DNA of 64,000 nt, from positions 4,953,501 to 5,017,500 of the forward strand of contig NZ_CP087176.1 of assembly GCF_024748695.1 (NCBI RefSeq). Reading direction: 5' to 3'. The notes below the pieces were generated by a model. The model saw only the letters and a list, made by a program, of their open reading frames with translations, was not told the origin of the DNA and did not search any database. The stretch comes from Pseudomonas sp. B21-040 (GTDB taxonomy: Bacteria; Pseudomonadota; Gammaproteobacteria; Pseudomonadales; Pseudomonadaceae). Shown here one piece after another: positions 1 to 64,000 of the stretch; the stretch's first letter is position 1; each line of letters starts with the position of its first letter. The translations under genes were made by a program, and so were the position numbers.

Positions 1-797
1 TGTGCGTAGGCGACCAGGTCCGGGTATTCGCCCTTGAGCTGTGCGACCAGTGCCGCGGGCACCAACGGGTTTTTGAAGAAACTGCCCGCATTGCCCAGCA
101 AGGCCGGGTCCGGGAGCTTTTCATTGCGGATGCTGCAAATGGCCAGGCTGACATCCGTTGCCGTCGGTTGCTCGATGCCTTGCTCGGTCAGGCGCTGGCG
201 CACTGGGCCGTATTCCAGATGCAGGTGCGCGGCGCGGTCCAGCGCAAAACGCACCCGCAGGATCAACCAACGCCCCGGCTGCTGTTTGAACAAGCTGTCG
301 CGATAAGCGAAATTGCATTCTTCGAGAGTGAAATCCCGCAGCTCGCCAGTCTGGCGATCCAGCGCGGTCAGGCCGGAGAACACGTCCTTGATTTCGACCC
401 CGTACGCGCCAATGTTTTGCATCGGCGCCGCACCGACGGTACCGGGAATCAGGCTGAGGTTTTCCAGGCCCGACAACCCTTGCGCCAGCGTGTGCTGCAC
501 GAACGGATGCCAAGGCTCGCCGGCCTCGGCTTCGATCACGACTTTGCTGCCGTCATCGCTGAGGATGCGAATCCCGCGCGTGGCCATGCGCAGCACCAGC
601 GACTGGATATCCGCTGTCAGCAGCAAGTTGCTGCCGCCACCGATGACCAGCAGCGGCACATCATGCGCCGCCGCATACGCCAGGGCTTCGCGCACGTCAG
701 CATCGCTGTGGGCTTCGGCAAACAGACGAGCCTGAACGTCGACACCGAAGCTGTTGAACGGCTTGAGCGAAACCTGCGATTGAACCTGCAAACTCAT
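1..797 (-). CDS. murB: UDP-N-acetylenolpyruvoylglucosamine reductase MurB (3' end outside window)
   Basis: MurB is the FAD-dependent cytoplasmic enzyme that reduces UDP-GlcNAc-enolpyruvate to UDP-MurNAc in peptidoglycan precursor synthesis. The reading frame starts with ATG at 797 (MSLQVQSQVSLKPFNSFG) and runs off the left edge without a stop. It shows the FAD-binding run GGGSNLLL near residue 53, the PGTVGAAPMQNIGAYG segment, and NAGSFFKNP, whose Ser is the family's proton donor. The ATG overlaps the stop of the upstream phosphatase gene as ATGA, so the two are probably translationally coupled. It is the last visible gene of the exbB-exbD-lpxK-kdsB operon. Identification is secure; only the extreme C-terminus is missing. 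Confidence 0.96.
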   Translation of the reverse strand, partial: MSLQVQSQVSLKPFNSFGVDVQARLFAEAHSDADVREALAYAAAHDVPLLVIGGGSNLLLTADIQSLVLRMATRGIRILSDDGSKVVIEAEAGEPWHPFVQHTLAQGLSGLENLSLIPGTVGAAPMQNIGAYGVEIKDVFSGLTALDRQTGELRDFTLEECNFAYRDSLFKQQPGRWLILRVRFALDRAAHLHLEYGPVRQRLTEQGIEQPTATDVSLAICSIRNEKLPDPALLGNAGSFFKNPLVPAALVAQLKGEYPDLVAYA

Positions 798-1258
798 AGC
801 CGTCCCTTCAATTCGATCACCAGCAAATCACTGGCGCGCTCGATCAGGTCCAGCACCTGTTCGAAGCCCTGGTCACCGTCGTAGTACGGGTCCGGGACCT
901 CATCGAGTTCCGACTGGTAGCGACGCAGGAACAAATCCAGCTCGGCTTTGCCCTTGGCCGGTTGCAGCGCCTTGAGGTGGCGCAGGTTGCTGTTGTCCAT
1001 CGCCAGAATCAGGTCGTAAGTGGCGAAATCGGCACGGGTGACTTGCTGGGCGCGCTGGGCGGACAAGTCGTAACCGCGCAACTTGGCCGCGGCCTGGCTG
1101 CGTTTGTCCGGCGCCTTGCCGACATGCCAGTCACCGGTGCCGGCGGAGGCGACTTCAATCTGATCGGCCAGCCCCGCTTCGCGCAGTTTGTGCCGCAGCA
1201 CGCCTTCGGCCGTTGGAGAACGGCAGATGTTGCCCAGGCACACGAACAAAACGCGCAT
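794..1258 (-). CDS. low-molecular-weight protein-tyrosine phosphatase
   Basis: This 154-residue protein is a cysteine phosphatase of the LMW-PTP family. The P-loop CLGNICRS (Cys7, Arg13) sits at the N-terminus, and the general-acid Asp lies in DPYYDG near residue 122. Length is normal for the family. Bacterial members act on phosphotyrosine of BY-kinases or on small phospho-substrates; the target here cannot be told, and no BY-kinase or exopolysaccharide gene is nearby. It lies between kdsB and murB, with its start overlapping the kdsB stop (TGATG) and its stop overlapping the murB start (ATGA). That places it in an envelope-biosynthesis transcript, an arrangement conserved in Pseudomonas. 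Confidence 0.93.
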   Translation of the reverse strand: MRVLFVCLGNICRSPTAEGVLRHKLREAGLADQIEVASAGTGDWHVGKAPDKRSQAAAKLRGYDLSAQRAQQVTRADFATYDLILAMDNSNLRHLKALQPAKGKAELDLFLRRYQSELDEVPDPYYDGDQGFEQVLDLIERASDLLVIELKGRL

Positions 1259-2022
1259 CAGGCCTCCAGCAGGCGACGAACGCGCTCAAGGTCTTCAACG
1301 GTGTCGACACCGGTTGGCGGCGCGATCAGCGCGTCGGCGACGTGAATCCGCACGCCGTGCCACAAGGCTCGCAGTTGTTCCAGCGACTCGGTGTTTTCCA
1401 GCCAGCATGGGCCCCAGCTGACGAAGTCCTGCAGGAAACCGGCGCGATAGGCATAAATGCCGATGTGGCGACGGTATGGCACGCCTTCCGGCAATTGCTC
1501 GCGGCTCTTGGCGAACGCGTCCCGGGCCCACGGCAAGGTCGAGCGACTGAAGGTCAGCGCCAGGCCATTAAGGTCGCTGACGACCTTGACCACATTGGGG
1601 TTGAACAGTGTTTCCACGTCTTCGATCGGCTCGGCCAGGGTGGCCATGCGAGCTTCGGTGTGAGCAGCGAGGTTGGCGGCGACCTGATCGATCACGCTCG
1701 GCGGGATCAGCGGTTCGTCACCCTGGACGTTGACCACGATGGCGTCGGGCGCCAAGCCGAGTTTTGCTGCGACCTCGGCCAGACGGTCGGTGCCCGAATT
1801 GTGGTCTTCGCGGGTCAGCACCACTTCAGCACCGAACCCGTTGCACGCCTCGACAATGCGCGCATCGTCGGTGGCAACCACCACACGCTGTGCGCTGCTT
1901 TTGCTGGCCTGTTCCCAGACATGCTGGATCATCGGCTTGCCGGCGATCAGCAGCAGCGGCTTACCCGGCAAGCGGGTGGAGGCAAAACGCGATGGAATGA
2001 CAACGGTAAAGGCTGTGGTCAT
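1258..2022 (-). CDS. kdsB: 3-deoxy-manno-octulosonate cytidylyltransferase KdsB
   Basis: KdsB activates Kdo with CTP to CMP-Kdo in the cytoplasm for lipopolysaccharide inner-core assembly. The 254-residue protein opens with the nucleotidyltransferase signature [17 protein letters not shown]. It carries [11 protein letters not shown] near residue 97 (metal- and substrate-binding Asp) and the HIGIYAYR segment near residue 190. Length matches the family (about 250). The start is the ATG at 2022, which overlaps the stop of the Trm112-like gene (ATGA). The neighbour lpxK also serves lipid A-Kdo synthesis, which fits an LPS operon. Confidence 0.96.
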
Positions 2023-2204
2023 TTATCCAGACGCTCGTCGGTGGTCAGGGTGCGCGCTTCAGTTTCGAGCATCACCGGAATGCCGTCGCGAATCGGGTAT
2101 GCCAGACCGGCGCCCTTGCTGATCAGCTCGGTCTTGTCGGCGCTGAGCTTGAGTGGGCCTTTGCAGACCGGGCAAGCGAGGATATCGAGCAATTTGGTGT
2201 CCAT
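2019..2204 (-). CDS. Trm112-like zinc-ribbon-type small protein (YcaR family)
   Basis: A 61-residue protein of the Trm112/YcaR family, beginning [18 protein letters not shown]. It has one clear CPVC pair near residues 11-14 and the conserved [12 protein letters not shown] segment at residues 36-47. I chose the ATG at 2204, not 2210, because an AGGGA element lies six bases before it. In many proteobacteria this small gene sits between lpxK and kdsB, as here, and its biochemical role in bacteria is not settled. Eukaryotic Trm112 activates methyltransferases, but nothing in this locus shows such a partner. Only one CxxC is present, so zinc binding is uncertain. Confidence 0.9.
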
Positions 2205-2229
2205 GAGCATTCCCTGGATAAAAACGGTT

Positions 2230-3240
2230 TTAAGGCAAAAGACGATCCGGCAACAGGCGCATCAGCTGCGTATCGAACCAGGCCACGAAGGCCGGCGATG
2301 GCACAGCATCGACCGCCAGGTACCACCAATCGGCGGCGGCAAAGGCACGGCACTTCACCGCGTCCTTTTCAGTCATCACCAACGGCAATGACGGTGTGAA
2401 ATTCAAGGCCTGCACGCTGTACTCGGCGTGGTCGGCAAAAGCATGCGGAACTGGCTTGCAGTGTAGCGTTTCGAGGGTTTTGAAGAAACGCTGCGGATTG
2501 CCGATCCCGGCCACTGCGTGCACCGCCTGGCCTGCGGGAAAGTGGTCGAGGGGGCGCCGCTCACCGCTTTGCAGATTGATAAAGGCGGTGGGTTGGAGCT
2601 GGAAGGCAAAACCGTTGTCGCGATCATCGCTAGCGCCGTTGTACAGCACCGCGTCGACGCTTTGCAGGCGCTCGACCGGTTCACGCAACGGCCCGGCGGG
2701 CAGGCAACGCTGATTGCCCAGACCTCGTGCGGCGTCGATCAATACCAGTTCCAGGTCACGGGCCATCCGGTAATGTTGCATGCCGTCATCGGACAGGATC
2801 AGGTCCAACGGCTCGCTCGCGAGCAGTGCTTTGATGGCGCTGCTGCGGTCCGGGTCGATCATCAAGGGCACGCCGGTGCGCTGGACGATCAACAGCGGTT
2901 CATCGCCCGACACATCGGCGCTTTGATCGGCTTCGACTCGCCAGGGTAGCTGCGGCGGTTTGGCACCGTAACCGCGACTGACCACGCCGACCCGCAAGCC
3001 GCTGCGCTGGCAATGCTGGATCATCCACAGAATCAGCGGCGTCTTGCCGGTGCCGCCCACCGTGATATTGCCGACCACAATCAGCGGCACGGGCGGCTGA
3101 TAGATCTCGCCCTCACCCGCCAGAAACCGCTTGCGCTTGTTCATGACCACCCACCGGTACAACCACTCCAGTGGCTGCAACAGCTTCAGGGCCGGATGAC
3201 CTTCGTACCACGCGGCGAGCAAGCGATCAGACATGGCCAT
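2230..3240 (-). CDS. lpxK: tetraacyldisaccharide 4'-kinase LpxK
   Basis: LpxK is the inner-membrane kinase that phosphorylates the 4' position of the lipid A disaccharide precursor to give lipid IVA. The 336-residue protein ([18 protein letters not shown]) has the P-loop [17 protein letters not shown] near residues 57-73, and DPDRSSA and SDDGMQHYR motifs typical of the family. The N-terminal hydrophobic helix precedes the P-loop. The ATG overlaps the stop of exbD as TGATG; a second in-frame ATG two codons later is an alternative start. Position between exbD and kdsB is the usual Pseudomonas arrangement. Confidence 0.97.
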
Positions 3241-3668
3241 CAGGGCGCGGGCGCCGCCTCGACGGTGGTCATGCGCAAGTGACTGAAACCGAGTTTCCCG
3301 GCGGCGTCCATGGCGGTGATGACGGATTGATGTTGGGTCTTGCCGTCAGCGCTGATGGACAGCGGCAAATTGGTGTCACCGTTGGATTCTTTTTGCAGCG
3401 CTTCCATCAAGGTCACCAGATCACTCTTGGGCAACACATGATTGTTCACCGAGATCACGCCTTCGGCATTGATGGTGATGTCCAGTTGCTTGACTTGCTG
3501 ATCTTCGGCCGGCGAGCCGCTGACCGCTTCCGGCAGTTCGACGCGCAACTGGGTTTCTCGGGTAAAGGTGGTGGTCACAACGAAAAACAGTAGCAAGACA
3601 AACACCACGTCGATCAGCGACACGAGATTGATGTCCACGTTCTCCCGTTGCTTGCGGCGGAATTTCAC
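3240..3668 (-). CDS. ExbD/TolR family biopolymer transport protein
   Basis: A 142-residue inner-membrane protein with a short cytoplasmic N-terminus, one transmembrane helix at about residues 14-36 and a periplasmic domain. The helix begins with [18 protein letters not shown], which holds the single Asp that carries protons in ExbD/TolR/MotB proteins. It overlaps the upstream ExbB-like gene by ATGA and the downstream lpxK by TGATG. No tonB lies beside it, so this is the lpxK-linked ExbBD pair and not an obvious iron-uptake energiser. In some bacteria this pair is thought to support envelope or lipid processes, but that is inference here. Confidence 0.92.
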
Positions 3669-4300
3669 GCTTTGCCCTCAGCCAGATCAACGTCACGGTC
3701 GCCCTGCACCACTTCAACCAGCTTGATGGCTTCCTGCTCCATCCCCACCACCAGTTCATCGATGCGCCGTTGCAAGAACCGGTGAAAGAATACCGACGGG
3801 ATGCCGACGATCAGGCCCGAAGCCGTGGTGATCAAGGCTTTGGAAATACCGCCGGCCAGCACTGCGGCGTTGGTGGTCATGCCCGTGCCCATGAACGAGC
3901 TGAAGATATCGATCATGCCCAGCACCGTCCCCAGCAATCCGAGTAACGGGGCCATGGCGGCGATGGTGCCCAAGGCATTGATGTAGCGTTCGAGTTCGTG
4001 AATGACCCGCGCGGCGGCTTCTTCAATGCACTCTTTCATGATCTCGCGACCATGCTTGGAGTTCGCAAGGCCCGCCGCCAGGATCTCGCCCAACGGTGAG
4101 TTGGCGCGCAGTTCCTTGAGTTTTTCTTTATTGAGTTGCTTGTCCTTGATCCACACCCAGACCTGCCCGAGCAGATGCTCCGGGGTCACACGGCTGGCTC
4201 GCAGGGTCCAGAGACGCTCGGCGACGATCGCCATGGCCGCGATGGAACTCAGAATGATCGGCAGCATCATCCAACCGCCGGATTTGACCAATTCCCACAC
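3665..4300 (-). CDS. MotA/TolQ/ExbB family proton channel protein
   Basis: A 211-residue inner-membrane protein of the ExbB/TolQ family with three transmembrane segments (near residues 8-28, 108-130 and 145-170). It partners the ExbD-like protein encoded immediately downstream to form a proton-driven motor. I chose the GTG at 4300 (read as MWELVKSGGWMMLP) because GAGGGG lies about ten bases upstream. The ATG at 4330 would put that ribosome site inside the gene. It is the first gene of the operon leading to lpxK, kdsB and murB, and a 98-base gap separates it from comEC on the same strand. Confidence 0.92.
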   Translation of the reverse strand: MWELVKSGGWMMLPIILSSIAAMAIVAERLWTLRASRVTPEHLLGQVWVWIKDKQLNKEKLKELRANSPLGEILAAGLANSKHGREIMKECIEEAAARVIHELERYINALGTIAAMAPLLGLLGTVLGMIDIFSSFMGTGMTTNAAVLAGGISKALITTASGLIVGIPSVFFHRFLQRRIDELVVGMEQEAIKLVEVVQGDRDVDLAEGKA

Positions 4301-4398
4301 AGTGACAGTCCCCTCGAAAAAGTGCGCCACTCTAACATAGGGGCCGAGCGCACCGAAGACCGTGATGTCGCATCCGGTCGGGCTTTAATAACTCTCGG

Positions 4399-6633
4399 CT
4401 ATTTGTTGAGCGGTGGCGGATCGCGCCAGAAACGCCGATCCAGACGCATCGTCCACGGCGGTTTGAAACGGCCCAATTGCAGATGAATGGCGCCGTGCTC
4501 GGCGCTGTCGTAGATCATCATGCCGAGCTTTTTATAGCGCGCCACCACGGTGGGGTGCGGATGGCCAAAGGAATTGCCTTGCCCACGGGAAATCAGCACG
4601 GCCTTGGGTTGCAGCGCGCTCAACAGCGCCATCGACGAGGAACTGCGGCTGCCATGATGAGGTGACTGCAACCAATCGGTGTTTTGTGCGAGAGGACTTT
4701 CAAGCAACGCCCGCTCGGCAGCGGTGTCGATATCACCGGTCAGCAACAGTCGCTCGCCGCTGGCTTCTATTTGCAATACGCAGGATTTCTGATTGCGGTC
4801 ATGGGCTGACGTCCATTGCCACAGTTCGAAGTGCACGCCGTCCCAGGTCCATTGCCGACCACTTTCACAGCCCTCGGCGTGCAGTTCGGCAGGCAGCCCC
4901 TCGGGATCGCCACTGAGTACCCGACTGACCGGCAAACCATTGGCCACTGCTCGCGCACCACCAGCGTGATCGGCATCGGCGTGGCTGATCAGCATCAGGT
5001 CGAGCCCCTTCACCCCCAGTTTGCGCAACGAAGGCAGGACCACCCGCTCACCGAGGTCGAAATCGCCGAAACGAGGCCCGGTGTCATACAGCAGCGTGTG
5101 ATAGCGAGTACGCACCAGGATGGCCAATCCTTGGCCGACGTCCAGTTGCCAGACATCGGCCCGGTCTTCAGGCAACAACGGTCGAGGTGGAAACACCAGC
5201 ATCAACAGCAGCGGCCAGCCCAAAGGGCGTAGCGCAACGCCTCGCGGCATCAAGAGTAGAAAGGCCCCCAATGTGCCGAGCGCCCAACTCCACAGCGGTA
5301 CCGCCGCCGGTAACCACGCAGGCAGTTGCCCGGCCATTAATGCCAGTGCCCTGAACAGCCAGTCGATCAACCCGCCCGCCAGCCACAGCAACCCTTCGCC
5401 CACATAAGGGACGGGTAATAACAATGTGCCGAGCAAGGCTGGTGGCAACACCAGCAGACTGATCCAGGGCACCGCCAGCAAATTGGCCACAGGCCCGCTG
5501 ATGCTGATCGGCAAGCCCAGCACCAACAACAACGGGCACAAACCGATTGCAATCAGCCACTGGGCCCGAGTCCAGGTTTGCCACCATCGCCAGGGGCCCA
5601 ACCGCCCGCCAAAGGTGAAGATCAACACCGCCACTGCTGCAAAAGATAGCCAGAAGCCTGGTTGCAGACTGGCCAGCGGATCCACCAGCAAAACGCCATT
5701 CAACGCCAGCAACAGCGGCCACCACGCACCGAGGTGACGAAAACGCAGCCGCCATAACAGCACCAGCCCGATCATCACGCACGCGCGTTGCACCGGTACG
5801 TCGAAACCGGCCAGTAACCCATAAGCCAGCGCTGCCGAGAACGCCAGCCCGCACGCCCATGGCAGCCAGGGTAAACGCCCTGGCCACAGCCCCAAACGCG
5901 TCAACCCTGCGATCAGCAGATAGACCAATCCCGCCAGCAAGCCGATGTGCTGCCCAGAAATCACCAGCAGATGCACGGTGCCGGTGTCTTGCAGCACTTG
6001 CCATTCCTCACGGCTCAGCCCGGCGCCATCGCCCAGCACCAGCGCCGTCAACGCCCCGGTTCGGCCTTGGGCATCTACGGCTTGCAAACGCCGGCGGATG
6101 CCGTCGCGCCAGGCCCATCGGGCTTCGGCGACCAATTCGCCGTCCTTGACCGTGCCGGTTGCACCGATGCGTTGAGCCAGCAGCCAGGCGTCATAATCGA
6201 ACGCATGCGGATTGAGCAGCCCGGCAGGACGCTTCAATTTGACCGCCAGCCGCCACCGTTCGCCGCTATTGACGGGCGGCCCGCCATACCAGGCCAGACG
6301 CAGGTGTCGGGGCAGTTTGGTTCGGCGTGACTGGCTGTCCGTCAGCTCGAAACGCACCACGCCGTCTGCCTGTTGCGGCAGGCCCGTTACCCGCCCTTCG
6401 ACCCAGCGCGTCTCGCCATCGAGTGTGTGTGGCAGCCGATCATCCAGCGCCCACTGCGCGTTCGCGCACGCCCAACTGAAGCCGAACAGGAAAAACGCCA
6501 ATGGATACGAGCGAAACGGCAACACCATCAAACCGACTAACGGCAGCAACCCCCATAACCCAACCGGCGGTAGTTCCGGCAAAAACCTCAGGGCCAGCAA
6601 ACCCAACGCCAGCGCTATCATCCCTGTGCGCAT
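4399..6633 (-). CDS. comEC: DNA internalization-related competence protein ComEC/Rec2
   Basis: A 744-residue polytopic inner-membrane protein forming the channel for single-stranded DNA during natural transformation. An N-terminal DUF4131-type region is followed by the Competence domain (many transmembrane helices, residues about 195-500, with VISGQHIGLLAGL near 225). The C-terminal metallo-beta-lactamase-like domain has SHADADHAGG near residue 553 and SPHHGSRSS near 660. Length is normal. The start ATG at 6633 has AGGA seven bases upstream. ComEC is widely conserved in Pseudomonas whether or not transformation has been seen, so competence cannot be concluded from this gene. It is divergent from the DUF2062 gene. 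Confidence 0.95.
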   Translation of the reverse strand: MRTGMIALALGLLALRFLPELPPVGLWGLLPLVGLMVLPFRSYPLAFFLFGFSWACANAQWALDDRLPHTLDGETRWVEGRVTGLPQQADGVVRFELTDSQSRRTKLPRHLRLAWYGGPPVNSGERWRLAVKLKRPAGLLNPHAFDYDAWLLAQRIGATGTVKDGELVAEARWAWRDGIRRRLQAVDAQGRTGALTALVLGDGAGLSREEWQVLQDTGTVHLLVISGQHIGLLAGLVYLLIAGLTRLGLWPGRLPWLPWACGLAFSAALAYGLLAGFDVPVQRACVMIGLVLLWRLRFRHLGAWWPLLLALNGVLLVDPLASLQPGFWLSFAAVAVLIFTFGGRLGPWRWWQTWTRAQWLIAIGLCPLLLVLGLPISISGPVANLLAVPWISLLVLPPALLGTLLLPVPYVGEGLLWLAGGLIDWLFRALALMAGQLPAWLPAAVPLWSWALGTLGAFLLLMPRGVALRPLGWPLLLMLVFPPRPLLPEDRADVWQLDVGQGLAILVRTRYHTLLYDTGPRFGDFDLGERVVLPSLRKLGVKGLDLMLISHADADHAGGARAVANGLPVSRVLSGDPEGLPAELHAEGCESGRQWTWDGVHFELWQWTSAHDRNQKSCVLQIEASGERLLLTGDIDTAAERALLESPLAQNTDWLQSPHHGSRSSSSMALLSALQPKAVLISRGQGNSFGHPHPTVVARYKKLGMMIYDSAEHGAIHLQLGRFKPPWTMRLDRRFWRDPPPLNK

Positions 6634-6768
6634 ACGCTCATCCTTGAGAGTTCCTCCCTAGGCATAGCCGGCTAACCGCACAGGCGCCGTTATTAATTGT
6701 CACAAAGTCTGAATGGGCGCTTCGTAGAATCCAGACATACTTGCCGCCTTAACCGACCGAGAAGCCTT

Positions 6769-7284
6769 ATGCCCCGGCGCTTATTCAAACGTTACATGCC
6801 AGACCCGACCAGCATCAGGGAACACAAGTCCTTACGCTTTCTCGGCACCTTGCTGCATGACCCCAACCTCTGGCACCTCAACCGCCACTCTGTGGCCCGG
6901 GCGATGGCGGTCGGCCTGTTCGCGGCGTTTCTGCCGATCCCGTTTCAAATGCTGCTGGCGGCCGTTCTTTCCATCATGGTGCGGGGCAACATACCGATTG
7001 CGGTGAGCCTGGTCTGGCTGACCAACCCGATCACCATGCCAGCGGTGTTTTATTGCACTTACCAGACCGGTGCCTGGCTGCTGGATGTGCCCGCTCGGCA
7101 GTTGCCAGATGCATTGACCTGGGAATGGGTCAGCAGCGAACTCTCGACACTGTGGCAACCATTTTTGCTGGGCTCGGTCGTCACCGGACTGGTGCTGGGC
7201 GCCCTCGCCTACTGCCTGACCATGCTGTACTGGCGCTGGTGGGTGGCGCGGCAGTGGAAACGGCGCAAGAAAAGCCGGCTGTAG
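6769..7284 (+). CDS. DUF2062 domain membrane protein
   Basis: A 171-residue protein (MPRRLFKRYMPDPTSIREHK) of the DUF2062 family, with a basic N-terminus and three or more hydrophobic segments (about residues 45-70, 75-100 and 130-155). The family motif LTNPITMPAVFY lies near residue 85. I chose the ATG at 6769 over the longer frame because family members begin close to this point. The function of the family is not established. It is transcribed away from comEC, its conserved neighbour in Pseudomonas, and ends just before a strong bidirectional terminator. Confidence 0.9.
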   Translation: MPRRLFKRYMPDPTSIREHKSLRFLGTLLHDPNLWHLNRHSVARAMAVGLFAAFLPIPFQMLLAAVLSIMVRGNIPIAVSLVWLTNPITMPAVFYCTYQTGAWLLDVPARQLPDALTWEWVSSELSTLWQPFLLGSVVTGLVLGALAYCLTMLYWRWWVARQWKRRKKSRL

Positions 7285-7289
7285 AATGC

Positions 7290-7320
7290 AAAACGGCCTC
7301 CAATGTGGAGGCCGTTTTTT
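7290..7320. terminator. bidirectional rho-independent terminator
   Basis: A perfect 13-base stem (AAAACGGCCTCCA / TGGAGGCCGTTTT) with a three-base loop and a T run on both strands. It lies between the convergent DUF2062 gene and the ABC permease gene and can serve both. Confidence 0.92.
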
Positions 7321-7356
7321 ATGCGGTGTCTGGGTAAGCGTCTTGGCGATCCTGAA

Positions 7357-8136
7357 TCAGGTACGCATCCCGCGACCGCTGACCAGCAAACGTGCGCAAC
7401 CGATGTACAACACGACAGTCGCCACCAGCATGAAGGTGATGGCGATGCTGATCTTGATGTCCGACACACCGAGGATGCCATAACGGAAGGCGTTGACCAT
7501 GTGCAGCACCGGGTTCGCCAGGGACACGGTCTGCCAGAACGGTGGCAACAGGGAAATCGAGTAGAACACCCCGCCCAGGTAGGTCAGCGGTGTCAGTACG
7601 AATGTCGGAATGATCGAGATGTCATCGAAATTGCGTGCAAACACAGCGTTGATGAAGCCCAGCAGCGAGAAGATCGTCGCCGTCAGCACCACCACCAGAA
7701 TAGTCACGCCCAGGTGATGCACCTGCAAATGCGTAAAGAACAGCGACAGCAACGTCACGATGATCCCGACCATCAACCCGCGCAGCACGCCGCCCAGGGT
7801 GTAGCCGATCAGAATCGTATGCGGTGACACTGGCGACACCATCAATTCCTCGATGGAGCGCTGGAACTTGCTGCCAAAGAAACTCGACACCACGTTGCCA
7901 TAGGCGTTGGTGATCACCGACATCATGATCAGCCCCGGCACGATGTACTCCATGTAGGTGAAGCCGCCCATGTCACCGATCTGGCGACCGATCAGGTTGC
8001 CGAAGATCACGAAGTACAAAACCATGGTGATGGCCGGCGGCAGCAATGTCTGCGGCCAGATCCGGGTAAAGCGCCGGACCTCACGGTAAACGATGGTATT
8101 GAGGGCAACGAGGTTGGGCTGCAGCTCGGAACTCAT
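7357..8136 (-). CDS. ABC-2 type transporter permease (YadH-like)
   Basis: A 259-residue inner-membrane permease of the ABC-2 family with about six transmembrane helices. It opens with the cytoplasmic stretch ALNTIVYREVRRFTRIWPQT seen in YadH proteins and holds the family segment GSKFQRSIEELMVSPVSP near residue 95. It pairs with the ATPase encoded just upstream; its start overlaps the ATPase stop (ATGA). Together they would form a YadGH-type exporter. The substrate is unknown in the family and nothing nearby points to one. Confidence 0.93.
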   Translation of the reverse strand: MSSELQPNLVALNTIVYREVRRFTRIWPQTLLPPAITMVLYFVIFGNLIGRQIGDMGGFTYMEYIVPGLIMMSVITNAYGNVVSSFFGSKFQRSIEELMVSPVSPHTILIGYTLGGVLRGLMVGIIVTLLSLFFTHLQVHHLGVTILVVVLTATIFSLLGFINAVFARNFDDISIIPTFVLTPLTYLGGVFYSISLLPPFWQTVSLANPVLHMVNAFRYGILGVSDIKISIAITFMLVATVVLYIGCARLLVSGRGMRT

Positions 8137-9065
8137 ACCGCCACCTTCGACAGATTTTTCTCCACCAGGGACACGAACAACTCCTCTAGGCGATTGGTTT
8201 TGTTACGCAGGCTCAGCACTTCGATGTTCTGCTGCGCCAACTGGGTAAACAGCGCGGTGATGCCCATGGCCTTGTCGACCTGGACTTCCAGCGTGTGGCC
8301 GTCAAGCAGCCGGGTCGGGTAGCCGAGCAACTGCGGCGCACTGTTCAGGGTGTTTTTGATGTCGAGCAGGAACGTCTCCACATGCAGCTGGCTGAGCAAC
8401 TGTTTCATGCTGGTGTTCTCGACGATGGTGCCGTGGTCGATGATGCCGATGTTGCGGCACAACTGCTCAGCCTCTTCCAGATAGTGCGTGGTGAGGATGA
8501 TGGTGATGCCTTTCTTGTTCAGCTCGGTGAGAAAGGTCCACATCGAACGACGCAGCTCGATGTCCACACCTGCCGTCGGTTCGTCGAGGATCAGCAAACG
8601 CGGTTCGTGAACCAGCGCGCGCGCAATCATCAATCGACGCTTCATGCCACCGGACAGCGAGCGTGACGGCGTATCGCGCTTATCCCACAGCCCCAGTTGG
8701 GTCAGGTATTGCTCGGCGCGTTCCTTGGCGACTTTCGCCGGAATGCCGTAGTAACCGGCCTGGGTCACCACGATATCGAAGGTCTTTTCGAACTGGTTGA
8801 AGTTGAATTCCTGGGGCACCACGCCGATGGAGCGTTTGAGCTGCGCAGGATTCTTGTCCAGGTCGTGGCCGAAGATATTCACCGTTCCGCTGGTCTTGTT
8901 CACCAGGGTCGAGAGAATGCCGATGGTCGTGGATTTGCCGGCGCCGTTCGGGCCGAGCAAGGCGAAAAAGTCACCTTCGGCAACGTCCAGATCGATACCA
9001 CTCAGGGCCTGGAAACCGTTGCCGTAGGTTTTGGTTAGCTGCCGGATGGACAGAGCGGAACTCAT
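8133..9065 (-). CDS. ABC transporter ATP-binding protein (YadG-like)
   Basis: A 310-residue ABC ATPase. The Walker A GPNGAGKST is near residue 39, the signature LSGGMKRRL near 137 and Walker B LLILDEPTAGVD near 157; a C-terminal extension of about 80 residues is usual for ABC-2 partners. It energises the YadH-like permease encoded next to it. The start ATG at 9065 is the first in frame with the conserved N-terminus ALSIRQLTKTYGNGFQAL. All ATPase motifs are intact. Confidence 0.94.
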   Translation of the reverse strand: MSSALSIRQLTKTYGNGFQALSGIDLDVAEGDFFALLGPNGAGKSTTIGILSTLVNKTSGTVNIFGHDLDKNPAQLKRSIGVVPQEFNFNQFEKTFDIVVTQAGYYGIPAKVAKERAEQYLTQLGLWDKRDTPSRSLSGGMKRRLMIARALVHEPRLLILDEPTAGVDIELRRSMWTFLTELNKKGITIILTTHYLEEAEQLCRNIGIIDHGTIVENTSMKQLLSQLHVETFLLDIKNTLNSAPQLLGYPTRLLDGHTLEVQVDKAMGITALFTQLAQQNIEVLSLRNKTNRLEELFVSLVEKNLSKVAV

Positions 9066-9196
9066 ATCGGATTACGCACCAAGAAGGAAAAAAGGAATAA
9101 AAGACGGCTGGCGGCGACAGGTACAACCGCGGCACATGGGCGCAATGGTGCTTGTCGCCGCCACACAAGTACAGTCAAGTGTGTCGATAGTGAGTA

Positions 9197-9820
9197 TTAA
9201 GTCAACGCGGTCATGACTGCTTTTTGATAGGCAGGACGTTGTTTCAACCGGGCATACCAGGCTTCAAGGTGCGGCTGCGACGCGCGCTCGATTGGCATCT
9301 CGAACCAGGCATAAATAAAACTGCCGAGGGGGATGTCGCCCATGCCGATCTCATCGCCGGACAGGTAGGATTGGGTCGACAACGCTTGATTGGCCATCGA
9401 CAGCAACTCGTCGCACTCCTTGATCGCAGCCTTGATGGCCGGCCAGTCCTGCTTGTCGGCCGGCGTGCGCAACACGCCCCAGAATACGGTGCGGAAGGGG
9501 CCGGCAAAACTTGAAGTGGTCCAGTCCATCCACTTGTCAGCCGTGGCGCGGGCTTGCAGGTTCGCTGGATACCAAGACGTGCTGTTGGCATGGCGGGCCA
9601 TCAAGTAACGCACGATGGCGTTGGATTCCCACAACACAAAACCGTCGTCTTCGATCACCGGTACGCGACCATTGGGGTTCATTGCACGGTACTGCGGCGT
9701 ATCGACCACACCAAAAGCACCGCCCGCATCGATGGCCTCGTAGGCCAGCCCCAGCTCTTCGGCGGCCCACAAAGGCTTTCTGACATTCGACGAGTTTTTC
9801 CGACCCCAGATCTTCAGCAT
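9197..9820 (-). CDS. glutathione S-transferase family protein
   Basis: A 207-residue cytosolic GST. The thioredoxin-like N-terminal domain starts MLKIWGRKNSSNVRKPLW and includes the cis-Pro segment NPNGRVPVIED near residue 50 and the glutathione-binding WESNAIVRYL near 64. The all-helical C-terminal domain follows. The catalytic residue is probably Ser10 or Ser11 in the NSSNV turn. The gene stands alone between the ABC exporter and a transglutaminase-like gene, so its substrate cannot be inferred. Confidence 0.9.
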   Translation of the reverse strand: MLKIWGRKNSSNVRKPLWAAEELGLAYEAIDAGGAFGVVDTPQYRAMNPNGRVPVIEDDGFVLWESNAIVRYLMARHANSTSWYPANLQARATADKWMDWTTSSFAGPFRTVFWGVLRTPADKQDWPAIKAAIKECDELLSMANQALSTQSYLSGDEIGMGDIPLGSFIYAWFEMPIERASQPHLEAWYARLKQRPAYQKAVMTALT

Positions 9821-9863
9821 GACCGCCTCTTTTTCGATAAGTGGGCAGGCAGCATACGCCGGA

Positions 9864-10523
9864 TCAGGCGCGACTCAAATCGCTCTGCATATCACCCAGC
9901 AACGTGGGTAGCTTGTCGCTGAACAGGTGCGGATAGCACTTTTCCAGGTGCTCGAAAAAGAACGTTTCCGGCACATCGGCGAACTGGCCGTGATCAACCA
10001 GGTACTCCATCAACTGCGCGCCATCGCGATTGAACGGATGAAAGACGCTGTCGTTAATCCCGTCGAATTCCAGCGGTGCGACATTGAACAGTTCACAGAG
10101 TTTTTGATTGAACGCCGGTGTCGCCTTGACCCAGCGGTCATTCAAATACAACTCCGTGTAGCCATGCATCGCGAATACATCGCTCTTGAGCAATTCGAGC
10201 AAGCGTGGCGTCGACAGGTGATTGCGAACGTCTGCCAGACCAATGCGTGCCGGGATCCCGCAATGCCGGGCAGCGCCCGCCAGTAGCGTGGCTTTGGGCA
10301 CGCAATAGCTTTCCCCCGTTGCCAGCGCATAACTGCCGCACAACGTCTGCGGATCGCGGCTGAACGTGTAGGGGTTGTAGCGCACGGCCTCACGCACGGC
10401 GTAATAAAGGTTGATCGCCTGCTCGATCGGATCTCGACGGCTGCCGCGATGTATTTCGGCGAACTCCACCACCGAGGGGTGGTCACTATCGATGAAGCGG
10501 CCGGGGCTCAGGTACTCGTGCAT
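9864..10523 (-). CDS. transglutaminase-like domain protein
   Basis: A 219-residue protein with a transglutaminase/protease-like core: Cys74 in GESYCVPKATLLAG, His120 in FAMHGYTEL, and an acidic or Asn position near 139. It has no signal peptide. I chose the ATG at 10523 (MHEYLSPGRFIDSD) because GGAG lies nine bases upstream; the reading frame continues open to 10688 but without conserved-looking sequence. Bacterial proteins of this type are often peptidases or amide-forming enzymes of unknown substrate. It is divergent from the acyl-CoA dehydrogenase gene; the 248 bases between them hold no feature I can support beyond the two ribosome sites. Confidence 0.85.
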   Translation of the reverse strand: MHEYLSPGRFIDSDHPSVVEFAEIHRGSRRDPIEQAINLYYAVREAVRYNPYTFSRDPQTLCGSYALATGESYCVPKATLLAGAARHCGIPARIGLADVRNHLSTPRLLELLKSDVFAMHGYTELYLNDRWVKATPAFNQKLCELFNVAPLEFDGINDSVFHPFNRDGAQLMEYLVDHGQFADVPETFFFEHLEKCYPHLFSDKLPTLLGDMQSDLSRA

Positions 10524-10771
10524 GAGAATAATCTCCAGGGGAAGCCTCGAGTCTAGCGACAGCTTCAGCACAGAGATAACGACGTTTCGGCCAAACTTGG
10601 GCGCATTGTCGCGTAGGAAACGAACCATTTCCCGAGCGTGTTGCCAACCGAACCTACAAAACTCACCCAAGGTTTCCCACGAATTCAATCACATCGCTCT
10701 GACCACCCTGTTTGGCGGATGCCGTCTAAGCTCTGAAGGTTGGTTTTACCCTGGTTCACGGAGGATTAAAT

Positions 10772-13219
10772 ATGCTGCTGTTGTGGATACTGGTTCTGGT
10801 TGTCGGGATCGCCTGGTTAGCCCATCGTCGCATCGCCCCCCTGCCCGCTCTCTGCATCGTTGCCGTCTATGTGGTGGCCATGGGCGCTTTCAGCCGCGCG
10901 CCCGGTTGGCTGCTGCTGTTGCTCTGGGTGTTGATCGCCGCCGTTGCAGCGCCGTTGCTGCTGCCCGACCTGCGTCGCAAGTTCTTCAGCGCGCCGCTGT
11001 TCAACTGGTTCCAGAAGACCCTGCCGCCGATGTCGCAAACCGAACGCGACGCCATCGATGCCGGCACAGTGTGGTGGGACGGTGAGCTGTTCAGCGGTCG
11101 CCCCGACTGGAACAAACTGCTGTCCTATCCCAAAGCCCAACTGAGCGAAGAGGAACAGGCATTCATTGATGGCCCGACCGAAGAACTGTGCGCCATGGTC
11201 ACCGACTGGCAGATCGGGCAAGACATGGACCTGCCCGCCGAAGCCTGGACGCATATCAAGGACAACGGCTTCTTCGCGCTGATCATTCCCAAGGAATACG
11301 GCGGCAAGGGCTTCTCCGCCTATGCCCACTCACAGGTCGCCATGAAACTGGCGACCCGCAGCGGCGACCTTGCGTCCACCGTGATGGTCCCCAATTCCCT
11401 CGGCCCCGCCGAGCTACTGCTGCATTACGGCACCGATGAACAGCGCAACCATTACCTGCCTCGCCTGGCCCGTGGTGACGACATTCCCTGCTTCGCATTG
11501 ACCGGCCCACTGGCCGGTTCCGACGCCGGGGCAATGCCCGACACCGGGGTCATCTGCAAAGGTGAATGGGAAGGCAAGGAAACCCTGGGCCTGCGCCTGA
11601 ACTGGGAAAAGCGTTACATCACCCTCGGCCCGGTGGCGACCCTGCTCGGCCTCGCCTTCAAGGCTTATGACCCGGACCATTTACTGGGCGACAAGGAAGA
11701 CCTTGGCATCAGCCTGGCCCTGATTCCGACAGACACCGCCGGTGTTGAAATCGGCCGCCGTCACCTGCCGCTGGGGGCCGCGTTCATGAACGGCCCGAAC
11801 GCTGGCAAGGACGTGTTCGTGCCGCTCGACTTCCTCATCGGCGGCCAGGACATGCTTGGCAAAGGCTGGATGATGCTGATGAATTGCCTGTCGGTCGGGC
11901 GTTCGATTTCATTGCCTGCCGTTGGCACCGGCGCCGCCAAATTCACCAGCCTGGTGACCGGTCAATACGCTCAGGTTCGCGAACAATTCAACGTTCCACT
12001 GTCGGCGTTCGAAGGGATTCAGGAAGCCATGGCGCGCATCGGCGGCAACGCCTGGATGATGGACGCGGCGCGCATGCTGACCGCCAACGCGGTGGATCTG
12101 GGCGAGAAACCGTCGGTGCTGTCGGCAATTCTCAAGTACCACCTCACCGAACGTGGCCGCGAGTGCATCAGCCATGCGATGGATGTTCATGGCGGCAAAG
12201 CCATCATCATGGGGCCGAACAATTACCTCGGTCGCAGCTGGAATGGCGCGCCGATTTTCATCACCGTCGAAGGCGCGAACATTCTCTCGCGCAACCTGAT
12301 GATCTTCGGCCAGGGGGCGATTCGTTGCCATCCGTTCGTGCTCAAGGAAATGGCCCTCGCCGGTCGTGAGGACAAGGATCAGGCGCTCACCGAGTTCGAT
12401 GGCCTGCTGCTCAAGCACATCGGTTTTGCCATGAGTAACGCCGCCAGCACACTGGTGCTGAACCTGGGGTTCGGGCATTTCGAACACACGCCGGGCAACA
12501 AGCTCAGCCAGGGTTACTTCCGCGCCCTTAATCGTCAGGCTGCGGCGTTTGCCCTGCTGGCGGACCTGAGCATGATGCTGCTGGGCGGCGAACTGAAACG
12601 TCGCGAGCGTCTGTCAGCACGACTGGGGGATGTACTCAGCAACTTGTACCTCGCCTCTGCCGCCCTCAAGCGTTACCACGATCTCGACTCACCGGAACAC
12701 ATGGCGCCGTTGTTCACTTGGGCCATGGAGGAAAGCCTGGGTCAGTCGGAGCGTGCGCTGGATGAACTGCTGACCAATTTCCCGAACAGGGTGTTGGGTT
12801 GCCTGTTACGGGTGATCGTGTTTCCGTTCGGTCGTCGACACAAAGGCCCATCGGACAAGCTCGGGGCCGACGTGGCCGCCGTGATTGGCCGCGCCAAGGG
12901 CGACCCGACCCTGGAAGAGTTGCTGGGCGGTTGCTACCGTCCGCAATCGGCCGATGATGCCGTCGGCGCATTGCAACATGCCTGCAATTTGCTCAACGCC
13001 GCGCAGCCGCTGCAGAAAAAGCTGCACGTGGCCCTCAAAAGTGGCCAGGTCAAACCGGCCGCCGGGGAACACATCATCGATGCCGCGCTGGAGGCCGGTG
13101 TCTTGCAGGCAATGGAAGCGCAGACTCTGCGTATCGCCGAAACGGCCCGACGCAAGGTGATTGATGTCGATGATTTCGACAAAGAGGAGCTGGCACTGGC
13201 TCAAGGAAAGGTCCGCTGA
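10772..13219 (+). CDS. fadE: acyl-CoA dehydrogenase, FadE type
   Basis: An 815-residue FAD enzyme for the first oxidation step of fatty-acid beta-oxidation; length is close to E. coli FadE (814). Two N-terminal hydrophobic helices (residues 1-20 and 45-68) suggest membrane association. The acyl-CoA dehydrogenase N, middle and C domains lie at about 115-520, with CFALTGPLAGSDAG near 243 and EGANILSRNLMIFGQGAIRCHP near 500, followed by a long C-terminal DUF1974 domain. GGAGG stands seven bases before the ATG. It is followed by a small conserved gene that may be co-transcribed. Pseudomonas carries several FadE paralogs, so chain-length preference is unknown. Confidence 0.92.
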   Translation: MLLLWILVLVVGIAWLAHRRIAPLPALCIVAVYVVAMGAFSRAPGWLLLLLWVLIAAVAAPLLLPDLRRKFFSAPLFNWFQKTLPPMSQTERDAIDAGTVWWDGELFSGRPDWNKLLSYPKAQLSEEEQAFIDGPTEELCAMVTDWQIGQDMDLPAEAWTHIKDNGFFALIIPKEYGGKGFSAYAHSQVAMKLATRSGDLASTVMVPNSLGPAELLLHYGTDEQRNHYLPRLARGDDIPCFALTGPLAGSDAGAMPDTGVICKGEWEGKETLGLRLNWEKRYITLGPVATLLGLAFKAYDPDHLLGDKEDLGISLALIPTDTAGVEIGRRHLPLGAAFMNGPNAGKDVFVPLDFLIGGQDMLGKGWMMLMNCLSVGRSISLPAVGTGAAKFTSLVTGQYAQVREQFNVPLSAFEGIQEAMARIGGNAWMMDAARMLTANAVDLGEKPSVLSAILKYHLTERGRECISHAMDVHGGKAIIMGPNNYLGRSWNGAPIFITVEGANILSRNLMIFGQGAIRCHPFVLKEMALAGREDKDQALTEFDGLLLKHIGFAMSNAASTLVLNLGFGHFEHTPGNKLSQGYFRALNRQAAAFALLADLSMMLLGGELKRRERLSARLGDVLSNLYLASAALKRYHDLDSPEHMAPLFTWAMEESLGQSERALDELLTNFPNRVLGCLLRVIVFPFGRRHKGPSDKLGADVAAVIGRAKGDPTLEELLGGCYRPQSADDAVGALQHACNLLNAAQPLQKKLHVALKSGQVKPAAGEHIIDAALEAGVLQAMEAQTLRIAETARRKVIDVDDFDKEELALAQGKVR

Positions 13220-13302
13220 TCCAGCCGAACATGTCGGTCCATGCAAAAAGGGCGCAGGCGCTTTATACTCCCGCGCCCGTTTTGCTCTTGAGGACTTATC
13301 TC

Positions 13303-13710
13303 GTGTCCAACGTCGTTGCCGATCATCTCGTCTTGCTTGACCACTTGCGCAGCATCCTGGTCGCCGTGGGTGAGGCCGAGCAGGTTCCCGAAGAAAGCCA
13401 TGCCTTGTTCCTGGAGCGCTTCGACGAGTTGCGTGCGTTGCTGCCGGTCGACCCGATCGAAAGCCAATACCTGGGCCAGGACATTCTCTGCCAGGTCATT
13501 ACCCGCTACCCGCAAATTGCCCACCTGGTCCCGCGCGACCTGCTGTGGTACTTCGCCGGTGACTGCCTGCATTACATGCCCGATGATGAAATCGATATGT
13601 ATCAGGCGCTGGAAGAGCGCCGCTTCGAAGCGGAACAAAACGACGAGCCGTTCGACTGGAATCAGGAAAAACAGCTGCTGTCGATGTCGAACGACGACAG
13701 CAAGCACTGA
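13303..13710 (+). CDS. conserved hypothetical protein downstream of fadE
   Basis: A 135-residue acidic soluble protein that begins with GTG at 13303 (SNVVADHLVLLDHLRSIL), preceded by GAGG nine bases upstream. The longer open frame back to 13231 has no good ribosome site. It is mainly helical by eye, with a central LVPRDLLWYFAGDCLHYMPDDEID segment rich in aromatic and acidic residues. I recognise it only as a family that accompanies this FadE paralog in Pseudomonas. No catalytic motif, signal peptide or membrane segment is visible, and no function is proposed. It ends at a strong terminator shared with the convergent LysR gene. Confidence 0.85.
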   Translation: MSNVVADHLVLLDHLRSILVAVGEAEQVPEESHALFLERFDELRALLPVDPIESQYLGQDILCQVITRYPQIAHLVPRDLLWYFAGDCLHYMPDDEIDMYQALEERRFEAEQNDEPFDWNQEKQLLSMSNDDSKH

Positions 13711-13726
13711 TCCCGGCCCAGCAATG

Positions 13727-13763
13727 AAAAAGGCCCGCATGATTAACATGCGGGCCTTTTTTT
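13727..13763. terminator. bidirectional rho-independent terminator
   Basis: A perfect stem of about 15 base pairs (AAAAAGGCCCGCATG / CATGCGGGCCTTTTT) with a five-base loop and T runs on both strands. It separates the convergent hypothetical gene and the LysR regulator gene. Confidence 0.93.
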
Positions 13764-13767
13764 GCGC

Positions 13768-14766
13768 TCAGAACAAGCCGTCACTCTCTGGCATTTCATA
13801 TTCCGATGAGGACCAAACCGGACCATTGGACTTACCGGGCTTGCCCAGCGTCGGCTCCTTCTCCAGACACGTCACCAGGTAATCAATCAGCACCCGTATC
13901 TTGGGCGGCAGGTACCGGGTTGGCGAATGCAGCAACCAGGCACCTCCGTGGTAGGACGCCAGAAAGGTCCAGTCCGGCAGCACCTGCACCATCAACCCTT
14001 TCTCCAGGGCATGGCGCGCAGTGAAATAGGGCAAGCTGCCAATGCCGATATGCTGCAACACCGCGCCATAACGTACGCCGGTGTGATTGGCGGCATATCG
14101 CCCACGCACACCGACGGTCACCGATTTGCTGCCCTTCCTGAATTTCCAGCGCGCATCGCTCGGGGTTTCACCCAGGTAAATGCAACTGTGATTAAGCAAG
14201 TCATGGGGGTGAGTCGGCGTACCGTGTTCAGCCAGATACTGCGGTGTCGCGCAGAGCAAATGGTCGATGGTGAGCAACTGCCGCCCCACCAGCCCTGCTG
14301 GCGGCCGGTCGGTAATGCGAATCGCCAGGTCGACGTTGTCGTCGATCAAATCAACCTGCCGGTCCTCAAGCAATAGCTCCACGTCCACTTTTGGATAACG
14401 GCGTAAAAACTCCGGCATATGCGGGTGAATCACGATCCGGCCTACCGCTTTCGGGACGCTGATACGCACCAGCCCTTCGGGTTCGTCAGTGAACTGGCCA
14501 CTGATTTCCATCACTGACTTGGCCGCGCTGACCATTTCCTGACAACGCTTGAACACCTCTTCGCCACCGTCGCTCAGGCGCAGTTTGCGCGTGGTGCGTT
14601 GCAGTAGACGCGTGGCCAGGGCCTTCTCCAGTCGCGAAATACTACGACTCACTGCCGAGGGTGAAGCCCCCAGTTGGCGGGCTGCTTCGGAGAAGCTGCC
14701 GGTCTCGACAACCTTGACGAAAATCGCCATTTCACCGAGCAGCGGCAGTGGAAGATTTATGCTCAC
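13768..14766 (-). CDS. LysR family transcriptional regulator
   Basis: A 332-residue LysR regulator. The N-terminal winged HTH (ETGSFSEAARQLGASPSAVS, residues about 20-40) is followed by a linker helix and a periplasmic-binding-like effector domain from about residue 100. Translation probably starts at GTG 14766, with AAGGA about ten bases upstream. It is divergently transcribed from the AlaX-2OG oxygenase-LysE genes across only 89 bases, which contain a near-consensus promoter for those genes. By the usual LysR logic it may control that cassette, but this is inference. The effector is unknown. Confidence 0.9.
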   Translation of the reverse strand: MSINLPLPLLGEMAIFVKVVETGSFSEAARQLGASPSAVSRSISRLEKALATRLLQRTTRKLRLSDGGEEVFKRCQEMVSAAKSVMEISGQFTDEPEGLVRISVPKAVGRIVIHPHMPEFLRRYPKVDVELLLEDRQVDLIDDNVDLAIRITDRPPAGLVGRQLLTIDHLLCATPQYLAEHGTPTHPHDLLNHSCIYLGETPSDARWKFRKGSKSVTVGVRGRYAANHTGVRYGAVLQHIGIGSLPYFTARHALEKGLMVQVLPDWTFLASYHGGAWLLHSPTRYLPPKIRVLIDYLVTCLEKEPTLGKPGKSNGPVWSSSEYEMPESDGLF

Positions 14767-14796
14767 AGCGCAACAGTCCTTTGATGTTTGAACGGA

Positions 14797-14825
14797 TTAT
14801 CACGCAATTCCACGCTTCATATAAT
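14797..14825 (+). promoter_or_regulatory. sigma-70-like promoter of the alaX gene
   Basis: A perfect -10 hexamer TATAAT (14820-14825) lies 17 bases after TTATCA (14797-14802), a four-of-six match to the -35 consensus. It is in an AT-rich gap between the divergent LysR gene and alaX, about 30 bases before the alaX ATG. A LysR operator would be expected to overlap it, but no clear T-N11-A site could be singled out. Confidence 0.6.
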
Positions 14826-14855
14826 AAAAAAGAAACTTTAATCAGGGCATGGAAT

Positions 14856-15482
14856 ATGACGCTCCGCCTCTTTTTCCATAGTGATGACCTCAAGGCTAAT
14901 GTGGAAGTCTTGGAGTGCACGCCCCACGAGAACGAATTTGCCGTGGTGCTGCGCGCCACGCTGTTTCACCCGCAAGGTGGCGGCCAGCCTTTTGATACCG
15001 GCTGGATCGGCGATAGTCAGGTACTGCGTGTCGTCCAGGATCCCGACCGGATCATTCATTTCGTCGATCAACCGGTTAAACCCGGCATGACCCAGATTCG
15101 TATCGACGAAGAGCGGCGCCAGTTCAATACGCGCATGCATTCCGCCGGGCATTTGATTGGTCATTTCGTCCAGGCCAGAGGCTGGATGCCGACCAAGGCG
15201 CATCACTGGCCGGACGAAGGTCGGGTGCAGTTCAAAGCGCTGGAAAGTGCCCAGGAGCTCGATGTCGAATCCGTTCAACTCGGCATCGCACAGTTTATTG
15301 GCCAGGATTGGCCGCGCCTGACGTCATTGCGTGAAGGCGCCCGGGAAATCGGTTTCGGTGAACTGCCCGCCTATGGCTGCGGCGGCACCCATGTACGTAG
15401 CCTGAAGGAATTAGGCACGGTCACGATCGCTTCCCTTTCATTGAAAAAGGGAACGCTGTCAGTCCACTACTCCGTGGATTGA
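14856..15482 (+). CDS. AlaX-type alanyl-tRNA editing protein
   Basis: A 208-residue free-standing editing domain homologous to the editing half of alanyl-tRNA synthetase. Such proteins hydrolyse mischarged aminoacyl-tRNA in trans. The zinc ligands are intact: HSAGH near residue 91 and CGGTH near 179. The N-terminal glycine-rich PQGGGQPFDTGWIG segment is also typical. I chose ATG 14856 (MTLRLFFHSDD) with AGGG eight bases upstream; the upstream in-frame extension overlaps the promoter. The next genes encode a 2OG-Fe(II) oxygenase and a LysE exporter, which suggests clearance of tRNA charged with an unusual amino acid. That link is inference. Confidence 0.88.
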   Translation: MTLRLFFHSDDLKANVEVLECTPHENEFAVVLRATLFHPQGGGQPFDTGWIGDSQVLRVVQDPDRIIHFVDQPVKPGMTQIRIDEERRQFNTRMHSAGHLIGHFVQARGWMPTKAHHWPDEGRVQFKALESAQELDVESVQLGIAQFIGQDWPRLTSLREGAREIGFGELPAYGCGGTHVRSLKELGTVTIASLSLKKGTLSVHYSVD

Positions 15483-15574
15483 GCATTTGGGCGATGCCGG
15501 CAACGTCATCGCCTGACGCCGGGGGAGCCTGCGCTCGCGGGTTCTGTTGACTATCTGATAGATGGACCTAAGAC

Positions 15575-16345
15575 ATGATGCTTGACGTCGAGCGTCTCGA
15601 TGAGACGTGCATAAAAAAACTGGCCAACGAAGAAGTCCTCGCCATCCGCGTCAAAGGCTTGCTGCCCCAACCGCTGGCGATTCAGATTGGCGACAAGATC
15701 CTCGCCCCGGGCTTCGAAGGCTATATCAATGCGCCTAGTATCGGTCGTATCGGCATGGCGTTTTATGAGGCGGAAAACCAGCCGTTGCTGATCGAGGACT
15801 ACTTCGAACGCGCCACCCGCAATATCGCGGAATTACGTAACCGTTGCGCGCCCTATTCGTCCCCGGTCGACACCCTGCGCTGCATGCTCGACGAATCCTG
15901 GCCGGCAGGCGCTCACCTGGAAAACCTCTACGGTCGCAAGATGTATGTCGGGCTGTCACGGGTCGTGAAACCGGGGGTGTGCTTCCTCGCCCACCATGAC
16001 ATTTTCGCCAAGGACGCCCCGGACAGTTACCAGGCCAGAAGCCTGGAAGCGCAGTTCGCCTGCAACGTTTACCTGAACATGCCCACCGAAGGCGGCGCGC
16101 TGCAGATGTGGGACGACGACATTTCGCCGGACCAGTTCGACGAAATGCGCGGTGACAGTTACGGCATCGACCCTGCCCTGCTTGGCCCTCCCACACTTGA
16201 GATACGTCCCGAGCCGGGTGATTTCATCATGTTCAATTCGCGCTGCATGCACTCGGTGACACCGGGTGTGGCAGATCCACGATTGAGCCTTTCGTTCTTT
16301 GTCGGCTATCGCGGCAATGCTTCACCCCTTACCTTCTGGAGTTGA
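15575..16345 (+). CDS. 2OG-Fe(II) oxygenase, probable amino-acid hydroxylase
   Basis: A 256-residue non-haem iron protein. The facial triad is visible as His140/His141-x-Asp142 in FLAHHDIF and His226 in RCMHSVTPG, and Arg236 in DPRLSLSF is positioned to bind 2-oxoglutarate. The HxD most probably uses His140 and Asp142. Length and layout resemble the BesD/Hal family of enzymes acting on free amino acids. BesD-type halogenases replace the Asp by Gly; the Asp here predicts hydroxylation. The family assignment is from memory of motifs and size, not from an alignment. The stop is one base before the LysE-type gene start, so the two are surely co-transcribed. Confidence 0.78.
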   Translation: MMLDVERLDETCIKKLANEEVLAIRVKGLLPQPLAIQIGDKILAPGFEGYINAPSIGRIGMAFYEAENQPLLIEDYFERATRNIAELRNRCAPYSSPVDTLRCMLDESWPAGAHLENLYGRKMYVGLSRVVKPGVCFLAHHDIFAKDAPDSYQARSLEAQFACNVYLNMPTEGGALQMWDDDISPDQFDEMRGDSYGIDPALLGPPTLEIRPEPGDFIMFNSRCMHSVTPGVADPRLSLSFFVGYRGNASPLTFWS

Positions 16346-16346
16346 A

Positions 16347-16985
16347 ATGCTTTCGAGTTACTTGGGCGAGTTTCTGGCGCTGGCAACCATTCACTTTCTG
16401 GCCGTGGTCGCACCCGGGCCGGATTTTGCCGTCACGATTCGTCAGAGCGTGCGCTTCGGTCGGCTGGTGGGCATCTGCACGGCGCTGGGCATCGGCGCGG
16501 GGATTTCCGTGCACGTGCTTTACACGCTGCTCGGGGTCGGCGCGCTGATGCATACAACGCCTTGGTTGTTGACCGTGGCCAAGGTCGTGGGCGGCGCTTA
16601 CATTTTGTACCTCGGGGTCAGCCTGTTGCGCAGCAAACCCAAGTCCGCGCTTGAGGGCGACCAGGCCGTGGACGAACCTGTCGTCAAACAAACGCTATTG
16701 AAGGCATTCACCACCGGGTTTCTGACCAACGCGACGAACCCCAAGGCGACCCTGTTTTTCCTGGCGATTTTCACCACCATCATCAGTGCCACGACACCGC
16801 TAAAGATCCAGGCGCTGTATGGGGTCTGGATGTGTTTTGTGAATGCGTTGTGGTTTGTGATCGTCGCGCTGTTCTTTTCCAGCGCCCGGGTGCGCGTGCT
16901 GTTCATGCGCATGGGGCATTGGTTTGAACGGACGATGGGGGTGATTCTGATCCTGTTTGCCGGGCGTCTGATTCTGTCGATGTAA
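16347..16985 (+). CDS. LysE/RhtB family amino-acid exporter
   Basis: A 212-residue inner-membrane protein with about six transmembrane helices and the LysE signature AVVAPGPDFAVTIRQSVRFG near residues 19-38. A second conserved region, LTNATNPKATLFFLAIF, lies near residue 128. Family members export amino acids or close analogs using the proton gradient. TCTGGAG precedes the ATG at 16347, overlapping the end of the oxygenase gene. Its tight coupling to the oxygenase suggests that it exports the modified amino acid or excess substrate (inference). A terminator follows. Confidence 0.9.
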   Translation: MLSSYLGEFLALATIHFLAVVAPGPDFAVTIRQSVRFGRLVGICTALGIGAGISVHVLYTLLGVGALMHTTPWLLTVAKVVGGAYILYLGVSLLRSKPKSALEGDQAVDEPVVKQTLLKAFTTGFLTNATNPKATLFFLAIFTTIISATTPLKIQALYGVWMCFVNALWFVIVALFFSSARVRVLFMRMGHWFERTMGVILILFAGRLILSM

Positions 16986-17000
16986 AACCTGCGCCCACGC

Positions 17001-17035
17001 AAAAGGCCCGCCGAGTCTGACTCGCGGGCCTTTTT
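17001..17035. terminator. rho-independent terminator after the LysE-type gene
   Basis: A GC-rich stem AAAAGGCCCGC / GCGGGCCTTTT with an internal CGAGT/ACTCG extension closes 15 bases after the LysE-type stop codon and is followed by TTTTT. It ends the AlaX-oxygenase-LysE transcript. Confidence 0.85.
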
Positions 17036-17180
17036 CATATCTGCGTCGCTTTTGCGTTTCTGTGCGACAGATCCTGCATCAAGGGCTCTGCATCAAGCCT
17101 TCCGGGTGTTAGCTTTGAAATGTTTCTGATTAATCGATCAGATATTTCTCACAAACTGCCTGCAAAGGAATGCCCCAGCA

Positions 17181-18920
17181 ATGGACTTTTCACTCAAGCA
17201 CCTGGCCGCGACCACCCTGATGATCGCCAGCCTTTCTTCGTTCACCCCTTCTGCATTTGCCAACATCACGGCGCAACAGAGCACGGCCATCCTCAAGACG
17301 TTCAGTGAATCATCGGTCACCGACTTCAGGGAGTTCCTGGGACGCCTGGCCCAGAGTGACGTCGCCAAATCAGGCGACCTCGGCCCGGCCATCAGCGCCT
17401 TTCTCGATAACAAGGCACTTTCTTCTGAACAGCAGAACGAAATCCATCGCCTGCTTGGCCTTTATGCACGATTGAAATACGGCAGCGCGGCCACCGAGAC
17501 CCTGCGTGAGCTGGTGGCCATCCCGACCTTCCGCGTGGACGGCGTCGCTCAGTACGACAATCCTGAATTCATCAAGATCGCCGACAAGATCAAAGACCTG
17601 GCCCAGTCCTTCAACCTGAATTTTCGCAACATCGACAACCGCGTCTATGAAATCGCCCTTGAGGGCAGCGGCGATGAAGTGGTGGGCATTCACGCGCATG
17701 CCGATGTGGTGCCCGTGACGCCGGAGAACTGGGTACTGAAAGACGGCACCCGACTCGATCCGTTCAAGGTCACCCTGATCGGCGATCGCATGTATGGTCG
17801 GGGTACCGAGGACGACAAGAACGGCATCGTGGTGTCGCTCTATGCGATGAAGGTCATCAAGGAAGAGAAGCTGCCGCTGGCGAGGAACTTCAAGCTGCTG
17901 GTAGACACCACCGAAGAAACCACCGGCGACGCCATTCCCTACTACTTCGAACACAATCCGACACCCAACTACAACCTGGCGCTGGATGGCGGCTACCCGG
18001 TGGTGATTGCCGAGAAAGGCTACGGCACCGTCATGGCCAGCTTTGCCCGACGTGATGGCGAGGGCAAGGGTGCTGAAATCGTCTCAATGACGGGCGGACT
18101 GGCCACCAACCAGATTCCGTCGGCATCGGTTGTCACCCTGGTGAGTGACAAGCCTGACGAATTGGCCGCCAGCCTGCACAAAGCGGGTACTGAGTATGCG
18201 AAGCGCAATGGCGGTAATTTTGAGGTGACGGCCAAGGTCGTCGGCAAGGACGTGAAACTCACGGTTACCGGCGTTTCCGCCCACTCCTCCGAGCCTGAGT
18301 CAGGCGTCAACCCGGTGGCCAGGATGCTGGACTTCATCAACAGCCTCGACGGCAAGGTCGCGCTCAAACATAACCACATCACCGACGCCGCCCGCTACGC
18401 CGCCGACAACTGGGGGCTGGACTACCTGGGCGGCAAACTGGGTGTCGGTTTTTCCGATTCATTCATGGGGCCACTCACCGCGTCCCTGACTTTTGTCGGG
18501 ATGGATGAAAAGGCTTTCAAGCTGGCGGTCAACCTGCGTGTACCGAAGGGCAAGTCCCCGGAAGCGCTGAACAGCGAAATCACCGATAAGCTGGCCACCT
18601 GGAGCAAGAAAAGCCACATCGCACCGACCTTCGATATCTCGATCGCCGAGCCGATGTACCGCAACCCTGAGGGTGAATGGGTCAAGGCCTTGCTGGCCGT
18701 AGCCAGCGAAAACCTGGGCATGGAGCACAAGTACGGCACCTCTGCCGGCGCCACCTCGGTCCATGAACTGCCCAATGGCGTGCAGTTTGGCCTGGCCCGG
18801 CCCGAGGTGAAATACACCGGCCACACCGACAATGAGTTCAAGACGGTCGACCAGTTCCTGCTGGACCTGCAGATCGTGACCGAAATGATGGGGCGCATCG
18901 GGCAGCTGCCGAAGCTCTGA
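17181..18920 (+). CDS. secreted M20 family dipeptidase/metallopeptidase
   Basis: A 579-residue M20 peptidase with an N-terminal signal peptide (hydrophobic core TTLMIASLSSFTPSAFA, cleavage near residue 28). The zinc ligands are present: HAHADVVPV near 172, GRGTEDDKNG near 208 (bridging Asp) and the Glu pair TTEETTGD near 245; a late His lies in TSVHELPNG near 535. The organisation with a long inserted lid domain resembles PepV-type dipeptidases. It would act in the periplasm or outside the cell on small peptides. It stands alone between a terminator and a REP pair; no transporter is adjacent. Confidence 0.9.
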   Translation: MDFSLKHLAATTLMIASLSSFTPSAFANITAQQSTAILKTFSESSVTDFREFLGRLAQSDVAKSGDLGPAISAFLDNKALSSEQQNEIHRLLGLYARLKYGSAATETLRELVAIPTFRVDGVAQYDNPEFIKIADKIKDLAQSFNLNFRNIDNRVYEIALEGSGDEVVGIHAHADVVPVTPENWVLKDGTRLDPFKVTLIGDRMYGRGTEDDKNGIVVSLYAMKVIKEEKLPLARNFKLLVDTTEETTGDAIPYYFEHNPTPNYNLALDGGYPVVIAEKGYGTVMASFARRDGEGKGAEIVSMTGGLATNQIPSASVVTLVSDKPDELAASLHKAGTEYAKRNGGNFEVTAKVVGKDVKLTVTGVSAHSSEPESGVNPVARMLDFINSLDGKVALKHNHITDAARYAADNWGLDYLGGKLGVGFSDSFMGPLTASLTFVGMDEKAFKLAVNLRVPKGKSPEALNSEITDKLATWSKKSHIAPTFDISIAEPMYRNPEGEWVKALLAVASENLGMEHKYGTSAGATSVHELPNGVQFGLARPEVKYTGHTDNEFKTVDQFLLDLQIVTEMMGRIGQLPKL

Positions 18921-18981
18921 TCGCCTCTTGGACCCGCCCTGCTGGCGGGTCCAAACAACAAAACCGGAGAACGACACAATC

Positions 18982-19114
18982 TGTAGCAGCTGGCGAAGCC
19001 TGCGTCCGGCTGCGCAGCAGTCGTGAAATCAAATGACGCGGTGTTTCAGAAAGACCGCACACACAGGTTTTACGACTGCTTCGCAGCCGGACGCAGGCTT
19101 CGCCAGCTGCTACA
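18982..19114. repeat. REP doublet, family 1 (inverted pair)
   Basis: Two inverted copies of an element starting TGTAGCAGCTGGCGAAGCCT and ending its arm with CGCAGCAGTCGT flank about 50 bases of unique sequence and could form a long hairpin. The same element recurs as pairs at 29413, 49462 and 62660. The arrangement is that of Pseudomonas REPINs. Confidence 0.88.
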
Positions 19115-19156
19115 AAGTGCGTTGTCGCGTGCTATGCCATAAAAAACGCACAAACA

Positions 19157-19186
19157 AAAACGCCGCTCATTGCTGAGCGGCGTTTT
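19157..19186 (-). terminator. terminator of the tRNA operon
   Basis: A 13-base-pair stem AAAACGCCGCTCA / TGAGCGGCGTTTT with a four-base loop lies just beyond the last tRNA-Gly. On the minus strand it is followed by TTTTTGTTTG, as expected for a terminator of the minus-strand tRNA transcript. Confidence 0.85.
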
Positions 19187-19195
19187 CGTTAAATA

Positions 19196-19271
<76 letters not shown>

Positions 19272-19274
19272 AAA

Positions 19275-19350
19275 TGGCGTCCCCTAGGGGACTCGAACCC
19301 CTGTTACCGCCGTGAAAGGGCGGTGTCCTAGGCCACTAGACGAAGGGGAC
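19275..19350 (-). tRNA. tRNA-Glu (TTC), second copy in transcript
   Basis: A 76-base minus-strand tRNA starting GTCCCCTTCGTCTAGTGGCC and ending with encoded CCA. The anticodon loop CTTTCAC gives anticodon TTC, and the acceptor stem GTCCCCT/AGGGGAC pairs fully. Identical to the copy at 19534-19609; three bases separate it from the following tRNA-Gly. Confidence 0.97.
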
Positions 19351-19455
19351 ACGCTAACTGAAACACATGGTGTGTATTTCAGTGCCCAAATCCGCATCCG
19401 AAGATGTCGGTTCTGGTTTCACTCAACGCCGCCCGAAAGCAACGCTGCTTAAAAA

Positions 19456-19531
<76 letters not shown>

Positions 19532-19533
19532 AT

Positions 19534-19609
19534 TGGCGTCCCCTAGGGGACTCGAACCCCTGTTACCGCCGTGAAAGGGCGGTGTCCTAGGCCACTAGAC
19601 GAAGGGGAC
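19534..19609 (-). tRNA. tRNA-Glu (TTC), first copy in transcript
   Basis: Minus-strand tRNA of 76 bases with anticodon TTC and encoded CCA. It is the first tRNA of the Glu-Gly-Glu-Gly transcript, about 60 bases downstream of a consensus-like promoter. Confidence 0.97.
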
Positions 19610-19671
19610 ACACGTACAACATTCACTCCCTACCGCGTTTCGCTGTGTGCTTTACGCTGTAAGTGGCGCGC

Positions 19672-19700
19672 ATTCTATGGATGGATTGAGGGGTCGTCAA
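19672..19700 (-). promoter_or_regulatory. sigma-70 promoter of the tRNA-Glu/Gly operon
   Basis: On the minus strand TTGACG (19700-19695) is followed after exactly 17 bases by TAGAAT (19677-19672) and then a GC-rich discriminator GCGCGCC. This is the form of stable-RNA promoters under stringent control. The rest of the 378-base gap between the tRNAs and the next gene (19610-19987) is AT-rich toward 19710-19730 and holds nothing else I can support. Confidence 0.75.
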
Positions 19701-19987
19701 CCCCCAGATATAAATTTATTTAAATCAATGACTTCGCCCTGCTTTCAGACGCGTTTCGGGCTTTTGCGCAGCCTGGGCTCCGACGCCTATATTCCGGTCT
19801 CCTTCAAGACGCTATAGTCCACGCCATCAAGATGATGGCAATCTGAAACATCTTCGCCACCATTTATATAAGCAGAACAACGGCCGATACATTTATGGCC
19901 ATAGCTGATTCAAGTCGTCGAGTGGCCTATGCGCCCCAATGGCAAGCCACTACACTCGAACGCAAACCCTATAAAGAGGTCTTACCG

Positions 19988-20758
19988 GTGACACCACTCA
20001 TGATCACCCTGCTAGTTGTAGCCGGGATCGCACTATTGATCGCCATTGGCTACATGAACCATGTGGTGGAAAACAACAAGCTGGAAAAGGCCCGCACCAA
20101 GGTTGAACTCAACGACCGCCTGCGCCGCTGCGGCGAAATCACCGAGACCTTCCCCGGTCAGTTGATGACACCTGCGCTCAAGCTGCTGTTGACCCGCCTG
20201 GAGCTCAACGTCTGCCAACGCCTGCTCAACCTGGAAAAAACCAGCGCCAACCTCAGGGCGCGGATTACCGAGCTTGAAGCACTGGCTGGCCAAGGTGAAT
20301 CGATCCCGATCAACAACCCGCCGTCACCCATCCAGACCGAAGCCAAGGCCAAGGACGTACGTTTCCTGCTCGAAGCCCTGCATGGCCAGATCACCCGCGC
20401 AGCACAAGACGGCTTCCTGCCACCCAACGAAGCCAAGCGCTGGATCCGCGAAGTCCGTCATATCCTGGTGCTGCTGCACATCGAGTTCTTCAACAACCTC
20501 GGGCAGCATTGCTTGCAACAAAACCAGCCAGGTCAGGCGCGCCTGGCGTTCGAACGCGGCGTGCAATACCTGCGCAAACAGCAGGACCCGCAGGCCTATG
20601 CCGAGCAGCTTGAGTACCTGGAGAAACTCCTGGCTCGCGCCAACGCCTTGGTGATGGACAACATCGCAGCCGTTGAGAGCGAGGCAAACCAGCTGAACAC
20701 CGGCCTCAAACAAGTCGACGCCGATGCCGACTGGAAGAAGAGAGTGATCTACGACTGA
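19988..20758 (+). CDS. membrane-anchored helical protein of unknown function
   Basis: A 256-residue protein starting with GTG at 19988 (TPLMITLLVVAGIALLIAIG), chosen because AGAGG lies eight bases upstream. One N-terminal transmembrane helix (residues 4-22) is followed by a long, mainly helical region with coiled-coil character (residues 25-110), then a segment that looks like paired helices (about 150-230; QNQPGQARLAFERGVQYL resembles a TPR helix pair). The topology is probably N-out with a cytoplasmic domain, but this is not certain. It is a conserved Pseudomonas gene beside these tRNAs. No function is recognised. Confidence 0.85.
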   Translation: MTPLMITLLVVAGIALLIAIGYMNHVVENNKLEKARTKVELNDRLRRCGEITETFPGQLMTPALKLLLTRLELNVCQRLLNLEKTSANLRARITELEALAGQGESIPINNPPSPIQTEAKAKDVRFLLEALHGQITRAAQDGFLPPNEAKRWIREVRHILVLLHIEFFNNLGQHCLQQNQPGQARLAFERGVQYLRKQQDPQAYAEQLEYLEKLLARANALVMDNIAAVESEANQLNTGLKQVDADADWKKRVIYD

Positions 20759-20771
20759 TCAGCAAAAACAC

Positions 20772-20801
20772 AAAAGCCACCTGAGAAGGTGGCTTTTTTT
20801 T
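20772..20801. terminator. rho-independent terminator
   Basis: Stem AAAAGCCACCT / AGGTGGCTTTT with a four-base loop and eight T residues, 14 bases after the preceding stop codon. It also faces the end of the convergent chemoreceptor gene. Confidence 0.9.
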
Positions 20802-20833
20802 GGACTGTGTTTGATGGGTGACCGGGAGAACCT

Positions 20834-22798
20834 TCAGAGCCGGAAGTGCCCCACCATCCCTTTCAGTTCAAGCCCCAATTGAGCCAGCTCAATACTCGAC
20901 GCTGCGTTGCCTTGCATCGCCAGCGACGACTGATCTGCGCTGGCACGAATACTCGTGACACTGCGATTGATCTCCTCGGCCACCGAGCTTTGCTCCTCGG
21001 CTGCCGCGGCAATCTGCTGGTTCATCTGCTGAATCAACGAGACTGCAGCGGCAATACTTCCCAGTGCACTTTCGGTCTGCAACGCATCACTGACCGCCAA
21101 CTTCACCAGTTCGCCGCTGTTCTGAATCTGCTGCACCGATGACTGAGCGGCCGAGCGCAGGGCACTGACCAGCCGCTCGATCTCCTCGGTCGATTGCTGG
21201 GTACGCTTGGCCAGCGCCCGAACTTCATCGGCCACCACGGCAAAGCCCCTGCCCTGCTCACCCGCCCGTGCGGCCTCGATCGCCGCGTTGAGCGCCAACA
21301 GGTTGGTCTGCTCGGCGACACTTTTGATCACGCTGAGCACCGTGCCGATGTTCTGGATCTCTGCGCTCAGGCTTTCGATGCTGGAACTGGCCGAAGTCGC
21401 GGAATCCGCCAACTGCTCGATACGCGCCATGCTCTGGCGCACCACATGCTGACCACTTTCAACCTTGCCATCCGCCGTCTGTGCAGCCTGTGCGGCCTCC
21501 TCGGCGTTGCGCGCAACGTCGTGCACCGTCGCCGTCATCTGGTTCATCGCGGTGGCGACCTGCTCGGTTTCTTCTTTCTGACTGCTGACTTCCAGGTTGG
21601 TCTGTTCGGTCACCGCCGACAGTGAATGCGCTGAACTCGCCAATTGCTCGATACCGGCCTGCAAGCCACTGACAATACGGCTGAGCCCCGCGCCCATCTG
21701 CTGCATCGCCTGCATCAACTGGCCGATCTCGTCACGGCGGGTCACTTCAACAGTCGCACTCAAATCACCCGCAGCGATCTGCTGGGCGACACGGATCACA
21801 CTGCGCAACGGCGCCACGATCAACCGGGTAATCACCCACGCGGCCACCAGGCCGACCAGCAACGCCAGGGCCGAGGAACCGAGGATCAACAACGAGTTCT
21901 TTTTCAGTTCGGCCTGCATCGACAGATCTTCGGCAACATAGGCCAGATCGACCCGCTCCACCACTTGCGCGGCGCGCTGATGCAGTTGTTCGTAGACGGT
22001 TTTTTCCTGGGCCAACAGGCCGGTGTACTCCGTCAGTTTTTCGCTGAAACTACTAATGTGGCCTGTCACCTCATTAAGGACCGTCTGATAGCCCTCGTCC
22101 TTGACCGTGGTTTTCAGCTGCTCGGCCTGGGTCAGCGCTTGATCCGCCTGTTCGATCTTGCCCTGGCCTGCGCTGTCGTCGCCCTTGCGGCTCTGGTCCA
22201 GACGCACGCGCGCTTCGTTCATCGCCTGCAACATCAATCGCGAGACCTGGCTGACCTGGCTGGCCTGCTCGATGAACTGCCCACCGTCCTTGCCTTCGGA
22301 TTGCTTCAAGGTATAGGCGCCGTCATCGGCCAGACCGGATTGCAACACATCAAGGTTATTGGCCACGCTGGACACCGACCAACTGGCCATTTCCAGTGCA
22401 AGGTCCTTGGCCTGACTCAGAGAGACGAACTCATCGAACGCCTTTCGATAAGCGCCCAGCGACTGTTCGACGTCATTCATCACCGGTACGTTGGCGGCCG
22501 ATGCAGCCTTGAGCTGGGTCGCCAGAGCAATCAGGCCATCAACGCCCTCGTGCAGGGCATCGGCGGTTTTCGGGTTGCCATGCAACGCGTACTCCTGCTC
22601 AAGCAGTCGCACCTTGAGCAAACCGCTATTGAGCGACGACATCTGCTTGAGTCCGTCGAAGCGATGACTGATGGTTTGCAGGGACCATACACCGATGGCA
22701 GCGACCAATGCTGTCAGCAGCAGTACCAGTACAAATCCCACACCCATTTTTTTTGCCATACCGAGGTTGGCAAAACGTCCTTGCACGGCCGAAATCAT
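20834..22798 (-). CDS. methyl-accepting chemotaxis protein
   Basis: A 654-residue chemoreceptor with an N-terminal transmembrane helix (residues about 15-37), a helical periplasmic sensor domain of roughly 270 residues, and a second membrane helix near 305-328. A HAMP domain and a cytoplasmic signalling domain follow. The tip is [20 protein letters not shown] near residue 500. I chose the ATG at 22798 ([13 protein letters not shown]), which has AGGGG ten bases upstream. No CheB/CheR pentapeptide tether is visible at the C-terminus (VGHFRL). The ligand is unknown. The sensor looks like a helical-bimodular or 4HB type, not dCache, but this is a by-eye judgement. Confidence 0.92.
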
Positions 22799-22906
22799 TG
22801 CACTTAGTCCCCTGACATAGTCTGTTGACGCAGATTCGCAACGGGCATACGCCAGCACAAGTCTCTGGCGTCGGAATAATGGCAAAAAGCTACGCCTGCG
22901 TCGTTT

Positions 22907-24298
22907 TCAGAACGCTTGAGGTCGATTCAAAGCAGTGGCCTGAAAGAATGCCCGGGCACGAGGATCACAGGCGTAAGCCACGTTGATGCGTTGCCAGTCC
23001 GTGGCCTCACCGTCGGGACTGAATGCTGTGGCAGAAGACAGCAACACACCAAAGCGCCGGGCCTGTGTGCGCACCTGAGCGTAGTTGGACAACCGTGATC
23101 GCGCCCAGATGAAAAGCCCTCCCACCGGTTTGCCGAAAACCTCCCAGTCGGCGTCTTCGAGCACTTGCAAGGCGGCCTCTCTGTCGGCGTGCAATCGTTG
23201 GCGCTGACGCTGCACCAACTTGCGATAGGCGCCGCTGGCCAACAGGCTAGCCAACACCGCCTCACAGAACATCGAGGCGCCCATGCTGCTGGTCATCTTG
23301 ACCTGGGCCAGTCGTGACACAACCGCGTCACTGGCCACAATGAAGCCGATGCGCAATGAACTGCTGAGGGTTTTGGAGTAGCTGCCGAGGTAGATCACAT
23401 TGTCGTCAATCCCCAGTGCCGCGAGGCGCGTGCCTGGGCCGCTGTGCAAATCGGCATGGACGTCATCCTCGATCAGCAACATGCCATGGGCTTTGGTCAG
23501 TTGCAGCACCTGCTGTGCCACCAGTGCCGTGAGACTACTGCCCGTCGGGTTGTGGCAGAAACTATGGATAAACAGCGCACGAGGCTTGTGCTTGCGCAAT
23601 AGTGCTTCAAGCGCCTGCGTGTCAGGCCCGCGCGGGGTACGCGGTACCTCGATCATCGTCACGCCGTTCAGCCTGAGCAGATCGAATAACAACGAATACC
23701 CCGGGCTTTCGACCACCACGCAGTCGCCGGCCTTGAGCAACGTGCGCATGATCAGATCGAGCCCATGGGTCGCCCCTGCCGTGGTCATAATCCGTCGATC
23801 GTCCACGTTGATGTCGAATAGATGCAGACGCTTGCGGATCTGCTCACGCAAGGCAGGCAACCCCAGGGGGGTGCTGTAGTTGAACAAAGCGGCCATGTCG
23901 GTGCGACTCACCTGGCGAATGGCGTAGCTCAAATCGTCGGTTTCACGCCATCTTTCCGGCAGGCAGCCACAGCCCAGCTTGAGTGCGCCCGTGACGTCAC
24001 CCTGCGTCACGTCCGCCCCTTCGAACCAATGGCCATCCTGTCGCTTCTGCGCGATTGATGCTGGAAGGGCAACAACGAAACCGGTGCCCTGACGCGGCGC
24101 CAGCACACCTTGCGCCACCAGACGCTCGCAGGCTTCGACGACGCAGGATTGACTGAGCAGATTGACCCGCGCGATTTGCCGTGCGGACGGCAGACGCGTT
24201 CCCGGCAACACGTCGCCCTGACGCAGCCAATCGGCCAGCGCGTCGACGATTTGCTGCACGACCGGCACCAATGCCTGTCGATCGATTCTCAACTCCAT
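22907..24298 (-). CDS. MocR-type GntR regulator with aminotransferase domain
   Basis: A 463-residue regulator with an N-terminal GntR winged HTH (residues about 5-75, PGTRLPSARQIARVNLLSQS) fused to a fold-type I aminotransferase domain from about residue 110. The PLP lysine is in YLGSYSKTLSSSLRIGF, and CHNPTGSS and a conserved Asp in LIEDDVHADL are present, so PLP binding is expected. MocR proteins use PLP or a PLP-amino acid adduct as effector. The start at 24298 skips two codons of the longer frame. The target is unknown: it lies between a convergent-side SDR gene and a chemoreceptor gene, both on the same strand. Confidence 0.9.
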   Translation of the reverse strand: MELRIDRQALVPVVQQIVDALADWLRQGDVLPGTRLPSARQIARVNLLSQSCVVEACERLVAQGVLAPRQGTGFVVALPASIAQKRQDGHWFEGADVTQGDVTGALKLGCGCLPERWRETDDLSYAIRQVSRTDMAALFNYSTPLGLPALREQIRKRLHLFDINVDDRRIMTTAGATHGLDLIMRTLLKAGDCVVVESPGYSLLFDLLRLNGVTMIEVPRTPRGPDTQALEALLRKHKPRALFIHSFCHNPTGSSLTALVAQQVLQLTKAHGMLLIEDDVHADLHSGPGTRLAALGIDDNVIYLGSYSKTLSSSLRIGFIVASDAVVSRLAQVKMTSSMGASMFCEAVLASLLASGAYRKLVQRQRQRLHADREAALQVLEDADWEVFGKPVGGLFIWARSRLSNYAQVRTQARRFGVLLSSATAFSPDGEATDWQRINVAYACDPRARAFFQATALNRPQAF

Positions 24299-24432
24299 GA
24301 GCAAGCAAACTCCTGTCTGTTTTGCGGGAAACAGTTAAGCACAGGAGCGTCGATGTGGATGTGCGACAACGCCGCTAAAACCCTCGGTTCTAACCCTTTG
24401 AAACACATTGCCCGGCACCATCACGGAACTGT

Positions 24433-24463
24433 AAAAAAACCCGCATAAATGCGGGTTTTTTCC
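24433..24463. terminator. bidirectional rho-independent terminator
   Basis: Perfect stem AAAAAACCCGCAT / ATGCGGGTTTTTT with a two-base loop, 19 bases beyond the SDR stop codon. It probably ends the minus-strand SDR transcript. Confidence 0.9.
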
Positions 24464-24481
24464 TACGTGAAGTGCCTGACT

Positions 24482-25243
<762 letters not shown>

Positions 25244-25479
25244 TGTTATGTCCTCGAAGAGAAGAATACGGGGGATTGCCTGATTTCAGTCTAGCCACAG
25301 AGGGCTGCGCCACGGCAGCACTATCAAGTGGCCGGTTGGGTACCCATGAGTGACAGTGATAGAACGCCGACCCCGACTATCACTGCACTGGATCGAGGTG
25401 CATTCGCCGCATCAGCCAGACTTGCGGCATTGATCATGAAGGGCTATCAACAAGGCTTCATTCATCTTGAGTGCCTGTC

Positions 25480-26484
25480 ATGACTACCCAGACCAATCGC
25501 CAGTTCCTGCTCGCCAAACGTCCCGTGGGCGCGGCCACCCGCGAGACTTTTACCTATCAGGAAGTACCGGTCGGCGAGCCGGCGTCGGGGCAGATTCTGG
25601 TTAAAAACGAATACCTGTCCCTGGACCCGGCCATGCGTGGCTGGATGAATGAGGGCAAGTCCTACATCCCGCCGGTGGGTTTGGGCGAAGTCATGCGCGC
25701 ATTGGGTGTAGGCCAAGTCATTGCCTCGAACAATCCGGGGTTCGCGGTCGGAGACTACGTCAACGGTGCCCTCGGCGTGCAGGATTACTTCCTCGGCGAA
25801 CCACGAGGTTTCTACAAAGTTGATCCGAAACTGGCGCCATTGCCGCGCTATTTATCCGCCCTTGGCATGACCGGGATGACCGCCTACTTCGCCCTGCTCG
25901 ATGTCGGCGCGCCGAAGGCCGGTGACACGGTGGTGCTGTCGGGCGCTGCCGGCGCGGTGGGCAGCATTGCCGGACAGATCGCCAAGATCAAAGGCTGCCG
26001 CGTGGTCGGGATTGCCGGCGGCGCGGACAAGTGCCAGTTCCTGATCGATGAATTGGGTTTTGATGGCGCCATCGACTACAAAAACGAAGACGTCATCGCC
26101 GGCCTCAAGCGCGAGTGCCCGAAAGGGGTCGACGTGTATTTCGATAACGTCGGTGGCGACATTCTCGACGCGGTGCTGAGCCGACTGAACATGAAGGCCC
26201 GAGTAGTGATTTGCGGCGCGATCAGCCAATACAACAACAAGGAAGCGGTCAAGGGCCCGGCCAACTACCTCTCGCTGCTGGTCAACCGCGCGCGCATGGA
26301 AGGTTTTGTGGTGATGGACTACGCCGCCCAGTTCGCCGCCGCCGGGCAGGAAATGGCCGGCTGGATGATCAAGGGGCAACTCAAGAGCAAGGAAGACATT
26401 GTCGAAGGACTGGAGACATTCCCGGAAACGCTGATGAAATTGTTCAGCGGCGAGAACTTCGGGAAGTTGGTGTTGAAGGTTTAA
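25480..26484 (+). CDS. NADP-dependent MDR family oxidoreductase (CurA/YncB-like)
   Basis: A 334-residue zinc-free medium-chain dehydrogenase/reductase, probably an NADPH-dependent alkenal/one reductase. It opens with TTQTNRQFLLAKRPVGAATR and has the N-terminal substrate segment NEYLSLDPAMRGWM, the dinucleotide motif SGAAGAVGSIAGQIAK near residue 150 and the closing GKLVLKV. I took the ATG at 25480 rather than 25471 since family proteins begin MTTQ. The reaction class comes from similarity to leukotriene B4 12-hydroxydehydrogenase-like and curcumin reductase proteins; the natural substrate is not known. Confidence 0.9.
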   Translation: MTTQTNRQFLLAKRPVGAATRETFTYQEVPVGEPASGQILVKNEYLSLDPAMRGWMNEGKSYIPPVGLGEVMRALGVGQVIASNNPGFAVGDYVNGALGVQDYFLGEPRGFYKVDPKLAPLPRYLSALGMTGMTAYFALLDVGAPKAGDTVVLSGAAGAVGSIAGQIAKIKGCRVVGIAGGADKCQFLIDELGFDGAIDYKNEDVIAGLKRECPKGVDVYFDNVGGDILDAVLSRLNMKARVVICGAISQYNNKEAVKGPANYLSLLVNRARMEGFVVMDYAAQFAAAGQEMAGWMIKGQLKSKEDIVEGLETFPETLMKLFSGENFGKLVLKV

Positions 26485-26513
26485 CCCAAAACTTTCAGCA
26501 ACCCCAAAACCAA

Positions 26514-26604
26514 TGTGTGCGAGCTTGCTCGCGATTGCGGCGTATCAGACAACGAATATGTCGACTGACAGGCCCTCATCGCGAGCAAGCTCGCTCCCAC
26601 AGGG
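26514..26604. repeat. REP doublet, family 2
   Basis: Two inverted copies of a shorter element, GCGAGCTTGCTCGCGATTGC and its complement ATCGCGAGCAAGCTCGCTCC, lie about 40 bases apart between the convergent MDR and pyrF genes. Related pairs occur at 51503 and 57469. Confidence 0.88.
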
Positions 26605-26614
26605 GTAGCGGTGG

Positions 26615-27313
26615 TCAGGCGAGTTCGGCGACTACGGCGGCGAGTGCCTTGGCCGGATCTGCCGCCTGGCTGATCGGACGGCCAATCACCAGATAATCGG
26701 AACCGGCGTCCAGTGCCTGGCGCGGGGTCAGGATGCGGCGTTGATCGTCTTGGGCGCTGCCCGCTGGACGAATGCCTGGCGTCACCAGTTGCAACGACGG
26801 GTGAGCCGACTTCAAGGCCTGGGCTTCCAGCGCGGAGCACACCAGACCGTCCATCCCGGCTTTTTCCGCCAGGGCGGCCAGGCGTAGCACCTGCTCTTGC
26901 GGCTCGATGTCCAGACCGATACCCGCCAGGTCTTCACGTTCCATGCTGGTCAGCACGGTCACGCCGATCAACAACGGCTTCGGCCCGGTACGCTGATCCA
27001 GCACCTCACGGCAGGCCGCCATCATGCGCAGACCGCCGGAGCAGTGAACGTTGACCATCCACACACCCATTTCCGCAGCGGCTTTGACGGCCATGGCAGT
27101 GGTGTTCGGGATATCGTGGAACTTGAGGTCGAGGAACACTTCGAAGCCCTTGTCACGCAGGGTGCCGACGATTTCCGACGCGCAACTGGTGAACAGTTCC
27201 TTGCCGACTTTTACCCGGCACAGTTTCGGGTCCAACTGATCGGCCAGCTTCAGTGCGGCGTCACGGGTGGGGAAATCCAGGGCGACGATGATAGGAGTCT
27301 GGCAGACGGACAT
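26615..27313 (-). CDS. pyrF: orotidine 5'-phosphate decarboxylase PyrF
   Basis: PyrF converts OMP to UMP in pyrimidine synthesis. The 232-residue TIM-barrel protein has IIVALDFPT at the N-terminus and the catalytic [10 protein letters not shown] near residue 58, with Lys and two Asp residues intact. TPGIRPAG lies near 175 and VIGRPIS near 205. I chose the ATG at 27313 ([13 protein letters not shown]); the longer frame from 27349 adds a stretch without conserved sequence. It is monocistronic here. The 281 bases up to the next gene, on the plus strand, hold nothing I can identify. Confidence 0.96.
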
Positions 27314-27594
27314 GTGCGGGCTCTCAGGCAGGACGAAATCGGCGCGCATTGTAGCGGAACCAGCGACGCTGCGGGACCCGATGATCGGTAATTCGTCATC
27401 GCCGCTCAGGCAAGACTAGTCCTTTGGCCAATTGTGTCGAGCCCGATACACTCCCGACACGTCCACAACATCGTTCATCACTACCCTCGGCAGCCGCAAC
27501 ACGTCCTTACAGCACTTCCCGCCTCCGGGCCGGACGCCTATGCTGAAGCCACAACCTCGCAGCCCATCTTTGTGGTTGGCAGCCTCTCTGGCAG

Positions 27595-28365
27595 ATGAAC
27601 GCACGCATGCACAACTCCCAAGCCCCTTTGAAGGACGATCAAAAAGCGCCCGGCGACGACAAGCGCTGGAGCATTCGCGCCCTGATCGTCGACGATGACG
27701 TCCCGATTCGCGAACTGATGATCGACTACCTCGCCCGGTTCAATATCCACGCCAGCGGCGTCACCGACGGCACCGAGATGCGCCTGGCGCTGCAAGCCGA
27801 GCATTTCGATGTGGTGGTGCTCGACTTGATGCTGCCCGGTGAAGACGGTTTGTCATTGTGCCGCTGGCTGCGTGCCGAATCGGACATTCCGATCCTGATG
27901 CTTACTGCGCGCTGCGAACCGACCGACCGGATCATCGGCCTGGAGCTGGGCGCCGACGATTACATGGCCAAGCCGTTCGAGCCCCGTGAACTGGTGGCCA
28001 GGATTCAGACCATTCTGCGTCGAGTGCGCGATGATCGCACCGAACAGCGTGCGAACATTCGCTTCGACAATTGGCGCCTGAACAGCGTGTTGCGACAGTT
28101 GATTGCCGACAACGGCCTGGTGGTCCCACTGTCCAACGCCGAGTTCCGCCTGCTCTGGGTGTTCATCGAACGTCCGCGCCGGGTGCTCAGTCGTGAGCAA
28201 TTGCTGGACGCCGCTCGCGGTCGCTCGATTGAGGCCTTTGATCGCAGCATCGACCTGCTGGTCTCGCGCCTGCGCCAGAAACTCGGTGATGACCCCAAAG
28301 CGCCACAACTGATCAAGACCGTTCGCGGCGAGGGCTATCTGTTCGACGCGAGAGACATCGGCTGA
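27595..28365 (+). CDS. OmpR family response regulator
   Basis: A 256-residue regulator with a receiver domain (residues about 25-140; phospho-acceptor Asp in VVLDLMLPGEDG near residue 80, switch Lys in MAKPFEPRE). A winged-helix DNA-binding domain (about 155-250, RSIDLLVSRLRQKLGDDP) follows. The first 20 residues before the receiver fold are an unusual polar extension, so the true start could be internal; ATG 27595 is the first in frame. Its stop overlaps the start of the kinase gene (TGATG). The regulon is unknown. Confidence 0.92.
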   Translation: MNARMHNSQAPLKDDQKAPGDDKRWSIRALIVDDDVPIRELMIDYLARFNIHASGVTDGTEMRLALQAEHFDVVVLDLMLPGEDGLSLCRWLRAESDIPILMLTARCEPTDRIIGLELGADDYMAKPFEPRELVARIQTILRRVRDDRTEQRANIRFDNWRLNSVLRQLIADNGLVVPLSNAEFRLLWVFIERPRRVLSREQLLDAARGRSIEAFDRSIDLLVSRLRQKLGDDPKAPQLIKTVRGEGYLFDARDIG

Positions 28366-29417
28366 TGCGTGCGCGCTTCGATACGCTGTTCGGCCGCCTG
28401 TTCGGTGTGCTGTTGCTGGCGATCGTCCTCGCGCACTTGCTGGCGTTTGCCTGGTTTCACCACTACGGCCCACCTCCTCCGCCACCGCCGCCGGAGTTTT
28501 CCGAAAGCGTTGACGGGAAACGCCCGCCGATGGACCCACGCTTTGAAACCCGGCCGCCTCGGCCGTGGTTCGGCGGACCGTTAGTGCCGCTGACCTTTCA
28601 ATTGATTTCGCTGATCATTGCGGCCTGGTACGGCGCCAAACTGCTGAGCCGGCCAATCCAGCGCCTGAGCGATGCCGCCGAGCGCTTGAGCGAAAACCTC
28701 GACAGCACGCCACTCGATGAATCGGGACCACGGGAAGCGCGGCAAGCGGCCTACACCTTTAACCTGATGCAGAAACGCATTATCGAACAGGTGCAGCAGC
28801 GTTCGCGGATGCTGGGCGCGGTGTCCCATGACCTGCGCACCCCACTGTCGCGGCTCAAATTGCGCCTGGAACAGATCGACGACGAAAAACTGCAAGGTCA
28901 GATGCGTCAGGATCTGGACGACATGATCAACATGCTCGACGCCACCCTGACTTACTTGCACGAACAGCGCACCAGCGAGGTGTTGCAATGGATGGACGTG
29001 CAAGCGTTGGTGGAGTCCCTGTGCGAAAACGCCCAGGACCAGGGCGCCGATGTTCAGGCCAGTGGTCACTGCGCCCCGCTGCACGTACAACCGATGGCCT
29101 TGCGTTCTTGCATCAACAACTTGCTGGATAACGCGTTGCGCTATGCCGGGCAGGCATTGATCAAACTCGAAGACAGCCGCGAAACCCTGGTGATCCGAGT
29201 GATTGATCACGGTCCGGGCATTGCGGCAGACAAACGTGAAGCCGTGTTCGAGCCATTCTTTCGCCTGGAAGGTTCACGCAACCGCAACTCTGGGGGTGTA
29301 GGCCTGGGCATGACCATCGCCCGCGAGGCCGCCGAACGGCTGGGTGGACAATTGAGCCTGGAAGAAACTCAGGGCGGTGGCTTGACCGCAGTCATTGAGT
29401 TGCCGAGATCCCTGTAG
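28365..29417 (+). CDS. sensor histidine kinase with proline-rich periplasmic loop
   Basis: A 350-residue kinase of the EnvZ type. The first membrane helix is at residues 8-26. It is followed by a short periplasmic loop of about 45 residues with a run of proline (GPPPPPPPPEFSES) and several more Pro, then a second helix near 70-90, a HAMP-like region, the H box VSHDLRTPLSRLKLRLEQ (His near 155) and an ATPase domain with GPGIAADKREAVFEPFFR and GVGLGMTI. The loop is too small for a ligand-binding fold. It is translationally coupled to the response-regulator gene. Its TAG stop lies inside a REP element. Confidence 0.92.
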   Translation: MRARFDTLFGRLFGVLLLAIVLAHLLAFAWFHHYGPPPPPPPPEFSESVDGKRPPMDPRFETRPPRPWFGGPLVPLTFQLISLIIAAWYGAKLLSRPIQRLSDAAERLSENLDSTPLDESGPREARQAAYTFNLMQKRIIEQVQQRSRMLGAVSHDLRTPLSRLKLRLEQIDDEKLQGQMRQDLDDMINMLDATLTYLHEQRTSEVLQWMDVQALVESLCENAQDQGADVQASGHCAPLHVQPMALRSCINNLLDNALRYAGQALIKLEDSRETLVIRVIDHGPGIAADKREAVFEPFFRLEGSRNRNSGGVGLGMTIAREAAERLGGQLSLEETQGGGLTAVIELPRSL

Positions 29418-29526
29418 CAGCTGGCGAAGCCTGCGTCCGGCTGCGCAGCAGTCGTCTACCGAAACACCGCGGTGAATGGTCTGGCGGCTGCTGCGCAGCC
29501 GGACGCAGGCTTCGCCAGCTGCTACA
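29413..29526. repeat. REP doublet, family 1, overlapping the kinase stop
   Basis: An inverted pair of the TGTAGCAGCTGGCGAAGCCT element. The TAG within its first five bases (29415-29417) is the stop codon of the sensor-kinase gene, so the element abuts the coding end. The 113 bases after it lead into the EF-hand gene and show no other feature. Confidence 0.88.
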
Positions 29527-29638
29527 AAGGCGATCTGTGTACTGACCGGTACAAACCCCACATACCCACGACACCTTGCCCCTTGAGGCTGCATAAGCCG
29601 GTGCACCCACCGGTTTTCCATTCCAGGGAGTGAGCACA

Positions 29639-30514
29639 ATGATTGGTAGCGTCAGCAACTACATCAGCTATACCGGCAGCACCAGCAGCAGCACCAGCAG
29701 CACCAGCAGCACCACGACCAACAGCGCCCGCAGCCAGCAGTTCCAGAAAGAACTGCTCGCCAAGCTCGACAGCAACAGCGACGGTGCGGTGGATCAGGAC
29801 GAGCTGAACAGTGCCTTGTCACAAAAAACCGATGACGGTCTGTTGGTCAGCCTGAGCAAAAACTTCGCCGACCTCGACAGCGACAGCAGCGGCAACTTGA
29901 GCAGCGAAGAAATGGCCGCGATGGCGCCACCGCCGCCTCCGCCGCATGATCAACCTCCGAGCACGGAACTGGCCGATGCGCTGATCAGCGCCCTGGACAC
30001 CGACGGTGACGGCGCCATCAGCAACGACGAGCTGAGCACCGGCCTGACCAGCGCCGGCAGCAGTGCCGACAGCAAAGAAATTTTTTCGGCCCTGGACAAG
30101 AACCAGGACGGCACCGTCAGCAAGGACGAACTCGCCGCCAGCCTGACCCCACCGCCACCGCCGCCACAACAGGTGTCCAGCGAGGAACTGTTCAGCCAAC
30201 TGGATTCGGACAGCGATGGCAGCGTGACCGCCACCGAATTGAGCAACGCGTTGCAGGCGAGCGACAGCACGTCATCGACCAGCACGGACACCAGCGCCGC
30301 GTTGCTCAAGGTTCTGGACAGAGATAGCAGCGGCGGTGTCAGCAGCGATGAGCTGAAAGCAGCCCTGCAAGCCGGCCGAGAACAAAACAGCGACAGCTCC
30401 ACCGATCAGTTCAATGTCAACGAAGCGTTGAACAAGATGATTGCCAACTTGAGCAAGCAGTACTCGCTCGATAACGTGGCAACGGTGGGCAAGTACCTGA
30501 ACGTCGCGACCTAA
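29639..30514 (+). CDS. EF-hand calcium-binding protein with six EF loops (XopAW-like)
   Basis: A 291-residue acidic protein of low complexity. Six 12-residue EF-hand loops with Asp at position 1 and Glu at position 12 lie at residues 44-55, 80-91, 120-131, 153-164, 189-200 and 227-238. They form three pairs separated by proline linkers (APPPPPPHDQPPS near 97 and TPPPPPPQQ near 171). The N-terminus (MIGSVSNYIS then a Ser/Thr run to residue 30) has no classical signal peptide. The layout resembles proteins called XopAW-family calcium-binding effectors; secretion is not shown here and no type III genes are in the window. ATG 29639 has GGAG eight bases upstream. Confidence 0.87.
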   Translation: MIGSVSNYISYTGSTSSSTSSTSSTTTNSARSQQFQKELLAKLDSNSDGAVDQDELNSALSQKTDDGLLVSLSKNFADLDSDSSGNLSSEEMAAMAPPPPPPHDQPPSTELADALISALDTDGDGAISNDELSTGLTSAGSSADSKEIFSALDKNQDGTVSKDELAASLTPPPPPPQQVSSEELFSQLDSDSDGSVTATELSNALQASDSTSSTSTDTSAALLKVLDRDSSGGVSSDELKAALQAGREQNSDSSTDQFNVNEALNKMIANLSKQYSLDNVATVGKYLNVAT

Positions 30515-30515
30515 G

Positions 30516-30556
30516 CAAAAAGCCCACTGACCTTCGCAGGTCCAGTGGGCTTTTTG
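30516..30556. terminator. bidirectional rho-independent terminator
   Basis: Stem AAAAAGCCCACTG / CAGTGGGCTTTTT with an inner GACCT/AGGTC stem and T runs on both sides, between the convergent EF-hand and AI-2E family genes. Confidence 0.9.
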
Positions 30557-30574
30557 TCATGGCGCAATCATCAC

Positions 30575-31630
30575 TCAGAGCCGGGGATCTTCCAGCCGCG
30601 TCGGTCCCTTGCTCCAATCGGTCAGCAAGCTGTAGGCCACGGCCAACAATGTCGGGCCGATGAACAGACCGATAAAGCCAAACGCAATCAACCCGCCAAA
30701 CACGCCCAGCAGAACGATCACCAACGGCAAGTTTCCGCCCCGGCTGATCAGGTACGGCTTGAGTACGTTGTCGACGCCGCTGATGATGAACGTGCCCCAA
30801 ATACCGAGGAATATCGCCATCCCGTACTCACCCTTCCAGGCCAGCCAGGCCGTGGCCGGGATCCACACCAGCGGTGGCCCCATCGGGATCAGGCTCAACA
30901 GGAACGTCACAATACCCAGTACCAGAGCCCCGGGCACACCGGCAATCAGGAAGCCGATCAGGGCCAGCACGGCCTGCGCTGCCGCCGTCCCGATCACGCC
31001 ATTGACGACTCGTTGTACCGTACCGGCCACCAGTTCGATGTAGTACCCGGCACGGTGGCCGATCAACCGCTCCAGCAACCCGTGTACAAATACCGCCAAC
31101 CGGGGGCCGTCACGGTAGAAAAAGAACACGAAGACAATGCTCAGCGTCAGTTCGAGAATCCCGCCGCCAATCTGCGCACTGCGCGCCAGTAACCAGTTGC
31201 CCATCTGCCCGACATAAGGTTTCAGCGACGCCATCATCGCCGCGCCCTGCTGGTCGATACTGTTCCAGATTCCTACCAGCCGTGCGCCAACCAGCGGAAT
31301 ACCGCCCAGCCACGCCGGTGCTTCGGGCAGGCCATCAACCTGTACATCCTTGATGAACACCGTGGCATCTCGCACATGATCTGCCAGGTTGAAACCCAGC
31401 CAGACCAGCGGCACCGCCACCAGCAACATCCAGCCGAGGGTCAGCAAAGCGGCCGCCAGGGATTCGCGACCATGGAGCCAACGGGTCAGCAAACGCATCA
31501 GCGGCCAACTGGCAAACGCCAGCACTGCGCCCCAGAACATCGCCGACCAGAAAGGCGCCATCACCCAGAAGCTCGCGCCAAACAACACCAGGAGCAGAAT
31601 CTGCACCACCAGTCGATCGTTATTGATCAT
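30575..31630 (-). CDS. AI-2E family transporter (YdiK/PerM-type membrane protein)
   Basis: A 351-residue polytopic inner-membrane protein of the AI-2E transporter (TqsA/PerM) family with about eight hydrophobic helices, two at the N-terminus (residues 8-50) and a C-terminal cluster. The conserved PMGPPLVWIPA and GPTLLAVAYSLL regions are near residues 245 and 325. Despite the family name, most members do not have a proven autoinducer role, and some are ion or small-molecule permeases. The gene is single, with terminators on both sides. Confidence 0.9.
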   Translation of the reverse strand: MINNDRLVVQILLLVLFGASFWVMAPFWSAMFWGAVLAFASWPLMRLLTRWLHGRESLAAALLTLGWMLLVAVPLVWLGFNLADHVRDATVFIKDVQVDGLPEAPAWLGGIPLVGARLVGIWNSIDQQGAAMMASLKPYVGQMGNWLLARSAQIGGGILELTLSIVFVFFFYRDGPRLAVFVHGLLERLIGHRAGYYIELVAGTVQRVVNGVIGTAAAQAVLALIGFLIAGVPGALVLGIVTFLLSLIPMGPPLVWIPATAWLAWKGEYGMAIFLGIWGTFIISGVDNVLKPYLISRGGNLPLVIVLLGVFGGLIAFGFIGLFIGPTLLAVAYSLLTDWSKGPTRLEDPRL

Positions 31631-31655
31631 CTAAATCTCGAAAAAGTCAGTCCGC

Positions 31656-31691
31656 AAAAAGAATAGGCGAACGTGCAAGACACGTTCGCCT
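31656..31691 (-). terminator. terminator of the DUF4892 operon
   Basis: A perfect stem AGGCGAACGTG / CACGTTCGCCT with a five-base loop, followed on the minus strand by TATTCTTTTT. It lies nine bases beyond the DUF4892 stop codon and ends the hydrolase-GST-DUF4892 run. Confidence 0.88.
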
Positions 31692-31699
31692 GATAGAGC

Positions 31700-32518
31700 T
31701 TATCGCAACAGTTCGATGTGCAGGCCAGAGCCTTCGACGTTGCCGGTTTCCAGTCGGGCCGCACGCACGCCCTGCTGGATCAGGGCCTGACGCCAGGCTT
31801 CGGCTTTCGCTCCAGAGACACTGACCCGCAACGTGGTGTCCAGGTTCAACCCACGGGAGATCAGACGCAGCCAGGTTTCATCCGGCTCGGCGGTCAGCGT
31901 GAGGAAATCCAGCTCACCGGTGTTTTTGAGCTCGCGCAGCAACGTGGCCGACGTCGGCAGCAATTCCCCCAGCGGCGCCGCGGCGTCGAACTGTTCGACG
32001 TGCAAATACGCTTTGCGATTGCCGCGAGTGATGCTGTAAAGCGCCACCAACGAATTGTCCCGAGGGGCCGCCAGACGCAACAGCAAGTACGCCTGCTGAT
32101 CGTCGGCGCCATACAGCTTGGCGTTGCCGAAAACCTCATTGGCCCACAGGCTGCTTTCACCGCAATCGCGAGACTGGCACCAGAACAACAGTTGCGCGCC
32201 TTGCTTCTGCAATGCCTCTCGAGCGGCAGTGAAAGCCTCGGTTGAAGAATGTTCCGGTGGTAATTCGTAGGTCACCGAAGTGGCCGTGCCACGAGCGCTG
32301 ACTTGACCATCGAAACGCAATTGACCGCTGATTTTACGGATCGAACCCAACGGGTAGATCCGCTCCAGCTCGGCCGCCGGGCGAAAGTCGACAATCTGCG
32401 CATCTTCCATACGCGGCAGGATCGGCAGGTCCTGACTGCCCGGGACATCGGCGGCAAACGATAAGGGACTGATGCAGCACAGCACCAACAGATTGAGTGA
32501 ACGCATGGTCAGACTCAT
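31700..32518 (-). CDS. DUF4892 domain protein, exported
   Basis: A 272-residue protein with a signal peptide ([20 protein letters not shown]; cleavage near residue 23). The rest is soluble, with one CQSRDCG Cys pair near residue 115 that could form a disulfide. It belongs to the DUF4892 family of periplasmic or outer-membrane-linked proteins without known function; some relatives carry an OmpA domain, which is absent here. The start at 32518 overlaps the GST stop (ATGA); an ATG four codons later is an alternative and gives a more typical signal peptide. Confidence 0.87.
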
Positions 32519-33174
32519 CGGATCAGCATGGCCTGGGCACCCTTGATGACACTGGCTTCATCGGAGCGTTGGGGCACTTGCAACCCACGCTGCACCGCCG
32601 GACGCGCCTCCATGGTCGCCATCCAGCGTTGCAACGCCGTCAGGCCGTCCACGGAAACACCTGACCACTCATAGCCACGCACCCACGGGAAGGTCGCGAT
32701 ATCGGCAATGCTGTATTCGCCGGCCAGAAACTCTTCGGTTTGCAGGCGCGTATCGAGTACCTCATAGAGGCGCCGGGTTTCATGCTGATAACGATCGATG
32801 GCGCCCTGGAGTTTTTCCGGAAAGTAGCGGAAAAACACGTTGGCCTGCCCCTGCATCGGACCGATCCCACCCATCTGGAACATCAGCCATTGCAACACCA
32901 CCGAACGCCCTTTCGGGTCGGAGGGCATCAGTTTGCCGGTCATTTCTGCGAGGTAAATCAGGATGGCGCCGGATTCAAATACGGCGAAATCGCCATTGGC
33001 GCGGTCGACAATGGCCGGAATCCGGCCATTGGGATTGATCTTGAGGAAGTCTTCGGACTTCTGTTCCTTCTTGTCGAAACTCAGGGTTTGCACCGTGTAG
33101 GGCAGGCCGAGTTCCTCGAGCACGATAGAGACCTTGTGGCCATTCGGGGTCGCAGCGGTGTAGAGATCTATCAT
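32515..33174 (-). CDS. glutathione S-transferase, Nu-class/YfcG-like
   Basis: A 219-residue GST beginning [20 protein letters not shown]. The TPNG turn with the Asn near residue 11 and the [12 protein letters not shown] segment near residue 46 resemble E. coli YfcG (Nu class), which has disulfide reductase activity and binds two glutathiones. ATG 33174 is chosen since GGGAG lies six bases upstream. It lies between an alpha/beta hydrolase gene and DUF4892 with ATGA overlap to the latter, so it probably shares their transcript. The substrate is unknown. Confidence 0.9.
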
Positions 33175-33224
33175 GGTTGTCTCCCATTTCAACCCGCCCA
33201 GCCTCGACAGTTGCCCGGCGCAAG

Positions 33225-34079
33225 TCAAGGAACGGCGAAGAACCGATTGAAACAGTCTGCGACAAGGTCGGCGCCGGGTTCGTCATTCAGGTGCAAATGA
33301 TGACCGCCTGGCAGCTGTTCACGGCTAAAGGGTAGACGCTCCAGCAATTCAGGATGTTTGGCGAGCATGCCATCCGCTGCGACCACCAGTTTTGCCGGGC
33401 AACTGACCCGCTGGACAAAGGCCATGGCCTGTTCGGTAGTCAGGCGCAACGGTGAAGGCAGCGTCAGCCGGTTATCGGTGCGCCAGGTGTAACCGCCCGG
33501 CACCGGCATCAAACCTCGCTGGGCCAGCAGCTCGGCGGCTTCTCGGCTGACGGCCACCAAGCCTTTCATGCGCGCTTCGATGGCACGGTCCTGGGTGGTG
33601 TAGACCGGTTTGCGTTTTTCCCGCAGGTCCAGCTGCGCTTGCAGGGCCATGCCCATTCGCTCGGCAGCATTTTCGCCTTTGTCTGTAGGAGGAATGATGC
33701 CGTCGATCAAGGCCAGGTGCGTGACACGCTCCGGCATCGATCCGGCAATGATCAAAGAAGCGATTGCCCCCATGGAGTGCCCCATCAGCGCAAAACGCTT
33801 GAGGCCCAGCTGTTCGGCGACTTGCAGCACGTCATGGGCGTAGTCCCACATCGCGTAGCCGGCACCGGGCGGGCGATGCCCGGAATGACCGTGACCGGCC
33901 ATGTCCAGGGCGATGATGCGCAGGCCTTTAAGCTTGGGTGCGAGTCGGGCAAAGCTGTTGGCATTGTCCAGCCAGCCATGCAACGCAATGACCGGCAGGC
34001 CGTCTTCAGGACCGAACAAATGCGCCGCCAACTCGATGTGCGGCAGGCTCAGGCGGACTTCTTCGACGGCGTTGCTCAT
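33225..34079 (-). CDS. alpha/beta hydrolase
   Basis: A 284-residue alpha/beta-hydrolase fold protein. The oxyanion region [12 protein letters not shown] lies near residue 31 and the nucleophile elbow GHSMGAIAS near 97 (Ser); late Asp and His in VVAADG and PGGHHLHLN complete the triad. No signal peptide. Start at ATG 34079 overlaps the stop of the upstream hydrolase gene as ATGA; the in-frame ATG at 34085 would lie inside it. It is probably an esterase or thioesterase; the substrate is unknown. Confidence 0.9.
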
Positions 34080-34882
34080 GCGCAATCCTGTTGGCGGCGA
34101 CCGTCCCAGCGACTGAACAAGGTCTTCAGCAACGTGGCCGTGTCGTGTGGACGTTCAAGCGGAAACATGTGGCCGCCAGGCAGGGTCAGGGATTCACCTT
34201 GCGGCATGCGTCCGACGGAGCTGGCGTGATGACGCATTACCACGCGGCTCTTGTGCCCGCGCACCACCGCCAGCGGTACTTTCAATTGCCGAGTGCGACC
34301 GGGGCTGGTGTGGGGCACGCCACGGTAGATGCTGATTTCCGTGGCAGGGTCGAAGCGCAGGCGCAGTTTATCGCCGACCTTGTGCAAACCGTGTTGCAGG
34401 TAGGCGTCAAAACATTCCGGATCAAAACTGCGGAACAGGGTTTTACCGGCGAAATAGCGGCGGGCGCTTTCCAGGTCGGCAAACTCTTCCCGACGCCCCA
34501 AGGTACGACCGGCCGGGGTCAAGCGGTCGATAAAACCGAATCGTTTGGCGGCGCGGATGACCCATTGATCGGTGCGGGTCAGGACCGGAGAGTCCAGCAT
34601 CACCACGCCACGATACAACTCAGGGCAACGCAGTGCCGCGTGCAAGTGCAGCACACCGCCGAAGGAATGGCCGACGCCCCACACCGGTTCTGCTTGTTGC
34701 TTGAGGTGATGGATCAGCTCGTCCACCAGGTTGTACCAATTGTCGTCCGCCGGAAAACGCGGGTCATGAGCGTGCTGCTCCAGATGCGTCACCTGGTACT
34801 CGGGCGCGAGCGCCGCGAACAACTTGCCGTAGGTCCCTGAAGGAAAGCCATTGGCGTGGGCGAAAAATATCTGTTGCGACAT
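34076..34882 (-). CDS. alpha/beta hydrolase
   Basis: A 268-residue alpha/beta-hydrolase starting MSQQIFFAHANGFPSGTYGK. HANGFPSG supplies the oxyanion hole and GVGHSFGGVLHLHAAL near residue 70 the nucleophile Ser; a late GGHMFPLERP supplies the His. It is the first gene of a four-gene minus-strand run with a second, different hydrolase, a GST and DUF4892. The tandem of two unlike hydrolases is conserved in Pseudomonas near fabAB but has no known product. The 224 bases between it and the divergent Rhs gene hold no site that I can support. Confidence 0.9.
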   Translation of the reverse strand: MSQQIFFAHANGFPSGTYGKLFAALAPEYQVTHLEQHAHDPRFPADDNWYNLVDELIHHLKQQAEPVWGVGHSFGGVLHLHAALRCPELYRGVVMLDSPVLTRTDQWVIRAAKRFGFIDRLTPAGRTLGRREEFADLESARRYFAGKTLFRSFDPECFDAYLQHGLHKVGDKLRLRFDPATEISIYRGVPHTSPGRTRQLKVPLAVVRGHKSRVVMRHHASSVGRMPQGESLTLPGGHMFPLERPHDTATLLKTLFSRWDGRRQQDCA

Positions 34883-35106
34883 ACCGGCAAATCCATGAGC
34901 GAGACAAGGCGTTGATTGTCCGTAAGACGACGGCTGACAGCAATGACCGTAACAGACAGGAATGATGACAGCATCGTTCCATCGATGAAAAGCAGTCCGG
35001 GCCTGCGTCGAATACCGAACTTACCTGTTATTTCTGACAGTTGACTGCGAGGGAGCAATCGCGAATAACTATTCCCCACCCGAAGTTCTTTCGTGAGGCT
35101 GTTTCC

Positions 35107-38100
35107 ATGCACAAAAATACCCCGACAGTCTCTGTGAATGATCCGCGAGGGTTAAACGTCGCCACTGTGTCCTATTACCGTGAAACACCCGGCGAGCCAG
35201 CAGAACCTTGGATTTACCGCCAGTCCTTCAATGGCGCAGGTCAACCGACGATCAGCTGCGACCCTCGCCTGCTCAAGCTGCTCGAGACTGAGCCGGACGC
35301 CCGGCCAAACCTGATGACAGTTTTCAGTCTCACTGGTGCGCCCCTCTACAGTGAGAGCGTGGATGCGGGAAGCCGGTTGACCCTACCCGGTGTGGCCGGT
35401 CAAAACCTCTTCGGCTGGGACAGTCTGCTCACTCAGGTTCGAACCGAATACGATCTGTTGCTGCGCCCGATCAAAACTGTCGAGCAGGCTCATGGCAGAC
35501 CCGCAAGAAACCGTTCGTTCTACACCTATGGTGACAACACCCCGGAAGCTGCCTTGCATAATCAATGCGGTCAGCTGATCCGCCATGACGACAGTGCCGG
35601 CACCCTACACTTCACCGACTTCGCACTGACGGGCGGAGTCAGCTCACAGACTCGACATTTTCTCGAACAGCTGGACGAACCAGACTGGCCCATTGACGAA
35701 ACTGAAAGAAACCAGTTGAACGAAACCGGCAACGGCGCGACCACCCGCTCCCTCTACAACGCCCTGGGGATACAGGTCTGCCAGGAAGATGCGCACGGCA
35801 ACGCACGGTTCTCGGATCTGGACATCGCAGGCCAACTGAGTCGGGTTCGCTTGAGAATCGCCGGGCGATCGCAAGACATATCGCTGCTGAGCGACATCCA
35901 CTACAACACATTTGGCAACATCGAGCGCCAGACCGCCGGCAACGGCGTGATCAGTGAAGCCCGATACGACCCGAAGGACGGCCGATTACTGGAACTCCTG
36001 GCTGGACTTCCCAGCCAGCCACCGCTTCAACACTTGGTGTACGACTATGATCGGGTCGGCAATATCCTCAGCATCAAAAACGCGGCTCAGCGCACCCGTT
36101 TTTTTCGCAACCAGAAGATCGAACCGATCAACACCTTTACCTACAACAGTTTGTATCAGTTGATAGAGGCAAACGGCTGGCAACGGATCAATAGCCACAA
36201 CGGTCCTCAGGAGCCGGTCTTCGTTTCCCCTCCTGACCCTGGACAACTGGAAAATTACCGCCAGACCTTTACCTACGATTGTGCGGGCAACCTCAAGAAA
36301 CTGGTTCACAGCGCTGCCAGCCACAGCTGGACACAGCAGACGGCGATATCTAAATACAGCAATCGGGGACTGGCGCAAAAAGCTGACGGCGAGCTGCCCG
36401 GAGAGAGTGAGATCACCGCCGGATTCGATGCCAACGGCAACAAAAGGCAATTGATGGCGGGTCAGGATCTGATTTGGAGCCTGAGCAACCACCTGAGGCA
36501 GGTCGATCAAGTGACGCGTGAGAATGGCCCCAATGACAGTGAAATCTACCGTTATGACGAATCTGGCCAACGAAAGCGAAAAATCCGCATTGCTCAAGCC
36601 GGCTCCTCAACGCGAACGCACGAAGTGCGGTATTTGCCAGGGCTGGAAATCCGCACATCTCCCGAAGAAGTTCTACACGTTATTTCAGTGCAGGCCGGTC
36701 GCTGTGCGGTACAGGTTCTGCATTGGGAACCGGGCGGTGGCAAGGACGATCAGTATCGTTACAGCCTGAGCAATCACCTGGGCTCCAGTACATTGGAACT
36801 CGATCAACTGGCAGAACTGATCAGCGAGGAAATGTACTACCCCTATGGTGGCACTTCATGGTGGGCTGGCCGGGACAAAGTGCAAGCGAGCTATAGAACC
36901 CGGCGATTCTCAGGCCAGGAACGTGATGCCACTGGCCTGTATTACTACGGACAACGTTACTACGCTCCCTGGCTGGAACGCTGGCTCAATGCCGACCCGG
37001 CAGGGAGTGCCGACGGCTTGAACCTGTTTACGATGGTGCACGGCAATCCTGTCAGGCTTGTCGATGTTCAAGGCTTGGCAGGGGTCGACACTGTCATCGC
37101 GGTCGGTGCAACCGCGGCCCGAGAACTTCCAAGCGCCTTGATCGCCGCCGCCGTGCAATATGCAGTGACAGCGCTTATGTCGCCTATGAGCATGGCCGTG
37201 ACAGTCGCCGGCGCCACGGCCGGCGCGATTTCAGGCGGCGTCAGCGGGTATGCGAGCGCGAACTGGGCGCAATCCCGAGTGTCCGTCGACGATCCGTCCG
37301 GCTGGGGGCCTCTTGCCGCGAAAGTCGGTGGTGCTGTTCTTGGTGCCGCTCTGGGGGCAGCACCCTCCCTGTTAGGGATGCTCAATCCCAAAGGCAATAC
37401 AGCTGCTGCCTCTCAAATCGGCAGCGCTTTCGGGACAGCGTTTCGCGAATTGAGCGCCCAGTATTTTGCCGATGCCGGCCCGAGCAATCCCTCCGTCGGC
37501 CGTGCAGACTTCGTAACCGGACTTGGCAGCATGGGCGCCGTCGCAGGCATTGGAGGTGCGGTGGGCTTTGGTGGCTCGCTGCTGTTCGGAGCTGAACCTG
37601 CGGGGAAAGCCCTGCAAAGCATCGTCGCGGCCTCTACGGCGACGGCGGCCGGTGCGGCCGGCGCCTCTGCCGTGAGGGGGTTGCGTGGAACGCCAACCAA
37701 ACAGTCCAAAGGCAGTGGGCCGACATTCGACTCGGCCAAAGCTGTTGTCGGATCCAGCAGTCGGCACTTCTTCAGCTCTCTGGGACAATTAGCCAATCTG
37801 GCCGTCGCACAGATACCTGGATACAACACACTGGACGAAAACACTCGAACGGCGGTGACACGAGCTGTCGGCAGTGCCATCGGCGACTTGCGATCGACCT
37901 TCGTGACCACCGCAACACCCGGCTTAAGTGCAGAACTGAGACAAACATTCTGGGATCTGGAAAAAAACACGGTCGGCGCCGGCATTACCCGAGAAGGCAT
38001 ACCGACATCTAGCGATGAGGCCTATGACCCGGCAGCCACCGAAATTTTCTACATCACCAGCGAAACGACGCGCAGGCAACGCAGTTATTCGAGATCCAAT

Positions 38101-38127
38101 CTGCGCCATATGATGACGCATATGTAA
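35107..38127 (+). CDS. TccC-like Rhs toxin with unrecognised C-terminal domain
   Basis: A 1006-residue protein. The N-terminus (TPTVSVNDPRGLNVATVSYY) and Rhs/YD repeats resemble the C component of Tc insecticidal toxin complexes. The Rhs-associated core (SGQERDATGLYYYGQRYYAP, from about residue 601) ends at VDVQGL (Asp653-Leu657), the expected self-cleavage point. The last 349 residues form a variable domain: Gly/Ala-rich and hydrophobic at 680-870, then polar and basic, ending RSNLRHMMTHM. I recognise no catalytic motif there. ATG 35107 has GAGG eight bases upstream. There is no TcA, TcB, VgrG or immunity-like gene beside it; the flanking genes are ordinary metabolism genes on the other strand, so it looks like a single-gene insertion. 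Confidence 0.85.
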   Translation: MHKNTPTVSVNDPRGLNVATVSYYRETPGEPAEPWIYRQSFNGAGQPTISCDPRLLKLLETEPDARPNLMTVFSLTGAPLYSESVDAGSRLTLPGVAGQNLFGWDSLLTQVRTEYDLLLRPIKTVEQAHGRPARNRSFYTYGDNTPEAALHNQCGQLIRHDDSAGTLHFTDFALTGGVSSQTRHFLEQLDEPDWPIDETERNQLNETGNGATTRSLYNALGIQVCQEDAHGNARFSDLDIAGQLSRVRLRIAGRSQDISLLSDIHYNTFGNIERQTAGNGVISEARYDPKDGRLLELLAGLPSQPPLQHLVYDYDRVGNILSIKNAAQRTRFFRNQKIEPINTFTYNSLYQLIEANGWQRINSHNGPQEPVFVSPPDPGQLENYRQTFTYDCAGNLKKLVHSAASHSWTQQTAISKYSNRGLAQKADGELPGESEITAGFDANGNKRQLMAGQDLIWSLSNHLRQVDQVTRENGPNDSEIYRYDESGQRKRKIRIAQAGSSTRTHEVRYLPGLEIRTSPEEVLHVISVQAGRCAVQVLHWEPGGGKDDQYRYSLSNHLGSSTLELDQLAELISEEMYYPYGGTSWWAGRDKVQASYRTRRFSGQERDATGLYYYGQRYYAPWLERWLNADPAGSADGLNLFTMVHGNPVRLVDVQGLAGVDTVIAVGATAARELPSALIAAAVQYAVTALMSPMSMAVTVAGATAGAISGGVSGYASANWAQSRVSVDDPSGWGPLAAKVGGAVLGAALGAAPSLLGMLNPKGNTAAASQIGSAFGTAFRELSAQYFADAGPSNPSVGRADFVTGLGSMGAVAGIGGAVGFGGSLLFGAEPAGKALQSIVAASTATAAGAAGASAVRGLRGTPTKQSKGSGPTFDSAKAVVGSSSRHFFSSLGQLANLAVAQIPGYNTLDENTRTAVTRAVGSAIGDLRSTFVTTATPGLSAELRQTFWDLEKNTVGAGITREGIPTSSDEAYDPAATEIFYITSETTRRQRSYSRSNLRHMMTHM

Positions 38128-38143
38128 ACGAAACGACTTTACG

Positions 38144-38590
38144 CTACAAACGAGACGGCGGTTGTTCGCCCAATGGAACAACCGCCATGGTCAGGCGCGA
38201 CACACAACTGGCCTTGCCTTCGTCACTGCTCAAGCGGATATCCCAAACGTGGGTCGTGCGGCCAATGTGTATCGGCTTGGCCACGGCGGTCACTCGCCCA
38301 CTGCGCAGGCCGCGCAAATGGTTGGCGTTGATTTCCAGGCCCACGCAGTAAAACTTGCTGGCATCGATGCACAGGTAGCTGGCCATGGAACCGACGCTTT
38401 CGGCCAGCACCACCGAGGCGCCACCGTGCAGCAGGCCGTAAGGCTGGTGAGTGCGGTGGTCAATGACCATGCTCGCGGTCAGGGACTCTTCGTCGAACGC
38501 TTCGAAGCGGATATCCAGCACTTCGCCGATGGTGTTTTTCTGGATTGCGTTCAACTGCTCGATGTTGGGAGTGGTACGCCACAGACTCAT
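38144..38590 (-). CDS. hotdog-fold thioesterase (PaaI/YdiI-like)
   Basis: A 148-residue single-domain hotdog thioesterase starting MSLWRTTPNIEQLNAIQKNT. The conserved HGGASVVLAESVGSMA near residue 58 holds the catalytic Glu, and it resembles YdiI/MenI and EntH acyl-CoA thioesterases. ATG 38590 has a GGA element eight bases upstream. It follows the acyl-CoA synthetase gene by 32 bases, so the pair could form and hydrolyse the same CoA esters. The physiological substrate is unknown. Confidence 0.9.
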   Translation of the reverse strand: MSLWRTTPNIEQLNAIQKNTIGEVLDIRFEAFDEESLTASMVIDHRTHQPYGLLHGGASVVLAESVGSMASYLCIDASKFYCVGLEINANHLRGLRSGRVTAVAKPIHIGRTTHVWDIRLSSDEGKASCVSRLTMAVVPLGEQPPSRL

Positions 38591-38622
38591 CGCTGCTTTC
38601 CTTTGTAGGTGTTGTTCGTCGC

Positions 38623-40291
38623 TCAATCCTGCCACAGCACGGTCTCACTGCGCTCGCTCCATTCTTCGAAGCGGGCGCCGTAAGCCGCTTCGATCACGTT
38701 ACGCTTGATCTTCAGGGTCGGCGTGAGGAAGCCGTTGTCCACGGCCCAGCTGTCCTTGACCACTACCAGACGCCGCAGGCGCTCATGTTTATCGAGCACG
38801 CCATTGACCTCGTCCAGCAGTTTTTCCAGGCTTGAGTGCAGCCCTGCCCTCGCCGTTCCACTGGCATCCTGTTGCCCGACTGCCGACAACACACACAGCC
38901 CCAGGGGCGCACTCAGACCATCACCGACCACGCACACTTGCTCGATCCGCGAATGCACTGCCAGGCGGTTTTCGATCGGTGCGGGCGCGACGTATTTGCC
39001 CTTGCTGGTCTTGAAGATTTCTTTCAGCCGCCCAGTCAGGCGCAGGTTGCCTTCAGCGTCCTGTTCGCCCTTGTCGCCGGTGCGCAGGAAGCCATCTTCA
39101 GTGATGGTTTCAGCGGTTTTCTGCGGTTCCTTGAAGTAGCCGAGCATGGTCGCACCACTGCGCACCATGACCTCGCCCGAGTCGTCGATTCGTACTTCAA
39201 CCTCCGGGCAGGGCTTGCCGATCCAGCCGGGCTTATTCTCGCCGGGCCGGCCAATGTGGGAATAACCGCAGCTCTCGGTCATGCCGTAGACCTCAAGCAC
39301 ATCCAGCCCCAGTTTGCGGTACCACAGCAGCAGGGTCTGCGGCACAGGCGCCGCGCCAGACAAGGCGACACGCAACGCATCCAGCCCCAACCCGGCGAGG
39401 ACTTTGTGCCCGACCCGCTTGCCGATAATGGGCAGGCCCAGCAAAAAATCGAGGCGTTTTGCCGGGATCTTGCTGTACACGCCCATCTGGAACTTGGTCC
39501 AGATTCGCGGCACACCAAACAATGCGGTAGGCCGCGCACGTTGCAAATCAGTCAGGAAGGTATCGAGGCTTTCGGCAAAGAACACCGTCTGCCCGGTGTA
39601 GATCGATGCCAGCTCGACGAACATCCGTTCGGCCACGTGGCACAGCGGCAAGTAAGACAGCAGTCGGTCCGACTCGTTGAGCCCAAACAGTTGCGTACCC
39701 CGCGTGGTGGCAAAGCCCAGATTACCGAAGCTGTGCATCACGCCTTTGGGCAACCCGGTGGTGCCGGAGGTGTAAATGATGGTCGCCAACTGATCGGCGC
39801 CGGGCTTGGGGTCATCCTGGATGGGCGAACTGCGCTGCAGGTCGGCCCAACTGAAATCGAAAGTACCGGGCGGGTGCAGCGGCAGACTGATTATCGGCAG
39901 GTCAGATTTGACGCCACGGGACATGTTCGGCCAGTCGTCGAGTTTGCCGATAAACGCCAGTGCCGCTTCGGAATGATCGAGCACCTGGGCCACGGATTCG
40001 GCAGTCAGGTTGGGGTACAACGGGACTGAGACGTGCCCGGCCATCCAGATCGCCAGGTCGGCGATGATCCAGTGGGCACAGTTTTTTCGAGATCAGGGCA
40101 ATGTGGCTGCCTTGTGGCAGTTCGCGAGCCCTCAGCCAATGCGCGGCGCAGCGAGCCTGGTGGCCGACGTCGGCCCAGGTCAGGGTCTCGACCTGCCCGC
40201 CACCCGTGGGCTGGACCAGGAAACGCTGGCGTGGATGGCGGGCCTCACGCTCGTAGAAAACATCCAGCGGCAATCGAAAAGCAGCAGACAT
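38623..40291 (-). pseudogene. AMP-binding acyl-CoA synthetase, frameshifted near residue 70
   Basis: The gene encodes an ANL-family acyl-CoA synthetase of about 555 residues. Its N-terminus (MSAAFRLPLDVFYEREARHP from 40291) is in one frame and the rest (from about 40080 to 38623) in another. The break lies in a run of six A on the coding strand (40083-40088). With five A the frame reads ISKNCAHWIIADLAIW and joins the downstream part exactly. Downstream motifs are intact: YTSGTTGLPKG near residue 183, YGMTESCG and a terminal lysine region. Either a real single-base insertion or a sequencing error in a homopolymer. If real, only a 473-residue internal start could give product, without the N-terminal domain. 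It is coupled to the thioesterase gene. Confidence 0.85.
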
Positions 40292-40387
40292 GCGACTCGC
40301 TCCTGAATTTTTGTTCTGGAGCAAGCGTAGCCAACCAAGCAAGTGCTTGGTTGACTATTTCGTACAAAATTTTCCCGTCGGCAAATT

Positions 40388-40840
40388 TTATGGGTGTTTG
40401 ATGCCGTTGAGCTTCATCGAACCAATCAGCAGCTCATCGGCGTCGAGCTCGGCCAGCCCGGCGGTGCTGACTTTCTCCGGCGGATGCCCGGCGCCATGTT
40501 GCAGGTAGCTCAACAAGTGACCGACCAACGGGTTATGACTGACCAGCAGCACATTGCTCACCGACACGAGTTGCTCGGCCACCTTGTCCGGATCGGTTTC
40601 CGGGGTCAGCCACTTGACCGTACGAATCTCCGGCTCGAAACCCAACGCTTCACGCACCACTTGCGCGGTCTGCTGCGCTCGCAGGTAGGGGCTCGCATAG
40701 ATCGCCGTCAGCGGTTGCCCGATCAGCAGCGCAGCAGTGCGCAACACTTCCTCGCGACCGTGGTCGGTCAGCTCCCGTTCCGAATCAGGACGGGAGCCAT
40801 ATGGTTCAGCTTCACCATGACGCAATACCCAGAGTTTCAT
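40388..40840 (-). CDS. sixA: phosphohistidine phosphatase SixA
   Basis: A 150-residue histidine-phosphatase of the SixA type. The N-terminal MKLWVLRHGEAEPYG contains the RHG catalytic motif (His8), and a second His lies in VSHNPLVGHL near residue 100. SixA removes phosphate from histidine in phosphorelay proteins (ArcB HPt and the nitrogen PTS in E. coli). Length is normal. Its start overlaps the stop of the DUF4389 gene as ATGA. The target in this organism is not shown. Confidence 0.92.
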   Translation of the reverse strand: MKLWVLRHGEAEPYGSRPDSERELTDHGREEVLRTAALLIGQPLTAIYASPYLRAQQTAQVVREALGFEPEIRTVKWLTPETDPDKVAEQLVSVSNVLLVSHNPLVGHLLSYLQHGAGHPPEKVSTAGLAELDADELLIGSMKLNGIKHP

Positions 40841-41184
40841 AGCTTGGGTTCCTCATCTCTGACCGGATGCGGTGCGGGTGCCACGACGTGCGGCGCTTCA
40901 CCTTCCGGTGTACGCGGCGCCGGCCAATCGGCAAACGGCCAGGGCTTCTGGTCGCTGTGGAAGGTGCCGAACCGACCGATCTGGGCCAGGAACTGGCTCA
41001 GGCTGTCGCCGAAGTTCATCAGGCTGGCGCTCGGGGCGCCATAAAACAAACGATAGATCAGTTGAACCAGCACCACCGCGCCAAGGATGAACTGCGCCAC
41101 TTGCCAGACCAGCAGGAAGACGATCATCCACAGCACCCGCAGCAGGATGGATTCGTACTTGGACTCGGTTTTCGGATCGTTCAT
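40837..41184 (-). CDS. DUF4389 membrane protein
   Basis: A 115-residue protein with an N-terminal hydrophobic region (residues 13-47, LLRVLWMIVFLLVWQVAQF onward), which could form one long or two short membrane helices. A soluble tail ends in a Pro-rich stretch. It belongs to DUF4389, whose role is unknown. It lies between gpsA and sixA with ATGA overlap to sixA; the order gpsA-DUF4389-sixA is typical in Pseudomonas. Confidence 0.88.
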   Translation of the reverse strand: MNDPKTESKYESILLRVLWMIVFLLVWQVAQFILGAVVLVQLIYRLFYGAPSASLMNFGDSLSQFLAQIGRFGTFHSDQKPWPFADWPAPRTPEGEAPHVVAPAPHPVRDEEPKL

Positions 41185-41216
41185 GTCGCTGTCCCCTGCT
41201 TTGTTTTAAAGCGTGC

Positions 41217-42242
41217 TTAGTTGAAACCGCTGGTGGAAATAAAATCGACGTCGGTTTTCGGTTCGCCGCGCATCAACAGCCCTATCACCTGCTCAAGCGT
41301 GCGCCCCTCGAACAGAATTGCGTGCAACCCGGCGACCAACGGCATATAGACGCCGACCTCTTGAGCCTTGGCCTTGAGCACTTTGAGCGTGTTCACGCCT
41401 TCGGCCACTTCGCCCAGACGCGTGACCGCGTCTTCCAGGCTCAGGCCTTGGCCGAGGGCGAACCCGACCTGGTAGTTGCGGCTTTTCGGTGACGAGCAGG
41501 TAACGATCAAATCGCCCACGCCGGCAAGACCGAGGAAGGTCATCGGGTTGGCCCCCTGATTCACCGCAAAACGCGTCATTTCCGCCAGCGCCCGGGTGAT
41601 CAGCATGCTCTTGGTGTTTTCGCCCATGCCCAGCGCCACCGCCATGCCGGCAATGATCGCGTAAACGTTTTTCAGCGCTCCGCCCAACTCGACGCCAAAA
41701 CGGTCGGCGCTGGCATACACGCGAAACGTCCGGCCGTGCAGCGCAGCCTGGACCCGCTGGCACAGTTCTTCGTCTTCGCTGGCGACCACAGTGGCGGTCA
41801 ATGCGTGTTCAGCGATTTCACGGGCCAGGTTCGGCCCCGACAGCACGCCGATGCGCGCTTGCGGAGCGATTTCCTCAAGGATCTCGCTCATCAGCTTGAA
41901 CGTGTGGGCTTCGATGCCTTTGGTCAGGCTGACCAGCAACTTGCCACTCAACCGCTCGGCGTGCGGAACCAGGACCGAACGCAGGGCGCTGGAGGGCAGC
42001 GCGACGAAACACAGGTCGCAGGCATCCAGCGTGGCTTGCAGGTCAGTCACCGGTTCTACCGCCGGGAGAATCTTGATGCCTTTGAGGTAACGCGGGTTTT
42101 CACGATTGACCCGAATGGCCTCGGCCTGTTCGGGGTCACGCATCCACTGTCGGACCTGATGCCCGTTCTCGGCCAATAGATTAGCCACGGCGGTACCAAA
42201 ACTTCCGCCTCCCAGGACCGCAATTGGGCGCTGTTCAGTCAT
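41217..42242 (-). CDS. gpsA: glycerol-3-phosphate dehydrogenase [NAD(P)+] GpsA
   Basis: GpsA reduces dihydroxyacetone phosphate to sn-glycerol 3-phosphate for phospholipid synthesis. The 341-residue protein starts [20 protein letters not shown] with the Rossmann GGGSFGTA motif. The catalytic Lys is in [15 protein letters not shown] near residue 190 and GVGDLIVTC is near 242. I chose the ATG at 42242; the longer frame from 42320 adds non-conserved residues. It leads the DUF4389-sixA run. The 196 bases to the divergent TonB-receptor gene show no clear regulatory site, and no Fur box was seen. Confidence 0.96.
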
Positions 42243-42438
42243 ATGCAATCCGTTAATCCATACCAGTGGCGATGTCGGCATTATACGGAGCGTCCCAGTG
42301 GCGGCCAGCCCCTGCGTCAATTACCCACAAATGTAGGAAGAAGGCCGATAAATCCTAGGAAAATGCCGGTATCGCCAATGGAAAAGTAGACAAGCTCGGT
42401 TAACATGCGCGCCAACCTATCGCGATCAAGGGTATGAC

Positions 42439-44562
42439 GTGACGTTTGCTTCTCCTTCACCCCGCTCGCCGCTGGTCCTGGCGCTGATTTTCAGCCCGTC
42501 CTTGCTGGCCGACGACTTGTTTCTCGACAATGAACCGCTCCCGCAAGTGCTGACGGCCACCCGCCTGAAGCAGTCGCCGGCGGCGGTTCCGGGCAGCATG
42601 ACGGTGATCGACAGCGAACTGATCAACGACAGCGGCGCGCGCGACATCAGCGAGTTACTGCGGCTGGTGCCCGGCATGATGGTCGGCAACCTCAGCGGCA
42701 ACCAGGCCGCCGTGAACTACCACGGCACCAACGTCACCGGGGCCCGGCGCATGCAAGTGCTGATCGACGGTCGCTCGGTGTACCGCGCGGGCCTCGCCAC
42801 GGTGGACTGGAGTGATATCCCGGTCGCCATGGAAGACATCGAGCGCATCGAAGTGTTTCGCGGCCCGAACACCGTCAGCTATGGCGCCAATGCGCTGATG
42901 GCGGTGGTCAACATCATCACGCGCAACCCGGCCGACAGCCATGGCACGCGAGTGAAAGTGACCCGTGGCCAGCGCGGCATCAACGACTATTACGCCAGCC
43001 AGGGTACCGGTTGGGACGGTGGCGACCTGCGTCTGTCCCTGTCAGGCCAGCAAGACGACGGTTTCGATTCGGACCGCAACGAGGCCGATTATCGTGACAG
43101 CCGTCGCCTGAACCGCTTTAACCTCGCGGTCAGCCAGACGCTCACGCAAAGCCAGAGCATCGACTGGCAATTGAATGCGAAGGAAGGCACCAACCAGCGG
43201 CCCTATACCTACCGCCCGGTGTTCCCCGGGATTACTGCCGCCGGGGACAATTCTGACGTCACCGCCAAAGACTACGCCGGCTCCTTGCGCTGGAACCTGG
43301 ACTTGAATCCCGAGCACAGCCTTTATATCCAGGGTTCGGCCCAGCATTGGGATCGCCAGCAAACCTGGCGCGCCTGTGATGCCGAGGTGTCATTCAGCCC
43401 GGAACTGACCCGACTCTGGCAGCTCAATCCAAACTACACCGAACGCCTGGCGCGCAACATGGATCGCTTCACCGGTTCCGGCGCACCTCGCGGCACGCCA
43501 GCGGAACAAGCGCTGGCCAATCAGGTGCTGGCGCAATGGAAAAACGGCGCGCGGCAAACACTCTGTGGTGACATCGATCAGAGCGCCCGTGAATCGCGCT
43601 ACGACCTCGAAGTGCAAGACACCCTCAGCCTGTCCGACAGCCTGCGACTGGTCAGCGGCATGAACTATCGTTATGACCGGGCAGATTCCGAGACCTATTT
43701 CAATGGCACGCTCGACGACACGACTTGGCGCACGTTTGGCCAACTCGAATGGCGTGCCACAGAGCATTGGTTGTTGCAGGGCGGGGCGATGTTCGAGGAC
43801 ACGCAGTTGACCGGCAGTTCTCTGACCCCGAGGGTGGCGGTCAATTACCTGATCACTCCGCGTCACGGTTTGCGCGCCGTATACTCTGAAGCGATCCGCT
43901 CACCGAACATGTTCGAAAACAACGTCAACTGGAGTTACCAGGTGACCAATCTGCGGCCCACGGCCTACGGTCAGACCAGCGCCCGTTATTTCGTCAAGAC
44001 CCGAGGTCCGGGTGACCTCGACAAGGAACACATGCGCTCGCGAGAGCTGGGTTACAACGGCTACTTCGCCAAACTGGGGCTGAGCGTCGATGTGAAGCTG
44101 TTCTACGACGAAATCAGCGACATGATCAGCGAGCCGCTGCGCAACAACCAGTACATCGCCAGCAACTCGAACAACGCGCGGTTTTCCGGGGCTGAAACGC
44201 AACTGGACTGGCGTCTTGATAACGCTGACCGCCTACGCCTGACTTATGCCTATGTCGACGCCGACGCGAGTAACCCGCTGGATGAGCAGCAGACTGCGCG
44301 CAACAGTGGTTCCGCCGGTTGGCTGCGCGATTGGGGCTATGGCTGGAACAGCGCGCTCTTCTACTATGGCGACGATGCGCTCAACGGTTACCGCTTCGAG
44401 CGCGTCGACACGCGCATCGCCAAACGCATCGGCCTGGGCAAGGCCAACCTGGAACTGGCCGGTGTCCTTCAACAACGTCTGGATAACCAGCCCACCACGT
44501 TCATCGACAACAATTACGACGAGCGTCGAGTGCTTTACTTCAGTGCGGAGCTGACGTTTTAA
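42439..44562 (+). CDS. TonB-dependent outer-membrane receptor
   Basis: A 707-residue receptor with GTG start at 42439 (AAGGG six bases upstream) and a signal peptide ending near residue 25. The plug domain starts around TATRLKQSPAAVPGSMTVID (residues 34-53) and contains RRMQVLIDGRSVYRAGL; a 22-strand-type barrel ends in aromatic-rich YFSAELTF. No N-terminal signalling (FecA-type) extension is seen. It is followed without a gap by a periplasmic binding protein gene and then a hybrid kinase gene, so it may supply the ligand that these two sense. The substrate is unknown; a siderophore is only one option. Confidence 0.9.
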   Translation: MTFASPSPRSPLVLALIFSPSLLADDLFLDNEPLPQVLTATRLKQSPAAVPGSMTVIDSELINDSGARDISELLRLVPGMMVGNLSGNQAAVNYHGTNVTGARRMQVLIDGRSVYRAGLATVDWSDIPVAMEDIERIEVFRGPNTVSYGANALMAVVNIITRNPADSHGTRVKVTRGQRGINDYYASQGTGWDGGDLRLSLSGQQDDGFDSDRNEADYRDSRRLNRFNLAVSQTLTQSQSIDWQLNAKEGTNQRPYTYRPVFPGITAAGDNSDVTAKDYAGSLRWNLDLNPEHSLYIQGSAQHWDRQQTWRACDAEVSFSPELTRLWQLNPNYTERLARNMDRFTGSGAPRGTPAEQALANQVLAQWKNGARQTLCGDIDQSARESRYDLEVQDTLSLSDSLRLVSGMNYRYDRADSETYFNGTLDDTTWRTFGQLEWRATEHWLLQGGAMFEDTQLTGSSLTPRVAVNYLITPRHGLRAVYSEAIRSPNMFENNVNWSYQVTNLRPTAYGQTSARYFVKTRGPGDLDKEHMRSRELGYNGYFAKLGLSVDVKLFYDEISDMISEPLRNNQYIASNSNNARFSGAETQLDWRLDNADRLRLTYAYVDADASNPLDEQQTARNSGSAGWLRDWGYGWNSALFYYGDDALNGYRFERVDTRIAKRIGLGKANLELAGVLQQRLDNQPTTFIDNNYDERRVLYFSAELTF

Positions 44563-45495
44563 ATGCTGCAGCGCTTGGCATGGAAATCGCCGCCACTGGG
44601 CCGCCTGCTGGTCGGGTTGTGCCTGGCGGTTGGTTGCCTGTTGGGCGCCGTGCCGGCACAAGCCGCCGACATTCTATTGACCGGTGCCGAAGACAGCCCC
44701 GGAGTGCAATCCTTCGTCCATGCGCTGAGTGAAATGCGCCCGGCCGACAGTGTACGTTTCCAGCCACTGGCGAGCCTCCCAATGCCCGGCAAATTACCCG
44801 CTGGCACTCGCTTGATTCTGCTCGATCTGCCGAGCCTCGACTGGCGCCAGCAAGAGGCCCAGGGCCCGGCGACGCTGGTGCTGCGTATCAGCCGCCTGCA
44901 AGCCCGGCAACGTTTCGAGAATAACGTCCCACCGCACCTCAGCCTGCTCTGGAGCGATCCGCCGCTGGATCGGCAATTGCGCCTGACCCGGCTCATCCTG
45001 CCCCAGGCCAGGCGCATCGGTGTGCTGTACGACAGTCACAGCGAATTCCTGCTCAATGAATTACGGGAGGCCGCCCTTGGGCTGGGCCTGGAAGTGGTCA
45101 CCGAGCGTTGGGATAACATCAACGACAGCCGTCCTTTGCAGGCCCTGCTGAAAAATTGCGACGTATTGCTGGGTCTTGACGATCCCGACCTTTACAACCC
45201 GAAAACTGCAAAAAATCTGCTGCTGAGCAGCTATTCCCGGCAATTGGCATTAGTCGGCCCCAACGCCGCGTTCGTCAAGGCGGGCAGCCTGGCCAGCACT
45301 TACAGCGATCAGAGCGACTGGCTGCAAGTGCTGGACGAAGTGCTCGACCTGCCACCCCCGAGCTGGCCGCGTGCTCTCTATCCGCAGCACTTCAAAGTGT
45401 TAAGCAATCCGCAAGTGGCTCGTTCATTAGGAATTGAACAGGTGAATGAAACATCTGTCGCCACCCAGTTGGCTGAAGGAGAAAGCCGTCCATGA
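44563..45495 (+). CDS. periplasmic ABC-type substrate-binding protein
   Basis: A 310-residue protein with a signal peptide (LLVGLCLAVGCLLGAVPAQA, cleavage near 34) and a two-lobed fold like the ABC_sub_bind (TrpX-like) family: RRIGVLYDSHSEFLLNELRE near residue 145 and LLKNCDVLLGLDDPDLYN near 187. Its ATG directly abuts the TAA of the TonB receptor gene, and its stop overlaps the hybrid-kinase start (ATGA). No ABC permease or ATPase is nearby, so it is more likely a sensor subunit for the kinase than a transporter part (inference). Confidence 0.87.
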   Translation: MLQRLAWKSPPLGRLLVGLCLAVGCLLGAVPAQAADILLTGAEDSPGVQSFVHALSEMRPADSVRFQPLASLPMPGKLPAGTRLILLDLPSLDWRQQEAQGPATLVLRISRLQARQRFENNVPPHLSLLWSDPPLDRQLRLTRLILPQARRIGVLYDSHSEFLLNELREAALGLGLEVVTERWDNINDSRPLQALLKNCDVLLGLDDPDLYNPKTAKNLLLSSYSRQLALVGPNAAFVKAGSLASTYSDQSDWLQVLDEVLDLPPPSWPRALYPQHFKVLSNPQVARSLGIEQVNETSVATQLAEGESRP

Positions 45496-47393
45496 CCCTC
45501 CGGCGCTCTTGGGACATCAGTACGCGCACCCAGATGATCAGTCTCGGCCCTGCCCTGTTGCTGACGTTGCTGCTGATCAGCTTCTTTACCTTTGTGCGGA
45601 TCCAGGACTTGCGCCAGGAGCTCAACCACACCGGGCAATTGATCGCCAACCAGCTCGCACCCGCCACCGAGTACGGAGTGATCTCGGGGAACAACGAGGT
45701 GCTCGAAAGTTTGCTCAAGGCCACGCTCGCCACGCCGAACGTCCGATTTCTGGAGGTCCAGGACAACGCCAACCGGATATTGGTGTATGTCGAGCAGCCG
45801 TCGGAAACCTACAGACGCTCGCAGCAAGTCGAAGTGTTTCAGGCACCGGTGCGGCTACAGCGGATTGCGCTCAACAATGATTTTTTCCAGGGGTCCAAAG
45901 CGGCGAGCACAACCCCCTCCGAGGACTACCTGGGCCGGGTGATCGTCGGTTTGTCGAATGACGCCTTCAACCAGCGCCAGCAGGAAATCTTGTTGAAGGC
46001 TGCGATCCTCGCGCTGTTCGCCCTGCTGTTTACCTTTCTCGTTGCCCGGCGCCTGGCGGGCAGCCTCTCCCAACCGATCCGCGATATTGGCGACGCGGTG
46101 AAAGCGATTCAGGAAGGCGATTACAAAACACCCCTGCCGATTGTCGACGACACCGAGTTGGGCGCGCTGTCGCAACACATCAACAACCTCGCCGCCGGCC
46201 TCGAACAAGCCAGCCGCGAACAGCATCAGGCAATGGCACAGTTGATCCAGACGCGTGAGGAAGCGGAAAAGGCCAACAATGCCAAGTCTGACTTCCTGGC
46301 AATGATGAGCCATGAACTGCGCACGCCGATGAATGGCGTGCTCGGTATGCTGCAATTGCTGGAAACCACCGACATGACCGAGGAGCAGATCGAATACGCG
46401 GCTTTGGCGTCGGAGTCCACCGAACACCTGCTCAAGGTCATCAACGATATTCTCGACTTCTCGCGCATCGAGCGCTCGGAACTGGAACTGGAGCACATCC
46501 CGTTCAACCTCGCGGACTTGATCAGCACTTGCGCCCAATCGTTCCAGCACAGCGCGTTGCAGCGCGGCCTCGACCTGCAGTTGCAAATCCCCGAGGACAT
46601 GCGCGCCCTTCAAGTGCAGGGTGATCCGACGCGGATCCGGCAGATTCTGGTCAATCTGGTCGGTAATGCCTTGAAGTTCACTGAGCACGGCCGCGTGAGC
46701 ATCGAACCGCAGTGGCAATCGCTGGATCACGAACTGCTGTGGTTCACCTGCACCGTGCGCGACAGTGGCATCGGTATTTCCGCTGAAAGCCTGGAGCTGA
46801 TGTTCAATGCATTCCAGCAAGCCGACAGCTCTATTTCAAGACGCTATGGTGGTACCGGCCTGGGCTTGCCGATTGCCCGTACTTTGGCTGAACGCATGGG
46901 CGGCACCTTGCGGGCTCAGAGCGAAGAAGGCCTGGGCTCGGTGTTTACGCTGGAAATCCCGCTGGCACTGTACAAGCAGCCGCTGCCCGTACTGACACCC
47001 CGGGCACAGACCGGCAACGATGATGGCGAAGGGCGCAATGTGCTGCTGGTCGAAGACAACCCGGTCAATCAGACCGTCATCGAAGCAATGTTGCGCAGCC
47101 TGGGCTTTACTGTCAGCGTCGCAACCGATGGCGCGCAAGCGGTGCGCAGTGCCGAGAGCCTGGTATTTGAAGCGATTCTGATGGACTGCCGCCTGCCAAT
47201 CATCGATGGCTACGAAGCAACCCGTCAGATCCGCCAATTGCCCGGCTGCACCGACTTGCCGATCATCGCATTGACGGCCAATGCGTTGCAGGGCGACCGC
47301 GAAGCCTGCTTGTCGGCTGGCATGAACGATTATCTGGCCAAGCCCTTCAAACGGACTGATTTGCAGCAAATTCTGCAGCGCTGGGTGCAGTAG
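45492..47393 (+). CDS. hybrid sensor histidine kinase (PA1611-like)
   Basis: A 633-residue inner-membrane hybrid kinase. A membrane helix (about 17-37) and a periplasmic domain of about 130 residues lead to a second helix near 172-190, a HAMP domain, the H box MMSHELRTPMNG (His274) and an ATPase domain with GTGLGLPIART. A C-terminal receiver has Asp565 in LMDCRLPIIDGYE. No HPt domain is present. It stands directly before fabA-fabB, the position of P. aeruginosa PA1611, a kinase that binds RetS and so affects the GacS/Rsm pathway. The orthology is inferred from order and architecture. It is translationally coupled to the binding-protein gene. Confidence 0.9.
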   Translation: MTLRRSWDISTRTQMISLGPALLLTLLLISFFTFVRIQDLRQELNHTGQLIANQLAPATEYGVISGNNEVLESLLKATLATPNVRFLEVQDNANRILVYVEQPSETYRRSQQVEVFQAPVRLQRIALNNDFFQGSKAASTTPSEDYLGRVIVGLSNDAFNQRQQEILLKAAILALFALLFTFLVARRLAGSLSQPIRDIGDAVKAIQEGDYKTPLPIVDDTELGALSQHINNLAAGLEQASREQHQAMAQLIQTREEAEKANNAKSDFLAMMSHELRTPMNGVLGMLQLLETTDMTEEQIEYAALASESTEHLLKVINDILDFSRIERSELELEHIPFNLADLISTCAQSFQHSALQRGLDLQLQIPEDMRALQVQGDPTRIRQILVNLVGNALKFTEHGRVSIEPQWQSLDHELLWFTCTVRDSGIGISAESLELMFNAFQQADSSISRRYGGTGLGLPIARTLAERMGGTLRAQSEEGLGSVFTLEIPLALYKQPLPVLTPRAQTGNDDGEGRNVLLVEDNPVNQTVIEAMLRSLGFTVSVATDGAQAVRSAESLVFEAILMDCRLPIIDGYEATRQIRQLPGCTDLPIIALTANALQGDREACLSAGMNDYLAKPFKRTDLQQILQRWVQ

Positions 47394-47491
47394 TACAGGC
47401 CTTTCGACCATCTGCGACTGGCGTGAAAGGCGAAAGTGCGGCAGTCTTAGTCACCCGAACAGGCCCGAAAAGGGGCTTGAATAATAATTTC

Positions 47492-47509
47492 AGTGCACAA
47501 GTGTACATT
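47492..47509. promoter_or_regulatory. imperfect palindrome upstream of fabA, possible DesT/FabR-type operator
   Basis: AGTGCACAAGTGTACATT has 12 of 18 positions symmetric and lies about 130 bases before fabA. In P. aeruginosa the TetR-family repressor DesT controls desCB and fabAB from a palindrome that, as I remember it, has a similar AGTG-AC spacing. The match is by eye and weak. The rest of the 247-base gap (47394-47640) shows no further site. Confidence 0.3.
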
Positions 47510-47640
47510 CATGTCCTTGGTGCTGTGACTTTCACCACAACGCAATAGTCTATGAGTAGGCTGCCGGTTCGAGGCATGAACGCTTCGATCGGCCGGGAAG
47601 ATTTGCCCCACCTGCCGCATGGGACTATTGAGGAGCTCGC

Positions 47641-48156
47641 ATGACCAAACAAAACGCCTTTACCCGGGAAGACCTGCTGCGCTGCAGTCGCGGTGAGCTG
47701 TTCGGCCCAGGTAACGCGCAACTGCCCGCCCCGAACATGCTGATGGTTGATCGCATCACCCTGATCAGCGAAGAAGGTGGCAAGTACGGCAAAGGTGAAT
47801 TGGTCGCCGAGCTGGATATCAATCCGGACCTGTGGTTCTTCGCCTGCCACTTCGAAGGCGATCCGGTGATGCCGGGCTGCCTGGGCCTCGACGCCATGTG
47901 GCAACTGGTCGGCTTCTTCCTTGGCTGGCAAGGTCTGCCGGGCCGTGGCCGTGCGCTGGGTTCGGGCGAAGTGAAATTCTTTGGCCAGGTCCTGCCGACC
48001 GCCAAGAAAGTCACCTATAACATTCATATCAAGCGCGTCCTGAAGGGCAAGCTGAACCTGGCCATCGCCGACGGTTCGGTCACTGTCGACGGTCGCGAAA
48101 TCTATACCGCCGAAGGCCTTCGGGTCGGCGTGTTTACCTCCACTGACAACTTCTAA
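47641..48156 (+). CDS. fabA: 3-hydroxydecanoyl-ACP dehydratase/isomerase FabA
   Basis: FabA dehydrates 3-hydroxydecanoyl-ACP and isomerises the product to the cis-3 form, the entry to unsaturated fatty acids. The 171-residue hotdog protein has the catalytic His in [18 protein letters not shown] (near residue 71) and Asp in LGLDAMWQL (near 85). Length is that of E. coli FabA (172). TTGAGGAGC lies just upstream of ATG 47641. It is co-transcribed with fabB, 11 bases downstream. Confidence 0.98.
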
Positions 48157-48167
48157 GGGTTATTCGC

Positions 48168-49388
48168 ATGCGCCGCGTCGTTATCACTGGTCTGGGCATC
48201 GTTTCGTGCCTGGGCAATGACAAAGAGACCGTCTCCGCTAACCTGCGTGCAAGCCGCCCTGGCATCCGGTTCAACCCGGAATATGCCGAAATGGGTCTGC
48301 GTAGCCAGGTTTCCGGCTCCATTGACCTTCCCCTCGAAGAGCTGATCGATCGCAAGATCTATCGCTTCGTCGGCCACGCGGCGGCTTACGCCTACCTGGC
48401 CATGAAAGACGCCATCGCTGACTCCGGTCTGAGCGACGAACAAGTTTCCAACCCGCGTACCGGCCTGATCGCCGGTTCCGGTGGTGCCTCCACGCTGAAC
48501 CAGATGGAAGCGCTGGACATCCTGCGCGAGAAAGGCGTGAAGCGCGTTGGCCCATACCGCGTAACGCGGACCATGAGCAGCACCGTTTCCGCTTGCCTGG
48601 CCACCCCGTTCAAGATCAAGGGCCTGAACTACTCCATCGCTTCTGCCTGCGCCACCAGTGCTCACTGCATCGGTACCGCCATGGAACAGATCCAGATGGG
48701 CAAGCAGGACATCGTATTCGCTGGCGGCGGTGAAGAAGAACACTGGAGCCAGTCGTTCCTGTTCGACGCCATGGGCGCACTGTCCAGCCAGTACAACGAA
48801 ACCCCGGAAAAAGCTTCCCGTGCCTACGACGCCAAGCGTGACGGTTTCGTCATTGCTGGCGGTGGCGGCATGGTCGTGGTCGAAGAGCTGGAACACGCTC
48901 TGGCGCGCGGCGCGAAGATCTACGCGGAAATCGTTGGCTACGGCGCGACCTCCGACGGCTACGACATGGTCGCCCCAAGCGGCGAAGGCGCCATCCGCTG
49001 CATGCAGATGGCCATGTCCACCGTTGACGCACCGATCGACTACCTGAACACCCACGGCACTTCGACTCCGGTCGGCGACGTCATGGAAATGAAAGGTGTG
49101 CGCGAACTGTTCGGCGACAAGGCTCCGGCCATCAGCTCCACCAAAAGCCTGTCGGGTCACTCCCTGGGCGCCGCCGGCGTTCACGAAGCGATCTACTGCA
49201 TGCTGATGATGGAAGGCAACTTCATGGCAGGCTCCGCCAACATCGACGAGCTGGACCCAGAAGTGGCAGACATGCCAATCCTGACCAAGACTCGCGAAAA
49301 CGCCACCATCGACACCGTGATGAGCAACAGCTTCGGTTTCGGTGGCACCAACGCCACGCTGGTACTCAAGCGCTGGGCTGGTAAGTAA
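48168..49388 (+). CDS. fabB: beta-ketoacyl-ACP synthase I FabB
   Basis: FabB elongates cis-3-decenoyl-ACP and later acyl chains in fatty acid synthesis. The 406-residue condensing enzyme has the Cys-His-His triad: Cys in [13 protein letters not shown] (near 163), His in [10 protein letters not shown] (near 298) and His in [10 protein letters not shown] (near 333). The C-terminal [13 protein letters not shown] is typical. It forms the classic fabAB operon with the dehydratase and ends at a strong terminator. Confidence 0.98.
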
Positions 49389-49410
49389 TACCCGCCGTTT
49401 CGCTGTATTG

Positions 49411-49445
49411 AAAAACGCCCCGACTGGTTCGGGGCGTTTTTTTTG
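49411..49445 (+). terminator. rho-independent terminator of fabAB
   Basis: Stem AAAACGCCCCGA / TTCGGGGCGTTTT with a short loop and eight T residues, starting 22 bases after the fabB stop codon. Confidence 0.93.
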
Positions 49446-49461
49446 TGCCTGAAATATCCCC

Positions 49462-49592
49462 TGTAGCAGCTGGCGAAGCCTGCGTTCGGCTACGCAGCAG
49501 TCGTAAACCTGAGCATCCAGTCTTCCTGGCACACCGCATTGCCTGATTCACGACTGCTGCGCAGCCGAACGCAGGCTTCGCCAGCTGCTACA
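49462..49592. repeat. REP doublet, family 1
   Basis: Inverted pair of TGTAGCAGCTGGCGAAGCCT elements around about 40 bases of unique sequence. Both arms share a C-to-T (CGTTCGGCT) variant relative to the other three doublets, so the arms have changed together. The remaining gap to the next gene (49593-49793) holds nothing I can identify beyond an AT-rich stretch near 49675-49745. Confidence 0.88.
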
Positions 49593-49793
49593 AAGAGCCC
49601 GTCGAACATGAAGCTTTTGTCATGAAACCAACGGGCCTGCGACCGAATGTCGCGCACTTAAAGGGCTGCAGGATTTTATTCAAATCTGCAAAAGTCTGTT
49701 TCCAGATCCGTCAGTTTACTTAGCAAGCTAACAACTCATATAACAGAGGCCTGCACATGCCTTGGTGCAGGTAATTGAGATTGGAGCTAGCAG

Positions 49794-49982
49794 ATGACTG
49801 TAAAAGTAACTGAACGCGACGATTCACATAAATCCCATGAGGGTGTAGCCGCCGGTATCCGCATTTGGGATGTCCACCAACAAGACATGCTGGTGGGGAT
49901 GTTTCACTCCGAGACTGACGCGCATAACTACAAAGCGGAACTCGAAACACTGGAACAGCAAAGAGCGCTGCTATCCGCCTGA
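49794..49982 (+). CDS. small conserved Pseudomonas protein
   Basis: A 62-residue soluble, charged protein (MTVKVTERDDSHKSHEGVAA). It has no membrane segment or Cys; IRIWDVHQQDMLVGMFHSET is the most structured-looking part and the C-terminus is an amphipathic helix. GGAG precedes the ATG by seven bases and a terminator follows, which supports a real gene. I do not recognise a function. Confidence 0.75.
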   Translation: MTVKVTERDDSHKSHEGVAAGIRIWDVHQQDMLVGMFHSETDAHNYKAELETLEQQRALLSA

Positions 49983-50012
49983 CCGCTGCGCCTGAGCAAC
50001 TACAGCATTGAA

Positions 50013-50047
50013 AACGACAAACCCCGCCATGAGCGGGGTTTGTCGTT
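50013..50047. terminator. bidirectional rho-independent terminator
   Basis: A long stem AACGACAAACCCCGC / GCGGGGTTTGTCGTT with a CATGA-type loop, between the small plus-strand gene and the convergent DUF2058 gene. T runs are short, so efficiency is uncertain. Confidence 0.8.
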
Positions 50048-50065
50048 GATGAAGCCCTTAACGGC

Positions 50066-50608
50066 TTACCACATCAGATCATCCGGGATCTGATAGGCCG
50101 CGTACGGATCGTCCTCGGCCGCCACTTCTTCAGTCTTCACGTTCATCTGCACGATACGCTGTGGATCGCGCTCCTGAATCTTCAGTGCCGCTTCACGCGG
50201 GATCACTTCGTAACCGCCAGCATGGTGCACGATGGCCAGCGATCCGTTGCTGAGCTTGTTGCGCATCAGCGTATTGACGCAGATGCGCTTGACCTTCTTG
50301 TCGTCGACGAAGTTGTAGTAGTCCTCGGTGGTCAGCTTTGGCAGACGCGAGACTTCGATCAATTGCTTGACCTGAGCGGCGCGAGCCTTGGCCTCGACCT
50401 TTTCCTGTTGCTGGCGGTTCAGCTCCTGGTCGCGCTTGACCTTCTCGGCCATGGCTTCCTGCGCTGCACGCTGCTGGGAATCATCGAGTTCAATCTGGCC
50501 CTTGTGGGCCAGGCGCTGCTGTTTCTGCTTGTCTTTGCTGACCTGCTTGGCCTGCTTCTGGTTGACCAGCCCTGCTTTGAGTAACTGGTCGCGAAGGGAA
50601 ATGCTCAT
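50066..50608 (-). CDS. DUF2058 domain protein (YaiL-like)
   Basis: A 180-residue protein starting MSISLRDQLLKAGLVNQKQA, typical of the DUF2058/YaiL family. Residues 15-95 are a highly charged Lys/Gln/Glu-rich helix (QVSKDKQKQQRLAHKGQIEL) with coiled-coil character. The C-terminal part contains YYNFVDDKKVKRICVN. It is cytoplasmic and reminiscent of nucleoprotein or ribosome-associated proteins, but no function is established. It follows mazG by 28 bases on the same strand. Confidence 0.9.
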   Translation of the reverse strand: MSISLRDQLLKAGLVNQKQAKQVSKDKQKQQRLAHKGQIELDDSQQRAAQEAMAEKVKRDQELNRQQQEKVEAKARAAQVKQLIEVSRLPKLTTEDYYNFVDDKKVKRICVNTLMRNKLSNGSLAIVHHAGGYEVIPREAALKIQERDPQRIVQMNVKTEEVAAEDDPYAAYQIPDDLMW

Positions 50609-50636
50609 GGTGCTTGTTTCTCACTTAGGCAACTGC

Positions 50637-51473
50637 TCAACCGCAGCTGGTCAAATTCTTTTCCTGACGTTTGGCTTCGCCCCACAGGGCGTCCAACTCT
50701 TCGAGGGTGCAATCTTCTATGGGACGGTGGGTGTCGCGCAATGCCTGTTCGATAAAACGGAAGCGTCTTTCGAATTTGCCGTTGGCGCCACGCAGTGCGG
50801 TTTCCGGATCGACCTTGAGATGACGCGCCAGATTGACCACCGAAAACAACAGGTCACCAACCTCATCGGCAATCGCTGCCGAGTCATTGTCGGCCATCGC
50901 TTCGAGCACTTCATCGAGCTCTTCGCGGACCTTGTCCAGCACCGGCAACGCGTCTGGCCAGTCGAAACCGACCTGCCCGGCGCGCTTCTGCAGTTTCGCC
51001 GAGCGCGACAATGCCGGCAGCGCGGCCGGTACATCGTCGAGCAACGACAATTGCAACGGTGCCGCTGACTTCTCGGCGCGCTCTTCGGCCTTGATCTCTT
51101 CCCAGCGCTGCTTGACCTGCTCTTCACTCAGTCGCGGTATGTCCACCGGCGCATACAGATCACCGGTAGGAAACACATGAGGGTGACGACGGATCAGCTT
51201 GCGGGTAATGCTGTCGACCACGCCGGCGAATTCAAAGCGCCCTTCTTCGCGCGCCAGTTGGCTGTAATAAACCACCTGGAACAGCAAATCCCCCAGCTCA
51301 CCCTGCAAGTGATCGAAGTCACCGCGCTCAATGGCGTCAGCGACTTCGTAGGCTTCCTCAAGGGTGTGCGGGACGATCGTTTCGTAGGTCTGCTTGATGT
51401 CCCACGGGCAACCGAACTGCGGGTCGCGCAGCCGGTTCATCAAGTGCAGCAAGTCTTCAAGTGAATACATCAA
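50637..51473 (-). CDS. mazG: nucleoside triphosphate pyrophosphohydrolase MazG
   Basis: A 278-residue MazG with two tandem all-alpha NTP-PPase domains. The first has TLEEAYEVADAIERGDFDHL and GELGDLLFQVVYYSQ (residues 35-75). The second has REELDEVLEAMADND and DEVGDLLFSVVNLARHL (about 185-220). E. coli MazG hydrolyses NTPs to NMP and can lower ppGpp. The location next to relA is the usual gammaproteobacterial pairing, although no mazEF lies here. Length is close to the family (about 265-280). Confidence 0.95.
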   Translation of the reverse strand: MMYSLEDLLHLMNRLRDPQFGCPWDIKQTYETIVPHTLEEAYEVADAIERGDFDHLQGELGDLLFQVVYYSQLAREEGRFEFAGVVDSITRKLIRRHPHVFPTGDLYAPVDIPRLSEEQVKQRWEEIKAEERAEKSAAPLQLSLLDDVPAALPALSRSAKLQKRAGQVGFDWPDALPVLDKVREELDEVLEAMADNDSAAIADEVGDLLFSVVNLARHLKVDPETALRGANGKFERRFRFIEQALRDTHRPIEDCTLEELDALWGEAKRQEKNLTSCG

Positions 51474-51502
51474 TCATTCTCTGCATCTGAATCGCAAAAC
51501 CC

Positions 51503-51574
51503 GTAGGAGCCGAGCTTGCTCGCGATAGCGGTACATCAGGTAAATCGCCATCGCGAGCAAGCTCGGCTCCTACA
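51503..51574. repeat. REP doublet, family 2
   Basis: GTAGGAGCCGAGCTTGCTCG and its inverted copy GAGCAAGCTCGGCTCCTAC enclose about 25 bases, in the 111-base gap between relA and mazG. It could form a stable hairpin in a relA-mazG transcript. Confidence 0.88.
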
Positions 51575-51584
51575 GGGATCGGTT

Positions 51585-53828
51585 TCACGGCGTCCGGTTA
51601 CGGCGGGTTTCGATGATGTTCGGCAACTGGGAAATCCGCCCCAGTAACCGCCCCAGCGCATCCAGTCCCGGAATCTCGATGGTCAGGGACATCAACGCGG
51701 TGTTGTCCTCTTTGTTCGAGCGGGTGTTGACCGCCAGCACGTTGATCCGCTCGTTGAGCAGCACCTGCGACACGTCACGCAGCAACCCGGAGCGGTCGTA
51801 GGCGCGGATGATGATGTCCACCGGGTAAGTGAGCACCGGCACCGGCCCCCAACTGACCTGGATGATCCGCTCTGGCTCGCGCCCGCCCAGTTGCAGCACC
51901 GAGGCACAGTCTTGACGGTGAATGCTCACGCCACGACCCTGGGTGATGTAACCGACGATGGCATCGCCCGGCAATGGCTGGCAGCAGCCGGCCATTTGCG
52001 TCATCAGGTTGCCGACACCCTGGATCTGGATGTCGCCGCGCTTGCCTGGCTTGTAGCCGGTGGCCTTGCGGGGGATCAGCTCCAACTGCTCGTTGCCGCG
52101 TTCCGGCTCGACCAGTTGCTGCGCCAGGTTCACCAGTTGCGCCAGGCGCAAATCACCGGCGCCCAACGCCGCGAACATGTCCTCGGCCGTCTTCATGTTG
52201 GCCTTGTCGGCCAGCTTGTCGAAATCTACGGCTGGCAGGCCGAGGCGATTGAGTTCGCGCTCAAGCAGGGTTTTACCGGCCGCAACGTTCTGATCGCGGG
52301 CCTGTAATTTGAACCAGTGGACAATCTTCGCCCGTGCCCGCGAGGTGGTGATGTAGCCCAGGTTCGGGTTCAGCCAGTCGCGGCTCGGCGTGCCGTGCTT
52401 GCTGGTGATGATCTCGACCTGTTCACCGGTTTGCAGGCTGTAGTTGAGCGGCACGATGCGCCCGTTGATCTTCGCGCCACGGCAGTTGTGGCCGATCTCG
52501 GTGTGCACCCGGTACGCGAAGTCCAGCGGTGTCGCGCCTTTGGGCAAGTCGATGGCGTGACCGTCGGGGGTGAAGATGTAGACCCGGTCCGGCTCGATAT
52601 CGACCCGCAGCTGTTCTGCCAGGCCACCGATATCGCCCAGCTCTTCATGCCACTCGAGGACCTGACGCAGCCAGGAGATTTTCTCTTCGTAGTGGTTCGA
52701 ACCGGATTTGACGTCGGTGCCCTTGTAGCGCCAGTGCGCGCACACGCCCAGCTCGGCTTCCTCGTGCATGGCGTGGGTGCGGATCTGCACTTCCAGCACC
52801 TTGCCCTCAGGCCCGATCACCGCCGTGTGCAGCGAGCGATAGCCGTTCTCTTTCGGGTTGGCGATGTAGTCGTCGAATTCTTTCGGGATGTGCCGCCACA
52901 AGGTGTGGACGATGCCGAGCGCGGTGTAGCAATCGCGCATTTCCGGCACCAGCACGCGAACGGCGCGCACGTCGTAGATCTGGCTGAACTCCAGACCCTT
53001 GCGCTGCATTTTGCGCCAGATCGAATAGATGTGTTTGGCCCGGCCGCTGATGTCGGCATCGACGCCGGTGGCCTGCAATTCGTTTTTGAGTTGGGTCATC
53101 ACGTCGCTGATGAAGCGTTCGCGATCCAGACGTCGCTCATGCAACAGCTTGGCGATCTGCTTGTACTGGTCAGGCTCAAGGTAACGGAAGGACAAATCCT
53201 CCAGTTCCCACTTGATGTGACCGATACCGAGACGGTGCGCGAGTGGCGCATAGATGTCGAAGACTTCGCGGGCGACGCGATTGCGCTTTTCGTCGTCGGC
53301 GGTTTTCACCGCACGAATCGCGCAGGTGCGTTCAGCCAGCTTGATCAGTGCGACGCGTACGTCATCGACCATGGCAACCAGCATTTTGCGCAGGTTTTCG
53401 ACCTGGCCCTGAGTGCCCAGCACCAGGGATTTGCGTGGGCTCAGGCTGTCGCTGATCGCCGCCATGCGCTGCACGCCATCGATCAGCTTGGCCACCACCG
53501 GGCCGAAGCGCTGGCTGATGGCAGGCAACTCGATCTGGCCTTCGCGCACGCCACGGTACAAGATCGCGGCGACCAGTGAATCCTGATCGAGTTTGAGGTC
53601 GGCGAGAATCTCGGCGATCTCAAGGCCCGTGCGGAAACTCGAGGTCCCTTCGGACCAGAGATTCTTCGCCGCATTGGCCTGTTGTTCCGACATGCGAGCG
53701 AACTCGCACGCCTCCTTCAAGGCTTCGCGATCCAGTGCCGGATCGACACTGACCGCATGATCGAGCCAAGCCTCGAGATTGATACTGCCGTCTGTGTTGA
53801 TCGGCTGGTGTGCTCTCACCTGTACCAT
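51585..53828 (-). CDS. relA: GTP pyrophosphokinase RelA
   Basis: A 747-residue stringent-response synthetase that makes (p)ppGpp on stalled ribosomes. The N-terminal pseudo-hydrolase domain lacks the HD metal ligands (ILYRGVREGQIELP replaces the HDxxED region), as in RelA and unlike SpoT. The synthetase domain has RVLVPEMRDCYTALGIVH and NPKENGYRSLHTAVIGP. Then follow TGS (DGHAIDLPKGATPLDFAYR, near 410), a zinc-finger region with GCCQPLPGD and a C-terminal ACT domain. Length is normal. It lies downstream of rlmD with a 123-base gap, so it probably has its own promoter. Confidence 0.97.
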   Translation of the reverse strand: MVQVRAHQPINTDGSINLEAWLDHAVSVDPALDREALKEACEFARMSEQQANAAKNLWSEGTSSFRTGLEIAEILADLKLDQDSLVAAILYRGVREGQIELPAISQRFGPVVAKLIDGVQRMAAISDSLSPRKSLVLGTQGQVENLRKMLVAMVDDVRVALIKLAERTCAIRAVKTADDEKRNRVAREVFDIYAPLAHRLGIGHIKWELEDLSFRYLEPDQYKQIAKLLHERRLDRERFISDVMTQLKNELQATGVDADISGRAKHIYSIWRKMQRKGLEFSQIYDVRAVRVLVPEMRDCYTALGIVHTLWRHIPKEFDDYIANPKENGYRSLHTAVIGPEGKVLEVQIRTHAMHEEAELGVCAHWRYKGTDVKSGSNHYEEKISWLRQVLEWHEELGDIGGLAEQLRVDIEPDRVYIFTPDGHAIDLPKGATPLDFAYRVHTEIGHNCRGAKINGRIVPLNYSLQTGEQVEIITSKHGTPSRDWLNPNLGYITTSRARAKIVHWFKLQARDQNVAAGKTLLERELNRLGLPAVDFDKLADKANMKTAEDMFAALGAGDLRLAQLVNLAQQLVEPERGNEQLELIPRKATGYKPGKRGDIQIQGVGNLMTQMAGCCQPLPGDAIVGYITQGRGVSIHRQDCASVLQLGGREPERIIQVSWGPVPVLTYPVDIIIRAYDRSGLLRDVSQVLLNERINVLAVNTRSNKEDNTALMSLTIEIPGLDALGRLLGRISQLPNIIETRRNRTP

Positions 53829-53951
53829 CTTGCTTACCTTCCCTACGACGCAGATTCAATGCGTCAAATCGCTGACCTTCGTTGCCCGATTGCGCTCACG
53901 GGGCTCATGCGAGCGCTGCTCGGGCGGGCCAGTCGGACCAGACGAGCCATC

Positions 53952-55304
53952 CTAGCTCGCTTCAAATAACGCCATGGCCTCGACATGTGCCGTTTGAGGA
54001 AACATATCGAGAATCCCGGCACGTTTTAACCGGTAGCCCTGCTTGATCAACTCAACCGTGTCGCGCGCCAGCGTTGCCGGGTTGCACGACACATACACCA
54101 ATCGCTCGGCGCCCAAGGTCTTGAGCTTGCGCACCACCTCGAAAGCACCGTCACGCGGTGGGTCCAAGAGTACCGCACAAAAGCCTTCGCGGGCCCATTC
54201 GGCATCAGCCAAAGGCTGGGATAAATCGGCCTGAAAAAACTTCGCGTTATTCAGATTATTGCTAGCGGCGTTCGCGGCAGCACGCTCGACCATCGTCTGC
54301 ACACCTTCGACCGCCACCACTTCGCGAACGGCTTTGGCCAGCGGCAATGCAAAATTGCCCAACCCGCAGAACAGGTCGAGAACGCGTTCATCCGGTTGCG
54401 GCTTCAGCCATTCCAGCGCCTGGGCGATCATCGCTTCGTTGACGCCGGCGTTGACCTGGATGAAATCTCCCGGCCGGTACGCCAGATCCAGATCCCACGA
54501 CGCCAGACGATAACCCAGCGACTGATCGGCATCGACCGGTTGCGGCTCGCCGTCACCGTGCAGCCACAACTGCGCTTCGTGGAACGCGCAGAAATCCTTG
54601 AGGATCGTCAGGTCAGCGTCAGACAACGGCGCCATGTGCCGCAGCAAGACCGCCAGCGACGAGCCGCTGAACAATTCCACATGCCCCAGCGCCTGAGGCT
54701 TGCTCAAGCGACGCAGCATTTCCGGTAAGCGGGTCATGATCGGCTGTAATGGCTGAACCAGCACTGAACATTCGTTAATCGCGACGATGTCCTGACTGCC
54801 CGCCGCGCGGAAACCCACCTCGAGCTTTTTCGCCTTCATGTCCCAGCGCACTGCAACCCGGGCGCGACGGCGGTAACCGAATTCCGGGCCACTCAACGGC
54901 GCCGCCCATTCTTGCGGTTCGACACCGGCGACCTTCGACAGCTGCTCGGCGAGCATGCGCTGTTTCAGGGCCAATTGTTCGTTGTGTGGCAGATGTTGCA
55001 CGCTGCAACCGCCGCAACGACCGGCATGCGGGCACGGCGCCGGACGTCGCAGTTCACTGGCCTGGAACACGCGTTCGGTGCGCGCCTCGACCACTTTGCC
55101 GTGGGCACCCAACACCCGCGCCTCGACGTCTTCACCGGCCAATGCGCCGATGACGAACCAGGTGCGACCTTCGAAAAATGCGATACCGCGACCGTCATTG
55201 GCCAGGCGTTCGATGGTCAAGCGCTGCTTTTTGCCGGTCGGGATTTGTGGGGCCTTGCTGCCGCCCGTGGGTTGGAAGCGCAGGCCTCTCTCGTGCTTGG
55301 CCAT
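53952..55304 (-). CDS. rlmD: 23S rRNA (uracil-1939-C5) methyltransferase RlmD
   Basis: RlmD (RumA) methylates U1939 of 23S rRNA with SAM. The 450-residue protein has an N-terminal TRAM domain, then Fe-S cysteines in [15 protein letters not shown] (near residues 91-105). A SAM-binding [14 protein letters not shown] lies near 310, and the catalytic Cys in [12 protein letters not shown] near 405. The start ATG overlaps the cysM stop (TGATG). The order cysM-rlmD-relA is conserved in Pseudomonas. Confidence 0.96.
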
Positions 55305-56206
55305 CAGTTGGGCGCGTCGAAAATGCCGGTCGACAAGTAACGGTCGCCACGGTCGCAGATGATCGCGACGATCACCGCGTTTTCAACTTCTTTGGACAGT
55401 CGCAACATCGCTGCCACTGCACCGCCCGAGGACACGCCACAGAAAATGCCTTCTTCGCGGGCCAGACGACGGGTCACGTCTTCGGCTTCGCTTTGCGCCA
55501 TGTCGACGATGCGGTCTACGCGATCAGCCTGATAAATCTTCGGCAGGTATTCTTGCGGCCAGCGGCGGATACCCGGGATCGCCGAGCCTTCCATCGGTTG
55601 CAGGCCGATGATTTGCACGCTCTCGCTCTGCTCTTTCAAGTAGCGCGAGACACCCATGATGGTGCCGGTGGTGCCCATCGAACTGACGAAATGGGTGATG
55701 GTGCCCTCGGTCTGACGCCAGATTTCCGGGCCGGTGGTGGTGTAGTGCGCTTGCGGATTGTCACCGTTGGCGAACTGGTCCAGCACCTTGCCACGGCCTT
55801 CGGCTTCCATCCGCTGAGCGAGATCGCGGGCGCCTTCCATACCTTCTTCCTGGGTGACCAGGATCAGTTCGGCGCCATAAGCCGTCATCGCGGCTTTACG
55901 TTCGGCGCTGGAGTTATCCGGCATGATCAGGATCATCTTGTAACCCTTGATCGCGGCGGCCATGGCCAACGCAATCCCGGTGTTACCCGAAGTCGCTTCG
56001 ATCAACGTATCGCCGGCGTGGATCTGCCCGCGCAACTCGGCGCGGGTGATCATCGACAGCGCCGGACGGTCCTTGACCGAACCCGCCGGGTTATTCCCTT
56101 CGAGCTTGAGCAAAAGGGTATTGCTGGTGACGCCGGGCAGGCGCTGCAAACGGACCAGCGGAGTGTTGCCGACGCAATCGGCGATGGTTGGGTACTGCAA
56201 GGTCAT
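55304..56206 (-). CDS. cysM: cysteine synthase CysM (O-acetylserine sulfhydrylase B)
   Basis: A PLP enzyme of 300 residues that makes cysteine from O-acetylserine with sulfide or thiosulfate. PLP binds Lys45 in [13 protein letters not shown]; the substrate loop [10 protein letters not shown] follows near residue 72, and [11 protein letters not shown] binds the cofactor phosphate near 178. ATG 56206 ([20 protein letters not shown]) is chosen over the longer frame because it matches CysM N-termini. It is transcribed toward rlmD and relA. Confidence 0.96.
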
Positions 56207-56314
56207 GGCGTATTCGCAATCCAGACTGCGGGGGCGCCTATCATACCGGCAAACGTTCGCAGGCCATATCACGCAAAGTGCGGTGCTTATGGCTTATGGG
56301 AATAAGCGGCTGCC

Positions 56315-57363
56315 TCAGCATTGCTCTTCATGCGCGACATTCAACGCATAGAACTCATGCAACTTGGCCTGCAACAATTGCTTGTCTGGAAGCTGGACTT
56401 GATATTCGGCGATCAATACTGCTGAGAGGCTGCGGTTCAGGGCGTACTCCACCACTTCGTCATCCTTGCTGGCACACAGCAACACACCAATGGCCGGATT
56501 TTCGTGGGGCTTGCGTACATTGCGGTCCAGCGCTTCCAGATAGAAGTCCAGCTTGCCCAGGTACTCCGGCTTAAAACGACCGACCTTCAGCTCAATGGCT
56601 ACAAGACAATTAAGGCCACGGTGGAAGAACAGCAGATCCAATGCAAATCACACCCACCCACTTGCAGCGGATACTCGGAACCGACAAAGCAGAAGTCGCG
56701 ACCGAGCTCGCTCAGGAATTCTTTTAGGCGCGCCAGTAACCCTTTTTGCAGATCGGTCTCGGCATGGCCACCGGGCAGGTCGAGAAACTCGAGCATGTAG
56801 CCATCACGGAATATCTCAAGTGCTGCCGGGTGGGTTTGTCTCAGCATCGCTGAGGTTTTTGCTGGTTGGGTCACGCTTCGCTCGAACAGTGCTGCTTTGA
56901 ACTGACGCTCCAGTTCGCGCTTCGACTATTTTTCTTGAACCGACAGACGGACGTAAAACTCCCGCTCTTCCGAGCGTTTGCTCTGGCCGAAAATGATCAG
57001 GTTGTGCGACCAGGACAATTGTCGCACCAGTGGTGCGACTTTCTCCTCCGTACAATAAATCTCATAGAATTGGCGCATGCGGAACAAATTCGACCGGGTA
57101 AATCCGCGCAACCCAGGTTGAGTCTGAGCCAGATGTTCCGCCAACTGACCGACCACAGAATCGCCCCATTCGGCTTTTTCGAGCTTGCGACTGATGTAAG
57201 CACCGACCTGCCAATACAGTTCGATCAGCTGGGTGTTCACCGCCTGCATCGCCTGCTGTTTGGCACTTTGAATCAGTGCAAGCACTTCATTGAAGCGGTC
57301 GTCGGGGACGCTGGATGGATTAATGCCGAACTCCTTGAGGCCGAGAAAAAACGCGAGTCTATT
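56315..57363 (-). pseudogene. DUF1016 (YhcG-type PD-(D/E)XK nuclease) gene, multiply broken
   Basis: Remains of a DUF1016 gene of about 350 codons in three pieces. Piece one, 57363-56926, carries the N-terminal domain (IQSAKQQAMQAVNTQLIELY; FTRSNLFRMRQFYEIYC) and ends at TAG (56928-56926), where the next codons read SKRELERQFKAALFERS; the stop probably replaced a Trp TGG. Piece two runs to about 56646, where a lost T shifts the frame. Piece three has LDLLFFHRGLNCLVAIELKV, the nuclease core, through to 56315. The 5' end has no ATG or GTG at a sensible place. The coding remains are otherwise well preserved, so decay looks recent. Confidence 0.85.
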
Positions 57364-57468
57364 GCGTTAAGTCAGGCAGTAGGTGTCGGCAATACCCTTT
57401 AGGAAAGGTCGTACAAAAGAACGGGAACGCTCCGGAAAAACCAGCTTCTTGGTGGCTGGGAGGGCCTC

Positions 57469-57566
57469 ATCGCGAGCAGGCTCACTCCTACATGGGGATC
57501 GGGGTGATCACACCCTTTGTGGGCGACACACCTGTACTGTAGGAGCGAGCTTGCTCGCGATGGCGT
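57469..57566. repeat. REP doublet, family 2, one arm inside a kinase gene
   Basis: ATCGCGAGCAGGCTCACTCC (57469-57488) and the inverted GTAGGAGCGAGCTTGCTCGC (from about 57538) form a family-2 pair. The second arm lies within the 3' end of the PirS-like kinase frame and is translated there as AIASKLAPT. Confidence 0.85.
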
Positions 57567-58932
57567 CATCACTCACACCATCAATTTCAGCCACCAACCG
57601 CATATTTAGTCGCAACCCAACCCCGGTGTTTTCGGCCCAAAGCTGCCCGCCCTGACGCTGCACCGCATTCCTGGCAATGCTCAATCCCAAGCCAAACCCG
57701 CCATCCCCCGGTCGCGAACCGTCTAGCCGAGTAAACGGCGAAAAGATCCGTTCAAGATCCGCCTCGGCCACCCCACCGCCCTGATCTTCCAGCCACACAT
57801 GCCAGAAATCGCCATCGCGCTGCCCACCGAGACTTACAACGCCGCCCTCGGACGAATGACGAATAGCATTGCGCAGGATGTTTTCAAGTGCCTGCGCCAG
57901 GGTGTTGAGGTTGCCGCGAACCCAGCAGGTCGAGTCCACCGTGCAGCGCAATTGACTGACCGGCCAACCGCTTTCGTAGCAGGCGTTTTCCGTGAGCATT
58001 TCCCACAGAGCCTGAATCTGGATCGCCTCATCGGGCAGCGGTGATCGCTCGGTGTCGAGCCAGGCCAGTTGCAACGTGTCTTCCACCAGACGCTGCATGC
58101 CATCGACTTCCCGGCCAATGCGCTCACGCAACGCTGTCAGCTCCTGCTCGCTTTCGCTGGCCACCCGCAAGCGGCTCAGCGGCGTGCGCAGTTCGTGGGA
58201 GAGGTCGCGCAACAATTGTTGCTGCAGGGCCACCGTGCTTTGCAGGCGCTCGGACATGTGATCGAAGGCCCTGCCCAGCTCACCGAGTTCATCCGAACGA
58301 TTGGTGGTGCTGCTCGACAAGCGCACATTCAACTGGTCGGCGCGCCAGGCGTTGGCCTGTTCACGCAGACTGTTCAACGGCACCACCAGCAGTCGATACA
58401 GGCCGACACACAGCAGCAAGGTAAACAGCCCTGGAATCACCCCGTTGGTAATCACGCGCCAGAAGGTCCTGTAACGCCCGGGCAAGAACCGCTGGGGCAG
58501 TTCGATCACCAGATTGCCGACGCTTGGATCACTGGGAAACGGTATGCGCAGCCAAGGTCGGCCTTGCTTGTGAATAGGCCAATCGAGGCCACGCAGAAAG
58601 GTCAGACGCTCGATTTCCTTGCCCGTCAGTGGCTGATTGCTCAATGTCTGCAAATCACCGCCAATGACACCAACCCAGCCCTTTTCGCGTTCCTGCATCC
58701 CCTGCAGCCAACGATCGACGCCGTCACTTTGTCCCTGGCGCCACGCCTGTTCAGCCTCGACGGCATAGCCCGCCAGGGTGCGTCGGGCCTCATCGGACAG
58801 AAACTGGTTGCGCTGCTCCATGTACCGGCCCCACGACCAGCTCAGCCAGATCATCAGCAAACAGAACGCCACCAGCAAACACGCCAGTTTCCAGAACAGT
58901 GAGTGCCGCCCCGGCAGGTCAGACCACTTCAT
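57508..58932 (-). CDS. sensor histidine kinase, PirS-like by position
   Basis: A 474-residue inner-membrane kinase with a first membrane helix near residues 12-32, a periplasmic domain of about 130 residues and a second helix near 160-180. A HAMP domain, the H box RDLSHELRTPLSRLRVASES (His near 250) and an ATPase domain with GGFGLGLSIARNAV follow. The last 20 or so residues after RLVAEIDGVSD (AIASKLAPTVQVCRPQRV) are encoded by a REP element, so the native stop has been lost. Its place next to gacS and cysM is that of pirS in P. aeruginosa, but no pirA gene is present. ATG 58932 overlaps the end of the regulator gene by 14 bases. Confidence 0.87.
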   Translation of the reverse strand: MKWSDLPGRHSLFWKLACLLVAFCLLMIWLSWSWGRYMEQRNQFLSDEARRTLAGYAVEAEQAWRQGQSDGVDRWLQGMQEREKGWVGVIGGDLQTLSNQPLTGKEIERLTFLRGLDWPIHKQGRPWLRIPFPSDPSVGNLVIELPQRFLPGRYRTFWRVITNGVIPGLFTLLLCVGLYRLLVVPLNSLREQANAWRADQLNVRLSSSTTNRSDELGELGRAFDHMSERLQSTVALQQQLLRDLSHELRTPLSRLRVASESEQELTALRERIGREVDGMQRLVEDTLQLAWLDTERSPLPDEAIQIQALWEMLTENACYESGWPVSQLRCTVDSTCWVRGNLNTLAQALENILRNAIRHSSEGGVVSLGGQRDGDFWHVWLEDQGGGVAEADLERIFSPFTRLDGSRPGDGGFGLGLSIARNAVQRQGGQLWAENTGVGLRLNMRLVAEIDGVSDDAIASKLAPTVQVCRPQRV

Positions 58933-59647
58933 CGGCCGCACTCAATACGTAGCCTTTGCCCCACACCGTTCGCACTTCGCGCGCGGTGTAGCCGATACCT
59001 TTGAGCTTGCGGCGAATCTGGCTGACGTGCATGTCGAGACTGCGGTCATGGGCCGCGTAGCCGCGTTGCAGTACGTGTTGATAAAGGAAGGCTTTGCTCA
59101 GTACTTCATCACCGCTGCGGTTAAGCGTTTCCAGCAATCGATACTCGCTGCGGGTGAGGCCGGCGGCGTGTTTGCCATGAAAAACTTCGCACAGCTCATC
59201 GTCAAAACGCAGGCCGCCCGTCTCGCTGTCAACCGCTGACGGCACCGGTGGAGGTCGACGGTCGAGCGCCACCCGGCGCAGGATCGCTTCGATGCGCACA
59301 CGCAATTCGGCCATGCTGAAGGGTTTCGGCAAGTAATCATCGGCACCCAGGCGAAAACCGCTGATACGATCCTCTTCGGCGCCCAGCGCGGACATCAGCA
59401 CCACAGGCGTGGAGTGGCTCTGGCGTAACTGCGTCAATACATTGAGCCCGTCGAGGCCCGGCAACAGAATATCCATCAACACCACATCGAAGGCCTGCTG
59501 ACGCGCGATGGCCAGACCTTCCTGGCCGTTCTGGCACCAGGTCACCTGAAAGCCGCAACGGCCCAAATGCTCATGCACATACGCCCCGAGCACCAGGTCG
59601 TCTTCGATGGAAAGGATTCGGGGGTGGCCGATAGAGATGGGAGTCAT
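58919..59647 (-). CDS. OmpR family response regulator, PirR-like by position
   Basis: A 242-residue regulator starting MTPISIGHPRILSIEDDLVL. The receiver has the phospho-acceptor Asp in VVLMDILLPGLDG and Lys in YLPKPFSMAE. The winged helix holds RSLDMHVSQIRRKLKG and VWGKGYVLS. It is the partner of the kinase encoded downstream. Order gacS, pirR, pirS, then cysM matches P. aeruginosa PA0928-PA0932 apart from the missing pirA, which is the basis of the name. In P. aeruginosa PirR activates the enterobactin receptor gene; the target here must lie elsewhere or differ. Confidence 0.88.
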   Translation of the reverse strand: MTPISIGHPRILSIEDDLVLGAYVHEHLGRCGFQVTWCQNGQEGLAIARQQAFDVVLMDILLPGLDGLNVLTQLRQSHSTPVVLMSALGAEEDRISGFRLGADDYLPKPFSMAELRVRIEAILRRVALDRRPPPVPSAVDSETGGLRFDDELCEVFHGKHAAGLTRSEYRLLETLNRSGDEVLSKAFLYQHVLQRGYAAHDRSLDMHVSQIRRKLKGIGYTAREVRTVWGKGYVLSAADEVV

Positions 59648-59861
59648 GAGTATCTGCAAATAATTCTCAGTTGATGATTATTCAAGATTGCCCATCGATG
59701 GGCAACCCAAGGTTTGCCTTTGAGGCAAAAGCCGCCCGCCAGCCGACGAATGACGACATCAATTTTACGAAGATTGCCTGCCTGCAAATCGCTACACTGC
59801 CCGGGTGGCGCGTACCGGACGTACACGCAGGTCAATCAATCGCTGGATGCAGGAGAGATGC

Positions 59862-62615
59862 GTGCTCACGAAACTGGGAATTAAAGGCCGCGTGCTGTTG
59901 CTGACCCTGTTGCCAACCACTCTGATGGCATTGGTCCTGGGCGGCTATTTCACCTGGATGCAGCAATCCGACCTGCAAACCCAACTGTTGCAGCGCGGCG
60001 AAATGATTGCCGAACAACTGGCGCCCCTGGTGGCTCCGGCCATGAGTCACAAGGACAGTGAACTGCTGGAGCGCATTGCCACCCAGGCGCTGGAAACCGC
60101 GGACGTGCGCGCAGTGACGTTCCTCGCCCCCGACCGCACGTCGCTCGCCCATGCCGGCCCGACCATGCTCAACAGCGCACCGCTGGGCAACGGTTCGCAG
60201 ATGCTGCGCCGCAGCGGCAATGATGCGACGCGCTACTTGCTGCCGGTGTTCGGCAAACACCGCAACCTGGCCGGCGACTTGATCCCCGAAGAAGCCGATC
60301 GCCTGCTGGGCTGGGTCGAAATCGAGTTATCCCACAACGGCATGTTGTTACGCGGCTACCGCAGCCTGTTCGCCAGCCTGCTGATGATTGCCGCAGGCCT
60401 GGCCGGCGCGGCGCTGCTGGCCCTGCGGATGGGCCGGACCATCAACCGGCCGATCAGCCAGATCAAACTGGCGGTGGCGCAACTCAAGGACGGGCATCTG
60501 GAAACCCGCCTGCCGCCGCTCGGCAGCCAGGAACTGGATGAACTGGCCTCCGGCATCAACCGCATGGCCGGCACATTGCAAAACGCTCAGGAAGAATTGC
60601 AGCACAGCGTCGACCAGGCCACCGAAGACGTGCGCCAGAATCTGGAAACCATCGAGATCCAGAACATCGAGCTGGACCTGGCGCGCAAGGAAGCCCTGGA
60701 AGCGAGCCGGATCAAATCCGAGTTCCTGGCCAACATGAGCCATGAAATCCGCACGCCGCTCAACGGCATTCTCGGCTTCACGCACTTGCTGCAAAAAAGC
60801 GAACTGACGCCGCGCCAGCTCGACTACCTGGGCACCATCGAAAAATCCGCCGACAGCCTGTTGGGGATCATCAACGAAATCCTCGACTTCTCGAAAATCG
60901 AGGCCGGCAAACTGGTGCTCGACAATATTCCGTTCAACCTGCGCGACCTGCTCCAGGACACCCTGACCATTCTCGCCCCGGCGGCCCATGCCAAACAGCT
61001 GGAACTGGTGAGCCTGGTGTATCGCGACACGCCGCTGTCGCTGGTCGGCGATCCGCTGCGACTCAAACAGATCCTCACTAACCTGGTGAGCAACGCGATC
61101 AAGTTCACCCGCGAAGGCACCATCGTGGCCCGCGCCATGCTTGAAGAAGAGCATGAAGACAGCGTGCAACTGCGCATCAGCATTCAGGACACCGGCATCG
61201 GTCTGTCGAACCAGGACGTGCGCGCACTGTTCCAGGCCTTCAGCCAGGCCGATAACTCGTTGTCCCGGCAACCCGGCGGCACGGGCCTGGGGTTGGTAAT
61301 TTCCAAGCGACTGATCGAACAGATGGGTGGCGAAATTGGCGTCGACAGCACACCGGGTGAAGGTTCGGAATTCTGGATCAGCCTGAGCCTGCCCAAGACT
61401 CGCGATGACGCCGAAGATCTGCCTGCCGCGCCCCTGCTCGGGCGTCGGGTGGCAGTGCTGGAAAACCATGAACTGGCCCGGCAGGCATTGCAGCACCAAC
61501 TGGAAGACTGCGGCCTGAGCGTAACGCCGTTCAATACCCTGGAAAACCTGGCCAATGGCGTGACCGGCGCGCACCAGACCGATCAGGCCATCGACCTGGC
61601 GGTACTTGGCATCACCAGCAACGACATGCCACCGGAGCGACTGAACCAGCACATCTGGGACCTCGAACACCTGGGCTGCAAAGTCCTGGTGCTGTGCCCG
61701 ACCACCGAGCAGACGTTGTTTCATCTCTCGGTCCCCAACCCGCACAGCCAGTTGCAGGCCAAACCGGCCTGCACCCGCAAACTGCGTCGCGCCTTGTCCG
61801 ATCTGGTCAACCCGCGCCAGCAGCGCAGCGAACCCGGCGAACCGGTGTCGAGTCGTGCGCCGAAGGTGCTGTGCGTCGACGACAACCCGGCCAACCTGCT
61901 GTTGGTGCAAACCCTGCTCGAAGACATGGGCGCCAAGGTATTGGCCGTGGACAGCGGTTACGCGGCGGTCAAGTCCGTGCAGACCGAAACCTTCGACCTG
62001 GTGTTGATGGACGTGCAAATGCCCGGCATGGACGGACGCCAAAGTACCGAAGCGATTCGTCAGTGGGAAAGTGAACGGCATTGCACACCGCTGCCGATCG
62101 TGGCCCTCACCGCTCACGCCATGGCCAATGAAAAACGTGCGCTGCTGCAAAGCGGCATGGACGATTACCTGACCAAGCCCATCAGCGAGCGGCAACTGGC
62201 GCAAGTGGTGCTGAAGTGGACAGGCCTGGCATTGCGCAACCACGGGCCGGAACGTTCCAGCGACAGCCACGGCAGCGCGCATGACTTGCAGGTACTCGAC
62301 CCCGAAGAAGGTTTGCGCCTGGCGGCGGGTAAGGCGGATCTGGCGGCGGACATGCTCGCGATGTTGCTGGCCTCGCTAGAAGCCGACCGCGAGGCCATTC
62401 GCATGGCCCGGGACAGCAACGACCAGACTGCTTTGATCGAGCGCGTCCATCGCTTGCACGGGGCCACCCGTTACTGTGGCGTCCCGCAACTGCGCGCCGC
62501 CTGCCAGCGCAGTGAAACACTGCTCAAGCAACAGGACCCGAAAGCACCCGGCGCATTGGAGGAGCTCGAACGAGCGATCAATCGTCTCGCCGCTCACGCC
62601 CGGATCAATGCCTGA
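59862..62615 (+). CDS. gacS: global sensor kinase GacS (tripartite hybrid kinase)
   Basis: GacS is the inner-membrane kinase that phosphorylates GacA and so turns on the RsmX/Y/Z RNAs, controlling secondary metabolism, exoproducts and biocontrol traits. The 917-residue protein starts with GTG 59862 ([20 protein letters not shown]), with AGGAG six bases upstream. It has two membrane helices (about 12-32 and 165-190), HAMP, the kinase with His294 in MSHEIRTPL, a receiver with Asp717 in [11 protein letters not shown], and a C-terminal HPt with His863 in [12 protein letters not shown]. These three phosphorelay residues have the numbers known for Pseudomonas GacS, and all are intact. gacS often mutates in culture; no lesion is seen here. 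Confidence 0.98.
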
Positions 62616-62659
62616 CACAGCGCAATGGCGCCGATCACCATCGGCGCTAAGCTGGCCCG

Positions 62660-62792
62660 TGTAGCAGCTGCCGAAGGCTGCGTCCGGCGGCGAAGCCGTC
62701 GTAAAATCAGGCACTGCGCTCGTTCAGGGAAACCGCGTTTACCGGATTTACGACGGCTGCGCCGCCGGACGCAGGCTTCGCCAGCTGCTACA
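62660..62792. repeat. REP doublet, family 1 (variant)
   Basis: Inverted elements TGTAGCAGCTGCCGAAGGCT and its partner GCCAGCTGCTACA around a short unique centre, between gacS and ldhA. The first arm differs from the other doublets (GCCGAAGG for GGCGAAGC, and GGCGGCGAAGCC for GGCTGCGCAGCA). Confidence 0.85.
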
Positions 62793-62819
62793 TACAGCAT
62801 GAATTAAATGGAGGATTGC

Positions 62820-63809
62820 ATGCGCACGATACTTTTCAGCAGCCAGACTTACGACCGTGACAGCTTTCTGGGCGCCGACCTGCCCGCCGGAATCGAGCTG
62901 CACTTTCAATCAGCGCGGCTGAGCCTGGATACCGTAGCGCTGGCAGACGCGCACGAGGTGGTCTGCGCCTTCATCAATGACGACCTCAGCGCCCCGGTGC
63001 TTGAACGTCTTGCCGCGGGCGGTACGCGCCTGATCGCTCTGCGTTCGGCCGGTTACAACCATGTCGATCTGCCTGCGGCCAAACGTCTGGGCCTTACGAT
63101 CGTGCGTGTCCCGGCCTACTCCCCACACGCCGTGGCCGAACACGCAGTGGCGCTGATCCTGGCCCTCAACCGCCGCTTGCACCGAGCCTACAACCGCACC
63201 CGCGAAGGCGACTTCAGCCTGCACGGGCTGACCGGCTTCGATCTGGTGGGCAAGACCGTCGGCGTGGTCGGCACCGGGCAGATCGGCGCGACGTTCGCCA
63301 AGATCATGAATGGTTTCGGCTGCCAGTTGCTGGCCTATGACCCCTACCCCAACCCGCAAGTCGAAGCCCTGGGCGCGCGTTATCTGAGTTTGCCGCAGCT
63401 GCTGGCCGAGTCGCAGATCATCAGCCTGCATTGCCCACTCAACGAGCAGAGCAAACACTTGATCAATCGCGAGTCACTGGCACACATGCAACCCGGCGCG
63501 ATGCTGATCAACACCGGGCGTGGTGGCCTGGTGGACACGCCGGCGCTGATTGACGCGTTAAAGGACGGCCAATTGGGCTATCTGGGGCTGGATGTGTATG
63601 AAGAAGAGGCGCAGCTGTTTTTCGAGGATCGCTCGGACCTGCCGTTGCAGGATGATGTGCTGGCGCGGCTGCTGACCTTTCCGAACGTGATCATCACCGC
63701 GCACCAGGCCTTCCTGACCCGTGAAGCCCTGGGCGCGATTGCCGCGACGACCCTGCAGAACATCGCAGCCTGGGCTGCCGGTGCGCCGCAGAATCGGGTC
63801 GAGGGCTGA
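62820..63809 (+). CDS. ldhA: D-lactate dehydrogenase (fermentative) LdhA
   Basis: A 329-residue NAD-dependent D-2-hydroxyacid dehydrogenase that reduces pyruvate to D-lactate. The Rossmann motif VVGTGQIGATFAK lies near residue 150, the substrate Arg in INTGRGGLVD near 235, the Glu in DVYEEEAQ near 263 and the catalytic His in ITAHQAFLT near 296. GGAGG lies five bases before ATG 62820. It follows gacS as in P. aeruginosa (PA0927), separated by a REP doublet. Confidence 0.95.
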   Translation: MRTILFSSQTYDRDSFLGADLPAGIELHFQSARLSLDTVALADAHEVVCAFINDDLSAPVLERLAAGGTRLIALRSAGYNHVDLPAAKRLGLTIVRVPAYSPHAVAEHAVALILALNRRLHRAYNRTREGDFSLHGLTGFDLVGKTVGVVGTGQIGATFAKIMNGFGCQLLAYDPYPNPQVEALGARYLSLPQLLAESQIISLHCPLNEQSKHLINRESLAHMQPGAMLINTGRGGLVDTPALIDALKDGQLGYLGLDVYEEEAQLFFEDRSDLPLQDDVLARLLTFPNVIITAHQAFLTREALGAIAATTLQNIAAWAAGAPQNRVEG

Positions 63810-63814
63810 CCGGG

Positions 63815-64000
63815 TCAGGCCTTCGACAACAGGATCATCAACGCCAACCAGCCAAAACCCAGCAGGCGCTGCCCGAGGGAATGCCCGCGGCGCAGCAGGA
63901 ACCAGACAAAAAACGGCGGCAGAAAGAAAATCATCAGTTTCAGCCACAGCTCTACCGGACGTGTCCCATCGAGTGCCGGTGTCGGTGCGGATGCCGGCGA
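63815..64000 (-). CDS. membrane protein, C-terminal part (5' end outside window)
   Basis: An open minus-strand frame entering from the right edge and ending at TGA 63817-63815. The visible 61 residues include two hydrophobic segments: LWLKLMIFFLPPFFVWFLL, and RLLGFGWLALMILL before the terminal SKA. An Ala/Pro-rich stretch precedes the first helix. It lies convergent with ldhA, six bases from its stop. It is a conserved small membrane protein gene at this position in Pseudomonas; no function is recognised. Confidence 0.75.
   Translation of the reverse strand, partial: SPASAPTPALDGTRPVELWLKLMIFFLPPFFVWFLLRRGHSLGQRLLGFGWLALMILLSKA

Follow-up and report, generated by a model that had tools for sequence, protein, structure and literature searches.

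What could join a tRNA-editing domain, an oxygenase and an amino-acid exporter in a single small operon? The first-pass annotation of the window (the whole 64,000-nucleotide stretch of Pseudomonas sp. B21-040 DNA analysed here) had supposed that these three genes together make a modified amino acid, export it and clear the tRNA charged with it. We consider it rather probable that this LysR-controlled cassette produces an oxidised amino acid, exports it and edits it out, and that its relatives lacking the oxygenase are edit-only.

The operon and its control region

The predicted gene set was confirmed at 13768-16985. A LysR-type regulator gene on the reverse strand (13768-14766; PF03466 129.8 bits, PF00126 73.5 bits) is divergent from three forward-strand genes, which encode an AlaX-like trans-editing protein of 208 aa (14856-15482), a 2OG-Fe(II) oxygenase of 256 aa (15575-16345; PF13640 39.1 bits, cut-off 27) and a predicted LysE/RhtC-type amino-acid exporter of 212 aa (16347-16985; PF01810 120.1 bits, cut-off 25.6). 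The last two genes are one base apart, as had been noted, the oxygenase stop codon ending at 16345 and the LysE ATG beginning at 16347. The regulator starts with GTG in the window and with ATG at the same place in some relatives, and relatives of 60-73% identity are found in three other genomes (G547, G838, G939). The longest open reading frame of the AlaX-like gene begins at 14748, upstream of the promoter, and for this reason the ATG at 14856 is the likelier start. Against the homoserine/threonine efflux subfamily TIGR00949 the exporter scores 150.4 bits, below the cut-off of 183.95, and its substrate therefore cannot be named from that match.

A sigma-70-type promoter precedes the operon on the forward strand (14797-14825; -35 TTATCA, 17-nt spacer, -10 TATAAT), and its description as near-consensus holds, with 10 of 12 consensus positions matched. 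In the scan taken alone the promoter does not exceed chance (1 match vs 2.1 expected in shuffles); among 93 orthologous intergenic regions, 90 show the pattern TTATCA-17-TAnnnT. Overlapping the -35 box, a candidate LysR operator, TGAT-N13-ATCA (14782-14802, forward strand), is suggested by the alignment of these 93 regions, in which the GGATTATCA block is among the most conserved parts, the TGAT arm is less conserved, and CGGATTATCA is exact in 78. Between LysE and an M20 dipeptidase gene (17181-18920) lies a likely terminator on the forward strand, a G+C-rich inverted repeat followed by five T (17005-17035; scan match 17015-17029), although the region yields no more terminator matches than shuffles do. 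The dipeptidase gene was considered as a further member of the operon and rejected, since the terminator-like stem precedes it and only 31 of 80 flanks carry it, a count in which a few flanks are shortened by contig ends.

Co-conservation of the genes and loci lacking the oxygenase

Co-conservation had been set beforehand as the refuting test, and the idea withstood it: the order LysR-AlaX-oxygenase-LysE was found in all 80 named Pseudomonas loci read, these being the best 80 of 135 relatives. An oxygenase orthologue of at least 90% identity is present in 43 of 199 same-genus genomes, and AlaX and LysE adjoin it in all 43, in one of which (G034) a frame break interrupts AlaX. The complete four-gene set recurs in a second genus of this family (L161) and in a second gammaproteobacterial family (L170, L223), and the trio of AlaX, oxygenase and LysE in G488 (L162), in one Photobacterium strain (L031, L033) and on a 6362-bp mobilizable Acinetobacter plasmid (L032). 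Because the gene order is the same throughout the named loci and the unit recurs in other families, the set is more than a chance neighbourhood. It is apparently a small mobile gene unit. More widely, AlaX and the oxygenase are paired on plasmids and in several distant taxa, in some cases together with LysE and in others not; the pair in Caballeronia, Undibacterium and G869 showed no LysE alongside. Nine AlaX-linked oxygenases do not form one clade (p-AU 3.7e-5), so that the pairing recurs, and the oxygenase tree holds four changes of the AlaX-link label, at least two of them forced by starred branches. Many members of the oxygenase family have no AlaX: it adjoins 1 of 11 oxygenase matches in the family of G488 and none of the same-genus oxygenase paralogues (0/14 loci). 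A scan of genome contigs meant to reach distant relatives yielded, among the best 80 of 135, Pseudomonas orthologues only; phages gave no match, and none of the 23 viral-contig stretches that matched a pattern encodes a relative.

A census of 91 same-genus loci, selected by a window-type LysR lying beside AlaX or LysE, separates the partners. The oxygenase is present in 43 loci, never without both AlaX and LysE, and the other 48 have AlaX alone (37), LysE alone (6) or both (5). This one-sided co-occurrence reflects few independent events, with 3-4 contrasts, at which number the sign test is not significant and cannot become so, and Fisher p-values for it ignore relatedness. Of the view that AlaX, oxygenase and LysE form one set, what stands is the co-conservation with the oxygenase; what had been overlooked is that AlaX is often present without it, namely in 42 of the 91 loci, which shows that AlaX has a use independent of the oxygenase. 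The 3' end of an oxygenase gene remains in only 2 of 11 tested LysE-bearing loci of the oxygenase-less kind, and deeper lineages of this kind may therefore never have had the gene. At L141 and L143 a terminator-like stretch 3' of AlaX resembles the one 3' of the window LysE, but it was not counted as proof of deletion because similar stretches match elsewhere (L144, L182).

The presence of AlaX and LysE at the same locus without the oxygenase would also suit a detoxification module, in which the oxygenase inactivates an amino-acid antimetabolite of a plant or neighbour, LysE expels it, AlaX clears the tRNA and LysR senses it. We regard this as unlikely, although in two loci (L156, L157) AlaX is accompanied by another LysE and by a reading frame judged by eye to be AraC-like, and one report describes a B3/4-type standalone editing protein, CtdA, that shields Pseudomonas canavaninivorans from plant canavanine (PMC10018355). 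An oxygenase serving defence only would be expected in some loci that lack AlaX or LysE, and 0 of the 43 orthologue loci, which represent few independent events, are of this sort.

The AlaX-like protein and the oxygenase

The AlaX-like protein matches PDB 9iuw (E 4.9e-15) and AlaX-M of Pyrococcus horikoshii (2e1b, E 1.6e-13). In motif alignments it shares with AlaX-M the GGGQ motif and the HxxxH and CxxxH metal sites, here H95SAGH99 and C175GGTH179, whose H95, H99, C175 and H179 do not vary across 12 aligned sequences, the window's among them. It differs from AlaX-M in its linkage to an oxygenase and an exporter and in scoring below the curated tRNA_SAD cut-off and, at 73 bits (E 2.9e-20), below the equivalog cut-off of 300 for AlaX-M NF040865, for which reason we name it only AlaX-like. 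Copies with and without the oxygenase are under purifying selection (median dN/dS 0.105 and 0.133, respectively), and all three motifs (HSAGH, CGGTH, GGGQ) are kept in 35 of 37 AlaX-only copies, the other two being split (G106, G030).

The resemblance to archaeal AlaX-M, together with LysR-AlaX alone being the commonest state of the oxygenase-less loci, would fit ordinary quality control (editing of Ser- or Gly-tRNA-Ala) by an AlaX near LysR, which an unrelated pair of oxygenase and exporter joined later. This seems to us improbable: the editing site of the host AlaRS is itself intact (HSATH, CGGIH), the score lies far under the AlaX-M cut-off, and AlaX turns up repeatedly next to related oxygenases, on plasmids as well as in distant genomes. 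Moreover, 110 of 199 same-genus genomes lack a relative of the window AlaX (E up to 1e-10), and the window-type AlaX is thus not a housekeeping protein in the genus.

The oxygenase belongs to PF13640, with a score above the Pfam gathering cut-off, the HxD...H ligands and the distal Arg. Its putative iron ligands H140, D142 and H226, and R236, which we take to be the 2OG-binding residue, are the same in all of the 12 sequences aligned, which include the window's. AlphaFold modelling from an alignment of 24 Pseudomonas oxygenases (at least 91% alike to the window's) gave a mean pLDDT of 46.5. By profile, the nearest solved relatives are WelO5-type halogenases (E 9.4e-12) and 3w20 (E 2.6e-6), presumably SadA. 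WelO5-type halogenases act on alkaloids and SadA acts on N-substituted amino acids, which weighs against the proposed reading; the former have HxG in place of HxD. The window oxygenase has H140-H-D142 and no match to the WelO5-type family PF22814 at E up to 0.001; those of L161 and L171 exceed its cut-off of 27 bits (31.9 and 37.0) yet carry HxD. With the HilA L-isoleucine dioxygenase model NF041274 the window protein reaches 18 bits (E 0.0014) against an equivalog cut-off of 500; 11 of the 12 members of our oxygenase alignment A5 match this model at E up to 1 (best 8.3e-10), and the A5 profile retrieves HilA as a distant homologue. HilA is a hydroxylase of free L-isoleucine, but other homologues lie in different settings, linked to a cyclodipeptide synthase or an aromatic lyase, and one presumably in a cylindrospermopsin cluster.

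Cyclodipeptide synthases take aminoacyl-tRNA, and an oxygenase paralogue (33-36% identity) has a gene of this kind directly 3' in 11 of 12 same-genus loci (PF16715, cut-off 27: 30.4 bits in L039, 24.7 in L048). AlaX also accompanies the oxygenase in loci without LysE. Both observations would accord with an oxygenase acting on aminoacyl-tRNA, with tRNA as the carrier, AlaX releasing the product and LysE exporting it; the former proofreading enzyme would then be an off-loading hydrolase and tRNA a biosynthetic carrier, and the paralogue would carry out identical chemistry but rely on another off-loading enzyme. We hold this to be very unlikely, as the known relatives use small molecules (HilA the free amino acid; WelO5, by its Pfam name, independently of a carrier protein), a pure release step does not explain AlaX without the oxygenase, and the paralogue could readily act on the cyclodipeptide itself.

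Known systems and the proposed mechanism

The idea of making, editing and exporting an amino acid is upheld in part, in that the gene set is co-conserved and recurrent; its principle had already been described for fluorothreonine. As two papers describe (PMC7408626, PMC7162832), the Streptomyces cattleya/MA37 locus has a trans-acting deacylase (fthB) and an exporter (fthC) that handle the toxicity of the unusual amino acid and, as in the window, are conserved with unusual-amino-acid genes; those genes encode a fluorinase and a transaldolase, whereas the window has a 2OG oxygenase. If the oxygenase is taken as the biosynthetic enzyme, the window likewise has a biosynthetic enzyme, a deacylase and an exporter that are co-conserved. 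FthB is set apart from AlaX by description, being called ProXp-ST1-related in a review (PMC11295145).

The Hil/IDO operons of Pantoea, Pseudomonas and Bacillus thuringiensis are a second precedent. According to their report, HilA hydroxylates free L-isoleucine, and an antimicrobial product with self-detoxification was proposed (PMC3684760). Like the window, they have a LysR regulator (HilR), a PF13640 dioxygenase (HilA) and in some cases an exporter, there of RhtA type; the word AlaX does not appear in the main text (PMC3684760). Unlike them, the cassette carries AlaX and a LysE-type exporter, and none of hilB (PF10014), hilC (short-chain dehydrogenase) and hilP (solute-binding) is among the window neighbours scanned; three consecutive genes of such kinds (PF00497, hilA, hilB) lie at L227.

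A same-genus cluster (G031/L179) likewise places a diverged AlaX (32-35%) and an exporter beside a predicted halo-amino-acid pathway, with a SyrB2-type chlorinase (TIGR01762 443 bits, cut-off 226). It differs in that its adenylation protein, carrier protein and thioesterase suggest carrier-bound chemistry, its exporter is of EamA type and its oxygenase is of the PhyH Pfam family. The concept is known from the fluorothreonine genes and the Hil/IDO operons, and the exact set of AlaX, oxygenase and LysE was not found described in the open-licence literature searched.

In the mechanism that we propose, the oxygenase would use 2-oxoglutarate, Fe(II) and O2 to form an oxidised small amino acid similar enough to a protein amino acid to be loaded on tRNA, AlaX would hydrolyse the wrongly charged tRNA ester in trans, and LysE, judging from its family, would expel the free product, which may be a signal or an antimetabolite that harms competitors. 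Relatives that carry AlaX or LysE, or the two together, but no oxygenase would be non-producers that are protected.

If this is true, the cassette is a very small, plasmid-borne system of the antimetabolite type whose immunity function falls to a proofreading enzyme, and edit-only relatives occupy the same chromosomal place. Searching genomes for AlaX-like genes that neighbour an exporter and an oxygenase or halogenase would provide a route to unusual amino acids, and the reading offers a reason for the patchy retention of accessory AlaX in bacteria whose AlaRS already proofreads.

A conserved unit in Pseudomonas

In the window, which derives from a 6.75 Mb genome in a single contig, a LysR regulator gene (13768-14766, minus strand) is divergent from three plus-strand genes, as the first-pass annotation had described. 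The first encodes an AlaX-like protein (14856-15482, +) that scores 20.3 bits against Pfam tRNA_SAD, below the cut-off of 24, matches the structures 9iuw (E 4.9e-15) and 2e1b (E 1.6e-13), the latter being described as AlaX-M (PMC11295145), and retains the motifs HSAGH, CGGTH, and GGGQ. It is followed by a 2OG-Fe(II) oxygenase (15575-16345, +; Pfam 2OG-FeII_Oxy_3 39.1 bits, cut-off 27), in which H140, D142, H226, and R236 are invariant across an alignment of 12 sequences including the window, and by a LysE exporter (16347-16985, +; Pfam LysE 120 bits).

A scan of named genome contigs with the oxygenase returned 135 relatives, and the best 80 of these were analysed. All 80 belong to Pseudomonas at 91-100% identity (100% in P. 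mucoides P154a), and the order LysR(-) AlaX(+) oxygenase(+) LysE(+) is found in every one of them (80/80); the lack of co-conservation that the first-pass annotation had named as a refutation was not observed. Of these best 80 of 135 loci, 77 carry the upstream gene for an acyl-CoA dehydrogenase as well as one encoding 159 aa, 31 have the M20 dipeptidase downstream, and median identity to the window is 96% for the oxygenase, 91% for LysR and LysE, and 85% for AlaX. Of 199 same-genus genomes, 53 have any oxygenase match and 43 an orthologue with 90% identity or more; an AlaX relative (E <=1e-10) occurs in 89, and a LysR orthologue (E <=1e-120) in 90.

Probable loss of the oxygenase in some loci and persistence of AlaX

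A census of 91 loci, comprising all 90 genomes with a LysR orthologue and one whose LysR is split (G030), revealed four states: LysR-AlaX-oxygenase-LysE (43), LysR-AlaX (37), LysR-LysE (6), and LysR-AlaX-LysE (5). From these counts, an oxygenase orthologue never occurs without AlaX or LysE, and in one genome (G034) the AlaX beside it is split by a frame break. With relatedness ignored, Fisher tests over the 91 loci gave p = 5.7e-16 for oxygenase against LysE, 0.028 against AlaX, and 1.5e-20 against both. In a LysR tree of the 91 census rows, oxygenase presence requires 4 changes. Independent contrasts number 3-4, a sample too small for significance, with 0 against the one-sided pattern. Loss of the oxygenase in some loci is supported by two (L142, L173) in which the final stretch of its gene remains ahead of LysE (scores 23 and 28, 0/300 shuffles as high), and by two lacking both oxygenase and LysE (L141, L143) that the LysR tree places among loci carrying the oxygenase; no remnant was found in nine further oxygenase-less loci tested. 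Apparent tRNA genes were seen by eye downstream of AlaX in L141 and L143.

As a class, the AlaX copies that lack an oxygenase beside them show no decay: their median dN/dS is 0.133 (248 pairs) vs. 0.105 with an oxygenase (778 pairs), and all motifs are intact in 35 of 37 AlaX-only copies, the other two (G106, G030) being split. The promoter pattern TTATCA-17-TAnnnT is present in 90 of 93 loci (the census plus L161, from another genus of the family, and L170, from another gammaproteobacterial family), including 6/6 loci where LysE is the first gene. That AlaX performs ordinary editing appears improbable; the editing site of the host AlaRS is intact (HSATH, CGGIH), and therefore AlaX is not compensating for a defective synthetase. 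Two further loci, L156 (G134) and L157 (G077), carry AlaX (43-45%), a different LysE (33%), and by eye an AraC-like ORF, with no oxygenase, possibly an edit-and-export pair without a biosynthetic gene.

Recurrence beyond the genus and relatives of the oxygenase

The full unit with LysR recurs in another genus of the same family (G547; LysR/AlaX/oxygenase/LysE 73/48/64/73%) and in a different family of the class, where two species carry it (G838, 60/44/63/65%; G939, 63/44/60/64%) and 2 of 5 genomes searched were positive. Elsewhere the trio was seen, the sequence read around it showing no LysR relative: in G488 (45/68/64%), on two plasmid records of Photobacterium sp. GJ3 with genes partly frame-broken, and on a mobilizable 6362-bp Acinetobacter johnsonii plasmid (NZ_CP068209.1), for which mobC is the sole other gene listed in PLSDB's incomplete gene table. 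An Achromobacter record (NZ_CP068212.1) is also 6362 bp, with oxygenase matches at two places. Oxygenase followed by AlaX, with LysE not found, occurs on plasmids of Caballeronia and Undibacterium and in G869. The oxygenase seems rare in first-look draws across the phylum (4/398 genomes, E <=1e-10) and the class (4/369, E <=1e-8), the window's own genome counted in each; in G488's family, 11 matches lie in 7 of 198 genomes and AlaX adjoins one of the 11.

In an oxygenase tree of 25 rows, several of them long-branched, the nine AlaX-linked rows do not form one clade (p-AU 3.7e-5) and G488, rather than G547 from the window's own family, is the row nearest the window (support 97/94); this topology favours repeated AlaX-oxygenase pairing and transfer. 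Eight rows have no link to AlaX, cyclodipeptide synthase, Hil, or the cyanobacterial cluster.

Several contexts of the relatives point to a putative amino-acid chemistry. Searches with oxygenase profiles extend to WelO5-type halogenases (E 9.4e-12) and to a protein that we take to be SadA (E 2.6e-6), and one relative presumably sits in a cylindrospermopsin cluster. Same-genus paralogues at 33-36% identity have a gene of the cyclodipeptide-synthase kind (PF16715) directly 3′ in 11 of 12 cases (L039-L049, eleven genomes; exception L050). Profile searching also retrieved HilA in two genomes, adjoined by hilB in both, and the Pantoea enzyme hydroxylates free L-isoleucine (PMC3684760). At L039 and L048 an NMT1-like binding protein adjoins, together with TonB-receptor-like and MFS-like ORFs named by eye, and at L172 (G592) a 26% relative precedes genes for a member of the aromatic amino-acid lyase family and for an AMP-binding enzyme.

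A proposed function in making, exporting, and tolerating an amino acid

A parallel is found in a same-genus genome (G031), where L179:10548-15655 consecutively encodes an adenylation protein, a 77-aa carrier protein, a SyrB2-type chlorinase (E 2.2e-132 to 2fct; TIGR01762 443 bits), a diverged AlaX-like protein, an EamA exporter, and a thioesterase. Judged from its genes, this cluster probably makes a free chlorinated amino acid and includes a tRNA-editing gene of its own; like the window cassette, it places editing and export beside a predicted unusual-amino-acid pathway. The first-pass annotation knew of no described system with exactly this set, and AlaX, a PF13640 oxygenase, and LysE were indeed not found together in the open-licence literature searched; the principle, however, is already known, being embodied by FthB/FthC in fluorothreonine producers (PMC7408626, PMC7162832), by the hydroxylase and exporter of Hil/IDO operons (PMC3684760), and, as standalone editing against canavanine in Pseudomonas, by CtdA (PMC10018355), as these sources describe them.

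The same linkage might be read as a detoxification module, which we consider unlikely, or as tRNA-tethered chemistry, which seems very improbable. We moderately favour a cassette that makes an oxidised amino acid, exports it, and protects its host from it. What was observed of this scheme comprises the genes, how they are linked and recur, their one-sided co-occurrence, and the selection acting on AlaX. AlaX-M is described as recognising tRNA-Ala via G3:U70 (PMC11295145), and if this applies here, the product would be small and alanine- or serine-like; alternatively it may be threonine-like, because the exporter is RhtC-like. In the favoured reading the oxygenase would act on an amino-acid substrate, tRNA mischarged with its product would be hydrolysed by AlaX, and LysE would export that product, which may then affect neighbours.
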